Assembly (NCBI RefSeq): GCF_040954835.1
Contig: NC_090698.1
Location: 25,039,501 to 25,103,500 of the forward strand
Reading direction: 5' to 3'
DNA: 64,000 nt
Source of the DNA: Lepisosteus oculatus
Lineage: Eukaryota > Chordata > Actinopteri > Semionotiformes > Lepisosteidae
The notes beneath the pieces were generated by a model that saw only the letters and a list, made by a program, of their open reading frames with translations, was not told the origin of the DNA and ran no database searches. This document shows, piece by piece, positions 1-64,000 of the stretch. Position 1 is the stretch's first letter, and each line of letters starts with the position of its first letter. A program made the translations under genes and the position numbers.

Positions 1-3000
1 TTAGTCATTACAGCAGGAAGGACCGCATCACGCCACAATTCGTGGGAACTTGAATGCGAGTTTGCGACAACATGGCGACTTACTGGAAACAATTTTGTGC
101 TTCATTTGAAATTCGTAATTTATTTCTATAATGTCAATTAATTTTTTTTACTGAGATTTAATAACTGGTCTGAGAAATTGGGACTGCAATTCCCCTTTAA
201 AGGGAGATGAAAATGGAGCGTCTGCTTTATATCATCTGAGCAGTTTTTTTTCAAATGTGACAACCAAGCCAGACATTTCCTAGTGAAACTGACCACATAC
301 CCACACAACTGTCATCCATGACTCTTAGAAACTCTTGAGCCTCTTGATTCCATTTACTAATGTGCTAGGTGTACAGAACACCAATGTAACATTGTAGCAA
401 CAGTAAAGCAGTATAACAATAGTGAAATACAAACCAGGACACTAGTGGAAGTGTACTTAAGACTGAGAATAGGAACTTTACCCAAATGATAAACAGTTCT
501 TTATGGAAAGTGTTGCAGGAGTATGTAACAAAATTGTTTTTGAAGCTGATATCCTGATATTCTTTCAAGAAAAAAAACTGGATGAGATCTTTGAATCAGT
601 AAACTACTACCAAATTGTTTTGGCCAAATTTCCCATTGGCTTTTACCAATCATAACCGCCTAATAATCCCGATCTATAAACTGGCTTCATCACAGTCATT
701 CCACACAGAAAAGTAAAAAGGAAAAACTTCAGCAGCCTTCCACTGTTGTGTTTCACAGCCAAAACATTTTTCTGTTTGCTTTTCAGCATCTTTCTGTTCA
801 TTTGAAGACTGCATGCTGACACTGCTCCTTACACTAACAGGTACAGTATGGATATAAAATTGTGCATGAAACATATGTACAGTATTTACTATGTACTCAT
901 ACATAACATTTACTGAGTTTGTTTTCATTTATAGTCCTCTTGAATTTAAGACATTTTTTGGCGATTAAAAAAATGTTTTCACACTTCATGATTTGTATTA
1001 TTTGTGTTGCATGTTGTTGTTTTTTTTTCTTAAACACCGATAAAAATACCCACACTGCTAATACTTACCTCATTTATTTTTAACACTCATTTATGTATGT
1101 CTAATCCTGAAAGACCAACACGGAAGAGTATGTCAGTAACATTTTTGGAGCAGCAGGGTGAAGATTAACGTGAGAAAAGGGGCCTCACACATCGCTCACT
1201 CAGTCACACAATCTAGCCACATGTTTTTAGCAGTCTGTAAAATCAAACTGTCGTACTTATAAATATAATTACATGGAGACAGAGTAGGGATAAATAGGGA
1301 TAAGTCTAGCCTTTGGAATTGGAAGACCACAGTATACCTCATGTCTATGCCTACAGTACATCTATTAAGATTCCGGATTCAGTTTAGTGAAGCATAGAGT
1401 TTAGGCTAAGAGTTGACTCCAAAGCTATGTGTTTGTTGTTTCACCTGACCAAAGGGCAAAGTTATAAAAGTCATTCAGATGTAGCCTGGCACATTTGTGT
1501 GGTCTGTTTTTGTGGTGCAGCCACAGAAGTTGCTTCTTCCTTGCAATCCAGTCATGAACAGCGCTTTCTGACAATTAATATCATGAAGAGGCAAGTTTAT
1601 GTCCGAGATCTCCAGCTTTTGCCTTTGGATTTACATCTGTCCCCTTGTTTCACAGTCCATGGCGGCAAGGGACTAACATCTTCTTCCTGGAAGGGTTTCC
1701 ACTATATCAGAACCTTTACATATCTTAATAATAATTAATCTTATTCATTCTTAATAATAGTGTAACTGTACAATAGTTTTACTTGTGGTGGAAAGTGGTA
1801 GATTTAGCTATTTGAAGATTCTTCTATAGCAATACCCCAACTTGAGCTGGTATATACTGTAATCATTAACCTAGAGAATTTGGAGAGCTCATTGACCATA
1901 GTGATGCATACTGCTGCATAATATGTACTATAACAAATGTAGGATTTGGGGAAAAAAATAATAAGTTTTTGGTGCATAATTGAAATGCTAAAGTGTTGAG
2001 TGTATTAGTATTGAACCACAAAAATAAAATTATCCAAAATAATGCCTGTGTTAACCATACTGGTGGTGACATTGTCCAGACACTCAATTTGTGTTTCATC
2101 CAACCACATCATGTGGTACTGCTTGACTTGGGAGATTTTGTTTGGCAAATAGTTATCTATTCTTTTTATTTTCCCATGGAACTCTGCTAGAGATTCCAAA
2201 TTCATTAGGTCAGCCCTGAATGGTAGACTTGGAGATATCATATACCAGTGATGCCAGAGTTTTCCGAAGATTCCCAATAGAAGCCCTTGAGTATAAGTTA
2301 GCCTCCAAAACCTATTTTCTAACCGCACATTTGGGTGAAACATTTCTACATCTTCTGCCTGGCGTAGCAACCAACCCACCCTTGAATATCTTAATGACGG
2401 ACACTAAAGTCAAAATTGGAGTGTCTTGTGGATTTGTTTCTATTACTTAAATCATCTTTATTTTAGCTCTTCTCTAAATAGAACATTTTTCTACTTTCCC
2501 CATAATAATGTGGTTCTGAATATTTTGCATCTGTGTTCAGCCTTCTTTAATACTTTTTGGAAACCCGTGGATATTCTTAGGCTTTGTGAAACTATTAGGT
2601 GACTAAAAGGAATTAGATGATGACATTTACAGTATTTATTCTCAACATATTTAAAATTAAAATTTATAAATTAAAGTTATTTAAAATTATGAGTAATTAA
2701 TAAAATTATTTTATTTAAAAAGCCTTTTTTTGCATTATTGTATTTATGCACTCAGTACACATTCTCTCAGATTTTGTATCACATTCTTATTCACAAATGT
2801 GAAACATTCCAATGTACACCTACTGTAAATCAGCTTTATAGTTCATCCAGTTTATGAGTAAATTTGAAGGCCATTTAATTTCTACAAAAATAGCCACACC
2901 TCATACATCCACACAATGATCACATAACCAGAATGGAAGTACACTTAATTGAATCTCTGGGTGTGAGTCCTTTCATATCCTTTGTCACAGTAAGCAATTG

Positions 3001-6000
3001 CAAAAGCCTCTTCTAACAGCTCAGCACTGTTATTCCAGTTCTTTTGAATGAAAAGCCTTTTCTCTTAGGAACAATTGTTAAACTCTAATCATGGGGGATA
3101 TGTATGATAAACCTATTAAGGATGATATTATTCTTCTGAATTAACTTTGATGCAACAGCTAAATTAGGCTGGCAAGAAGTTGGAATTTCCCCTAAGCAGT
3201 GAAAGGATTTTCAAACTAAGGGGCTGGCCTATTTGTTTTATTCCCATGAAAAAAATCTTTCTGATGCAAAATGCCACCTCAGGCAAAAACATTAACCCAT
3301 TTTACACCACTGCTCTAGACTGTGGTGGATGGACACTTTCATGTCCAGAACAACAGGATTCTCTCACCCTCCTGACACAGGAAATGTGGTCTCAGCAGGC
3401 AGGGCAATAAAAAGAGGAATTGTGCAGTTAACAGCTAACATCTTCAGGAGCAATCAAAAAATCTTTCTCACAGACAGGTTTCCCGAGATAGGTTTTAGTC
3501 ACTTTTTCTCTTTCAATAACATCACTGAGTATAGTTTGTCCATGAAGTGATTATTTCTGTATTGACAAGTTTTACTGTGATCAAATATCCACTGTTGGAT
3601 AAAAAATCAATACAAGTACAGAAAAATGTTTGTCTGTTGTTTTATTTATTAACTGAATGTATCCTAACTTTTCATTTTACTGGAACAAAAGTGCTATGCC
3701 CCAAAATAAATAATTGTCTTACTGAGAACAGAGGCAACTCATTTAGTCCAATTCAATGCAATGAATTGATTTTTTTTAAATCTGCATTTATATGTACTTT
3801 GTCACTAGTAAGTACCAGAGTTCACAGGCAAGAAAAACGAGAGTTCTTTCAACCTTACATGGCAACCAAGCAGTGGGAAGACATAGCAACCTGCCTATTC
3901 TGTACAAATAGAAAAACAGGGTCATGATGAATTGCTGGTTCAGATAAAGAGGTGAACTACTTTGTTCCTAGGCTGCACTTCTAAGCATGATCTGTCCTTA
4001 GAATCCCCATCCTTAAAACAATTAATTCAATATTGCATATTATTTTGTTAAAGTAGACAGCAGATCAACCACACCTGGTTACTTGCATAAAGTAATTTGC
4101 ACCCAAATGATAAATTCCACTATCTTGTGGAATTTATCATTATACTTGCACTGTGTCTTGCTATGTACAGAGAGCTGTTTCAAGTATTTTCAAAAGATAT
4201 TACTCGGGGCACTCTGTCGTTAGAATGGACCCCGTGACGCATTTTGTATAATAAAAGCCTCTTGAGAACACAGCCAGGTAGTGTACAGATTTACAGGTTT
4301 CTTCAGAATAATCCCTTTGAATTAACTTTAAGATAATTCTGAGACCTCTAATAATTACCGTATCAGAAGGTCAAATAGATAGTTCTCAAAAAGATACAAG
4401 ATACCTCTTAACTGATTTATGTGACAGGAGGAGTGGGAAGAATGCCTTATCTTCTTTTAACATCAATTTGAATGGGATAAAAAGGCAACCACCAGCTGTC
4501 AGACTAGTGTGATCTCCCTTCTTTAACATGCTGATCCCTCTTTCTGAGACAGACAATGAAGTCAAACCTTGCTGTACAATTACCATTTAAATTACCGGTG
4601 TCACTCTGCAAAGAAATGATCAGTTGCACATTACAGGTAGGTCTTCCTCGTGCTCATTTCTAATTAAGTAGGCTTCAAATTCTTACAGAGCTACTCAGAG
4701 CCTGGTCAATTTAAAGCAGATAACATCCCAGTCTGCCAAATGAAAAGCATGACTCTGTCTGCTTTAAAGTTCACTGGTTGGCCCTAGCATTTGATAAATG
4801 GTTGTGTTCTAGAGTAAATATAATTTATAAAATTCAGAAACCATATTGTTTACTCACATCTGTTATTGATGCCCCTAAAAATTAAAACATTGTAAAAATG
4901 CACCTGATTAGGATTCTTGCCATTTCAGTCTGCACATTATTATTTAAGGTATTTTTACAGGTTGGTGTGTCTTATGTTTTTTTCAAAGATCCAGTGAAAA
5001 CATACTGTTTTATAGTTTAAGGAACTGCCTTAAGGAGTGAAAATTAAGAGTTCAACTCAATATATAGTAAATGGATCTCAGTGGCTTGTCATAAAAATCT
5101 AGTCTTTTTTTTAAAATTTGGTCTTGAAAGTTAATGATTTTCTCATTCTTTGTGTATATTCAATTTTCCCTTTAGTTTAAGTTTCCTTTTCTCTTTTTTT
5201 CTAAAAATAAGTTTTGCTTATGACCTCTGTAATGTTTGAATATTTGGAAAAATCCAAGAATGAAAAGCTAAGAATTAGTCACCTACATAATTTGATTTAC
5301 AAAAGTTATTGTGTGAGGTATTTCTGACTTTTCAAGCAGTTTTCACAATATTATTGAGACGGTTGGGAAGTGTTATTCACTGCAAATGAATATTCCAGGT
5401 AAGCCTCCTTATTCAGAAAACAGGAGGCCTGGAATTGTTATCAAACCATCAGTAACGTTTAGAAGTATTCAGCCTTCTTGTTTTGTTCAACACAAAATCA
5501 AGTATGGTAGAGGACAAAATATAAATAATAAGACTGTAACCAAACAAAATTAATTTAAACAGAAATCTATTTTCCATTTTCCTTGTTTGCATTCACAAGC
5601 ATTCTATAAAGCATGACGGTTCTTTTTTCAAATTATTTCATCTTCATTTTTATGTATTATTAGTTTTGAGGTTTTGTACTGAATAATGTTCAGAGGAATC
5701 TCACACAACTCTTTGGATTTTATTTAACAGCATGCTTATTCTGCCTTTTCCACCCTTCATCAGTCTTCAGGAAATATATTGACAAAAATTCATCAAAGTC
5801 TCTAGTGCCTTACAAGAGCCGTAAACGTGTTGTCAGAACAGTTTGGGAAGCTAAACTGTGTTTTAAGCTCCAATTAAAATATTGATAATTGCAGCTAGTA
5901 AGTTCCACAGAAATCGTGCAGGTAGCAAAGAAATCTGCATTGGGAAATACTGCTTGACACAAGGATCAAACTTTATTGACTTCAAGCAGTGACCTACATT

Positions 6001-7517
6001 GAAATCATTCATAAAGTAATTACAGTTGGCACAAAAGGAATTACAGGAGATTAAGCATCAATCCGATGATTTAACAGGAATGAAAATGGGTGCTCTGCCA
6101 TTTACAATCCTACCGTAGCTCAGCACAGTCTACTACAGTTTGAGCAACTTTAAAAAATGTTTCCAATTTTACTGTGCATTCTTAATAATACCTACTGTAT
6201 ACACATTAACAATAATGTGGTGAGCAATCACGAATGTATACTTCATACAGATGAGTTTAAAAAAAACATTAAAAAGTAAGGCATGCATTATACACTCTAC
6301 TAAACAAACTGTACGAATCTTGGTAAATGGCAATTTCTTTGTGGTTTGCATGCATTTCTGTACCAGTAGAACAAAAAAGGCATTGCCAGATTTATATTGC
6401 ATTGATTTCATGAGGAGCAACAACAGGACAAATTTTATCAAAAGATAGAAATAGTATTTGCAAGAAACTTTCAAGGGAAATTAATGATATACTGTATGTG
6501 GAATGAAGAAAACAGTAATTCCTGAAATATGCAAAGAGAAACACAGACTAAACAGCTGCTTCTATCTTAAACAGGATGTAAATTAGACGATGAGTCTTGA
6601 ACTTGCTGACACTAAAGCAGCTGGGATTAAGACAGCAAAAGTTACTGTCCATAGCCAGTTTGTTTCCTTATTACAAAAAAAAATAAACTATCATCTCGTA
6701 GAACATGAACAAAGGGGACCACTGAATTTACAGCTGGATGAATGGGAAGAGACTAATTCAGAGCAGCATGTGTATGTCTTCAGAACATACGAACATTTAC
6801 AGATGTTGTAGTTGCAAATGCTCAGAAGTATCGAATTGCTATCTCATTGGTGAGTCATAATACTGAAAAAAGCATAAATTATTTTAGCCTTCATTGCAGT
6901 ATGTGTTTATCTTTCTCTTTGCCTTTCTAATATCTTTTTTACCCGTTCAATCTAATCACTGCAGTGAAAGTTTTCAGCTAATAAAGTTAAATAAAGCTCC
7001 TATTCTAAAACTATGGATAAAATGGGAAATGCAGAAGAAACTTAACTACATTTTCTTCATATTTGAGAGTACGGAATTTCAAGTGGGACCACTCCAGGTG
7101 ACACAGTAACATACTGTATCCCGATTCTTTCCCAATGCTAGCTTTCTGCAGCACGTCTTTTATAGCTTATTATTAAAGCACTTTCTCTTGAAGTTTTCTA
7201 AAGGAATAAATGCCCAAACCTCTTTCTTGTGAAAACTGATTTAGGAATAATAACACAAACATACAAATGGCAACAAATGAGAGAAAGCTGTCTGGTACGA
7301 TTTTCCTTATAAGTAAAGCTGCCATTAAATCTCACTATGACATCCAATTCAACATTTGAAAGATACACAAAATTATTTAATTCCCCAAATCTAAGCTTTG
7401 AACGAGAAGGGAACAGTTTGGGGGCATAACACATTGCTACACACTACAACTGTTTCAAGAGAGGGGACTAAAGAACAGTGTGGTTGAAAGATACTTTTGT
7501 TAAAAAATGTACATGTA
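1..7517. other. intergenic, no gene seen
   Basis: AT-rich DNA. Only short chance reading frames. A very AT-rich patch lies at about 2640-2730. Apart from the hairpin at 4106 I see nothing that can be named. Confidence 0.6.
4106..4141. repeat. 15-bp perfect hairpin
   Basis: AATGATAAATTCCAC (4106-4120), loop tatctt, then the exact reverse complement (4127-4141). No surrounding element was recognised. Confidence 0.9.
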
Positions 7518-7805
7518 AAGATGGTGGCATAATGGTTGAACGCTCAGCACCAATGCCTGGGTCCTGGGTTTGATTCCAGCCTGCAGATTCCTTCTGAGTG
7601 AATTTTGGCGTTCTCTCCCATGTTGCTTCTCCCCTACAGTCACATGCTGCCCTCGTTAACTTTATGGCTTTAAATTGCTCCCCTCAACATGCATGAATGT
7701 ATAGGTGTGTACTGTATATGCCAGGCAGCAGTCTGGCATCCTGTCCAGGATGTAGCCCTGCCCTGTGCCATGTTTCTGCCAGGGTAGCATTCAGCTCCCT
7801 GGAAC
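7518..7805 (+). mobile_element. tRNA-headed SINE, family A, copy 1
   Basis: Head with a B-box-like element (ggtttgattcc), a body with the ggcatcctgtccaggatgtagccctgcc block, and an end near cagctccctgg. Same family as the copies near 14395, 41765, 43555 and 49212. Confidence 0.65.
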
Positions 7806-7984
7806 CTTCTGTAAATAAACAAGTTGCTGAAAATGGATTATGTACACTTCTGCGTAAAAAGTGTTTATACATATTTGACACGAACAGGAGTTACACTGTA
7901 TGTAATGAGCTTCAACAATATACTCAATATGTCTGCTAATGTTCATTTTAATTGATTAATCTGTTATCTGATTAAAAGATCTTT

Positions 7985-8275
7985 GCTTGCAAGAGATGGC
8001 TCTGTGGCTAAGGATCTGTGCCTGTGGCTAGAAGGTTGCCGTTTTGAATCCCGTGGCCGGAAGAGGAATCCTACTCCTTTGGGCCCCTGAGCAAGGCCCT
8101 TAATCCCAACTGCAACAGGGGCGCCATATAAATGGCTGACCCTGCGTTCTGACCCCAAGCTTCTCTCTCCCTATCTGTGTGCCTGTGTGTCTTGTGGAGA
8201 GCAAGCTGGGGTATGCGAAAAAATACAAATTCCTAATGCAAGAAATTGTATATGGCTAACAAAATCTCTTAGAGA
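7985..8275 (+). mobile_element. tRNA-derived SINE, family B
   Basis: tRNA-like head (ggctctgtggctaaggatctg, B box gttttgaatccc), then the conserved cccctgagcaaggcccttaatccc block, aatggctgaccctgcgttctgacccc, and a gggtatgcgaaaaaa tail. The gagcaaggccctt block recalls V-type fish SINEs. Confidence 0.65.
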
Positions 8276-8403
8276 TTAAACCAATTTTAAGGTAAACAAT
8301 GAAGTATTGCAGTAGCTCATCTGTCACATTTACCAATCAGATCTAATTGCCTCATTGTCAGGTGTTCCTATTCATTAACATAATTAGATCCCCTCTACAC
8401 ATC

Positions 8404-9074
8404 TGTTACATCCCAGTATGTGTTCTGTGTGTGTTTTTTCTGTTATGTCCACACTGCTGACCCTTGATTGTTCTCCCTTCCCCATTGGCCAACCATTACA
8501 CCACACTTTCCGTATGATGTCATCATCAATTAGCTCTCAGCCAATCAGAACACATTTTATTCACTATATAACATGGAGGTTTTCAGCAAGGAGAGGCCTT
8601 TTGTTTGACTTTGGGCCCGTTTGGTTTTGGTTATTGCTTCTGGTTATTGCTTCGGCTTTATTTGTTGTTTGTTTGTTAGTTTCTTTGTACTTTCGTTTGT
8701 TTGTATGTTCATCCTTGTTTTGTCATTACCTTGACCCAGTGTTACATGTTCAACTTTTGTGTTCTTTTGTACCCTGCTCCTGTTGATTACTCTTGTTTTC
8801 CCTTATTTGTATTCCTGGTTCACTTGTGTTTTTGTGTGAACTTTTGTATATAAGGTTAGTTTAGGTTGTTGGATACACTTTACACACTTAGTTGATTTTG
8901 TATTAGTACAAAATTAGTACAGCTCCATTTTGTTTGTTATTTTCTTTTCTTTGGCACCACTCTAGTTCCTTACCCTTATCACGCTTCCTAGTCCCTCACC
9001 AAAACCCACCTGCTTCCAAAAGAATTATTCTAAATGTTACACCCCTTTACCCCTAGACACTTAGGGTCGTAACA
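8404..9074 (+). mobile_element. solo LTR (671 bp) with 5-bp target duplication
   Basis: It begins TGTTAC and ends GTAACA, a 6-bp perfect inverted terminus. ACATC at 8399-8403 is repeated at 9075-9079. A TATA-like box (ctatataa) lies near 8563. No PBS, polypurine tract or protein-coding remnant flanks it, so it is a solo LTR left by recombination. Element class (Ty3/gypsy or ERV) is undetermined. The strand is inferred from the TATA box. Confidence 0.8.
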
Positions 9075-12000
9075 ACATCCATAAAGCTAATTGAATATAT
9101 AGTTTGTACTACAGAATACAGATGTATCATGGTTAATTGAGTTAGAACTTCATAAACCTTAATTCATGTAATGTGAAGAAAAACTCACAATTACCTCAGA
9201 TCTGTGTCTTCCTGCAAACTACTATTTTTTAGATTCAGATTAAGATAGATATACAATTAAGTGTGTGGTACATAAAAGTGAATATTCACTGCGTGTCTAC
9301 TGTGTATAGGGCTGTTCTTAACAATGGTGACAAACTTAATGTGTGGACTTCTCATAAATAAAGGCTTCTGTTAACTTTGAGCATTAACCCCATGGCTGCT
9401 TTTGCCCTGAGGAAGCTCTTTCATAATTTGTCTCTCATAACTGAAGCGGTCATATCCTCTCCACATGTTATATAGGAATTTCAGTGTGCACATCTGGCAG
9501 CGATCTCAGCAAAATAATTTTAGGTTTCAATTCCATTCAAAGCCATTGCCTACTCTCTTTTAATTGTTGTCTAACTATGTTGGAATTTATTCTGATTTTT
9601 TAAAGTTTTCAAAAAATTCAGGCTTTGGACACAAGCATGAATGTAAAAGACAGCTGGCATGAGAATCAATCCTTACAACTCGTTTGGCTGTTTTAAAGAA
9701 GAAAGACATATTTTATCCTTACTATTATGTCCTTTAGCATACTGAGTGAATGATGTGTAGTTAGAAAGTGATCTGAAGGTGATTTACTTTCATACCTAAA
9801 AATTCACTGCTATTGAATGGAGTATGAAACGTAATTTGTTGGGTTCACATAAATTATTGAACCTTCTCAGGGTTTTATAGAGAATACAATAGTAAATGCA
9901 TAATAAGTCTATGAGAGTCCCATGTTAACTCCATTGTGTTAGTACTAAAGTGAGGTGCAGTTTTTATTACAAGAACAAGGCACAGGGCACCCATTACAAG
10001 ACCTTACCAGTAGAGAGTCTTTAAAATCTGTTCCTTTGAAACCTGCACAATCTCTTTCCTGTGGGATAATTTTGCTCAAGTAAAGGATCAATTACTTCTA
10101 ACTGACAGCTAAAGCGTGGGGCTGCAATCATGTTGGCAGGCTGTCATCTGGGTGTAATTGTTTTTTGTGGTGAGCCCCAAGTTCATTTACTGGAGTCCCT
10201 GCTGAGATAAGGAAGTGACTTCCTGTTCACATGTGGAGAAAACATGGCCCTCAACCTCAGAATGCAAGCTGCTGGATGTGGGCTTGTTTGCTTTAATTAG
10301 CTCTGAGACACTGGAGTCAAAATAGGAAACTCCAGTCCCACGTTCCTTTTCTTCTTCACACTTGTGAGTCATCATAGGTGATTTAAAGGATTTACCAAAT
10401 AGCTTCATATACAGTAATTTAGTCTCAGTGTGCTTTATCAGAATGGTAGTATATCCAAAGTTTGACATCTTTCTTATACAACATGCAACATGTTCAGTTC
10501 TATTGGCCTCATAATATTCAGAATTGTACCCACAAAAATTCAAGTGATGGAGCCTACTACATTAGCTAATTTATATGTAGGAGAACAATATCAGAATCAC
10601 AAAAGAGTAGGTAGCTTAGCACTTTGATCACAAAACTGCAGACAAACTCTCCAAATTCTTTTTTATCATTTTATATAGATATAGAGATAAAAAAAAACAT
10701 CATGTAGGATGTTATAATTTTCAAAATGGTTGAAAAAAACTTCAAAAGACATTTGTAATAGAAGTTTGAAAATGCCAGGTTTGCATCCAATAAGTGGTGC
10801 AAATTTGTGATAGGTGAACCCAAACAGCATTTGCAGTTTAGAAAGCTCCGTGTTGTAACTTTTTTACTCAGATTAGTTTTATTCTTTTCACAAGGTCACT
10901 GCATTGTTGTAATTAATGAATAAGATACAATTATTCAATGCAGTACAATATCATTAGATGTGATAATTATAGCAACACTGGAGTAATGAATGAAATAGAT
11001 GTTATGAAAAAAATAACCCTTATAATAGTATAGATGCAGAGGGACTGAAGCCTTACAGTTTTATTCCTGCATTTATTTCAAACAATAAAAAGTAACGTTT
11101 AATATACAAAAAGGTTAATCGTTAAAGGTAAGTTTTAAAAAGTTTATGTTAACTATTTAGACTTAGACTTATTATCTACTACAAAACAGAATTCTATTTA
11201 GTTCAAGTAGGTAGCTGCGTCAGCATGCAAAGGCTTGACACCCAAAGAAGACTCCACAACCAAAACGTGTTTCTTTTCTTCTCTTTTCAGCATGGAATTA
11301 ACCTTTAATTCTTCCTTTGCAGAATTCTAGTTATTTATATTACAGGATTAACTGAAATACTGATATTATTTTTAGGGTTTACCTGTCTTAATTTATTATA
11401 ATAGTTTTACTCATACTGAAGGACTCCTGAGTAATTTGTCAAAAGAAAGCTATTGTAAAGAGAGAAGAGTAAGCTTTTAACAAAGTATCTCTGTTTCCAT
11501 TGCTTCCAGACACTTAGAAAGTCAAGAGCATCATTTATTGTTGTTGAGATATAATTGAATGTGACAAGAAGAAGCTGGATACAATAGAATATAATTCCTG
11601 GTCTTTACACTCATGGAATAAGCCAGTTAGTTTTAAACATTTAAAACAGTCCTAATTTCTTGTCCAGTTGCTAAAAACTCAGGGATAAATACAGGAGCCA
11701 GAACAGAGTTGATCTGTTGGAACATAGTGACTGGCCTTGTATGAGGGAAGTTTGAATTTGCATAGGAACCACATGCTTTCAATGCCATTTCCTGTTCTAT
11801 GCTGCAGATTCTGCTGACTCTTCTGTCACAAACATTAAAAGCTCAGTAAACAAACCCACAGTAGGTCTAAAATCATTTATCAAAACACTGCATTTCTTGA
11901 GGTTCTTCACTAAATTGAACAACGGTAAATGATACTGAACAGCCTGGCTTTGTTGAGATAACAAAATAAATCTGTGGACAAGATGCCTACAGCATAACAT

Positions 12001-14394
12001 TTTTTTTGAAGAAGGAATTACAGGAACATTCTGGCTCCCTTCGCATTTTCATTGAAATCAATAGCAAAACCAGAGCAGTAACATTAAAAAAACACATCAT
12101 CATTACTTCTTCAGACTTTCTGCCAATGTCAAAGAATCAGGAGCAATAAATTGGGAAAGTGGGAATAGTAAAGATAGCAGCCAGGCGGGTTATGAGCGAC
12201 ATAAAATCAATTGATTCATCACAGCAATTCTATCCCCCAACAGCAGAAATATCCTATATTGTGGCAATCAGTGATTGTTTCCCAAAAGCCCTGCAATTAT
12301 TGTGGAGAATAATATTTAGAGAAAATAATGCTGATGCAAAGATGGCAGGTTTCATTGGCATTTGTTAGGACAGCATGACCAACAGTTATTAAATCATCAC
12401 TTTATATTGAACTCAGAGTGCAAGTGGATCTAATTATTTGATAGATACACTTAACATCCTTGGATTTAATCACCGATTTCAATCTGAAATTAAAATAGTT
12501 TAAACCAGGGCAGCAGCTTTGCTAAGTGCAAACATTCCTTTCAAATATAACTAGTAAATTATTTCAGTATGTAGCAGATATTGTACAGAATACTATCAAA
12601 ACACTGCGCTGTCATTGCATCTTTTGTGGGTTGGGATTGTTGCATGCATCACACCAGGAACCAAAAGCCCAACGCCAGTATTTAGGATATTTGTAGCCAC
12701 AGATAACCCCTGTTCTATGGGAAAGATCAACACTTCCTTTTAAAAGCCATGGGAAAATCTCTTGCTTTCAATGACATGGGAAAAGGTTCCAGATCTAAAG
12801 GTGACAGGTTCAACATGGAAACTTAACCTCTAACAAAAATAACGTGGTACATTACATTACATTACGTACGATCCGGAAGCTCATGGATCTTAAAATATGG
12901 TCCAATATGGTGACTACTGAGAAAAGCATCTTTTGTTTTGTTTTCCCCCTCTGATTTTTCTTTGTGAACATAAATCAAAATGGGGTTTAAGCCAGTTCAA
13001 TATTGACCCTGAGAATGGAGTTAGTTGACACAGAAATTAATTTTCTGGTATGCATTTGTCAAGCATGTAGAAAGAATATGTTTCTGGGATCTTGTGATTC
13101 CTGGCTGTGTTTCACATGCAGCAGGACACATAGAGTGCAGAAAAGCAATCACAGGAGGAGTCAAGGACTATTTTATGGTAGACAATGTTTCAAGTATCAT
13201 ACTCGGTTTTTAGCATAGCTTTTCCTAAGCTATGCATAGTCCCCCAGTAGATATCCGAGCAGGCCAGCTTTACTGACTCTCTCACTCTCCTCTGCTGCGC
13301 TGTCAGCTCCACCAGTCTGATCTGCTTACAGTCCTCACAGGAGCCAGCTTTACCTTTAAATGGCAACTCTGCCAGGTCTCATCCCCAACTCTACAGCCAA
13401 TTCAGCCTATCATGTCTTCTCAAAATCAAGTCTTGGGAGCATTGTTCACTTGCAAAATGTTTGGACAGCATCACAGATTCAGACTGCCGTACAGGCTGAA
13501 AAAAACAATGTCTTTATCATCCTTTCTAAACAACCTGGAGTCCTTTACCTGCTTTTTGGAGTGTCTGTTTTTGCATTTTCATCTTCTATTTTTTTTATTT
13601 TCTTGTCCACTTTACATGCTCAGACACATATTCTACACTGCCCACCACAGTAAAACTCCTTGCTCTTTCTTCTTATCTTCCTACCTCTTCCTGTTCTGCA
13701 GACATCCAGTGGCAACCACACTTCCTTCCTGCATGTTTGCTTCACAACCCCTACTAATTCTTTGTTCAAAATTCTATATTCTCTGTTTCTGTTCTCCATG
13801 TGCCTCAGTCACTTTACTTCACCACCTCCTGCTTTGCCTCTTATCTCTTCCCCCAGCCCAGCCTTGTTTACACCAGCCTCTCTCTAGCACTCGTTCTCTT
13901 CACCCACCCCCTGTATTTCCTTCACAAGAAACTTGGTTTGCCCCTTAACCAACATGCAATGTTGCTTAGTTTGGGTGTTCTCTCAGTTTTTTTAAGAATT
14001 TAAGTTCTCAGATCACTCGAGTCATTCTGTGTGCCAGGTGACATTAGTTTATAATAACCAACAATTGTAAGATGGCTTCAGGAAGCTTCCCCATTCTACC
14101 CAGACAGTCTGAGAACATGATTTCCACTGTTAGAGACATTCCTCTTTTGACACACTGCAAGCTGCACACAGTGCTCATCGGTGGCTCCTTTCTCAGCTTG
14201 CTATCACTGCTCACCTGACAGAGCCCGTCAGCTTGGAAGAGTAACTGTTTATTAACAAAAGATTAGATTAATCTAGTCAACTAATGCCTGTCCCACTACT
14301 CTGGTACTCAGAAGATTATGACTCGAAGCATGGTAAATGACCCTAGCTTAAACCTGCAACATCTGTAGTATTTTGGATTATTGTTTCAAACCTG
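9075..14394. other. intergenic, no gene seen
   Basis: Contains a (catta)3 run at about 12850, a small inverted repeat around 13214-13240, and a pyrimidine-rich stretch at about 13600-13930 on the plus strand. No coding exon was recognised. Confidence 0.6.
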
Positions 14395-14735
14395 GGCTGG
14401 GATGGTGATGCCGTGGTTTGCACTGGGGCCCCGAGTTCAATTCTTGGGCTACGATCTGAGTGGAGTCTGTATGTTCTCCTTGTATTTGCATGGGTTTCTT
14501 CCGGGTGCTCCAGTTTCCTGCCACAGTCCAAAAACATGTTATTGTTATTAGGCAATGTTAATGTTGGGCAAAATTGACATTGGTGTGAATGAGTGTGTTT
14601 GTGTCCATGTGTATCCTGTGAAGGACTGGCATCCTATCCAGGTTGAATCTTACCTTTCTCCTGTTGCTTGCCAGAATGGGCTCCAGCTCCCTCTGTGATC
14701 CTGTCCTGGATAAAGCAATTAGATAATGGATGTTA
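14395..14735 (+). mobile_element. tRNA-headed SINE, family A, copy 2
   Basis: The best preserved copy: gagttcaattcttgg head, the gtttcttccgggtgctccag block, cacagtcc, gactggcatcctatcc, and a terminal ggataaagcaattaga tail. Confidence 0.75.
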
Positions 14736-17700
14736 CATAGTTGAATATATTTAATCGTTTAGTTAATGGTAGACTGATCTTTTAATATCATGTTTTCTTC
14801 TCTAATTTGAGTTGAGAATTGGAAAATACATATGTGCATGTGTACAGTATATGGTTGGAAGAGACACTTTTAAAATGTAAATTAAGGAGTTAAATATTAG
14901 GTTAACGATACATTAACACAATATCATTTAATTAAATGTTAGAACTTTCAAAGCTGTTTCAGCATTTATTTTTAGTTTGTAGTATCCTTGTAATTAATTT
15001 AATTATTGAAATATGCTGCTGTCTCATTTTGTAATTATAGAAGCTAAGAAGATACTCCATGTTAGTTTCTCTAGTACTTCTCAGAGGCACAATTAACAAC
15101 CAAGATAGGGGCATAAAGGATAAAAAAAGTTAAAATGCAAAACAGCTGTTGGGTGTCCTGTTTAAATCTGCTAATTATAAACCCAGTGGGTTTCCCCTCC
15201 TCCATCTGTCTTGTAGGACACTTAATTAGTGTCTATTATAACTGATTGATGAAAGTACTCCGCAAACCTGTGACCACGTTGTTGGGCTCAAAGAGTTTTT
15301 ATTTTGGACTAAAACTAAAGAAAGGAACCTGACTTCCAAAACCTGATGCTTTGCTTTGATTTTTTTAAAGTGTTATTCTAGGGAAGGGCAAATTTCATTT
15401 CATGTAGCAGGGGTGTATAATATGTATTTCATATAATCAGTATCCAGAGGCAATCCTACAAACATCACGTATACAACACATACTGTAAGCAGGCTGGATT
15501 AACTTGATAAGTGAAAATATGTATATGTGTAAGGTCATTTTGGCTTTTTCTTTGACATTAATACTTTATTCTTCCAACAAACCAGGATATAATCTCTGAT
15601 GCCTCACACAAACTGATCTAAACATGATGTTGTGCTCTACACTGCAAGGTAAACATTAGTTTGAAATTAGTCTCAGTCTCTTACAGCATTTTACTTCTTG
15701 TTTAATAATAATGAAGGTCATGCAAATGAAGATGACAATATACCTAATCAGAAGTTGTGCTGTTGCCATGTGTAATCTCCACTTGCTAGACTCTGTGATC
15801 ACTACTTTGATAGAAGTGGTTTAATCAGGGTGTTGGGTGCTTCTTGCCTTACTTATAGAATGCATTTTGCTTTAAGCTGGGAACACAGTGGGGTTGGTTT
15901 ATTTTCCTAAGGGCTCATGCCGTGCAAAGAGTTTTTTTTTTTACAAAACAATCAGATTCAGGGGGCTGCCAGCTTCCCAGGATCTGAGCTCAAAGCTTCT
16001 AAGGTTTTTATGGGCCACTAGAATCAGTTAAATGGTTAAAAAGGAGAGGTCACTGACCTCTGGTGTGGTGCTGGGCTGATAGGGCACTGTGGGCTCCTCA
16101 ACACAATTACTTTTCACTCTTCAAGGATCACAAAGCATTGAACAGGTCAGCTTCCATTGGACCTGTCAGAGGCAAAGATCTATGGAGACCCACTTCACAA
16201 GTTTTATTCATTTTAATTAAATTTGCAGTTCATTTCAAGATGATGCCTCACAACATTCTTAATGTATAAAGTAAAAAAAGGGTGACATTTTGATTGCTTA
16301 AAACTTGCACATTGTATTTTCTACAGCCATCTTCTCTTTGCACAAATAGTTATTCACTAAATATTTTGGTATTCTTTAACCTGTCATTACATTCTAAATA
16401 CATTTACAGTACAGTAGAAACCGGCTGATTAAGCACCCGTTTGCAGCACTGTAAAGCTGCATAAGTAAGGACTGAGCCCTTTTCTGACTTTTTGTCTAGA
16501 CCTAACTGATGGAGCAGTTCTGATTTTGAATTCAATCAACATTTATGCCTAAAAAAAGGCGCACAGCTGCAAAAATATCAATGTTTTTTTTCCAAGTAAA
16601 TTGTATATTTTTCTCTCCAAAATAAAATATAAGAAAGGTAAAAAGGTTCCAGAAACACCAGAGAAAAGCCTCACGTCCAGCCACCATTCCTCTCAGTGGT
16701 CCTTCTTTTCAGGTATCTACACAAAGAGCTACAGTGTAATGGAACCCCCAGGCAACAGGGTCAGCAGCACTCCAAGACTCCATCATCCCCCATGCCTGCA
16801 CCATGGGTCCTAGCAGCTACAAGTTCCATATAAATTATATCGAGCTGGGTGATGTCAAGGGAGGTAATACTGAGAATCTCAGTACAGCACCACCAAACAT
16901 TTTAGATGCAGTCAGACCAACCAGCCAAATCTGTTTCAGCCTTTGTGAGTGGCCCAGATTAGAGTCACTTCCGGCAAGTAGTAATTAAGCCTTCTTGTTG
17001 AAAGAGTGACAAGGCTTTATCTCCTTGTTTTGTATGACAGATATGCATCTACATTCCTAAAGCTGGTGAGAGTCATAAAAAAACACTTACCTAGTTTATA
17101 ATCACATTTTCACAAAAGTGAAAATAAACATTAGTTGGCTGCGGCAAAGCATCGTATAAATCTTTGTCCTATTTATATTGTATGTGAAATCAGGCCGAAA
17201 ATATTGTAGTTATGAACATAAATCTACCTTAGATGTCTCTTTTATTTGATTACATATTATTTGCATAAATACTCAGTAGTAGCATTCATCAATCAGTAAT
17301 GGACTGGTTATATTGAAATATATATTCCACGTATTGTATGCTGTGCTTTAAGAATAATTAACAGTTTTTTTATAGATTTCTTTCATCTCCTATCCAAAGA
17401 ATTGGGTCAAGGTTTATTTTAATTTCTGCAGGTCTACAAAATGAGCTGGGGTTCACAAAGAACTACAAGTTTCCACTGTTTCTTTTTGAAAAGGGGATGA
17501 TATATGCCTTTGTACTATTTCACTTTGTAACTCTTTGTGTAAAGGAATTAGCAAGACAATGCTCACAAGTGACTGAATCCAGCTCATTGCATCAGAGTGA
17601 TGGCCATAAGAGCAACCCCATTTTGTCATCTAGCTTTTGAACACAGAGAGGATAATTTTGAAACTATATGACTTTAGGTCCAAGTCCACAATGGCTAGAA

Positions 17701-19429
17701 TCAAACCCAAGGTTGTGTGGCACTGTGCTTCCCAATTGCTACCCAATTATTAATAATATCCAGTCATTCATTTTCCAAAGACATCCCAAATGTTTGCAAT
17801 TTCCCTCACGGGATTGATAAAGTATTTATCTATAAGATTTTTATTTATAGGAGGTGATCTACTTCATCTACCAAAGAAATGGAGCTCCCACACAGGTGAC
17901 ACTTGGCCAATATTATGCGCGAACAGCCCAGATTAGGTTACTTTTATTAAGGGGGAGCTTTGGGTAACTCACACTGGAATGGAAAATGTTGTACAATACA
18001 CAACTCTTTTAAAGCTAAAGTGTCAAACAAGAACAAACTTTGTTCACTCAATGTAAATGAGGTTTTTTTTCTTCTCCCTGTTTGGCAAAAGGATTTAGCC
18101 GACTCCACACTGCATTGTTATTGGTGTAGCTCACGTACCAATTAGATTTTTTCACTTTTTTTCACTGTACTTAGGGAGAAGCAAGGTGTTAAACCCATTC
18201 CAGTGAAGGCTTTAGTGAGAAGCTCAGTGTTAAATGCACACTTTAAATAGAAAATTGTAGCTCACTTCTTTCAAACTCCCTCCATCAGCCTCTATTGAAA
18301 TTTGGAATAGAGTTTCTCATTCACTGGTTTTGGGCTGCCTCTTTAATTTTCTGAATTAATCAGTATTCACTGGAAAAATCAGTTGTTTACTCTTCAAAAC
18401 TTTTCCTTTAAGCCTAAAGCTACAAGGTGCTCAAGGAGATAACATTGTTGAACTCAAGCCTCATCGTGGATTTGTTATTGTGTATAAACACATGCCTCAA
18501 TGACATCTTCTCTGGAATGAAAAGCCTCATTTAAATACTTTTCCAGCCATGGCTAAAACATGGATCTCTTGTTTGCTTATTCCATAGCCTTTAAAGGTCT
18601 TCTTAGTGAAAGGATTGTTTCTTCTGCTTAAGAGGCAATTGCTTGGGATTGGCAAAATATAATTTGAGCTAGTTCTGTCTGTGGACAGCCAATCATCTAT
18701 GTGCCTTTCTTGCATGTCCAGAAGGGTCTTGTCAAGGATTTGAGTATAAGGCACCACAAAAGATTCAGCTGCTTCTGTGCTTGTTTTGTAAACTGGGCTT
18801 AAATTGTCGTACACATCCTGATTTGATCTACATTATTGATCCTTTTCTTCCTACTCTTACCACTTCCTGTTGGTGATCCCCAGAAAACCTGTATTGCCTG
18901 AAGAGGCATTATTTTTGCATCCGTCTCAATGCTGTCACTTTCTAAATAATTAACATGAGCCCTCAAGGATAAAACGAAAGACAATGGTTAAATAAACACA
19001 AGATGATGACATTTAAGATAAGGTAATGGATGTTCCATCCATTTTTTGATCCCAGTGAGGGCAGTGAGGGCTGCAGCTTTTATTGATCATATATTAATTA
19101 AATGTAAATCTACACTGAATGTAGATGCATATCTGTCATACTAATCCTAATGATGTTCCTGTTAAAATGTTTTTTTGTTAAATCAGTAGGTTTTTTTATT
19201 TGCATAACTATTAGAGTTCAACAGAAAGTACCACCTCAAAGTGCTTTACTATGCTTCTGCAAATGGTAAAACTGTCTGAAACTCCTTGTCATATCACTTT
19301 CATGGGAATGTCTTGATACAATAAACTAGCCAGAGTAGATACTCTGTTATTGATTGCTACACTGTCCATGGAAATGTAAAATGTATTTTTTGTTGCATAC
19401 AACTCCATACAATTCAATTTGTTCACAGA
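14736..19429. other. intergenic, no gene seen apart from the retroposon pieces at 17670
   Basis: AT-rich, with short chance frames only. Confidence 0.55.
17670..17840 (-). mobile_element. SINE head fragment plus LINE/SINE-type tail
   Basis: At 17695-17750 the reverse strand shows a tRNA-like B box (gggtttgattc), probably a family A head. The adjoining gcaatttccctcacgggattgataaagta (17791-17821, plus strand) resembles the frequent fish retroposon tail 'ccctnggggattaataaagta'. The two pieces may be separate insertions. Confidence 0.4.
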
Positions 19430-19434
19430 AATAT

Positions 19435-19949
19435 TGTCACGTCCACCTGCAACCGTATTCTATTCCGTAAATGATCTCCCACTAAACAGACCACAGCTAT
19501 AGGTAATTCCAGCAAGCGCCAGTGGACTGATCAATTATCCAATCACGACACCACACTAATAACCAAACCCTCCACTTACCCGGGATATTTAAACCCTCAT
19601 TACCCTCAGGTCTAGGCTCGGTCTTCACATCTACCCTTGGACCTCCTACCTCGCCATTTTCTATTGAGTTATTCTCTTTCTGATTAAAACCCTGGTCTTG
19701 GAAATTCTTCCTCTGTCCCTCGACTCCGACTTCAGCCCAGCGACTTGGATATTTAGCCTTCCATCCCCTCTGACTGAAATGCTGGTCTTCAATACTCTAC
19801 CTTCGTCCCTCGACTCCAACTTCAGCCCAGCGATTTGGATAAGTAGCCATCGTTCTCCTCTCCCTTTCTTCCTTTGTCCCGATGTACTGAAACTCTCAGA
19901 ACAACGCACAGGGTCCTTCCTCTACCTCGTGGACACAGCATGCATTACA
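19435..19949 (+). mobile_element. solo LTR (515 bp) with 5-bp target duplication
   Basis: It begins TGTCACG and ends ATTACA. AATAT at 19430-19434 is repeated exactly at 19950-19954. It has a TATTTAAACC-type TATA box near 19588 and a pyrimidine-rich second half. A different family from the LTR at 8404. Inside it two 90-bp units stand in tandem (19682-19771 and 19772-19861). Confidence 0.78.
19682..19861 (+). repeat. two tandem 90-bp units inside the solo LTR
   Basis: Unit 1 is 19682-19771 and unit 2 is 19772-19861. They share the core gtccctcgactcc[ga]acttcagcccagcga. The copies have diverged in parts, so the duplication is not recent. Confidence 0.8.
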
Positions 19950-22900
19950 AATATAGCAATATATAATTCATACAATCAAACTCAATAGCTGTGAAGAACA
20001 GTACTAAACTAACATGTCATTTTTCATCCATGTTGTTAATTGACATATTTTGAACAATAAAATTCAGTCTTGTACAAACATAATGTAGTAATAAACATGT
20101 TTATTCAAATGTTTATTTCAGCATTTAAACCAAGTAGCTGTAGGTCTTAGCATGGCAAGAATTCAGAGTATGATCAGTAAGTGTATTGATTTAGAACTAA
20201 AATATTCTGCTTTCCCTGTTATGAGATAAATAGACTTCAAAGGAAATATACTTTACCTGTGTGAAGCATAAGGTGAGGTCCTTAAGGTATTTTTAATTCC
20301 AACAAGGAAGTGTCATATCAAAACAGAACAATACAATAGCACGTGCTGTGAACAGAGCTTCTCCTGGAGCCATTAAGGGCTTGTGCAATGCGATTTTAAG
20401 TATGAAATTATCCAGTAAAAGATTTAAGGCAATGAATTTAGCTATAAATTATTTCATTAAGGTGAGAACCAGAGCAATATGACTGAAATGCTTCTTCTTG
20501 ATCAAACACAGGGAGTTATGAAGTCAACATGATTTATGTACTTCATTATATTCGAGAATACCTGTGGGGTGATATGCAATTTCTATTGCAGGAATTCCAG
20601 CAAACACTGGAGAGTTTTTAGCACTGCCTCAAAATATGTATTTGCCTGTTTCTGAGAAAGACATATAAGGAGAGAAAGACTAAATGGTGCAAGTGCCGTT
20701 GCTGTCAGACTCTGGTATTCTTGGAATCTGGATTTTTGGATAAAGTTGGTCTCTTTTAGTAAAGACACAAGTAAGCACCAAACTGGGCTCACAAACTGGA
20801 AAGAAGGTTCTGAGCCCCATTTTCTAGCCAAACACCCATCCCAAATATGCTAAACGTTGTTCCATTGTGGGCATGGTTAGGTCACTGTGCTTTTGACCTT
20901 CAGATAATTCCCAAGAATAAATATCTTTCTTTCATGGCTTTTCCTACTTGTTTAAATAGATTATCCAGAATATCATCCCCACAATAAACATAGGAACATT
21001 ACACATTCTATCTGATTTAGTAGCTTGATGCACAAACCTTGTGATGTCATTTCTGAAAAATTCTAATCAGTACCTATAATATGCCTGGGCAGTTTCTTTC
21101 ATCTGCCCTCCCTCTATTCTTTGTGTAGGAATGCCTTTAGTTCTCAGTACTCAAAGAACATCCACTTAATTCCCATGTGCATTCTCTGTCCCTGGTCTAT
21201 GCTAAATCTGAAACTGAGGTTTTGTTGACTTTGTCAGCCACTTTTCAAAGGTTTGAATGTGGCAATAAAATCTCCCAAATTTCACTTTTATTCTGTCTTA
21301 AAAAGAACATTTTAAACCATTCATAATCAGCAAATTTCTCACTCCTTGGAGTGAACTCAATTGTCATTTCTGAGCTCCTTCTGCAGTCACAGAGGAAAAT
21401 TATTAATTTTCAGACAGAATTAAAAAAGCCGACTATTTTGCTTCCATTGTGTAATTTGGTGCAAGTTTTTCTTTCCAATCTATCTACAGATTAATTATTC
21501 ACAGTAAAATATTTTGACAGTTCATTTTATTATGTTAAGATTTACAGTATAAGGACATACAGTAGTTCCTTTGTTCTTTGTATCTTCCTAGTAAAAATGT
21601 TAATATTTGAAATAAGAAAATGGAATTCACATCTTAAAAATAGGGTAACACATTTAGTTTTTATAAAATGGATAACTTTTAAAACTTTTTGCACCATGCA
21701 TCAATATCATATAACATGTATATAAAAACCCATACTCATTGGGAAATCTGATTAATGTTTCTTTTTTCAATTATAAGCAGTTTGACACTTAGGAGCAAAC
21801 AAAGACAAGGAAAGGAGTTTTATTAACTGCCTCGTGACAAGGCAATGTCATCTTTCTATATGTGAAAATAAACCAATCATCATCCAGATGTGCTTTGCCA
21901 CAAAATTAATTGATCTGTGCTCTGTCCCTGAGTCTCATCCCCCTTCTGGATCATTTATCTATTGAAAATACACAATTTTCAACTCGTGAAATTTAAAGAG
22001 AGAACATAACTGCTTATATATGGCTTAATTCATTGGAACTACTGTACACATAACTATCACCATGTGATTGTGTCTACAGCCTACAGACAAATTACACATA
22101 CTTTCCCTTATGAAAATGTTAATTATCTAATTTTCCAACTGTTTACTCAATTTGACTATTGCTTTGGCAAAACAGGTTTCAAGTCTAGTTGAAAAACCCA
22201 CAGGTAATCATGAAAATCAATAATCCTGACCACAGACTGTCTCAGTTCCAAGTCAGATTAAAATGTGCTGTGAAGCCAAAGTTTAATGGTTTAATTCTGG
22301 CTCTGCAAATAGCTAACGGGAAAGCACCCATACTGTGATTGCATGGGTCTTTCACAGCCCAGCATGACCAGTGGGAAAAGGATAATGGATTCCCTGCCAG
22401 AGATCACTACATGCTACACTGTGAAAAAAAACAGAGAAGCCAGATTCTTATCTCTGAGATAAGTTTGGCAAATATGGGATCCTTAAACAGAAGCTAGCCT
22501 CACAGAGGAGATATTGTCCGGACTTCCCAAATTTCAAATTGTATTGCCTTCTGTATATATCTAAAGTTATACAGAAGGCTGAAATTATTTAAAGTGTGTT
22601 TATTATACATGCTCCTCCTTTGCCATCTATGTTCTGGGTTTCTGTGTGTTTTCACTTTGTTATTTTCCATGCCTTCATTGCTCATACATGTCCCAGAGAG
22701 AACAAAAAGCATTTTAAAGGAGCCTGTGAGTATTTAGATTTGTGATTCAGTGCATGTAATTTAATTTATACATGTAAATGTATGCTGATCCTGGAGAAAA
22801 ACATCTGACAACGCCACAGGGATTACAAGATCAACAAAACTTTGCAAAAGAAATGTGCCACATTTCTACATATTTATAGCATAACACAAAATACCTTCAG

Positions 22901-25900
22901 CATAAGAACCTAATGTTATCTTTAGGGAAGGAAAAACAATGATTATTTAAACTTTCAGTAGCATAATAAATTGGTAGTGAGCTTGTCTCCTTTGAATGAC
23001 AGTTGACAAACTCTGACTTGGTGGAGCAGTCTTGGGGCACTTCTTCATCCTGTCTGTAGAACAGCTATGCAGTTGTGAAAAGAGGAAGCAGACCGCTTCA
23101 GCGAGTACTATGTGAATACTATGCATTTGAGCCCGGAGTGCCACACATGCTTGTCTTTTTTGTAGTCATCTAATCTTGAAAACAGGTCTAGAGTCAGGGA
23201 CCAGGGCCACCTATAAATTCTCCTGGGTTCTAATCAGATCTTGACCTCCTTGAAAGCTACAGACCCTTGTTTCCAGCAAAGAGGCTTTAGAGAAACTGGA
23301 CTCCCTTGTCTACAGATTGGAAGCCTGAATGAGGGCCTTGTTAAAGCAAGATTGTAAGTCTCCAGCACAGCGTTCTCCCCTGTCAGCCAATGTTCGCCTG
23401 GCTTTCTTATTTCCATTTTATTTTTGTCTGATATCTTCAGCAGTTCAGCAGGTGGTCCTGGGAAGCTCTTTCACTTCTTCAGGAACACACAGATTGAAAA
23501 TGAATTCCCAGCAGGTAAATACTGGATTTTAAGGGGTAGGGGGTGCAGTAGGGGGGGTGGAGTGTCCGCGCCGCACAGCACACACAAGGACTGTGAAACC
23601 ATCTGGCCGTGACCACAATCCACTTACCAGAGCCACCCACTTGTATTGCAGCATTCCACACAGTCAGAAAAACTCACAATTTGGAAGAAGAAGTAGTTTA
23701 AAAGTAGGAAAAATTGAATAAAGGCCACATAGAGATTGAAACTTTCAGATCAATATCATATCTCACCTGAAGGCCAATTTTAGCCAAAGCTAATTGCATT
23801 GATATAGCATTTTCCATTGAAGTGAAGAAAGTAATCTCAAAATGCAACACTATGAGTGTAATTGTACATACAAGGTTCAGTGACTGCAGCTGGAAAACCT
23901 GGGAGCTGTTATAGGCTAAGTTAAAACTCTCTTTGTTCCACTACTTCACTGTTCAGACTTCATCGTGATTTGTTATCTCCAGTGAAAGAGTCAAAATGGT
24001 ATTTCTTGAAAATATCAAATATTTTTTGTTGTTTTTAATTTTGTTTTTTTAAAAGATACTCTCTTTGAAGAAATACATTCAAATTCTGATGCCAGTACAG
24101 CTTTTCTGCATTTTAATATTTGAATTGTAAAATCAAGATTAGATGCAGATGTCACCTTTCAAAAAATATAACTGTCATAGAAGCATAAATCTAAAAGTCA
24201 TAATTGCAGATGATACACATTATTTGAGTAGTTTGGTCAGAAATAATAAATGTGATGTAGAAACAAAATGTTTTATAGGATGTTTGGTATAACTTGCCTA
24301 GCTGAGGGAACAGCAGATGAGCCGTACGGATAAGACTGATGGAACATCCCCTCACTTTCACAAGAAATGAGCCAGGGAGCTGCTGAAAGGGTGAAGATTG
24401 GGTGACAGGAGTGGTGGAAGATCTGCAAGGTGAGATAAAAATATATATATAGAAGAGTTATGAATCAACCTCATATTTGTTAGTGTCTCAGAAAACAGGT
24501 GCTTTGGTGTTATAATGAGGCCATCCCAACCACCTTTAAAATTACTGAAACACTAAAAAAAGCAAAAGTCCAAATATTTTGTTTGTTTTATATTGCAGTC
24601 TTGTCTTTTAGATAGTTCAGTGTAACAGTAAATAGGAACCACTTCACGGTGGACATAATGATCTCCTCCTAATTGACTGTTAAGTGGTAATTAAATCTGC
24701 CATCTTTGAATTCTAAGACAAAATAGCATTAAACAAGCCAGGCACTTTCATGCAGCGAGGATAAGTGACTACACTGAGATTAGGTTCAAACTGATGCGGT
24801 TCCTGCTGAATTTGTTTCTCTTTTACAAGATAGATCTACTTTTGCCTTTTTCAGGTTTTATGCCTTAACTCAGTCCACATCAAGTAATACGTACGACTTA
24901 AGTGCATAACTGAATAGAAAAGTGAATGATTGTGAATTATTATACAATCTACTATTTCTGGTTGTTATAACTGGGTCCACAAACACCATCCATTCAGCTT
25001 AACCTTAGGGAAACACCACTGGGCACATGATCGTTTTGTGGACTGCTGCTCTGCAATTATCTCAGCATGCCTACTAGAGAAGAGAAGACAGACAATGAGA
25101 AGTGGAAACATGAGAACATATTGTGTGCAGCCACTGCTGGTTGGCACATTGGTTGGTTGAAGGATAGCACTGAGCAATTTAGAGGCTTGGATGATAATTT
25201 CAGTCTATGAATAGCTAAATCTAAAGTTCATATTCTAACATTCTGCAGTTTCTATAGAACATCTCATCATTTTGCCGGTGAATCAGATATTGCTGTCTTT
25301 TGACTTTGAGTTCAATTAGGTTTTCATTTCAGTTGCCCCTTGGATAAAAGTTCTCCTCACCAAGGGCACCTTAGTGAGGTGTGAGTTTTTCATCTGAGAC
25401 AAGAGTTATGCTTCACCACCAGTTGTTGCTGAAGGAGGTGTGGCTGGTATGGTTCAAACAGACTCTGTATAACAGGTTTGAGAGTGTTAGAACTTGTGCC
25501 ACTGTAACAAAAGGCCTGTTCAGGGAATGTTAGCAAACCAGGCAGGCAAGAAAATCCACCTCCTTATTAAACTAATTTATACTTAATGAACAGTGTACAT
25601 GAGAGTTAAACAAGGTATGTTTAAAACAACTGACTGAGGGAGCATTCTCTCTCTTTGGTGTACACATACAGTACCTGTATTTTTAATGTCCTTTTTATAG
25701 GCAAGAGGACCTTTTGTAGTCATTGAGATTTTTAGCACTTAATCACAAAATCTTAAGGAATTTAAAAAATGCTTGTTAAACTTTTAGACTGTACAGCACT
25801 GCTTGCTTGCAGGGCAAAGTCTGAACTTAGCAAGCAGTGAACAAGAAATTATGAAACCGCATCTAAATTAGAAGCTTGTTGAGAAGTTCCTTTAAGGTTT

Positions 25901-27059
25901 GCATTGAGCAACAATAAATCATTCCCTTTAGTTACTATGGTAAATTTACCACAGGATATTCACACTTTTTCCAAGGTTTTATTGTGGTTTGACCACATCT
26001 TTTCTAAAGCTTCAACACTGACTTAATCAGGTTTTATATTAAATGGATTGTACAGTCTATATTAAACTACATTAATTGTTGATACTGTTAAGTAGTTTTT
26101 AAATTCAGAAATGTCTAAAAGTAGAACCAGCTGAAAGGATTTTTTACTATGGGACTAAGTTAAAGCAAAGTAAATACATATTTTACCTAGTGATGTATTT
26201 GTAGCCTGTGAAAATACACAGTACAACCCCAAAAGCTGTACACAATTATATGCCATTTCTGAGTTTTTTACATGGATATAACTAGTACACAGATATTTAG
26301 TTGTCTGGTATTAACACATTGACATTTTTTTGCATAGCTGATTGTTTTAAACAGTTCCTGATATTCTTAAATACCCCTTAGGATGATTGGGATACGGTTC
26401 CAACTCATTGCATAAAGTGCAAGGTTCCGTCCGGTCAGGGATATGTTTGCAAAGTTCGCCATCACATTTATTAAGAAACCCATAATTCTTTTCTTGGTGT
26501 CAGCAAACCTTCCTCAAAGGGACACCATTCTGCTTTTTAAAAAAATAATTCAAAAGATATATTCTTCTTACTTTTTCTCTTTGATTTCAGTGAGCCTGGA
26601 AAATTGCACAGAAAAAAAGCAACAGCTGAGCCAGACCTCAAGCCAGCGCCCTTAAAACACTGGCAATTAATTTACGCTTCCTAACTTCCTTATTTGCATT
26701 ATTATGTCAACTTTCCTATGTATCTGCAGATAGCTTTTATTTGTTTTGTGAAACTGATCTATTGCATACAAATTGCTGAGGACTGTCCACCACTAGGAAA
26801 CCAATAGTCATGTTCATAGTATGTGCAGAAATATTTAAACTAATCACACCATTAACAAAAAGCTATTGTAATTAAGAATAAAAGCAATGTAGCATTGGTA
26901 GTTATATTAAAGGCAGAGTTCTTCAATCAGAAGTATGACTGATAGACCCTGTTAGCTCTAAAATGTAGTTTGTGTATATTGCATTTATTAGCTGGAAGGT
27001 AATAAGCCTAGTGAAAACAAATACAGGGAAATGCTAAAAGTAGTTTTCATAGGTGCTAA

Positions 27060-27245
27060 AGTAGTTTTGGCTCTCGACTTGTAACTGGAACTGTGAGTTC
27101 AAAAACCAGGTGAGTCACTGCTGTTGCACCCTTGAGCAAGACAGTGCACTCGGATTGCTCTAATAAATATTTAACTCTATCAGTGGGTACAAATATAAGT
27201 CACTTTGGATAAAACCAACTGCCAAACAAATTAATAAAAAATAAT
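27060..27245 (+). mobile_element. tRNA-derived SINE, V-type
   Basis: Head ending in gagttcaaaaacc, then cacccttgagcaagac and an AT-rich tail, aagtcactttggataaaaccaactgcc, which is the common form of fish V-SINE 3' ends. Confidence 0.6.
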
Positions 27246-29098
27246 GATGCTTATAGCAGCTGTGGGTAAGTAGGTGTGTTATCTATGGATGTACAAAACA
27301 GGCAGAGTACTAAGGATAGAGTCAATTCATAGGTTTAACATCCCATTCATTTTATTCTAGCTTATTTAAATCATTGCCAACACTTCTGGGAAAATAATGT
27401 TACAGAGCTATTTTGTAAAGAACATTAGGCAGATACACATTTTGAAAACAAAACTATGTTAAGGAGGGTTGTATATGTTCTGCAGTAGTAGGCTCCTCAC
27501 GTTAATGAAAGAATGCAGTGCAGGAGAGACACAAATTAGTTCTCACTGTGCTACGATGTTAGTATCAGAAATTGAGCTATAAGTCGCAAAAATTCAAACC
27601 ATGAGACAGAACAGTAGTGTTGATGCTCAGTCCCAGTGAGCCATATTTGCATCAATAGCTTTTAATACCAATTAAGTGGAGTTTGTTTTTGTGACATAAA
27701 CCTTTATTCCTATGCTCCTAATATCCCTTTCATATCTTTCATAGACAATTTTCTGTCATAGACATATTTCAATTCATAGACAAATTTTGTCTAACACTTG
27801 CAGTTATTAACAATACCTTGTCCTGCTATTTCTGTGCTGTTATATTTTTATTTTTTTTACTGATCTATCTTACAATGCTTTGTCTACTGTGTAACATTTG
27901 TTTAAGGCTACTGGACCGATCGATGTTGTAAATGAGAAATCATTCTTTTACGCAACTGCCTTTTACTGTATGTTTAAATGAAGAATTACTGCTCGATTAT
28001 TATTTTACAAAACAAACTCCATGTAAAATGTAAAAATTTCAGTTGAACAGGTCTGTCAGCAGCAGGTATAGAAGCACTAGAATGAAGGCAATCCTTATTT
28101 GAAGGTGCATAGATGTTTAGAAAATTCATATTTCATTGGTAAATGCCACTCCAACAAATGGAGGAGTCATACTTGAAAGACTTTGCTCCCCAGTCTATTA
28201 CAGAACATTTAGCCTGATTCATTCTCCACACTATATGAAACAAAGGGAGGCGAAGACTTCACCTATAGTAAAGGATAAAACAAGAGGCATTACAGTTTTT
28301 AGAGATAATTAAAACTGGTTTTCCTAAATCATTAATTGATTTCAGGAGCTAAGCACTTACATAGCCATTTTTTTATACAAAGTTCAGAGAATAATGAGTA
28401 AACTTTCATCATCATACCTTTCAAAATATAGCTTACTATTAAAAGCTTAAAAAAATGTTTAGCGAAACTGGAAGCTCTCCTTGCTTTAAAATAAGACTCC
28501 ATCCAAGACTTTGTTCAGCGTGTACAATTGTAAAATTAATGTAGTAAAAAAATGTCCTGACTTTGGAAACAGGAATCCTCCAAAAAGAGACATTTCACAG
28601 CTGGCTGATGGAACTTAGAGCTGAAAATTGAAGAAGGGGCTTTATGAAATTTCATGTTCTCATTCATCCCCCACAGTTAACAGATAAAGGTTATGGTTGC
28701 CAAGGCGACTCAATAAAAAAGGCAACTGTTTGGCTTGGCTTGCCAAGTTCTAAAGAGCTATGCTTCACTAAAGCTGGGCCTAGATAAGATTATCTCAGTT
28801 ACCCAATTATAGAACAAAAAGACAATAATTTACAGCATGCAATAAGTGAGAGAAAACAAATAAGTCCATAAAACTGCATAGAAATGCATACTCTAATAAG
28901 GTTTGTATTTAAAATAGAATTGCATATGTTATGGCACTGTTCTTTTTCATTATTCCTTAAAACTGTTAGGCTAATGCCAACATATTTGTTACCATATACA
29001 TTCTTTCTGAAAAATTACATTATTGTGCAGTGTAGCTGTGCAATAGTTATTGTATTAAGTGGAAATGGCCCCACATTTATTAGAAAAAAACGTAATTT

Positions 29099-29122
29099 AA
29101 GTTCTTAAGAATTTAAGAACTT
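29099..29122. repeat. small palindrome
   Basis: aagttcttaa, loop gaat, ttaagaactt. A further gaatttaagttc follows directly, so the motif is partly repeated. Confidence 0.8.
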
Positions 29123-31138
29123 GAGAATTTAAGTTCAGCAAAGCAGTGCTTTTACAATGAATTGAAGAAATAAAAAAATATGTAATAAGATATATGAATA
29201 TGATTTATTTAGAATTTTAAAAATAAATTATTGAAAAGGGAAACATTTCGTCTACCTTTTATCACTTTAAGGGGATACATAAGGCAAGATTTCAGCATGG
29301 TAAATATTGCATGGCCAGTAAAAACCAAGACTGTAAATGAAAAAGAAAACAAGACTATTTATAGTAAAGAGAAAAACTCTCAAAGTTTATTAGCCATGAA
29401 TTTCACATTGTGAAAAAAAACTCCACTTTTACAAAATAATATTAAACAGCAGTAGTCCACAAACAGAAGAAAAATAAAAACACCAATACATTGTCAGTTC
29501 GTGCACCAACATATTTTTGAAACTCATCTAACTCAGTCAGGGCAAAGACATTATTCATCTCTAATCGGTCTTACTCGGACAGGTGTCAGGCCTTGTGAAA
29601 AAAAAACACTCACAATTACACTGGAAATGGAAGGCTGTCCTTTGTTAAGTGTTTCTAAGGCAACTCATGGACAAAATAGGAAGAACCCCCTTATCTGATG
29701 TCATGGTTTTGAAGTGCAGTGTGCTGTGAATTGCTTCTGGTTTCAAACAAGGGGTGTTGCAAATTTGGAGTGGCTGAACAGCATGCCAGAATTCCCACAT
29801 CACTTCCATAAAACAGGGGTCCTCATGTGCATCCACCTGTTGGGAGCTGATATAGCCAGCCCACACACCGCAAGACGAAGTGTCATCACGTTCCAATTAG
29901 GTTCAACATTCTGTTTAGATGTTTTGGCATTTTTGTTCTATTATGTTAAAAACAATGTTATTTTTGCTAAAGAAAATGGATTGAACAGCGAAACTCTGCA
30001 ATGCAAGAGTTTGAAGGAAGACAGGTGATGAAACATTTACCCAGCTACACACAAAAAAACCCATCATCCAATTGTTTCTGACAAAAATATCCACTTAATC
30101 GTTTAGAGAGCCAACTTTGGGTTTTAACATCACAGAGATGTTCATGAACCTCTTGGTACCAAACAAATCCCAAATCCTCATCTTAGTTTATCTTATTACT
30201 TCAGTTTATTTTTTTCTCTGCACTCATAAGAGTTTAATGATGTCTGTGTTTAAATGTTTAAGTGCCTTGGAAAATATTCACACTTCACTGCCATTTACAT
30301 TAGTAAAATTTATGTCAGACTTCTCTGTTGTTTTCCATACTTTCTTCACTTATTCTTCTACAAAACATCTTACAACAAAAAATACTCCCTGACTATTATT
30401 CATGTTCACCCCTGGTTCACCCCGAGTAATAAACTAGAGCAGAATGCATAGCTATGCGTGTAGCATATAGGCCTGAATACTATAATGAAACAAACTGGAA
30501 GTCTCAATATAAATCATAGTGACATCAAGGCAAAAACAGACAGATGTGTTTATAAAATACGGAAAAAGTTTTCGTTATATTCTGATTACGTTTCTTTTCC
30601 TACAATAGAGCTTTTACTCAGCTTGATGCTTGATTCCCGTTTAGACATGATATGCATTGTAGGTTAGCCTTTTTTTCTTTTCTTTTTGGTATAGGTGCAG
30701 TCAACATCAAGGAATAAACCAACACTGCTGCGACGCCAAAAGAATGTGGTTTTCTCAAGACAAAACATTCTGTGGCACTCATCATATGATGTACTCTATC
30801 AGAGAGTACCAGCCTCCAGTCCTGTACACTACTGGCAGCGAGCCACAAACTCATTCCCACCAAATGCCAGTCAAAAACTGCAATCTTATTTCCTCCTGCT
30901 GGAATCATCTGACTACTTCTTTTTTACTTCCCCATCACTCCTAAATATTCCTGCCAAACTGGACCTCATCTTCTACTGCAGGCAATGAATAAGCTTCCTT
31001 TTCTCCTTTCTAGACTATATTATGGTCTCAGTCATTACACTCTATGTTATCTTCATATCAATTGGTGGTTTCACCTCCTTTTCAGTTCATAAGAGGTTAG
31101 ATGGTTGGGGGGGGTTAGATGCCATCAATGAACTGAGC

Positions 31139-34100
31139 TTTATTGAAGCAAGCACTAATCCTAGAAATTCTAGTCTAGGCCTTTTCTCATTTTTGAGTTA
31201 GTGCACCTTTCTCAGTTTCATCCTTAGACATGCTGTACAGCCCTGCTGCCTGCTGGCTTTGGAAAGCCACTTTTGACGATTAGAATCAGGCTTTTTCCGA
31301 CTGGTGCCACTGAAGTTCCTGGCCTTGTAATCCTTCCATTTCCGACTGCTTGATTCCTGAGACACCCTAACAACCTCACATCCTCTCCTGGTTGGAGGCC
31401 TTGCCCTATGGCAAAGGGGACAGAGATAAGCGTTTCTTACAAAACTGCAGTTTCAACGTCCAAGACATCAAAAATGTGCAAAATGATTGAGCCCAGCCAA
31501 ACAAACAAAAAAGGTGGCCATGCAATGTACTACACAATCCTCTGGATGTTGTGTGTGAACACAAGCAGCAAAACAATAAATACAATGAACTAGGAAAAAA
31601 TATATTCTTATAATAAAAAAACAGAACTTGTATATAAATAAAAACACACATTAAAGCCAGTATTTTCAGACAAGTATTATGCTCTTTAAAAATGACCTTT
31701 ATACTTTTTTTTTTTACTATGGATTAGAACATTGGCCCCTTTCGGTCTTTCATGGTGTTTTAAAAACACTTGCTGGGCTTTGTCCCTTCAAACCATATAG
31801 CTCAGTCTCACAACGTCCACAATGAGATAATATTTTTGTCTGCTAGGAAGCAACAAAGATTCAGCTGTATCTTCACTCAAACTGACACTCCAGCGACGGG
31901 CAGACCTCTGCTTCCCCACAGCTGACGGCGGTGCTTCAAACTGTCACAATGCGAAGTGAAAGCCATTTCAAATCTCACGCACAAGCGGAAAAGTCAAGTC
32001 AATGGAAAATGCAAGCAACTTGGTCTGCAGCACTGAAAACCTCTGCGCCTTTTTTTTTCTTTGTGGAGACTGATTACAGTTGACGTTAATCTTTGATTAC
32101 AACAGCTTTTGCAAAAACACTGTTTTCGTTTGCACACACGTAGACAATGCTGATGCCTCTAAAATGCCTAAAAGCATGTAAGAAAGGGACTGGTCCTTCA
32201 CGTCCAGTTTGTGACACGGACATTCCGAGTGAAAACATCCTCTTCATGAACTCCCCACCCTCTCCCTCCCCTCACACACACACACCCAGCCTTCAATTTC
32301 TTAGTTCATCCTTCATGCCAAATGGAAAAGTGCGCTTCTTCACAGTTGAAATCCAGCAGATGGGTTGCGAACACAGAAAAATCTGAGGAGACAAAAGAAA
32401 ACAGCTCAATGTAGCTCATATTCTGCATACAGAAAAACAATGCGTTTATATCAAGTCCAATGTGTATAGCATGTGGCACAAAATGATTTCTCAAAAATAT
32501 TAAGTGAATACAGAAAGTGAAGGCAGAATATAAAAGGAAGAAACTGATTGTGTAGAGTGCTACACATTATCCCCTGTACTGCTGTAATAAGAAATAAACC
32601 ACTCATTCACAGGGAATGAAACTCATTTCACCTCTGCCTTTCAACACCTAATGTTAATAGTAGCAGTTATAGATTTCAAAGTATTTCAAATTTCCTAAAA
32701 GGAATGGATTCCATTCATTTTCCAAACCACTATCCATAAATTGCATAGGCACATCTGAAGTGTCACAGACATTTTCCCGGTCTGTACACTTTTTTTTTTT
32801 GATAGTTCATTTTTTCCACATTTGCACCTGTTACACAATCGAAAGGGGGTGGGGGGGGGGGAGACTGACATTTCAGACATTACCTGAGCACAGGACTGTT
32901 CTATGCACAGCTATATTATTTTGGCTCTCGACATGTGCACATATGCTGACATCGGGCATACCCCTTTGAATTCAACCTTCAATACAGTTGATTTCAAACC
33001 ATTTTTTTCTTCTAAATATTGGCAAATCCAATACTCCCACCAGCACTAGAAGAACTGTATAATGCACATGTCAAAATGTAATATTGTTTATAGTATTTAG
33101 CCTCCCCGTGTGGTCTGGGTTTAAAAAGAGATTTGTTTGCCTGCTACTCAGAGAACACAATGGGCTCTACAATGAGCATGCTTCCTCCTTGTGTATCCCG
33201 CTTGGCTTTCTAAAGCACTGGTAATTTGGGGTAATAAAAATGATTTGCTATCTTTGGCAAAAGGCTGAGTATCTGTCTCAAAGTTGCAAAGCAGGAATAG
33301 CAATTAGCAAACAATTTCCATTTCCAGCTTCCCTAGGGGAAAACAAAAGTGAACAAAAACACCCCTTCTGTTACACAAATAAAGGTAAATAAAGGTACCA
33401 CAGAAATGACTTGCCATTACTAACCTACTAACAATGGGTGTAAATATACAGGTGTACGTTCAAGAACCTTGAAAGCCTGCCATCTCCAGAAAAAAAAAAC
33501 TTATTTTTGATGAGGGAATGTGCTGGGGGGTGGGTCAAAGCAATTGTTTTCTCAGACAGAGAAGAGCAAATGCCCCAAAATCAGCATTAAAACCGAAAGT
33601 CAATAGGAGCTATTTCCCATTCCTCTCCCTATTAACTAGCTTTCAGAGGAGAGGATAACAACATTGTTCTTTGGTCTCATTGTGGCCTCTAGCCACTGTT
33701 TTAAGATAATTAATAGCCCCCACTAAAGGAACCATTGTTTTTAAATTTACTGTCAACCTAGGTGGGCAACATTCCAAATGCAAACTAATCTACCAGTGGA
33801 ATTCTAACCCACATCCTTGGCATCCTCAAAAAGGAGTGCACATGCACATACAACCTATGGGTCACGTATCCCAGTGTATTTTAGCTTACCAGTAAGTTGT
33901 GCAATTATCTTTGTTGTGCTTTGCCAAGGTGTTTTATAAAAAACATAGGATGTTACATTCTGATGTTTAAAAAATAAAAGCTATAAAACTATAAAGAAGG
34001 CAAGCTATATAAATGATCCAGAGGGCAAAAAGAAACTACATGGAAGTGCATTTAAAAACAAGAGCAGGAGACACTTCTTTACCCAAAGGGTTGTGGGAGA

Positions 34101-35955
34101 CTGGAACAAGCTGTGTTGTTGAAGCTAGTTTCTCTCAAGCAAGGTTTGGATGAGATCCTGGTATCAATTTTCTACTATCAAATGGGCTAGATTGTCAGAA
34201 TGTTCTCCTCTTGTTTGTAACCATTCTTAAATTAATAAATGTAGTATACGTAATAATATAGTAACATTATATATTCATAAATATAAGCAAAAAATGCGGC
34301 ATGGACAGAAGTGTCTGGAATTATGATTATTTTTTTTGGAAAAAATAAAGTGCCTTTATGAAGTAAAAGAAGAAAGAGCACCAATATTCTTTTAGTGTTT
34401 TAAATCCCAATTCCCAATTTCACATGTTATCACAACTGGCTTCACTTCAAAGGAGTGTGAAGAGAAAAACAACTCTGTGGATAAACTTTGCAGAAGAACG
34501 GTCTTAAAATAACCGTTTAGACTGCATTCTCAATCCCTCTCCTCTTCCACAATAGACACTGCGATTCTTCAAATCGGAAACAGACGTTAAAAATGTTGCC
34601 AAATGTGCTTCTATTCAGTCGGTTTACTATGATCAAACAGGGCGAAACAGCGCAGTGTGAAGACTGGTTGAGTTGGGAAGTAGCTTGGGCTGCTTGTCCA
34701 GTAAACCACCATTGCCAGCACAACAGGCAACCTGATCTGCTTTCTATCAGCCCAAAGCTGTCACTGTTCAGAAATCCTCTCTTTTTCCCCACATCAACTC
34801 CTACCCCAGCCTTTTCTCTAGCACAGCCGCCACCACCAGCCTGCACTTCAAGGACAAAGGGCTGCTAATTTGACTTCAAAATGAGTCTATTAGAAAATTT
34901 CACTCAGTTGGTGGACCGTTAAAATTTTGTCAATAGTGGTCTTTCTACCCACGCTTAGGACATAAACAAATCAAGGGCAGGAGACTGATATTGTATTAAT
35001 CTACCAGGGTGCTACATCTGGCAAAAAATAGCTCACTTATTGCATATCTAATTGGTATTTTGATTAACCTCTGACTAACCCCTCTGTCTCATAATTCAGT
35101 GAACTCTTAATCCTCCAATAAATACAAACCAAATTGCAGGCAAGGCCTCTAGGGAATCTAAACTGATAGTGAATTTGTACCTTCAGTAGGAGTAAGCTTT
35201 GTTCTTCAGTGATGACCTGACTCATAAAGCGAAGCCATGAAGAATTTATATTCCATGAATGAATGCAGTCAAGAGTGCTGCAGGCTATGCTGAATGAATC
35301 AACCTCAACTGAAACAAAAGGGGGACATCAAAATCTACTCTAACATTTCCTACACATTTCATAAAATGTGCACCTTTTTAAACAAGTATTTCTGCTTTCT
35401 ATGAGGCCACGGTAAGATAAAGAAATCTACTGAGGAAATACAGATCTTGTGAGATGCTGCAGTTCTTTTTAAACGTGACTGAACAGTTTAAATTATCCAG
35501 GAGTCAGACAGGTAAGATTAACTTCTGACCCCGTTTAAAATGTGCATTGCTAAAGATCATATTTGACCATATATTGTCCACATACTTTGTATTTTTCTGT
35601 CCCCCTCAAAAATTGAGCAAACAATGAGCTGTAACATTTTATCTTATCAGTGATCCACATTCATCTCAATATTCGGTCTCAGTGCAATTTCATAAAGAAT
35701 GCAATTCATTCTAAACCTTATATTAGAGAGGATAATATGTTACATTTAGAAAAAAAACTGCTACCAGCTCTTTTCTAATTCTTAATTAGCCAGTAAAGGT
35801 GGGAGTATGACTCACTGTTACCAGATATAAATGTTCTAAATGTATGTTTTTATATAAAACTTGTTATCAAGAGGTAGTAATAATATTATGATGACCAAAA
35901 TACCCTTTAATACAAAATAATCTGCATTTCCTACCTTTAAGATTTCATGCCATAT
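31139..35955 (-). other. enc1: probable long enc1 3' UTR region
   Basis: This region follows the enc1 stop (35956-35958). By eye I found no minus-strand AATAAA (plus-strand TTTATT) until 31139-31144. An ATTAAA lies only about 50 nt after the stop, at about 35906, and seems too close. The UTR may therefore reach several kb or use a variant signal. It contains a plus-oriented LINE tail (about 34025-34215), a G/C homopolymer tract (32845-32861) and a CA run (about 32273). No other gene was recognised here. Confidence 0.35.
34025..34215 (+). mobile_element. LINE 3'-end fragment (CR1/L2-like)
   Basis: It encodes S-R-R-H-F-F-T-Q-R-V-V-G-D-W-N-K-L, the conserved C-terminal motif of CR1/L2/Rex-type LINE reverse transcriptase proteins, followed by G-L-D-E-I-L. 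It is truncated at the 5' side and interrupted by stops. Confidence 0.65.
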
Positions 35956-37725
35956 CTAAGCAGGAAGATGCTTCCAGGTGCTCACAAAAGCTGTTGGAAT
36001 GAGTGAATACGGCACAGTGGTAATGCTGTTCCACGTATCCAGTGTCGGGTCATAACAATCCAGAGTTTTGCATCTCTGCGTGCCAAAATAACCACCAACA
36101 ACATAGAGTTTATTACCAGAAGCCACGGCTTGACAGCTCATGCGTTTTGCAGTCACATCACCTACTTTAGTCCACTGGTAGGTCTCACTGTTGAACTTGT
36201 ACGCAGAGCATGCTGAGAATTCAGTGTCCCCTCCCATGACAAAAATCTGGTTGCCCAGCACAGCTGCAGCTGTATAGCGCCAGGGCTGTGGGCAGGTGGC
36301 TGGTACAGTCCATCTGTTCTCCAGTGGGTCATAGCACTGCACTTTGGGTAGCTTGTCATGGCTCACACTTGTCCCCCCAAAGGCAAATAGCTTCAGCTTG
36401 ACGCTCACTACAGCCGCATTGCTCACCCCTTCTCTAAGAGGTGCCACCATCGTCCACTTGTTGATCGCTGGGTCATACTGCTCAACCTGCTTCAGCGACA
36501 CAGACGGGGATGCTGGGAGGCACCCTGTGGCAGCTGTGTGTCCGCCTACCACATACAGACAGTGTTTAAGCTCAGCAGAGCCATGGCCAAACCTGGCAAT
36601 AAGCATGGGGGCAGCCTTGGACCACTCTTCATGCAAGGTGTCATAGACCCAGACGTCTTTGGATACCCCATTTTCTGATCCACGGCCTCCTGTGACATAA
36701 ACCTTGCAGCCAATGGCACAGGCACTGAATTCCTTACGAGGGCTGGGGATGTCAGCCTTCGGAATTATTTCTTTGGCTTTCTGATCCACCAGGTAGAGCT
36801 TATCACACATGAAGGTCTGGCCTCCTAACAGAAAGAGGGCATGGCCAGTCTTCCGTGGCCGAGCACAAAGACTTGTGACCACACCATCATTCTGCAAGAT
36901 CTTTAGCTTACAGCGAATAGCCTCATCCACCAGTTCTTTGCTTTTAGGCTGCTTGTTAATAAGCTCTTCTGTGGAGACATTCTCCATCAGAAAGATAGCA
37001 GGCAGAAGGGCAAGACGGACTGTGCGCAACAGCTCCGGGAGAAAGTAGTACCTCTTCTCCAGGTCGTAGTTCACCCAGTTTAGGGCAGACTCATAAACCA
37101 GTCTTTCATCCTCCGTCTCCAGCTCCTCGTGGGAGAGAAGCTTGACCAGCATGTCTTTTGGCAGCTGCAGAAAATCCTCCGTCTTGCAGATGGTGGGGAA
37201 GTTGCTAAGACACATTCCCCAAGAGAGCTCAAACAGCTTGGTGCACTGGTGGGCGTCTGACAGCAGCAGCATTCCCAGGCAGTTCGTAGGGTGCAGGTTC
37301 TTCTCCAGGAACTCGGCACACGCATCACGGATGTCCTGGAACTCCAGCATGTCCCCGGCCTCCAGCAGCGACTCTGCGTTCTCCTCGTTGATGATGACCC
37401 TCGAGGAGTAGGCATAGTCGAGCAGCAGCTCCAGCACTTCAGGGTGGATGGAGTCATGGAAGTTAACTTCACTGGCCTGGCTCTCCCTCAGCCCCCCACT
37501 GAACATAGCCTCAAAGTAGCGGCTGCAGGCAGCCAGGACAGCACGGTGACAAGGGAAAGAGCGGCTGCCAGCATGGAGAAGGACATCAGTGAAGAGCCTC
37601 TGCTGCCGGAGAGCATTCAGGTGCATGAGGACGCTATCAGCATAAGAGGACTTGTGGAACAGGTAGATATTCATGGAGCCTGTGCTGGCTCGGGACTTGC
37701 GATTCTCATGGACATAAACTGACAT
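35956..37725 (-). CDS. enc1: enc1: ectodermal-neural cortex protein 1 (KLHL37), BTB-BACK-Kelch adaptor
   Basis: Actin-associated BTB-Kelch protein of the nervous system; as a KLHL-family member it can act as a cullin-3 substrate adaptor (family knowledge). The reading frame is intronless and 589 aa long, the same length as human ENC1 and nearly identical to it as I recall it. BTB domain about residues 46-114, BACK about 149-250, then six Kelch blades with Gly-Gly pairs near 301, 346, 394, 450, 498 and 544. An extra in-frame ATG two codons upstream (37729-37731) has a poor context (T at -3). The ATG at 37723-37725 has A at -3 and matches the human start, so it is preferred. A splice acceptor (ttttag) ends at 37738, so the coding exon begins at 37737. 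Confidence 0.98.
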   Translation of the reverse strand: MSVYVHENRKSRASTGSMNIYLFHKSSYADSVLMHLNALRQQRLFTDVLLHAGSRSFPCHRAVLAACSRYFEAMFSGGLRESQASEVNFHDSIHPEVLELLLDYAYSSRVIINEENAESLLEAGDMLEFQDIRDACAEFLEKNLHPTNCLGMLLLSDAHQCTKLFELSWGMCLSNFPTICKTEDFLQLPKDMLVKLLSHEELETEDERLVYESALNWVNYDLEKRYYFLPELLRTVRLALLPAIFLMENVSTEELINKQPKSKELVDEAIRCKLKILQNDGVVTSLCARPRKTGHALFLLGGQTFMCDKLYLVDQKAKEIIPKADIPSPRKEFSACAIGCKVYVTGGRGSENGVSKDVWVYDTLHEEWSKAAPMLIARFGHGSAELKHCLYVVGGHTAATGCLPASPSVSLKQVEQYDPAINKWTMVAPLREGVSNAAVVSVKLKLFAFGGTSVSHDKLPKVQCYDPLENRWTVPATCPQPWRYTAAAVLGNQIFVMGGDTEFSACSAYKFNSETYQWTKVGDVTAKRMSCQAVASGNKLYVVGGYFGTQRCKTLDCYDPTLDTWNSITTVPYSLIPTAFVSTWKHLPA

Positions 37726-39574
37726 TTTCATTGAATCCTAAAAGGTAACCAAAAGACAGAAATGAAATTAGACCCACAACAATTTAAATACAATTCTCAT
37801 ACTTTCACAGCATTTTCAGGAAAGTTCCTCCAAATAGACGCTGGACACTTTGTAAAAAAAATGGAAAGGCAGACGTGAAATATCTTTAAGCAGAGACTGC
37901 AGCAAAAGGGGTGATTACAGCAAGAAAAAAAAAATCTGTTAAAGTATCTCTCTGTATGATGTAATCCCGCACAACCACCAGTAACCAGCTCTGATCTTTT
38001 CAAGTGCATGCGCCACATTGTAATCATTACCAGGTGCTCAAAAGCCGACGCCGATCCAAAAGACTTTTCACAAGAAGCCAACATTTGAATTTAGGATAAT
38101 TGTGTGTTTCCTTATTCATACTATTCTTTCTAACGTCACCCATTTCCAGCTCGCTGTCAGCTTTGTCTGACAGGTTCAAGGAAGTTGTTCTAAGAATTTT
38201 AAGCTCCATAGCGGCGGAGGACAGACCTCATCATTTACAAGACAATAGTACATTTTTATTCTAGTAATAATTCCAGCGCCATCCTTTGGGATAATTAACA
38301 ATATACATGTTTTTTCAAAGTAATCTGCAAGTGAAGCAAGTTACGTACGTCATAATTTGCATAAAATTATAATATTGCTTTTTGGTTAGCAGTGTCGCAT
38401 ATATAAATGCGAAAGTGATCGATACTTTCTTTGGTTTAAGATTCTCATCACAGCTGCGACTTTTGTCCCTTGCTGTGAATTTTAATTTTCCCGTCTGTTC
38501 TTGTTGTTCATATATAGGCTATTACGTACGATTAATTTATAATATCGCTGTTGTATCAGGTACAGCATAGAGAATTTATTGATGGGGTTATAAGAAAATG
38601 TATCCTCTAGAGCAAATAAGAGTTTTAATATGCGGCAACGAATTGGTTATACACTTGTGCAATTATTTATATTACTATTTACATTATACAATTTTATCAA
38701 TTAGTTGCCCGTTTTGCTCAGTCAACATAGCTCGATTCTAGAAAAGCTGGCCTCAGTGAGTGCTCCTGAAACCGAACAAATCCGTTTCAGTACTGACAAT
38801 TTTAAAGGTAATTTCAAACAAACTAAAACTAAAGGTTATTCAAAAATATTTTAGGTAAGTGGTTAACAACACTCATTTATTTCCTACCATGTGTTTCTGT
38901 TGTTTTTACTTGGGTACTATAATATTCCTACACTGGAAGTAAGATACTATTCTACCAGAAATGTTTCTGCCACAATTTCACTTTACGTGGCGTTTTCGTT
39001 TTTAACGCCAGAGACCATTATTACAAATGAACAATAACACACACCAAAGATGTTGTACTGGCATTAACAATATATATATTTCTAACTCCTGCACGCTCAA
39101 AAACGTGTTAGCCTTTTAATTTGCTGTTAAACAGGAAAGCCAATTACGCGAGAAAAGAAATTCAGAGCCATAACATGTTTTGTACTGAAAGATTTGTAAC
39201 GCTGACATCAACACAAAATTGTGCCGTAGGAAATCTGCAAGTGATTTATGTTAATTCTGTCCTTTTTTATTAATTTCAGACAATACAACCAATACGTTGT
39301 TTAAAGTAACTACGCGAACATATTTTACAGCTCTAATGTAAAGACCATTCCAAACTATGTAGATTGGACTGTGAACAACATACTGATTATTGTGTAATTT
39401 AAACAAATATTTGATGTGGCGCTGTATAACAACTTTGTTATAATTTAGGAGAAAACTCAATCGGCTCTGCAATTGCTCAGTTACCAAACGTGTTGCTACC
39501 GGAAAGCAAACTTCCAAGCTTTCAGTCATTATACGCATTCAATTAAAAAGCTAGTCGACATTTTTAAATCTTAC

Positions 39575-39960
39575 CTGTATGGATAACAGCAGGGGAAATT
39601 GCTTTTTTTTTATTTCTCAACCATGCCAGTTCAGAAAAAAGATCCGAGTCTGGTGTAGTCTCCGTCCTAGTCCAGCCTCCGTTTGCAATCAGGAAAGTCT
39701 GCCGGGAAGCTGGGATCTTCTCTATCCCTTTCGCTTCTTATGCTGAGTATTGAGCTCTCTTCGTAGAGCATCGAATTGACCAAAATCGGCGAAGTCGATC
39801 CCGAAGTCCTTTACCTTTGCCTTAAGGAAAGCTCTGGGTACAGTAGCTTAGGTCCAGCCGCTATTAACCACTTCACATTGAAGGCTGCATCAACGATCTC
39901 AGAGCACCATGTGTAACTCTGTGCGCTTGAAATCGACGGCAGTGTATTTGAACTGTTGTG
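39575..39960 (-). other. enc1: enc1 non-coding 5' exon and promoter-proximal region
   Basis: On the minus strand a consensus donor, CAG|GTAAGA, lies at 39575/39574, facing the acceptor before the enc1 coding exon (intron 37738-39574). The upstream several hundred bases are richer in G+C and CpG than their surroundings. The 5' end is not defined: I saw no clear TATA box. An octamer-like ATGCAAA lies near 40000. Confidence 0.55.
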
Positions 39961-41764
39961 AGGGAGGGACATTGTCTGCCTGGGGAAAGGAGGAGGGGGA
40001 TGCAAAGTAACAGGCAGCCAGACAGGGGGAGAACCATTACCCAGGATAAGAGGGTGGGAGAAATGCAGGCAGATTGAACAGGGGGAGGAAAATTAACAGC
40101 GTTATTTCGATATTTACTCCTTGATGCATCACGTTGGTCAGACGCAAACATGTATATGCGCGGCTCTTGTTGTTAAGTGCAGAACCTATCTGATTCTCTT
40201 CTGATAATGAGATAAAAAGTATTTTTATTAAAGGTTTTTGTACAATAATTTACAACGTCTTACAAATTTCTTGTTAATGTAAAAAACGGGGTAAGATGGT
40301 CTGTTTTAATGTATTTTAGCTTCTTATACAGTATATTAGGCTGTTAAGCTTTTTAAATGATACAATAACCCAAACAGCATTCAGCCTAAAGCAAAATATA
40401 GATGTGCCTTTTTTAACTAGAGTACATTTTAACCCTCTAGACTCGGACAAGCCTAGAGAGAAAACCAGGACACGATTATTATACGTTAAAATAAATCTGT
40501 AATAAGCCTTGCGCATAAAAGGGTATTTCAGTGCAGATACTAGTACAAATAAATAAAGGAAACCTCAACAATAATTCACAAGCATGTTTCACAACAAAAA
40601 AGTGGAAAAAGTGATTTTTCAATGGGACGTCGATTATGCTTAAACAACCCAATTCACAAGTATCCTTAGAATGTTTTTTTTTTCCATCAGTTACTGTAAC
40701 CAGAAATCCAAAGTGGAACTCCTCAAGCGGCATTTGTGTTCGGTTTTCTCGTTATCTTTATCGTATAACACTTGACCTCTCCCCTGGGTAAATACTGTTA
40801 CCACACCTGATTTTAAACTGCTTGTGATTTAAAGAAATTTAATTAACTGCGGCTTTCTGTAACCTTCTTTCTTACACGGAAACAGAACATAGGCGAAACC
40901 ATTAACGATATATATAACGAGAGCCCATTTGCTCGTTTTGCTTTGAAGATATTTTGACTTGGGTCTGGGATCTGATTGGTTCATTATAGAAGTATTTTTT
41001 TTTGTTTGGCATGAAAAAGAAAACATTTTGGGTTTACCTGTTATAGGTCCTGAAACGGCTTCCTGTCTGTTGTCCAGATGAATTTGGTAACAATACATTC
41101 TGTATCACTCTATTTTCAAGTCATCCACCTATTCTTTCTTTTCATGGTAAATTTCCCGTAATGTGGAAATAAATCCTTTCTCCCCAGCTTCATCACGATA
41201 ACACCTTTTGATACATGGTGAAATGTCTGCATTTGCTTGCTAAAATATATACTTGCTAAATTTCTAAACAAGAGACACCTGATGTCCAATGCAGGACTCG
41301 GTGAGTGCCTACGTTGTGGTGTCATACTTTTATTTCAGATGTAGCTAGTATTGTGTGCCCCTATATTCAGGTACTAGATTATGTAGTGTGGTTTTTTACC
41401 TCTCCAAGAAATCCATATCCAAGAGAGGATCCACAAATGAAATATACATTCAAGTTATACTGTAGAACCATTATAAACAATTCTTCCCATTAATCACAAA
41501 ATATTCCAAAGCACAGCTGCAGGTCATGAGATCCACTGCTGAAATAAGGTCAGAGCAGATCCACTCTGCAAGTGTTCATTGTATGCACTTTACAGGAGAT
41601 GATGAAGGTTTCCCTTTCCATATGGAGTCCACCTGGACAGTCTCCAAGATTGTCCAGGGTCCTAAATTGCTTCTGCGTCCCTGTTGCAAAAACACCCACT
41701 TTAATGGTAAGCTTGAAAGTAAGCATTCCGGCCAATCATATTCTAACTACTTCATTGAATAGAG
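39961..41764. other. enc1 upstream region
   Basis: Runs from the enc1 promoter area into AT-rich DNA. A GACGTC palindrome (CRE-like core) occurs at about 40626. No coding exon was recognised. Confidence 0.4.
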
Positions 41765-42110
41765 GGCTCATGGAGGAGCCAGAGCCTATTCCAGCAAGCA
41801 AACGGGTACAAGTCAGGATACACCAGTATCCCATTGATGGGACACCAGTCCATTGCTGGGACACCAGTCCATTGCTGGGCAGGGTATACACAGATACAAA
41901 TACACTCACACCAGAGCCAAATTTTCTAGAAGCTTATTAACCTACCAGTGTTTTTGGACTGTGGGAGGAAATCAGAACATCCAGAAGAAACCCACAAAAA
42001 CATGAGAATAACATACAAACTCCATGCAGATTGAGCCCCAGGAAATGAACTCAGAGTCCCAGTGCTGTGTGGCATCATTTCTAACCACTTTGCCACTATG
42101 GTGCCCGAAG
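41765..42110 (-). mobile_element. tRNA-headed SINE, family A, copy 3 (reverse)
   Basis: Reverse-strand copy with the ggactgtgggaggaaa block and the gaactcagagtccc head. It contains 19-bp tandem units, ccattg[a/c]tgggacaccagt, at 41831-41849 and 41850-41868, with a partial third at 41869. Confidence 0.7.
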
Positions 42111-42619
42111 GTAAATATTGATTTGATTTTTTCCTATATGAGATCCATTAGCAGCAGCGATATAATCTAGCAGCCTGATCTGAGATATTAAGTTATGCTG
42201 GGGCTGGTCAGTAGGGATGAGAAGCCTCAAAGGAACGTTTGTTGCTGCAAATAGTGTGGGCAGACAAACACTGGTCAGTATAGGTGACTCTCTACCCTCT
42301 GGGCCAGAATTTCCAAACCAATAGCCTTCTGTGGTTTACATAGACTTCCATGCTGTTGTATATGTAGGTGTTGTTCATATGGTATTAAAACCGATATCTT
42401 GTCTATGGCATCATGGCACATCCCATGGCTGTAGCAACAAAAGAATATAGGGCCATTCACCTTGGTGTCCACGCTAAATTCCTCTCTAGGCCTTGTGTAG
42501 TCACGAGCGCCTGGCTGGGGTACACGGCGAGGGGCAGGACGGGAGTAGTAGTGGTCAGGGCGGGGATAAGGAAAGCCACTGATCAGTGCAGCTGACCCAC
42601 TGCGAAATGGGCGTACAGT

Positions 42620-42990
42620 GTGATGAGATTGACCGCATTCTTGTAAATAGTTCCCTAGTTATACTAGTATCCAATTGATACCCTATACCTGTGTAGCTAC
42701 CCAAGTAGACCCCAGTGTGATGCTCTCTCTTTCTTGTCTCTCTCTGGCACTTGCTCGTTCTCTCTCATTTTCAGTCTGTATTTTTCTCTGCTGTCGCATG
42801 GGTGCAGGAGTGCTGTGCTTGCTGTACTGAAGTTCAATGAAAGTGCTGTTTTCTTTATTCCACAAGTGTCTGAGTCACTGAGTCCATCCTCGGCAAACCC
42901 AAAACTATTACATTGGTGTCAGGAGCGGGATGGGATAGCCCTTCACCGAGGACAGTGAATTAAGCAGGGGAGAGTGTAACGCATACGGCC
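42620..42990 (+). mobile_element. remnant LTR retrotransposon: LTR end, PBS and polypurine tract
   Basis: An LTR-like 3' end, ...actattaca, finishes at 42912. It is followed at once by TTGGTGTCAGGAGCGGGA, the usual form of the tRNA primer-binding site in fish Ty3/gypsy-type elements. About 50 bp later a purine tract (gcaggggagag) leads into TGTAACG at about 42973, whose TGTAA complements the TTACA end. The 5' LTR start and a full 3' LTR were not found. CT-rich sequence at 42720-42765 lies inside the LTR. Confidence 0.5.
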
Positions 42991-43554
42991 AACATTGCAG
43001 GTTGTGCGAGCCGGTTTACCAGCGCGGTGACGTCACTGCCCTTCCCTGTGAATAGCAGGGACCGCAGCCGTTGGGCTGATGGGAGATTTCCCATTAACTC
43101 AACTGGCTGGGTCCCTGTTGAGTAACTCTCAAGTCCCCAGAGATGGGGGGGCTGATCTGAGGTGGCAGCAGTGAGGACACATACCCACGTGAACCCAATA
43201 TTGATGCTGTAGATGCATAATGACTCCCCAGCATGTTTCTGCAAATCAGAGGACCATAAAGTGAATCCCAATCAATGCGCATAGTTTTAAAGATTCTTTG
43301 GGATGAAACATGCTATATAATTGCAAGAAATTATGACAATTTATTTGCTTAAATATTATTTTTTAAATTTAATGTGAATTTAAATGTGGTTTATTAGTGG
43401 ATGAAGCAGAAGCAAACTCCAATTTGAGACTACGGATAAGGAGTAGAGGGCACAAGCTCTGTATTGGCTGTATTGTTTCATGGACATTAATATGTGATAA
43501 TATTGCCATCTGGTGGAAAGAGGTTGCTTTGACAGAAACCTTAGAAGTCTATCC

Positions 43555-43858
43555 ATCCAGTTTATAACTGCTTTATCCAATACAGGGTCTCTGGGGAGTC
43601 CGAACCTCTCCTGGCAAGCAACAGGCACAAGGCAGGCTACAGCCTGGATGGAACACCAGTCTTTTGCAGAGTACACAAAGACACAAACCCAAACATTCGC
43701 ACCAGGGCCAATTTTCCCAGAAGTCAAATAACCTACCAGTATATCTGTGAACTAAACAGCTGGAGGAAACCCATATAAATTCCACACAGATAGCACCACA
43801 GGATGTGAATCCAGGGCCCCAGAACTGTGAGTCAACAATGCTAACCACGGCGCCACAC
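43555..43858 (-). mobile_element. tRNA-headed SINE, family A, copy 4 (reverse)
   Basis: Shares ggctggatggaacaccagtc-like, gcaccagggccaatttt, aacctaccagt and gtgaatccagggccccag blocks with the other copies. Its outer end lies near the nine-base ccatccagt. Confidence 0.7.
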
Positions 43859-44004
43859 GTGCTCAAAGGACACTTTTTCACAACCTTCCCATGTCATTAA
43901 ACCTATTATTAATTCTAACTAATTGCTGATCAGCAATTGCTGACCTAGTTTTTATTTATGATCTTCGTAATATAAAAAAGCACAAAGAAACTTGTAACAG
44001 CATC

Positions 44005-44360
44005 ATTATCATCATATAGCCTGATCTTGTCATGTGACATTGTCAAAACTCAGGGAAGCCATGTTAGTGGATCACTCTCCAAATCAATACCCTCGATATA
44101 GTGAACAGGGTGCGGGAGGTTCTGTCCTTCAGATTAAACTTCAATCTAAAATCCTAACCACTTGGATAAATCCCAGGTTGGGCTTGAACAGCTTTGTTTC
44201 CTGAAGTTCCCCTTTTCTTCAACCGTTGAAGTAAATTTCTGACTTCTCTACCTGATCTGCTGTGTTTGTGAGCATTTAAGTGCATAAAAATCAGACTTTG
44301 CATGGTGTGTTTGGGATGGAAAATGCTATTTAAATGCAGTTATTATTATTTGTAGTATTA
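44005..44360 (+). mobile_element. decayed 5S-rRNA-like SINE (SINE3 type)
   Basis: Starts with agcctgatcttgtc...aactcagggaagcca, which resembles the 5S rRNA segment cccgatctcgtc...tctcggaagcta. It continues with tatagtgaacaggg, ctgtccttcagattaaac, taaatcccagg, and ends gggatggaaaatgctatttaaatgcag with an attattatt tail. Confidence 0.5.
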
Positions 44361-45282
44361 TGATCAAGTAATTGTAATCTGGGATTTTATGGATCTGTTA
44401 TTTGTTTTGGTGACCTGTGAAGTGTTCAATTTTATTTCTATTCTATTAATACACCCTAAAAGAAATAAAATGTTTTAAAGGAACAATCCTGCACTCCAGT
44501 AAAAATATTTTAATAATTTAATTGTTAATCAGTTAGGCAACCAGGCACACCAGAAGTTACAAAAAGTTAAAAAAAAACTATTTTTGTTAACTAATTCCAT
44601 AAAAAACAATGCATAACATTTTTTAATTTTGTACATACACCATTTTCAGTAAAAAAGTATATCCTTCTGTATTAATACAGCCGGAAAACAAACGGATCCT
44701 TCCAGCACATATTCATATCCAGCATTCAAAAGCTGCAAAAAAAAGCAATAAAAAAGTTGTCATAGTAAGAACTAGCTCAGCAGCCTGTGGGGTGGTGTTT
44801 TGCACTTCTACTGTAAATCATAACTACCACCTAGGCCTACTTGTTTCATGTTCCTGGTGGGGATGGTGTACAATCTTAATCTAGTTACTAACAGTGACTA
44901 ATGAATCTGATGGACCATACTTTTACATTTCAACTCAACATATGAAGTCAAGGAAAATTAATTGTAATCAGAAGACTATGTGTTATGGTGGATAAAGTAA
45001 AACACATACACACACATATTGGTGTTTGAGTCCCATGATAGAGATTTCCCATATTAAATAATATTTTCCACAAATATGGCTCCTGAGAAGACACTTTTAT
45101 TACACAAACAATTCATAAGTATTACACAATTTATAGAGCCCTGCAGTAGATCAATGTAGCAAAAGGAGTTGCAATAAATTAATAACAAGAAAGTACAAAA
45201 TATATTTATTACTCATTGTTTAAATAATCAGGATTGTTATTGTATGTTTTAAAGAAAACCTTTTTGAACTGTGGCTTTTGTA

Positions 45283-45419
45283 GTACTCATACTCATAAGG
45301 TAAAAGAAGATTAATGCAATCTTAATGATTTTTAGTAGAATTTGATGACAGTACTCATACAGCATAAGGTAAAAGACAAATTATGCAATCTTAATGATTT
45401 TTAGTAGAATTTCATGACA
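45283..45419 (+). repeat. tandem duplication, 68/69-bp units
   Basis: Unit 1 (45283-45350) and unit 2 (45351-45419) both run from gtactcata to atgaca and share the long block tgcaatcttaatgattttt. The units differ by small changes around position 12 and position 30. A third copy was not seen. Confidence 0.9.
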
Positions 45420-47324
45420 GAAACAATGCAAATTAACCAAACTTAATAGAGAAACTGTATTTTCTCACAAAATCAAACATCATTGAATCATTATGTTGTG
45501 CACAATGGACCATCTCCATCTATGTTTCTAACCAATTGAAAGTGGGACCAACTGTGACTTAGTGGTTGGAAGGATAGACTGAGACAGAAGGTCTAGGGAG
45601 GATTGTTCTGCCTAGTCTGCACATGTGCCTCTGTAGTGTCTGACTTCAGCTGGAACTAAAACTTTTCTATGATGTCACGCTTTGATCTCCCAACTAACAT
45701 TCTTTTCTATCAGCCAAACCTGTATTCAAAGAAACTGTTTTAGGAACACAGCCATAGACCATGAAACCAAAGCAGGCAATTCAAGCTTATTTCTAGTTTC
45801 CTGCCTGGAAGGCAGTTTGTTAGAAGTTGCACAGTGGTCAGTGGCTTGCCTGGCTGACACAGAATTTAACTTGAGGTAGGAATGAGACATGGAAGTGGGA
45901 AGGGGATGTCTAAATCCTTAAATCTGTGGTCTGTGGTTATACTTAACAGATCCTTTGGTCATACTTAGGAGAGAGCTAATGTGAACATGTAGGGACCTGA
46001 GGAAAAAATAAAGGCTTGCTCCATACACATCACAGCTACCCCACTTCAGGATGAATCCATTATGTCTAAACCAAGTTTGCATGAGTTTAGTCCAGTCATT
46101 CTACATCAATTAATTCTTAATTATGTTCGTAATATAGCAACTGGGATCAAAACCTGCCAGGGGCAGAGAGACCTGCACGTGTCGCATGAATGAAATGATG
46201 CTTGTGCCTTTCCTGATGCCGACAAATATTATTTCTAAAGAATAGAAGATCAAAAGTAACAAATTAGAGGAAGCCAATCGGTGAGTCAGGTTGATTTGGA
46301 TGCTTAATTAATCTGAGGATTTCAGCCTGCAATTTCTTGAAGGTTCTAAGGAACCTGCTTAAAAACATGTCTTGGTAGTTGTCCCATAACTCTTTGTTTA
46401 AGGAAATGTCCCCTGTTCATGTTCTTACAAACACTTCCTCTAACTTTCCTCTTGTGTTTTGATGAACAAGACCCTTAAGGTAATTGAAAAAAAAACTAAC
46501 CACTGTGATAGAAAACAGCAAATGTTACTTTTTCTTTTTTCTTCTTCCACTGGATTAACAGTTTCATCCATGTGGGTTACACCATCTAAGTATGGTAGAC
46601 CTATCTCAGAAGGTTTGACTTCTCTTCCTGTTCGAAATTATTAACAGCTGTTTTTCCAGCTGTTGGGAATTGCAGTATGTCCAGAACTCTCCCCATTTTT
46701 AACATTTTATATCAATCATTGTTCAGTTTCACCTCAAAATTAAAACACATTTTAAATTATAAACAGAAGCATATATATGTTTCTATGTGGCAGCTTGTCC
46801 TTTCTTTCTTGGTGTGTTTTCATATTTATTTATTTCATATTGTAAATGGTATGTCCTGATGTATACCAATACAACATAAATTATACATACATTTAATCTT
46901 CTAGACTATGGGTAAGTAATAGCTAAAAATAGCTAAAAAACAATGTTTGGATAAATACAGTAGTTAAAATTGTAGATTTTAATTCAGGGATGATACATTT
47001 ACCTCTCCCTACCCCATCTCAAGAAAAAACAATACATACTGTTCAAGGATGTTGGGTAGACATGTCCACTCACGACGCTGACCCCCACTCTAAGGTCAAG
47101 TGATTTGAGGTTAATTATTTAATTATTCTACATTGTCCTGAACCCCAATATTAAGTAGTCTTTTCAACATCTGTTGCTGATACCATTGTCTTCAGATCAG
47201 ATGATTATCTTTGGTACCACAGAATTGAACACAAACACCAGTGACAGGTTTTCAATCTCTTATTTAATTGGATAAGTCAATTGAGGTATTTTCAAATAAC
47301 AACCATGGGGAGTACTCATTGATA

Positions 47325-47420
47325 CAATAGGAACTTGCTTAAGTGAGGACCCTATAAAAGCAGCTTCCCAGCTGGGATCTGAACCCATGACCCTCAAGTT
47401 GGAAGCCTTGCCATTGGGCA
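47325..47420 (-). mobile_element. tRNA-derived SINE head (reverse)
   Basis: On the reverse strand: gcttccaacttgagggtcatgggttcagatccc, with a clear B box. A decayed 'cttaagcaag' block follows. Only the 5' part is kept. Confidence 0.5.
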
Positions 47421-49211
47421 GTAGTTGGCATCAGCAAAGAAAATCATCATTTTTAAAGTAACAATATTTTGAAATAGAAATGGTAGTGGGAGATATTTGG
47501 AGAAAACCTTATCTTATCTGTATTCTTCAATTTTCTAATCAAATAATACAGAGTACAGACAGAAAGGGTTGGCTTGCCATTTGTCTGCATAGCTATGACA
47601 TGCTGTATTTATATGTGAGAAACTAAATTGCAGCTCTAGTCCCACAGACAAGATTAATTTGGATCATGAATCATCAATGACAGCATTCACATCCTGCCCT
47701 TCCATCTCTTTAAAAAATGATTAAAACTTTCTGGGTAGGGTACAGTTTTATAGAGCTTTAGTCGTTTAGTCATTCTGCGGTGCTCTGTGCTGATTGAGTT
47801 AAGTAATAGAGTCAAACTCAGCTGACAGCAGCCAGGCGGGACTTAGACTGCCGCCCCCATCAAAATCCACAAACTGCCTGCTAACAGCAACAGGCCACTT
47901 AAGTTTCTCTCTTAAACCACACTCACAACGGAACTCTGGGGTGGTGTTGTGTGAGAAACATTTTATGAAACTATATAAATTTAGAGTATATATAAAATCA
48001 TTTTAATGAGACGTGGTCACCAAATACACAAGCAATAAAGAGACCTAATATCTTTGAGGTTTTTGTTTAGCTTTGTTCTTACAATTTTCATATTGTGTTT
48101 TCTTTGATGTGAAAACCTAGACAGTCTACCAAGCTACTGCTACCAGCAACAAGAAATGAAACACTTTTGGAACCCTTGTAGGAAGAAAGTACTAACTGCA
48201 CAGCAAATGAATTCAACATTGAATAAAATGGTGTTCTGTCAGTAATATCTAGCATTATCCCTGAAATCTGAATTTAGTCTCTTTTTAACTTTATGTCTTG
48301 CATCATTTGTCCTACAATGCAGTATAGGAGAAAATTCGGTAAGATAATTCACTATGTTAAAGTGCAATAATTGTACTGAGAAATGGATCAAGTAATAAGA
48401 CACTTAAACTGAGAAGTGAGCTCAGGAGCAGGGCCTAATACTGGGAGACTGCTGACCACTTTTTGGTGAACTGCTAAAAGCAGTGGGGTCATTCCATGTA
48501 AACTCAACCAGACATTACCATCTCAAAGGTCTGATTCTTCTAATATAGTGAGTAGTGCAGTTAGCAAATAATCAAGCACAATCAGGTCAAATATTGAAGG
48601 TCGCTGATAAGTATGTACTAAAAGACTGCACCCCAGGAAGAGGAGCAATGAAAATTTACAGTACATCTCTTTCTGGAGAACTTTGTAGGGCATAAAATGA
48701 TATTTCCAATGTAAATAATCTTATAAATTGAGGTAAGATCTGTGTTACTTGTAGAATTTGTTAGTACTCTGTTGCTTAAGGATTCAAAGTTTAAAAAATA
48801 TTTAGCTGTTAAATTTCCAGATGGAAAAGAAGTTCCCTCTGCCTTCTAAAGCAGAATTGATTTCTCTTTTCAATTGCTTACGTTTTTGTATAATAACTGG
48901 CTTTCATTTTGAGTCTCTGAAACTAACTATTCACAGCACAGCAACTATTCATACACCAAGATACATTTCATGTTTGGACTCCACATCACAAAAGCTGGGA
49001 CTTATATGCCTTGCTGAGATTAAATATTTCATCTGCTTTCAATAGTGTTAATGTCGAATGACTCAGCTGTTGTTCATTAGTTCTTCATACATACTGTAAC
49101 TAAATAAAAATGGTAGGACTACATCATATTAACAAAACAGAACATCAAACATAACTAAATTAAAAAAGTGCACTGACTCATTATTTTTTATTAATATTAA
49201 TATAAGTTAAT

Positions 49212-49482
49212 GGTGGGTGGTGCAGTGGCATAAAGGTTACCATTACAGCGCTGGGGCCCCTAGGTTCAGTTCTTGGGAGTTTGTATTTTCTCTCCATGCT
49301 TGCATGGATGTCCTCCCACAGTTCAAAGACATACTGGTAGATGAATTGACTTCTGTAAAATCGATGCTGGTGTGAGTGTGTGCATGTTTATGTGTATGTC
49401 CTGCAATGGACTGGCATCCTGTACGTGGTGTATCCTGCCCAGTGCTTTCCAGGATAGACCATGACCCTGAGTTGGATAATCT
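49212..49482 (+). mobile_element. tRNA-headed SINE, family A, copy 5
   Basis: Begins ggtggtgcagtggcataaaggtt, then cgctggggcccctaggttcagttcttgg, cacagttcaaagacatactggtag and a ggactggcatcctg block. Ends near gagttggataat. Confidence 0.72.
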
Positions 49483-52400
49483 GTTATTAAAAGTAATGTG
49501 ATGATTAGTTAATCATAGATTAAGTTGTCACTCAATCTTTTGTCCTCTTTCTTGTACTATAATGAATGCAGCAGGTAACAGGCCTTACATGCATTCAATA
49601 CAATTTTGTTTTAGTTTTTCTAAGCAGAAATTTTCAGGCCTAATAGTTTCCAGTCTCAACAGTAACATCAACAGAGAGAAAGCTCAAGATATTAAATAAA
49701 TACATGAATATATTAACACAGCAACATTACCAGCCTGCCTACTAGAAAGATAATTCTATTATTTCTTCACAAAATGAAATGAGTTTAAAAAGGATAGACT
49801 TAAATGGTAAGGTGTAACGTTGTACAGATACAGTAAAATGGGAACTTGTAAATGAAGTTTAGTTTGCATATTCAGCCAACATGCTTTCCATTCTTCATCC
49901 ATCTATCTGTATTGTCTGAAAATACAGTATAATGTTTTATATCATTAGAAAACTGGAAGGATTACATATCAAGTGTATTTAACAATATGAACATTCCAGA
50001 AGGTAAGAGCAATTTTGGGGAAAGATATAAACATCACCTTATTCATATTCAATTCTTCTCATATGTTGAAGGACATCTACAGTATATTTATTTCTTGTTC
50101 TTAATAATCTTTCATTTATATATACACAATTAAAATGTTTATTGAAAAAACAGTGAATTCAGGAGCTGGGACTCAGTGCAGACATCTTGTTTGCCTAGCT
50201 TGCACTGCCCTCTGGTGTAAATGCATGAAGTTGTCAGTGGAACGTTTTCAATGGCTATTTCCATCAAAATTCCTAGAACAAAAGGATTTTGACAGTTTTT
50301 GTGTAGGCCAATTGTTATTATTTTAGGTTATGGATTAATCTCCAGGCATGTCTTTTCAATAACCAAAACAAAAAGAAACCACCCACTGTGTGGGTACTGC
50401 TACAAGTTACTGCTTTTTGTACCTGTCTCTTAAAAAAAACCTTTACATCTTATTTCCTTACTTAATGATAAATCCAGTGTTTTATTCAGTCTTATTATTC
50501 CAGTCTTTTTTGAAAAACAAAACAAAATGTGTAAATATCCACATTTTTCCTTATAAGCCTTGATTTTCTAAAAAAAAAGGTAATAGAATAAGCAGTTTTG
50601 TAAGGTCTACAGGTTTTACAAGTTTTACAAGAAAATATTTTTTTATCTGCAATAGTCATATTAAATATATAAGGTACATAAGCATGCAACAATGTCAATT
50701 TTGTTTTTTTTTATGTTAACCTCATGTTTCAGTTCCAAAAAGGATGTTTGTCATTTTATTATTATGGTACAATCAAGTCCAGAGAAGATATCTTCCTGGG
50801 TTTAAATGGATTTAATTATTTAAATCACCTCAGTCATGAACAGAAATGACTATGCAAATACAGAGTTAACCATTCAAAATTCAGAAAAGGCATTACAAAG
50901 TCAACCCCTTGGAATTATTTGCACAATCTAGAAGGAAACACCAACCAGTGAACACAAGCAGAAACTACAGGGAAGTGGATTTAAAGCTAAAACCAAGAGG
51001 TATTTCTTACACAAAGAGAGTCTGGAACAAGTAGACCAAAGAACCTACTCTTATGTAAACATTCTTCTCTTATGTACATATGTTAATCAAAAAATGAAAG
51101 CTGGAAATGAAAATAAGTATAAACATTTTGAATTTCTCTTTATTGCTGAAATACAACTTGCCTAAGAGAAAATGTGTGAGAGAAGTGGCATGAACAGTAG
51201 TATTTCACAACATCACACTTATCAGAAAATATATCAGCCAGGCGGAGAGGTGAAAGATTCTCTGATGTTGACCTAACAAAGATGATATTCAAAAATTTTG
51301 TATCACACTGGCCAAAGAGAAGTGCTTCCATTTGCATTTTATGACATTTGGTTTACCTGTTGTTTCGTTTTACTTGTTGACAAACACTACCCTCCACTTA
51401 ATGGTCTTTAACATAATCAAATTTTGATATTGCACATGTAAAATGAAAACCATTATATACGGTATTTCACTTTTTACCAGTGAATTGCACATCTGTATTA
51501 TCATAATCATTTAATGGCATTGTGAATAACTGTATATTTATAATCAAATATAATCATTTATAATTCAATTGCATTCAAGTTTTTTTATTTGGAATCACAA
51601 TAGTCATTTCTGACTTCTCATTCATTAATACATGTCTTCATTAATAAATAAGACACATGCACTGTGTCTTATCCATCTTTTAACAGTTGTGGGCTGCAAA
51701 CTAAATCACACCTAAAAGTGACAAAGGGTTTGAAAATACTCCTTAAATGTAAATGTAAATAATCAAGTCACTCCTTAATATGCTTTAGTTTGAAGAAAAG
51801 TGGGGTAAGACTGAGGGAAACCCAAAACCCTGGTTCCATTGAAACATAATAACAATTTATTGCATTATTATTGTGGGATCCCAAAGAATCCCCAAGTACT
51901 TTTACATATGGGAAAGGACCCACTTCACCCATCACTTACCCAGGTAACATGCAATCTAAGTACGCAGCAGATCTGACAGAGAAGTGAGAAATCTCCAGTT
52001 GTATTAAGGAGAATATTAGGTTGTAATATCATTAATGCAAACCCAGAGTGGAGTGGAGTTTAGCCAACATCTCTTACAAAAACTGCAATTAGATCTTCTA
52101 TGGCCAAATAAGTGTCCCACCCCAAGCCCAAAGCTTCTGAGCTCTGATGATCTCTGGTCACAAGACAGCACTGCTACTGTCAACACGCCTTACTTACCCA
52201 ACTGTGTCGTCATACAGACAGGTCTGGTGCTTAACTCGTTTAATTGAAATGCTTTAAGAAAATTCAAAGAGACATAAACTGCTAAACATAATTCAGATTT
52301 ATGCTCTAAAGTAGTTTATTTCACTTTATCGTAGCCTAATTGCTTGAGTCATTCAGTGATCATCCTGATAGAGCTAAGGGTTGTAAACATTATTATTGAG

Positions 52401-52653
52401 GGATTGCAGTGTTGTTCAGACAGACTGCAGTTTGTATTGAAAATCTACGAAAAAAAAACAGAAAACCTAGATTTTAATGGTCTACGATTATTTTAACATA
52501 AGCAGATACGTGTCAGTGCCATCACTGTTACGAAAGTAAAATTACCCGACTCCTAACGAGATAAAAGGTTAGAGAAACGGCTGAAGAATGCACTTCCTTC
52601 TAAAAGAGGACTTCCCCCTTTGCCATGTGAACAGCACCCCAGTCTTGTGATCT
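49483..52653. other. intergenic, upstream of hexb
   Basis: AT-rich apart from the LINE piece at 50925. The hexb promoter should lie in the last few hundred bases; an ataaaag stretch occurs at 52561 but is not a clear TATA box. Confidence 0.45.
50925..51080 (+). mobile_element. second copy of the LINE 3'-end fragment
   Basis: Related to the copy at 34025: K-L-Q-G-S-G-F-K-A-K-T-K-R-Y-F-L-H-K-E-S-L-E-Q. It is more decayed, and the part encoding R-V-V-G has been lost. Confidence 0.55.
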
Positions 52654-52663
52654 GTCAGCTGAC
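52654..52663 (+). promoter_or_regulatory. palindromic E-box in hexb 5' region
   Basis: GTCAGCTGAC is a perfect 10-bp palindrome 42 nt before the hexb ATG. It differs from the lysosomal CLEAR element (GTCACGTGAC, TFEB/TFE3 site) only in the two central bases. A second E-box, CATGTG, lies at about 52624. Whether it lies upstream of or inside the transcript is unknown. Confidence 0.3.
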
Positions 52664-52704
52664 ACGAATAAAAACGCTTCAAACGCCGCTTGTGCTGGGG
52701 CTTG

Positions 52705-55700
52705 ATGGCTGCGCTTGTGAAGTTCGTCTTCCTTCTGTTTGGAGCCACCGCTTGTCTGGGCTGGCAGAACAATTTGGCCGATGTCCCGAAGCTGACGGTC
52801 TCTGCATATGGCTCGCTCTGGCCCTTGCCGCAGTCTGTGCACATCTCTCCTGTAGCTTTCAGGGTCAGCAGCTTCGGTTTCCAGATAGTCCATTCCCCGA
52901 AATCGTCCGCTGGTCCAAGTTGCTTCCTCTTGCAAAATGCTTTTCGGAGGTAAGATTAAAGCCATCGATGTCTTTTTAAAGTCGCCCTCCTTATCTGTTG
53001 CAGCTTTATATAGTACATCTTTACATGGCTCTCACTGCAGGTTGGAGAACTTTTCTCAAAGTAGGTATTGACAAGGAATGTCTACTATGTGAAAAATAAA
53101 ATACAAACGCCACATGTAAATATCCTATAACCTCCTGGCAACTGGCAAATTACATCAGATTGTTGCGGACATTAATGTATAGGAACTAGTATGATGCAAT
53201 TAAATTAGGAAATAACGACTTTCCTATGTAGTACGGTAACTTATAATTTGCCATTTTATATTGTAAATACAATCGTGGGAAGAACCTGTTTTTCTTAGTT
53301 TGGTGATTTAGTTGATTTAATTTATCCACAGCCGTAAAAGCTTCTGCTGTTGTAGTTTTTATGTAACAGCGCATATTAATTTGGTGTGTGACGTAATATA
53401 AAGTTTCGGGTTACCTCGTCTGAGTATTTCATTTTTAATTTAACATGCAGCTGTGACTACGAGCTGTACACAGTAACAGAAAAGTGAGTGCAAGTTCGTG
53501 TGATGATTAAAAAAAATTGTCAGGTTGGAGGTTCTCAAACTACTTGTGAAACAGAAACCTGAATGTTGGTTTGATCCAAGTTTATGATCAAAGTCCTGTT
53601 TTCCCCTGTTGTATAAATCCAGCAAACTATATTTTCTATTGCTACAGTAAATTCACAATTCCATATTGAGTAAAAGACATCCGAATCTTTATATGTGTGT
53701 TGATAGAAGCAGAATTTTGAAACATCAATACATTTAAAACAAGCAGTTTTAGCTGGTCTTATAAAAGAGAGCAAGTGATCCAACTATGTGTAATCCTGCA
53801 GGTATTTTGAATACACCTTTGGATACTCCAAGAAGCTGAAGGGAGATCTGAAGATGGTTGCAAATGATTCTGAGGTATTCGAGTTGCAAGTCTGGATTTC
53901 TTCAGAAAATCCAGAGTGTGACAGTTACCCCAGTGTGAAGTCTGATGAGTCATGTAAGTGTCAAGTTCCATGTTTAGCCACTTCAGTTAACCCATGCTAA
54001 TATTTTTATTGCATAGATAATTCCATAGGACAGGTTGTAAACTGCCAAACATGGTACTGAAGTAAATATCATATTGTCCTTTTGATATTTGAATTACCCA
54101 TAAAATGGTAACTATTAATGTATATTCCAGTTTATTGTTTTAGCTGTGATTTTAATGCTTAACAAGTCAGGTATTTTCTTATTCGTTAGAGGAGTCTTTT
54201 TTGTTTTTAAGGCTGGAAAAAAACCAAATTTGTAAAATTTGGTTGATAAGGATTCTAAGTCTTAATTTCTGGGTGTGACCAATTGGACAAATCTTAATTT
54301 TTACTGTAATGTGAAAGAAATTATGGAATACAATTAATTTGGCAGTACAAGAGGTGTTTCTTTCACTGTCCTGTACATTAGTATGCTTCTGGTACCCCTA
54401 TTATATCCCTGACTGAGCAATTAAATACTTCAAATCCAATAAATAAAGTTCATTAGATGGTTTGACTGAATCTTTGTTACCTCACTTTCTGGAATTCTGT
54501 TGATACAGTAGTTTGTTGGTATAAATCCTGTTATGATTTTTAAATTAAATCTACAGTGGTGCTTTAGAAGAATTTTCTTTGGCTATTTATGTCCCAGAAA
54601 GATGTATTTTAGCTCTGCCAGAGAATTTAAAAGATAGCACTAGAGTACTTGAATGTACTGTAATATTAAGCTTACTTGTAAAGCTTCTGGGTATGATCTT
54701 CACCATCTTAATCATTTAATTACCCTTATGGTCATGTAAGGGTGATTGCATGAGGAGTGTTAAGATATTAATTAGAGGAAAAGTTGACAATTGAGTAACT
54801 GAAACTTGTCCTGTAACATTCCAGGCATTTGCTAAGGGCTTGGATAGAGTTGTGAAACATACATACTGTAACAGTGGTATCCTATAATTTCAATGATAGA
54901 AACACTATGTAGTGCATAAATATTGGACTGGGTTTCTAGAATGTTGCAGGTCTTAGGTAGCATAGATTGAGACAACCCTCTAAAGAAGGTGATGTGTTTA
55001 AGTAACTAAATTTTTTTTCTTCAGATGAGCTCAGCATTGATCAGCCTACAGCTGTCTTGAAAGCTCCAAAAGTCTGGGGAGCCCTGCGAGGTAAAGACAG
55101 ATGCTTAATTACAGTATCTTGCATGTAAAAAGTTTTTTAATGTTTTCCCATACTTGTGAAAGGAATAATTTTTCTCATAGGCAGGAACACCTGATAAGGT
55201 GATTGAAAGGCCACTTTGGCATTGCCATATAATCAGAAAAACTTTGAAATGGAACCAATAAGAAAATATTGTCAAAATGCTTGAGTGTGTGGTCAGTCTT
55301 GTTTATTTGCAAGGTAATTGAAAGCTCATGGTTTGTCTAGTCTTTTCATAATGTAAATATTTATTTGACATTAATGTTCCCCCTTGGATATTCATTTGAA
55401 ATGCAATTCTTAACAGTTCAGAATTGGTTACTTTCCTTAAATGTCTGGAAAAATACCTTGCAGAAAGAGCCTGTATTATTCTCAACACAAGTTCTCTCTG
55501 ACAAGACCAGTAATTTAAAAGGAGATCCACATGCATTTTCCCTTGGCCTCAGGGAGGCCAAGAGAAGATATACAGGTAACATAGTATATCCAATCAGAAG
55601 AGTGTACAGACATTATCACTTCCATGTTATCTTTTTGGTGGTTAGCTTGTAATTCTGATAACTTCTTTCCAGGACTTGAGACATTCAGCCAGTTAGTGTA

Positions 55701-58700
55701 TGCAGATAAATATGGAACGGTAAGTTTCTCAAGTCAATTCTCAACTTTTTTTTTTCCCAGCTAGCTCAATTGAACCTGCCACGTCATGCTATCAGGAATG
55801 CTTTTTTGTGTTTATAAGACAGGGCTTTTAAATGAAATAATTAGCTTTGAAACACATTTTTAAGTACACATAGTGATAAGGAGGAGCAATTTACTGATTA
55901 TCTCAATCTACTGGTGTTTTGACAGAACTACATCAACAAGACTGATATTCAGGACTTCCCAAGATTTGCTCATCGGGGCATTTTGTTGGATTCTTCCCGA
56001 CACTACTTGCCTCTTAAAGTGATCTTGGCAAATTTGGTGAGTAAAGCACTGGTTCATGAATAATAAGTCAGGTCAAGGTAGATCTTTCTATACCTAACTA
56101 AGCTGAAACCAGAGGACTCTGGTGTCTGAAGAGTACACGGTTTACAAAAGAACACTGAAATTCCTAAACTGGAATAAGAGTCAGGGGACACTGGGGGAAC
56201 AGGAAACAAGTTTGAGAAACTAGTTTACAAAAGTACTCTGCTTGTATTTAGTTTTGCCCTGGGGTTTTCATTTAAACATGAAAATGTAATTCAGAATTTC
56301 TGAAGTCTTCTGGGTTTTTTATTATTTAATATATTGAGGGGGCATAAACATAAAAAGCACATCTACACAGAGTAACCTGCTTAACTGTGTTTATGTACTC
56401 TTCATAGGATATTGCTGTCATAGAACAAACAGCACCATATTAAAATCCTTTAGCATTGTTTGATATTTGTCTTATTTACAATACTCAGGCAACAAACAAT
56501 TGTTTTTTAGCCCGAAACAGACCTGAAAATTGTAACTATTTGTAAACCAATGTTTTAGTGATTTGTGTCTAAAGAACATTATTCACCTTTAAGAGTTTGA
56601 GCTTCGAAAGTTTGTTGGAAATAATAATTGAAAAAATCTTAATTTCTCATAATCTGTTAGCTGTATCCATCTACCTAACTACAGTACACAAACATTCTTC
56701 CATCTGCAAAAACGGAGTAGACATACAGTGTCATAAGTATTGGGACAATGAAGTCAAAATGGCTATTTTTGCCGTATACTCGAGCAATTTGGATTTGAGA
56801 TGAAAACCTTAATATAAAAGTACAAAAAGAAAAAAGACCAGGCAATTGCCCCAATACTTATGCTCACCTGAAGTAGGGAGACTGAATAGGGAGTTTTTTT
56901 TCTCATATCAATCTTATCTAAAATCTGAATTGCTTGAGTATATAGAAGTTGTTAGTATACAGTGTTGATTTCCCTATCACAATATTCACTTAGGGCACTG
57001 CATTTTCTTACTCTAATGTATCCTCTGGCTTTTTCATAGCAAGTGGGTGGAAATCTGTTTTTCACACCTGTTTGCAATATCAGACTGCATGAAAATTGAG
57101 TACCCTTTTAGTACCACCCTCTCAGAAAAAGGTAGTGATCTGGAAAAAGTATTTCCAGTGCAATACATTTCATGAGATTTACTCCCCCACGTGTTTGTAA
57201 GGGTGACTATTAGGCTCTTTCTCTACCTGCAGGATGCCATGGCCATGAACAAGTACAATGTCTTCCACTGGCACATTGTGGACGACCACTCTTTCCCTTA
57301 CCAGAGCACGGCTTTCCCTAATCTCAGCACAGAGGTTCGTCAAGAATTGTTCAGCATGTTTCACTTATCTGTTATGGATTTGTTTTAAACTTGGAGTAGT
57401 ATCTTACAGTTTCACAAACCTGTCAGTTTCCATATGGGAATGTGAATGTATTGTAGGTTATCTTACATTCTTAATGAATAAGATTTATAAGAACATACTG
57501 TATAGTTTCTTCTCAACTTGCCACTGGGATCTGGGAACTTCAGATGAAAGTGTAGTTTTCCTTGTCATTGTAATAGGGATCCTATCACCCGTATACCCAT
57601 GTCTACACTCCCACTGATGTGAAGATGGTGATTGAATATGCGAGAATGAGGGGAATCCGTGTTGTTGCTGAGTTTGACACTCCAGGACACACGCAGTCTT
57701 GGGGCTTAGGTGAGGCCTAGATTTCCTCTCATGAAATGGAGCCTTTTTCTGGCACATATGAAACTTCTGTTTAGGGCAGAAAAAAATTATGGCTAATACG
57801 CAAGAGAACAAAAATCAAAACAAAAATCACACTGGTTAGTTCATTTAATATTTTGACAGTGGGTATAGAAAACTACTGACAGTTGGCAGTACTGATTGGT
57901 AGAATGTTCAGATGTTAGTTTGTGATTTCAAAAAGGCACTTCCATGTCTAACCAGCGGCTGTCCCCAAGAAAATCCATACCTCACAACGTTGTTTTACTC
58001 ATACAGAAGAACCTTGTCATTCATTGAGATTCTGTTCTTAAACTACAGGGCAGATCTATGATACACAAAGTATTCCAACTCAAGCAAATCCAAATAATTC
58101 AAACTCCATCCTGTCTTTTCTGCTCGTCGACATTTGAAGTTGCGACTCACTCTTGTTTTATAAATGTTTTGCTCACACAGGCCAGAAAGGGCTCCTTACT
58201 CCCTGTTATGCAGGAGACACACCTACAGGAACATTCGGGCCTGTGAACCCTATTCTGAACTCCACCTATGAGTTCATGACCCAGTTTTTCAAAGAGGTCA
58301 GCTCTGTCTTCCCTGACATGTACATTCACCTAGGTGGTGATGAAGTGGATTTCTCTTGCTGGTGAGATTTCTAAGTATAATGATCTCTTACCTTTTCAGG
58401 TTCTCAGTTTTAGAACCTCAGCAAGATGTTTTGGCATTGTTGAAATCACAGAAACATGGTTAACTGAATGTTGTGGTGATAGAGCTCAGCAAAAAAACCA
58501 GAACAGAGGATGAGGAGAAAGGAATAGCACTGCACATCAAAAAGAACACTCAGCCACAGAAATGCAACTTAAATAAATTAAGGGTCTCAATGTTAATGCA
58601 TAAATCTTCTATAAAAAAACACCTTATTCCAATATCAATAATAATGCAGTCTGACATTCAAATCAGGGATGTACCTACATGTGTAAGGTAAAATTTTCAT

Positions 58701-61700
58701 GTGACATGGTGGGATAAGCTGTATATTGACAGGTACATAATTCAAATCAAACTGTTAAAATTGTACAGTACAATAGCAAACATTCTACATTGTATGCTTC
58801 TGGTTAGAATAATACAAAAAGGCCCTGCAGGCAGTCTGAAGAAAACTAACCAGTTATGCTTCTTGTCACAAAGGAATGTCTCACTTTGACAAGTTCTAGC
58901 AGTGTATGAAAAATAAAACCCTTTTTCTTTTAAAAGTTAATTTTATTGACATAAGAACTGGAAAATCTGAAACCGGCTGATGTTTGATCTACATTCATTT
59001 CATCCGATCTAAGATAACCGAAACCTTAAAACTTTTTTAGTGTTGTGGAAAAGTAACAAACAACTACCAAGTGGTCTGGATGGACTGAATAATTTTCTCT
59101 TGTTCTTACGTACTGTAGATTTATTTAGATCATTAAGCTGTATTAAAGGGAAATGCTGAAATACTCATTTCAATGTCACATTGACAAACACCCAGCTTTT
59201 TTTCCCCACAGGAAATCAAATCCTGACATTCAAAAATTCATGGATACACAAGGTTTTGGCAAGGACTACAGTAAGCTGGAGTCTTACTACATTCAGAAGT
59301 AAGTGATAAAATCAATTATTTTGACATGTCCATGATGCACTTGAAACTGTATGGGACACTGAGAAAGAGGTATTTGTAATTTACTGCCATATTTATGATC
59401 AAGGACTGTGGTGGAAAGTGTAGCTTTTATATTCTGTGACAATATTAGAGCAGCAACAGACTGTGACTCTAACTGAGGAATGGTGACAATCACTTATGCA
59501 TCTTCGACATAGCCTAGTGTAGCAATGTGACGCACACTAGCGGTGTTTGGAATCAAAATGTAAATATTCTTGAACTAAAGCAAATAAGCTTTATTTTCCT
59601 GCATTTTTTTTAATTATAGTTGCATTCATTGCTTGTTCTATTGAGATATATACTTCTAACTGTAGGATCCTGGAAATTGTTGCTGGCACCAAGAAAGGTT
59701 ACATGGTTTGGCAGGAGGTATTTGACAATGGAGTGAAGGTAAGTTGGAAAAGTAGCTGGACTGTTGTTGCTATGCATGTTTCTCACTATAAAGTAGATTT
59801 TTAAGTTGTTAAATCTTAAATATCGTGTTCTTGGTTGGAGATGTCTGAATAAACTAACCTCTGTCAAAGTCATTGTGCATGTTAGAAAAGATGGCTATGA
59901 TGCTGATCGCTGTCAATATTAAAAGAGTGCTTAAACTGATAGGTTAGAATTGTAAGCTAAAAATAGTATTCCAATTTAGACTTGCTAGTATTGTTAAAAT
60001 ACAAATCCTGCAACTTGGTACTGGACAGCTTTACTGGCTTCTGTCAAGTGCAGCAGCTAATTTCCTTTGGGGAAAAAATGGATAGATGACCCAAAAAAGC
60101 TTACTGTCTTGCCATTGTCCTTATATTGGTATGACTATTGTGATGCAAAAAAATAAAATAAACATGCCTTACCTTTTGATCATTCCAGATAAAGCCAGAT
60201 ACTGTAGTGGAAGTGTGGATGGGGAATAAGCTTGAAGAAGAACTCAAAAAAGTAACAGGAGCTGGGTTCACAACAATTCTGTCTGCCCCCTGGTACCTAG
60301 ATTACATTAGCTATGGCCAGGACTGGCAGAGGTACTACAAAGTTGAGCCTCTTGATTTTGAGGGTTAGTTGTTTTATCTTTTATTTTTCATGCCAATTTG
60401 TTAAACACACTTTCCCTTGAGTGAGTTTCCAGAGATAATTTGTCTTTACGAGGAAAGATCGTGTAAATCAAATAAAAACCACCACATGATGGGATTTGTT
60501 TTGTCACATGAAACTTTCCAGGCAATTTATTTTTTTTATGCTTTCTAATATGCAAGTTGATCTGGAAATAATCTGTTTTGCAGATGTATGGCAGCATATT
60601 TGTCTCATTATAGAAAATGTGCTGTTCAAGGAAATTCCCTACATAGGGAGATTGCAAACGGGCACCTAGCTCTCAAACTTCTCAAAGTGCCCAGTTTAAA
60701 ATTGAAGCCAACATTTTACTGTTAATGCATTCTTGGCAGAATTTGAGAGAATCTATTGTTTAACAAACCTGTAAAATGTAAGCATATCTGTGAAAGAAAT
60801 CACATTTGACATTGACAACCAATGCAGTAAGAAGGGAAGAGATTAATCAACTGTATGTGTTAACCAATAAAATACCTTAAAATATGTATTTATAACTATA
60901 TGATAGTCTGTATGAGTTTTATTGTAGTGAGCTGTATACTATGAAAATGTAGTGGATTATGCCCTTTTTTATTTTTCTATACTAAGCAAGTGTGTTAAAA
61001 TGAAGGAAAATAGGGGTAATAAATATGCTAAGACAGTATAGGTGCTCACTCTGAGTGTGGGTTTAGCTTTATGGCCAATGTGTTGCAGGTCTGAAACTGA
61101 CTCATGTCATTAACATAAGGTTGGGGTTAGGCTTGGCCGTCTGGTCTTTTCTTTGTAGGTTTGCAGTAACCTCAGTAAGGAGTGTGCTGCTGCTCCAGTC
61201 AGCACTAACTCGCCTATATGGCCCTGTGGAGCTTGCAACTTGTAAAAAATTACGGATTTTTTTTTAGGTGGCCAGTATAGAGGAGCTTATCTGTCCATCC
61301 AATCTTACCATGCAGTACTAGGAAAATGGACAATTGTAAACTGAGAGGGTATCAATGTGAACAATAAGCTAGAAAAAATGTCATCCAAGTGGCTAAACCA
61401 GTTGAAGCACTTGCCAGGCTGCAGTTTAATTTGTGTGTTTGACACCGAGTCACATCACTAGCTTTGCCAAGAGGCAAAGCAGAATAGTGTACCTGGACTC
61501 ACTCAGCTGAGGCCTCCTAGTAAATTACTGGCATGTGACACTGTTGGTGAGAGTTGTACCTCTCCTTAAATCACTGCAGGACCATAGTATGGGGCTTTGG
61601 GCGCTGTGTCATGTTAAAAGATGAGTGCCTCGTTATTTAACGTTTTGAGCTCTGTACAGTATCCGAGAGCTAAGACCTGAAAAACATTTAGTAATTCTAA

Positions 61701-63572
61701 ATTAACAGAAAAACTGAGAAAATGTGGAAAAACAGCAAGACTATAAAACAAGTATAATAATACAAAGAACACTGCATTTGTTTTGAGGCAGACTCTTTTA
61801 ATGGTGACATTAACATTTAAACTGTTGCTGCTTGCATGTTCAGCTTGACAGCACGTCGGAGTGAGCTCAAAGACTTTTCTTTTATGATAATCGCTTTTCC
61901 TCTGCAGCACATTTAGGGAATGAGCTCTCATACGGTTTTCCAAAGCAGAGCACGGCTGATTGATGCACGATTTAAACATGCACATTTGAAACTCTTGCAC
62001 GATGCCTTTATCATGGTGTATGAAATTGTTCTGCATCCACACTCATATTGTCTGGGGATTGTGATAATTCTGTCTGTCCGCTCTGTCTCTAGTTAAAGCT
62101 AGACACCCTTATCCAAGTGTGGAAGGGAAATGAGGAGCAGTATCAGAGGGAGATGGCAGCAATAACAGCTGCTGGGTTTCATGCCCTGCTCTCCTCGCCC
62201 TGGTATCTCAACCGAATCTCGTACGGCCAGGACTGGCAGCAGATGTACAGAGCCGATCCGTACAGCTTTAACGGTGTGTGCAAGACCTCCACCCCAGTGC
62301 CCAGTACCAGGGAACCAGCTTCCCAACAGCCTTTTCAATTCAGTTATATACAGTAATTCATTGCTTGCCCTTTTTTATTCTTTAATCCTAATTGTAGGAA
62401 GAAAGATGACACTGTAATTGTTATAACTAATTTCTGTAAAAAATGTGCATACTACTGTATGATCTTGTATTTTGCTTTCCATTTTTCTTAGGGACTGAGG
62501 CACAGAAGAAGCTGGTAGTTGGAGGAGAGGCCTGTCTTTGGGGAGAATATGTGGACGCAACAAACCTCACCCCAAGACTCTGGTAAGAAAGCAAGAATCC
62601 CTCTTTCTTGCATCTTAATACTCAAGTTACATGTTACAATAAACATTTCATTACACAGTACTGTTCACTTGGCCATGATCTAATTCCAGTCATTGGCTAC
62701 ACTATAGAAGGCGCTAATTGATGAGTTAATGATTTATTTGCAATGTAAAAGAGTGAAACCCTTCTATCTTCTTGGTTGTATTGACAGCAACCCTCAAATG
62801 TATTTTTCCTTCATCAGTTTTTCAGTTTACTTTCACTCAATTCTCATACTATTTCACTGACTTTATTATGAACACATTTAAATGCTGAAAAGGAATCACC
62901 TGACAAAAAATCATGGCATTTGATTTATATTAACACAACAGGAGAGACAAATGCATTGGCTCCTTTTGGGTGTTAAATCTGCATTTCTAAGCATTGCCAA
63001 CATAAAACTAGTGGTGTCTCCTTCCTTCCCCCAGGCCTCGGGCCAGTGCAGTAGCCGAGCGTCTGTGGAGCGATAAAGATGTCAAGGACATCGGTGATGC
63101 ATACAGCCGCCTCACCCAGCACCGCTGTCGCATGGTGCAGTAAGTATTGGCCACACTGATGGAAAAACTCTAGTGAACTGGCAAGATAGTCCAGTGTATT
63201 TTGAATTTCCTTTGAGCACAATGGTTGCTATGGAGATTTTTTTTTGTACAGCATCAAAAGCCTTCCATGTCAGGTGCAACCCTGTTCAAATCAGTGCAGC
63301 TTGGCTCCAATTAGTTACCGTTTCCTCAATTGGAATTTTTATTTCTTTCTAAATTTTAAGAAATTATAACAGAGTTGAAACCAAGGCTTTCAGTGGAAAT
63401 GACCGGACTAGACAATTCAGAGATTGGTCGGAAAAGCCTTCATACTTGGATGAGTTATTAGTACTTCAGTACTCTTCACTCACTGCATCTTGGGTTTTTT
63501 TTTTACAGGAGAGGAATCCCTGCAGAGCCTTTATATGTGGGACACTGTGAACATGAGTACAAGGGCTTGTGA
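52705..63572 (+). CDS. hexb: hexb: beta-hexosaminidase subunit beta, lysosomal (14 exon positions, exon 11 in two versions)
   Basis: Glycoside hydrolase family 20 enzyme that removes terminal GlcNAc/GalNAc from glycolipids and glycans in the lysosome. Exons read from splice sites and frame: 52705-52949, 53802-53953, 55025-55090, 55673-55719, 55926-56036, 57233-57334, 57577-57709, 58181-58361, 59212-59298, 59666-59738, 11a 60189-60363 or 11b 62093-62273, 62492-62582, 63035-63139, 63509-63572. The product is 543 aa with 11a or 545 aa with 11b; human HEXB is 556 aa. ATG 52705 is the first in-frame ATG, after in-frame stops at 52648, 52660 and 52669. Residues 1-19 form a signal peptide. The catalytic Asp339-Glu340 pair lies in H-L-G-G-D-E. 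N-glycosylation sequons are at N174 and N312. Several exon lengths equal the human ones as I recall them. Orthology rests on the enc1 neighbour and on beta-type exons 3, 12 and 13, although exons 7-10 contain many HEXA-like residues. Confidence 0.96.
56727..56868. mobile_element. MITE-like DNA transposon in hexb intron 5
   Basis: CATAAGTATTGGG at 56732-56744 is repeated perfectly inverted at 56850-56862. The match extends imperfectly on both sides. The element is about 140 bp with no coding capacity. It looks like a non-autonomous DNA transposon; the superfamily was not determined. Confidence 0.6.
58421..58570 (+). mobile_element. degenerate LINE endonuclease fragment in hexb intron 8
   Basis: One frame reads [12 protein letters not shown], the typical I-T-E-T-W-L motif of the apurinic-like endonuclease of CR1/L2/Rex-type LINEs. 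After a frameshift, E-K-G-I-A-L-H-I-K follows where the family has G-G-V-A-L-Y-V. No long open frame remains. Confidence 0.45.
60189..60363 (+). CDS. hexb: hexb exon 11a (beta-type active-site exon)
   Basis: This exon has 175 nt: 58 full codons plus one base. It starts at a codon boundary after acceptor ttccag and ends at donor gttagt. It encodes residues 400-457, including E-V-W and [12 protein letters not shown], and ends K-V-E-P-L-D-F-E-G. This matches human HEXB exon 11 (W-Y-L-D-L-I-S-Y-G). Asp437-Tyr438 occupy the place of human beta Asp452-Leu453. Confidence 0.95.
62093..62273 (+). CDS. hexb: hexb exon 11b (alternative, HEXA-like active-site exon)
   Basis: This exon has 181 nt: 60 full codons plus one base. 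It lies 1.73 kb after exon 11a and 218 nt before exon 12. The acceptor has a strong CU-rich tract (ctgtctgtccgctctgtctctag) and the donor is gtgtgt. No stop occurs in frame. It encodes residues 400-459, with [22 protein letters not shown] and a Y-S-F-N-G end. Entry and exit phases equal those of 11a, so the two can be swapped. Asn439-Arg440 match human HEXA Asn423-Arg424. The protein is far diverged from 11a yet keeps the family-invariant residues, so this is an old exon under constraint rather than a fresh copy or pseudoexon. Expression is not shown by the sequence. Confidence 0.88.
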
Positions 63573-63781
63573 AAAATTAATCTCGGGAGGCTGGAAATAA
63601 TATAAGGGAAAATGTATCAAGGCTGCAAGCTGACAATCTATTCTTGTTTGCTTTGCATTCTTCAAGATCAAAAATGATTGTACAGTGGTATACCTCTGAG
63701 TTCACTTTAAAACTGTTCTCTTTTTCTTTACAAATGATGCCAGCATTTTATTTTTGAATATGTGTTGTGGGATGGAAATAC

Positions 63782-63787
63782 AATAAA
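63782..63787 (+). terminator. hexb poly(A) signal (proximal)
   Basis: AATAAA lies 210 nt after the hexb stop codon (TGA 63570-63572) in an AT-rich 3' UTR. Confidence 0.75.
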
Positions 63788-63871
63788 AAGCACTTGACTG
63801 TAATTCTCATTTATTTGCATAGTAAATTGTTTGTTGACCAATCATGTATAAAATGCCGATCTTGAAATTCT

Positions 63872-63877
63872 AATAAA
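63872..63877 (+). terminator. hexb poly(A) signal (distal)
   Basis: A second AATAAA lies 90 nt further on. It could give a slightly longer hexb mRNA. Nothing else is recognised up to the window end. Confidence 0.5.
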
Positions 63878-64000
63878 AGCACACTTTCTTGGAATTCTTT
63901 TACTTATGATAATGATTCAAAACCTGAGATTGTTATTTTATTTTGTGTAGTTTGAACAAGACTTAAAGATTTTAAATCCTTTAAAATGTAAAAAAAAAAT

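What the first reader, a model, noticed from the sequence alone, without database searches (positions are those of the whole stretch)
60189..62273. hexb has two interchangeable copies of exon 11, predicted to be mutually exclusive
Seen: two exon-like segments, 175 nt and 181 nt, each with AG/GT sites, each opening at a codon boundary and leaving one base, with intact frames encoding the same GH20 segment (VW ... PWYL..ISYGQDW). Exon 10 ends in phase 0 and exon 12 needs one base in front. Using both (356 nt) or neither shifts the frame; using exactly one keeps it. Known human HEXA and HEXB have a single exon 11. I know of no description of such a pair in HEXB, but cannot search.
Basis: partly seen in the sequence, partly recalled or inferred. 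Interest (0 to 1): 0.95.

Follow-up and report, generated by a model that had tools for sequence, protein, structure and literature searches.

The report
Ancient swappable exon in fish hexb
A gene for a lysosomal sugar-cutting enzyme in the spotted gar carries two interchangeable copies of one exon, one resembling the human Sandhoff-disease enzyme (HEXB) and one carrying the active-site pair of the human Tay-Sachs enzyme (HEXA), and the exon pair appears to be older than the split between those two human genes.

Summary
The window is spotted gar hexb: the 11a isoform equals the NCBI gar entry 'isoform X2', 543/543 residues. Exons 11a (175 nt) and 11b (181 nt) are intact and exchangeable; both or neither gives a premature stop. 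11b-type segments occur in proteins of elephant shark, bichir, sturgeon, teleosts and frogs; Labeo rohita has two annotated isoforms differing only there. 11b carries Asn-Arg, the alpha-subunit (HEXA) pair that binds sulfate or sialic acid; 11a carries Asp-Tyr, beta-like in its acid. Engineers made Asp-Leu to Asn-Arg in human HEXB for gene therapy (PMC13198282). Gar hexa also has both exons: same order, lengths and phases. Trees and a four-point test group exons by type, not gene, more weakly without the key residues. So the pair probably predates the HEXA/HEXB split; human HEXA then kept b, HEXB kept a. AU tests do not exclude an independent origin in hexa. Not shown: RNA junctions, enzyme activity. 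None of ten full-text searches listed a paper I recognised as describing the pair.

The parts
52705..63572 (+). hexb coding region, 14 exons plus the alternative exon 11 (exons: 52705-52949, 53802-53953, 55025-55090, 55673-55719, 55926-56036, 57233-57334, 57577-57709, 58181-58361, 59212-59298, 59666-59738, 11a or 11b, 62492-62582, 63035-63139, 63509-63572)
   Evidence: AG/GT at all inner borders, one open frame; 11a isoform identical over 543 residues to Lepisosteus oculatus isoform X2, P0040
58181..58361 (+). exon 8: codes the [16 protein letters not shown] loop, nearer to human alpha (GSEPSGT) than to human beta (RQNKLDS), in both isoforms
   Evidence: engineered equivalents named in PMC13198282 and PMC3587417 (passages)
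59666..59738 (+). exon 10, ends in phase 0, donor AAG|gtaagt
60189..60363 (+). exon 11a, 175 nt, beta-type ([12 protein letters not shown])
   Evidence: (best solved matches are human beta chains, 81.8 bits; alpha 58.4)
62093..62273 (+). exon 11b, 181 nt, alpha-type ([12 protein letters not shown])
   Evidence: (best solved matches: human alpha 62.9 bits, then 5bro, a beta entry whose aligned segment reads [12 protein letters not shown], 61.3; native beta 57.3)
61951..62090 (+). stretch of about 141 nt upstream of the 11b acceptor without AG (88 nt for 11a, 85 for exon 12; 15-40 nt at the other 11 acceptors of the gene), compatible with a distant branch point; suggestive only, as the gar hexa copies do not share it (15 and 31 nt)
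62492..62582 (+). exon 12, needs one base in front; accepts either exon 11

Best explanation
11a and 11b are an ancient pair of mutually exclusive exons in the GH20 catalytic domain of hexb. Splicing one of them gives a subunit with a beta-like active-site edge (Trp-Tyr-Leu-Asp-Tyr, 11a, expected to favour neutral substrates) or an alpha-like edge (Trp-Tyr-Leu-Asn-Arg, 11b, expected to accept 6-sulfated sugars and, with GM2 activator, GM2 ganglioside). Transcripts with both or neither exon meet a premature stop and should be removed by nonsense-mediated decay. The exon pair most likely arose before the gene duplication that made HEXA and HEXB. Gar still has both copies in both genes; human HEXA descends from a gene that kept b and human HEXB from one that kept a, so the alpha/beta specificity difference would be a splice choice that was divided between two genes. 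Shown: exons, frames, conservation, the hexa pair, tree groupings. Inferred: splicing in gar RNA, decay, substrate change, order of duplication and losses.
For: Frames and splice sites. Depth: one search lists 28 proteins, including ones from Callorhinchus, Acipenser, Erpetoichthys (NV instead of NR), teleosts and three frogs. Of 232 distinct proteins from the three searches, 39 carry WYLNR: 36 from fish, shark or frog (named hexb or taken as hexb by similarity) and 3 amniote HEXA; 15 hold both copies, a before b in 15 of 15. With the two key residues masked, 158 segments of 143 fish, shark and frog proteins were sorted by similarity to gar 11a or 11b: Asp in 121 of 122 a-type, Asn in 36 of 36 b-type, Asn-Arg in 35 of 36 (one a motif of a fused model counted twice). 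Copies are old: a-b within a gene 41-63% identical (13 genes), a-a 72.7% and b-b 71.5% between 12 hexb genes (66 pairs each). Labeo X1 and X2: 541 aa each, 514 identical, all differences at 398-454. Chemistry: alpha N423-R424 against beta D452-L453 decides hydrolysis of charged substrates, and R424 pairs with sulfate or sialic acid (PMC3587417, passages). Hexa: 11a' 59751053-59751227 (175 nt) and 11b' 59752119-59752299 (181 nt) on G000:C5. Gene tree without exon 11: gar hexa with amniote HEXA 99/93, hexb 99/96 (28 rows). Exon tree: a-type incl. gar hexa 11a' and human HEXB 99/91 (77 rows) or 94/89 (33 rows); b-type incl. gar hexa 11b' and amniote HEXA 82/90. Four-point column bootstrap: P 0.0001 (all rows, identity), 0.022 (four gar exons alone), human HEXB/HEXA 0.003; without the two key columns 0.0006, 0.047 and 0.016.
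Against: No RNA reads or enzyme data. AU tests do not reject pairing the two gar hexa exons with each other (p 0.47 and 0.49) or all hexa-gene exons together (p 0.35 and 0.28): exon 11 gives only 60 columns and gar hexa 11a' is a long branch. Part of the grouping comes from the key residues: with them masked the a group has 86/68 and the b plus HEXA group 65/46. In the 77-row tree, where I had named the rows a or b by the Asp/Asn state, b-type exons are not one clade; a-type and amniote HEXA lie together with frog b exons. For the shark only the b-type protein was seen; both copies in one gene were seen in gar, 14 teleosts and one frog. One a-type row (P0109) has Asn. Gar hexa 11a' has AGPS where the other a rows have ISYG or nearly so and may be decaying; gar hexa 11b' has Asn-Val. 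11b lacks two further alpha features, Glu394 and the DIPV loop. The donor of 11a scores below 11 of the 12 constitutive donors and that of 11b below 9 of 12, which fits regulated exons but also weak use. None of the 39 WYLNR proteins came from the transcript-sized lgn contigs, whereas 7 listed 11a proteins did. The monomer structure model has pLDDT under 50 at 436-442, the very segment, so it adds nothing.
Confidence: 0.7

Rival explanations
1. The exon duplications in hexa and hexb are independent, or one locus converted the other; the pair in hexb is old but does not predate the gene duplication.
For: AU tests do not reject it (p 0.28-0.49); support for grouping by type falls to 86/68 and 65/46 when the two key residues are masked; gar hexa 11a' is highly diverged.
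Against: Same place between exons 10 and 12, order, lengths (175/181), phases and b-exon donor (gtgtgt) in both genes; four-point test P 0.0001-0.022, and 0.0006-0.047 without the key columns; Asp/Asn state matches exon type in both genes.
Confidence: 0.2
2. Both isoforms are made, but 11b does not confer alpha-type specificity; it tunes dimer assembly, stability or glycosylation, or is functionally redundant.
For: Only two of the residues that define the alpha site are switched; exon 11 also holds the dimer-interface residue Tyr456 (PMC2492878, passages), though it is the same in both gar hexb copies.
Against: The switched pair is the one named as the primary determinant (PMC3587417, passages) and used in modHEXB (PMC13198282, passages); Asn-Arg kept in 35 of 36 b-type segments.
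Confidence: 0.2
3. 11b is a cassette or poison exon: inclusion of both or neither is used to switch the gene off through decay, with no 11b protein.
For: Frame logic allows it; both donors are weaker than most in the gene.
Against: 11b alone gives an intact 545 aa enzyme and its protein sequence is conserved (71.5% mean between 12 hexb genes, 66 pairs); hexb 11b and hexa 11b' differ most at third codon positions (identities 38, 42, 23 of 60).
Confidence: 0.05
4. 11b is a dead or recent duplicate, or an assembly artefact.
For: None found beyond the absence of reads.
Against: b-type segments in 36 proteins of other fish, shark and frogs and a b-type exon in gar hexa.
Confidence: 0.01

Closest known systems
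Mutually exclusive homologous exons (tandem duplicated exon substitution), e.g. human sets in PMC5740500, PMC4465641, PMC9741552 (passages read)
   Same: Tandem homologous exons of equal phase, one used at a time, frame lost if both are used (as in 377, 60%, of the human clusters of PMC5740500, passages), very old.
   Different: Those surveys deal with human events; hexb and hexa are not named in the main text of the three papers (supplements not read). Here human HEXA and HEXB are described as having a single exon 11, and the pair is seen in fish and a frog; it swaps part of an enzyme active site.
Engineered HEXB with alpha-type site (modHEXB of PMC13198282; 5bro reads the same segment; HexM by name)
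   Same: A beta subunit with Asn-Arg instead of Asp-Leu at the active site, plus an alpha-like GM2-activator loop (gar hexb exon 8 GDTPTGT; human alpha GSEPSGT).
   Different: Natural, made by exon choice, and old; activity not measured.
Splice-form subfunctionalisation after gene duplication (mitf in fish, SKI7/HBS1 in fungi; reference entries, passages and search listings seen)
   Same: Ancestral alternative exons divided between paralogues.
   Different: Here it would explain the alpha/beta division behind Tay-Sachs and Sandhoff disease, and genes with both exons still exist.

Membership tests
Mutually exclusive homologous exon pair | Adjacent homologous exons with the same phases | tested here: met
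Mutually exclusive homologous exon pair | Both or neither breaks the frame | tested here: met
Mutually exclusive homologous exon pair | Both copies conserved in other species, same order | tested here: met
   15 of 15 proteins holding both have a before b (14 teleosts, 1 frog); b-type depth
Mutually exclusive homologous exon pair | Transcripts join exon 10 to either copy and either copy to exon 12 | tested here: inconclusive
   Labeo X1/X2 annotated proteins differ only in exon 11; no reads or mRNA examined
Mutually exclusive homologous exon pair | Steric block: donor of first copy too close to branch point of second | tested here: not met
   1729 nt between the copies in hexb, 891 in hexa; not required: potential in 57 (9%) of human clusters (PMC5740500, passages)
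Alpha-type (anionic substrate) hexosaminidase site | Asn-Arg at alpha 423-424 | tested here: met
   11b WYLNR aligned to human alpha
Alpha-type (anionic substrate) hexosaminidase site | Alpha-like GM2-activator loop (GSEPSGT) | tested here: inconclusive
   Gar hexb AGDTPTGT is similar, not identical
Alpha-type (anionic substrate) hexosaminidase site | Glu394 and DIPV insertion | tested here: not met
   Gar 11b has Gly there and a loop of different sequence, two residues longer than 11a (alignment)
Alpha-type (anionic substrate) hexosaminidase site | Hydrolyses MUGS and GM2 | not testable with these tools
   Needs expressed enzyme
Splice forms divided between paralogues | Both exons in a paralogue pair; exons group by type while genes group by gene | tested here: inconclusive
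   Both exons in both gar genes; best trees and four-point tests group by type, weaker with key residues masked, and AU tests do not exclude the alternative
Splice forms divided between paralogues | Each descendant paralogue keeps a different exon | tested here: met
   Human HEXB nearer a-type, HEXA nearer b-type; relics in human introns not searched

The most novel reading that the evidence does not exclude
The single Hex gene of early vertebrates already made alpha-type and beta-type subunits by choosing between two exon 11 copies. The HEXA/HEXB duplication later fixed one choice in each gene, so the specificity split behind Tay-Sachs and Sandhoff disease is a former splice switch, and living fish and frogs still make a one-gene Hex A from hexb alone. 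In gar, hexa lacks the Arg in both copies, so hexb-11b would be the only subunit with the alpha-type anion site.
Probability: 0.55. Interest if true: 0.92.

Novelty: new member of a known kind. Interest (0 to 1): 0.85.

Why it matters
If right, it explains where the alpha/beta substrate difference of lysosomal hexosaminidase came from, shows that nature made the same active-site pair that gene therapists built into HEXB, and makes the idea that gene duplicates divide ancestral splice forms directly testable with one enzyme assay. It would also bear on zebrafish Sandhoff models: hexb loss removes over 99% of Hex A plus B activity there (PMC6772114, passages), as expected if hexb supplies both site types, though other readings fit too. 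[quoted passage not shown]

Tried and rejected
Young duplicate or dead exon: rejected by conservation. Steric enforcement: the copies are 1729 nt apart. U12 splicing: the borders are GT-AG without an obvious U12 donor, judged by eye against a recalled consensus, not scored. Frame plus decay is the simplest enforcement; the regulator is unknown. The N-glycosylation sequon (Asn-Gly-Thr) made by 11b and exon 12 looked isoform-specific but is not: 15 of 28 b rows and 9 of 22 a rows end in Asn, 2 of 24 a rows left out as fused. A repeat pair near exon 10 and at 62356 is short and was not pursued. The zebrafish record named Hexa protein (P0079) matches hexb with 11a and then ends in an unrelated eight-residue tail; it is not evidence for hexa. 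The heatwave paper PMC8933327 names hexb among genes spliced differently between February and March (passages); I did not see its event type, so it is not counted as evidence. The structure model of a sturgeon 11b isoform is weak at the key segment and was not searched further.

A mend made on checking: my first count of Asp against Asn was circular, because I had named the tree rows a or b by that very residue. I repeated sorting, four-point test and tree with the two key residues masked; the sorting held (one exception, P0109), the test and tree held but weakened. I therefore lowered the best explanation from 0.75 to 0.7, the novel case from 0.6 to 0.55 and raised the independent-origin rival from 0.15 to 0.2.

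Not in print: ten full-text searches (of these 12, 13, 20, 55, 56 and 66 were aimed at the pair or the gene family's splicing) listed no paper that I recognised as describing it; I saw listings, and passages of the papers cited. The library holds only open-licence papers, and one relevant paper on homologous exons after gene duplication (PMC4494069) is not held.

Rows dropped: for the exon tree I used a named subset of the 247 exon-11 segments (77 rows). I left out Lates (fused model), the fused Collichthys b copy and the duplicate of gar 11a, and trimmed the fused tails of Albula and Gymnothorax 11a. The 33-row trees are a further choice of mine that favours slowly changing rows. In one search the borders given for gar hexa exons 10 and 12 were off by a few bases; those two rows are not used.
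Full report
What is there. The window is from spotted gar: the hexb protein assembled with exon 11a is identical over 543 residues to the NCBI entry 'beta-hexosaminidase subunit beta isoform X2 [Lepisosteus oculatus]' (P0040). All inner exon borders are AG/GT. Between exon 10 (ends 59738) and exon 12 (starts 62492) lie two exons: 11a at 60189-60363 and 11b at 62093-62273. Each starts at a codon boundary and leaves one base. With 11a the protein has 543 residues, with 11b 545. With both, the frame stops 140 nt before the next exon junction, with neither 64 nt before it, so both wrong forms should be decay targets (the 50-55 nt rule is recalled). No third copy was found in the window (next best tblastn match E 0.23).

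The copies are not alike in kind. 11a reads [12 protein letters not shown] and its best solved matches are human beta chains (81.8 bits against 58.4 for alpha). 11b reads [12 protein letters not shown]; its best solved matches are human alpha (62.9 bits), then 5bro, a beta-chain entry whose aligned segment reads [12 protein letters not shown] (61.3), then native beta (57.3). That 5bro is a published modified homodimer is recalled. In human enzymes the pair Asn423-Arg424 of alpha against Asp452-Leu453 of beta decides whether charged substrates are hydrolysed; Arg424 pairs with sulfate or sialic acid and Asp452 repels them (PMC3587417, passages). Gene therapists put Asn-Arg plus an alpha loop (GSEPSGT for RQNKLDS) into human HEXB to make a beta homodimer that lowers GM2 in mice (PMC13198282, passages). 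Gar hexb has an alpha-like loop already in exon 8 (AGDTPTGT), so the 11b isoform naturally joins both features. It lacks Glu394 and the DIPV loop of alpha.

Depth. A search with the 11b segment returned 28 proteins: from elephant shark, bichir, sturgeon, many teleosts and three frogs, then three amniote HEXA. A search with 11a returned 331, of which 120 were listed. Over the 232 distinct proteins of three searches, 24 carry only WYLNR (21 from fish, shark or frog, 3 HEXA) and 15 carry both types, a before b in all 15 (14 teleosts, 1 frog); those 15 are gene models that put both exons in one protein. Not every one of the 36 fish, shark and frog proteins is named hexb; 13 hexb rows were placed by tree, the rest are taken as hexb by name or similarity. 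The database is clustered at 90%, so the two isoforms of one species usually fall together and these counts are lower bounds. In Labeo rohita both isoforms survive as separate entries on a contig of the same length: X1 with 11b, X2 with 11a, 514 of 541 residues identical, all differences at 398-454. Within a gene the copies are 41-63% identical (13 genes); between 12 hexb genes a-a averages 72.7% and b-b 71.5% (66 pairs each). Sorted with the two key residues masked, 121 of 122 a-type segments have Asp there and 36 of 36 b-type have Asn, 35 of them followed by Arg (143 proteins, 158 segments, one fused a motif counted twice; the exception is P0109, a-type with Asn-Tyr).

The paralogue. A search of the gar genome with quail HEXA gave 22 matches at E up to 1, all in two loci: the window gene and one on contig C5. 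The C5 gene also has two exon 11 copies: 59751053-59751227 (175 nt, WYLDSAGPSQDW) and 59752119-59752299 (181 nt, WYLNVIHYGQDW), in the same order, lengths and phases, with the same gtgtgt donor on the b copy. A gene tree without exon 11 puts this gene with amniote HEXA (99/93) and the window gene, shark and frogs in HEXB (99/96). The exon-11 tree groups by exon type: gar hexa 11a' and human HEXB with hexb 11a (99/91 in 77 rows, 94/89 in 33 rows), gar hexa 11b' and amniote HEXA with hexb 11b (82/90 in 33 rows; in the 77-row tree the b exons are not one clade). A four-point test over columns, expected to be zero if the hexa pair arose on its own, is positive (P 0.0001 with all rows by identity, 0.022 with the four gar exons alone). 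Without the two key columns these become 0.0006 and 0.047, and the 33-row tree keeps the same groups at 86/68 and 65/46. AU tests do not reject the independent origin (p 0.28 to 0.49): 60 columns are few. The matching anatomy in both genes is the stronger argument.

Direction. Among 85 rows of the third search other than the named vertebrates (many without an organism name, taken as invertebrate), 66 read Asn-Tyr, 6 Asn-Leu, 8 Asp-something, 4 other Asn pairs, 1 none; so Asn is probably the older state and the Asp of 11a the derived one. That search used a probe I made up with Asn-Tyr, which biases it towards such sequences. A published GH20 tree is consistent with the alpha/beta duplication in a vertebrate ancestor after the tunicates split off (PMC2492878, passages). 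The exon duplication would lie before that event.

How it probably works. Splicing picks 11a or 11b. On an approximate recalled scale the donor of 11a (6.2) is weaker than 11 of the 12 constitutive donors and that of 11b (7.1) weaker than 9 of 12; both acceptors have long stretches without AG (88 and 141 nt, against 15-40 nt at 11 others and 85 at exon 12), as recalled for some regulated exons, though the gar hexa copies do not share this. What makes the choice is unknown; a steric block is unlikely at 1729 nt. The 11a product should act as classic beta, the 11b product as an alpha-like subunit, giving beta-type, alpha-type and mixed dimers from one gene. In gar, hexa itself has no Arg in either copy, so hexb-11b would be the only Arg-bearing subunit. 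In zebrafish, loss of hexb removes over 99% of Hex A plus B activity, yet the adults are viable (PMC6772114, passages); the first fits but does not prove this, since alpha also needs beta for stable dimers.

Judgement. A real, old exon pair of a known kind, not described in the papers I could search, with an unusually concrete consequence for enzyme specificity. Exclusive splicing in RNA, the substrate switch and the pre-duplication origin are inferences, in that order of confidence.

Noticed in passing
window 35959-37737, minus strand: A single open frame of 593 residues with BTB, BACK and Kelch domains, like enc1 (name and its place beside HEXB recalled).
   Followed up: partly
L022/L023 (G000:C5:59751053-59751227): Gar hexa 11a' keeps frame and splice sites but has AGPS where the other a rows have ISYG or nearly so, including loss of the dimer-interface Tyr; it may be an exon on its way out.
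   Followed up: partly
P0162 (Palaemon), P0209 (Rhipicephalus): Two arthropod hex entries named isoform X2 read Asp-Tyr at the key site while most rows of that search read Asn-Tyr; a separate, convergent exon pair in arthropods is possible.
   Followed up: no
P0109 (Neosynchiropus): An a-type exon 11 with Asn-Tyr instead of Asp-Tyr at the key site, the only such case among 122 a-type segments.
   Followed up: no
P0079: Zebrafish record named Hexa protein matches hexb with exon 11a and ends in an unrelated short tail after it; the name is misleading.
   Followed up: partly
window 59624-59667 and 62356-62399: 44-nt stretches 73% alike, one at the exon 10 acceptor and one in the intron between 11b and 12, both ending in TGTAGGA; may be chance.
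   Followed up: no
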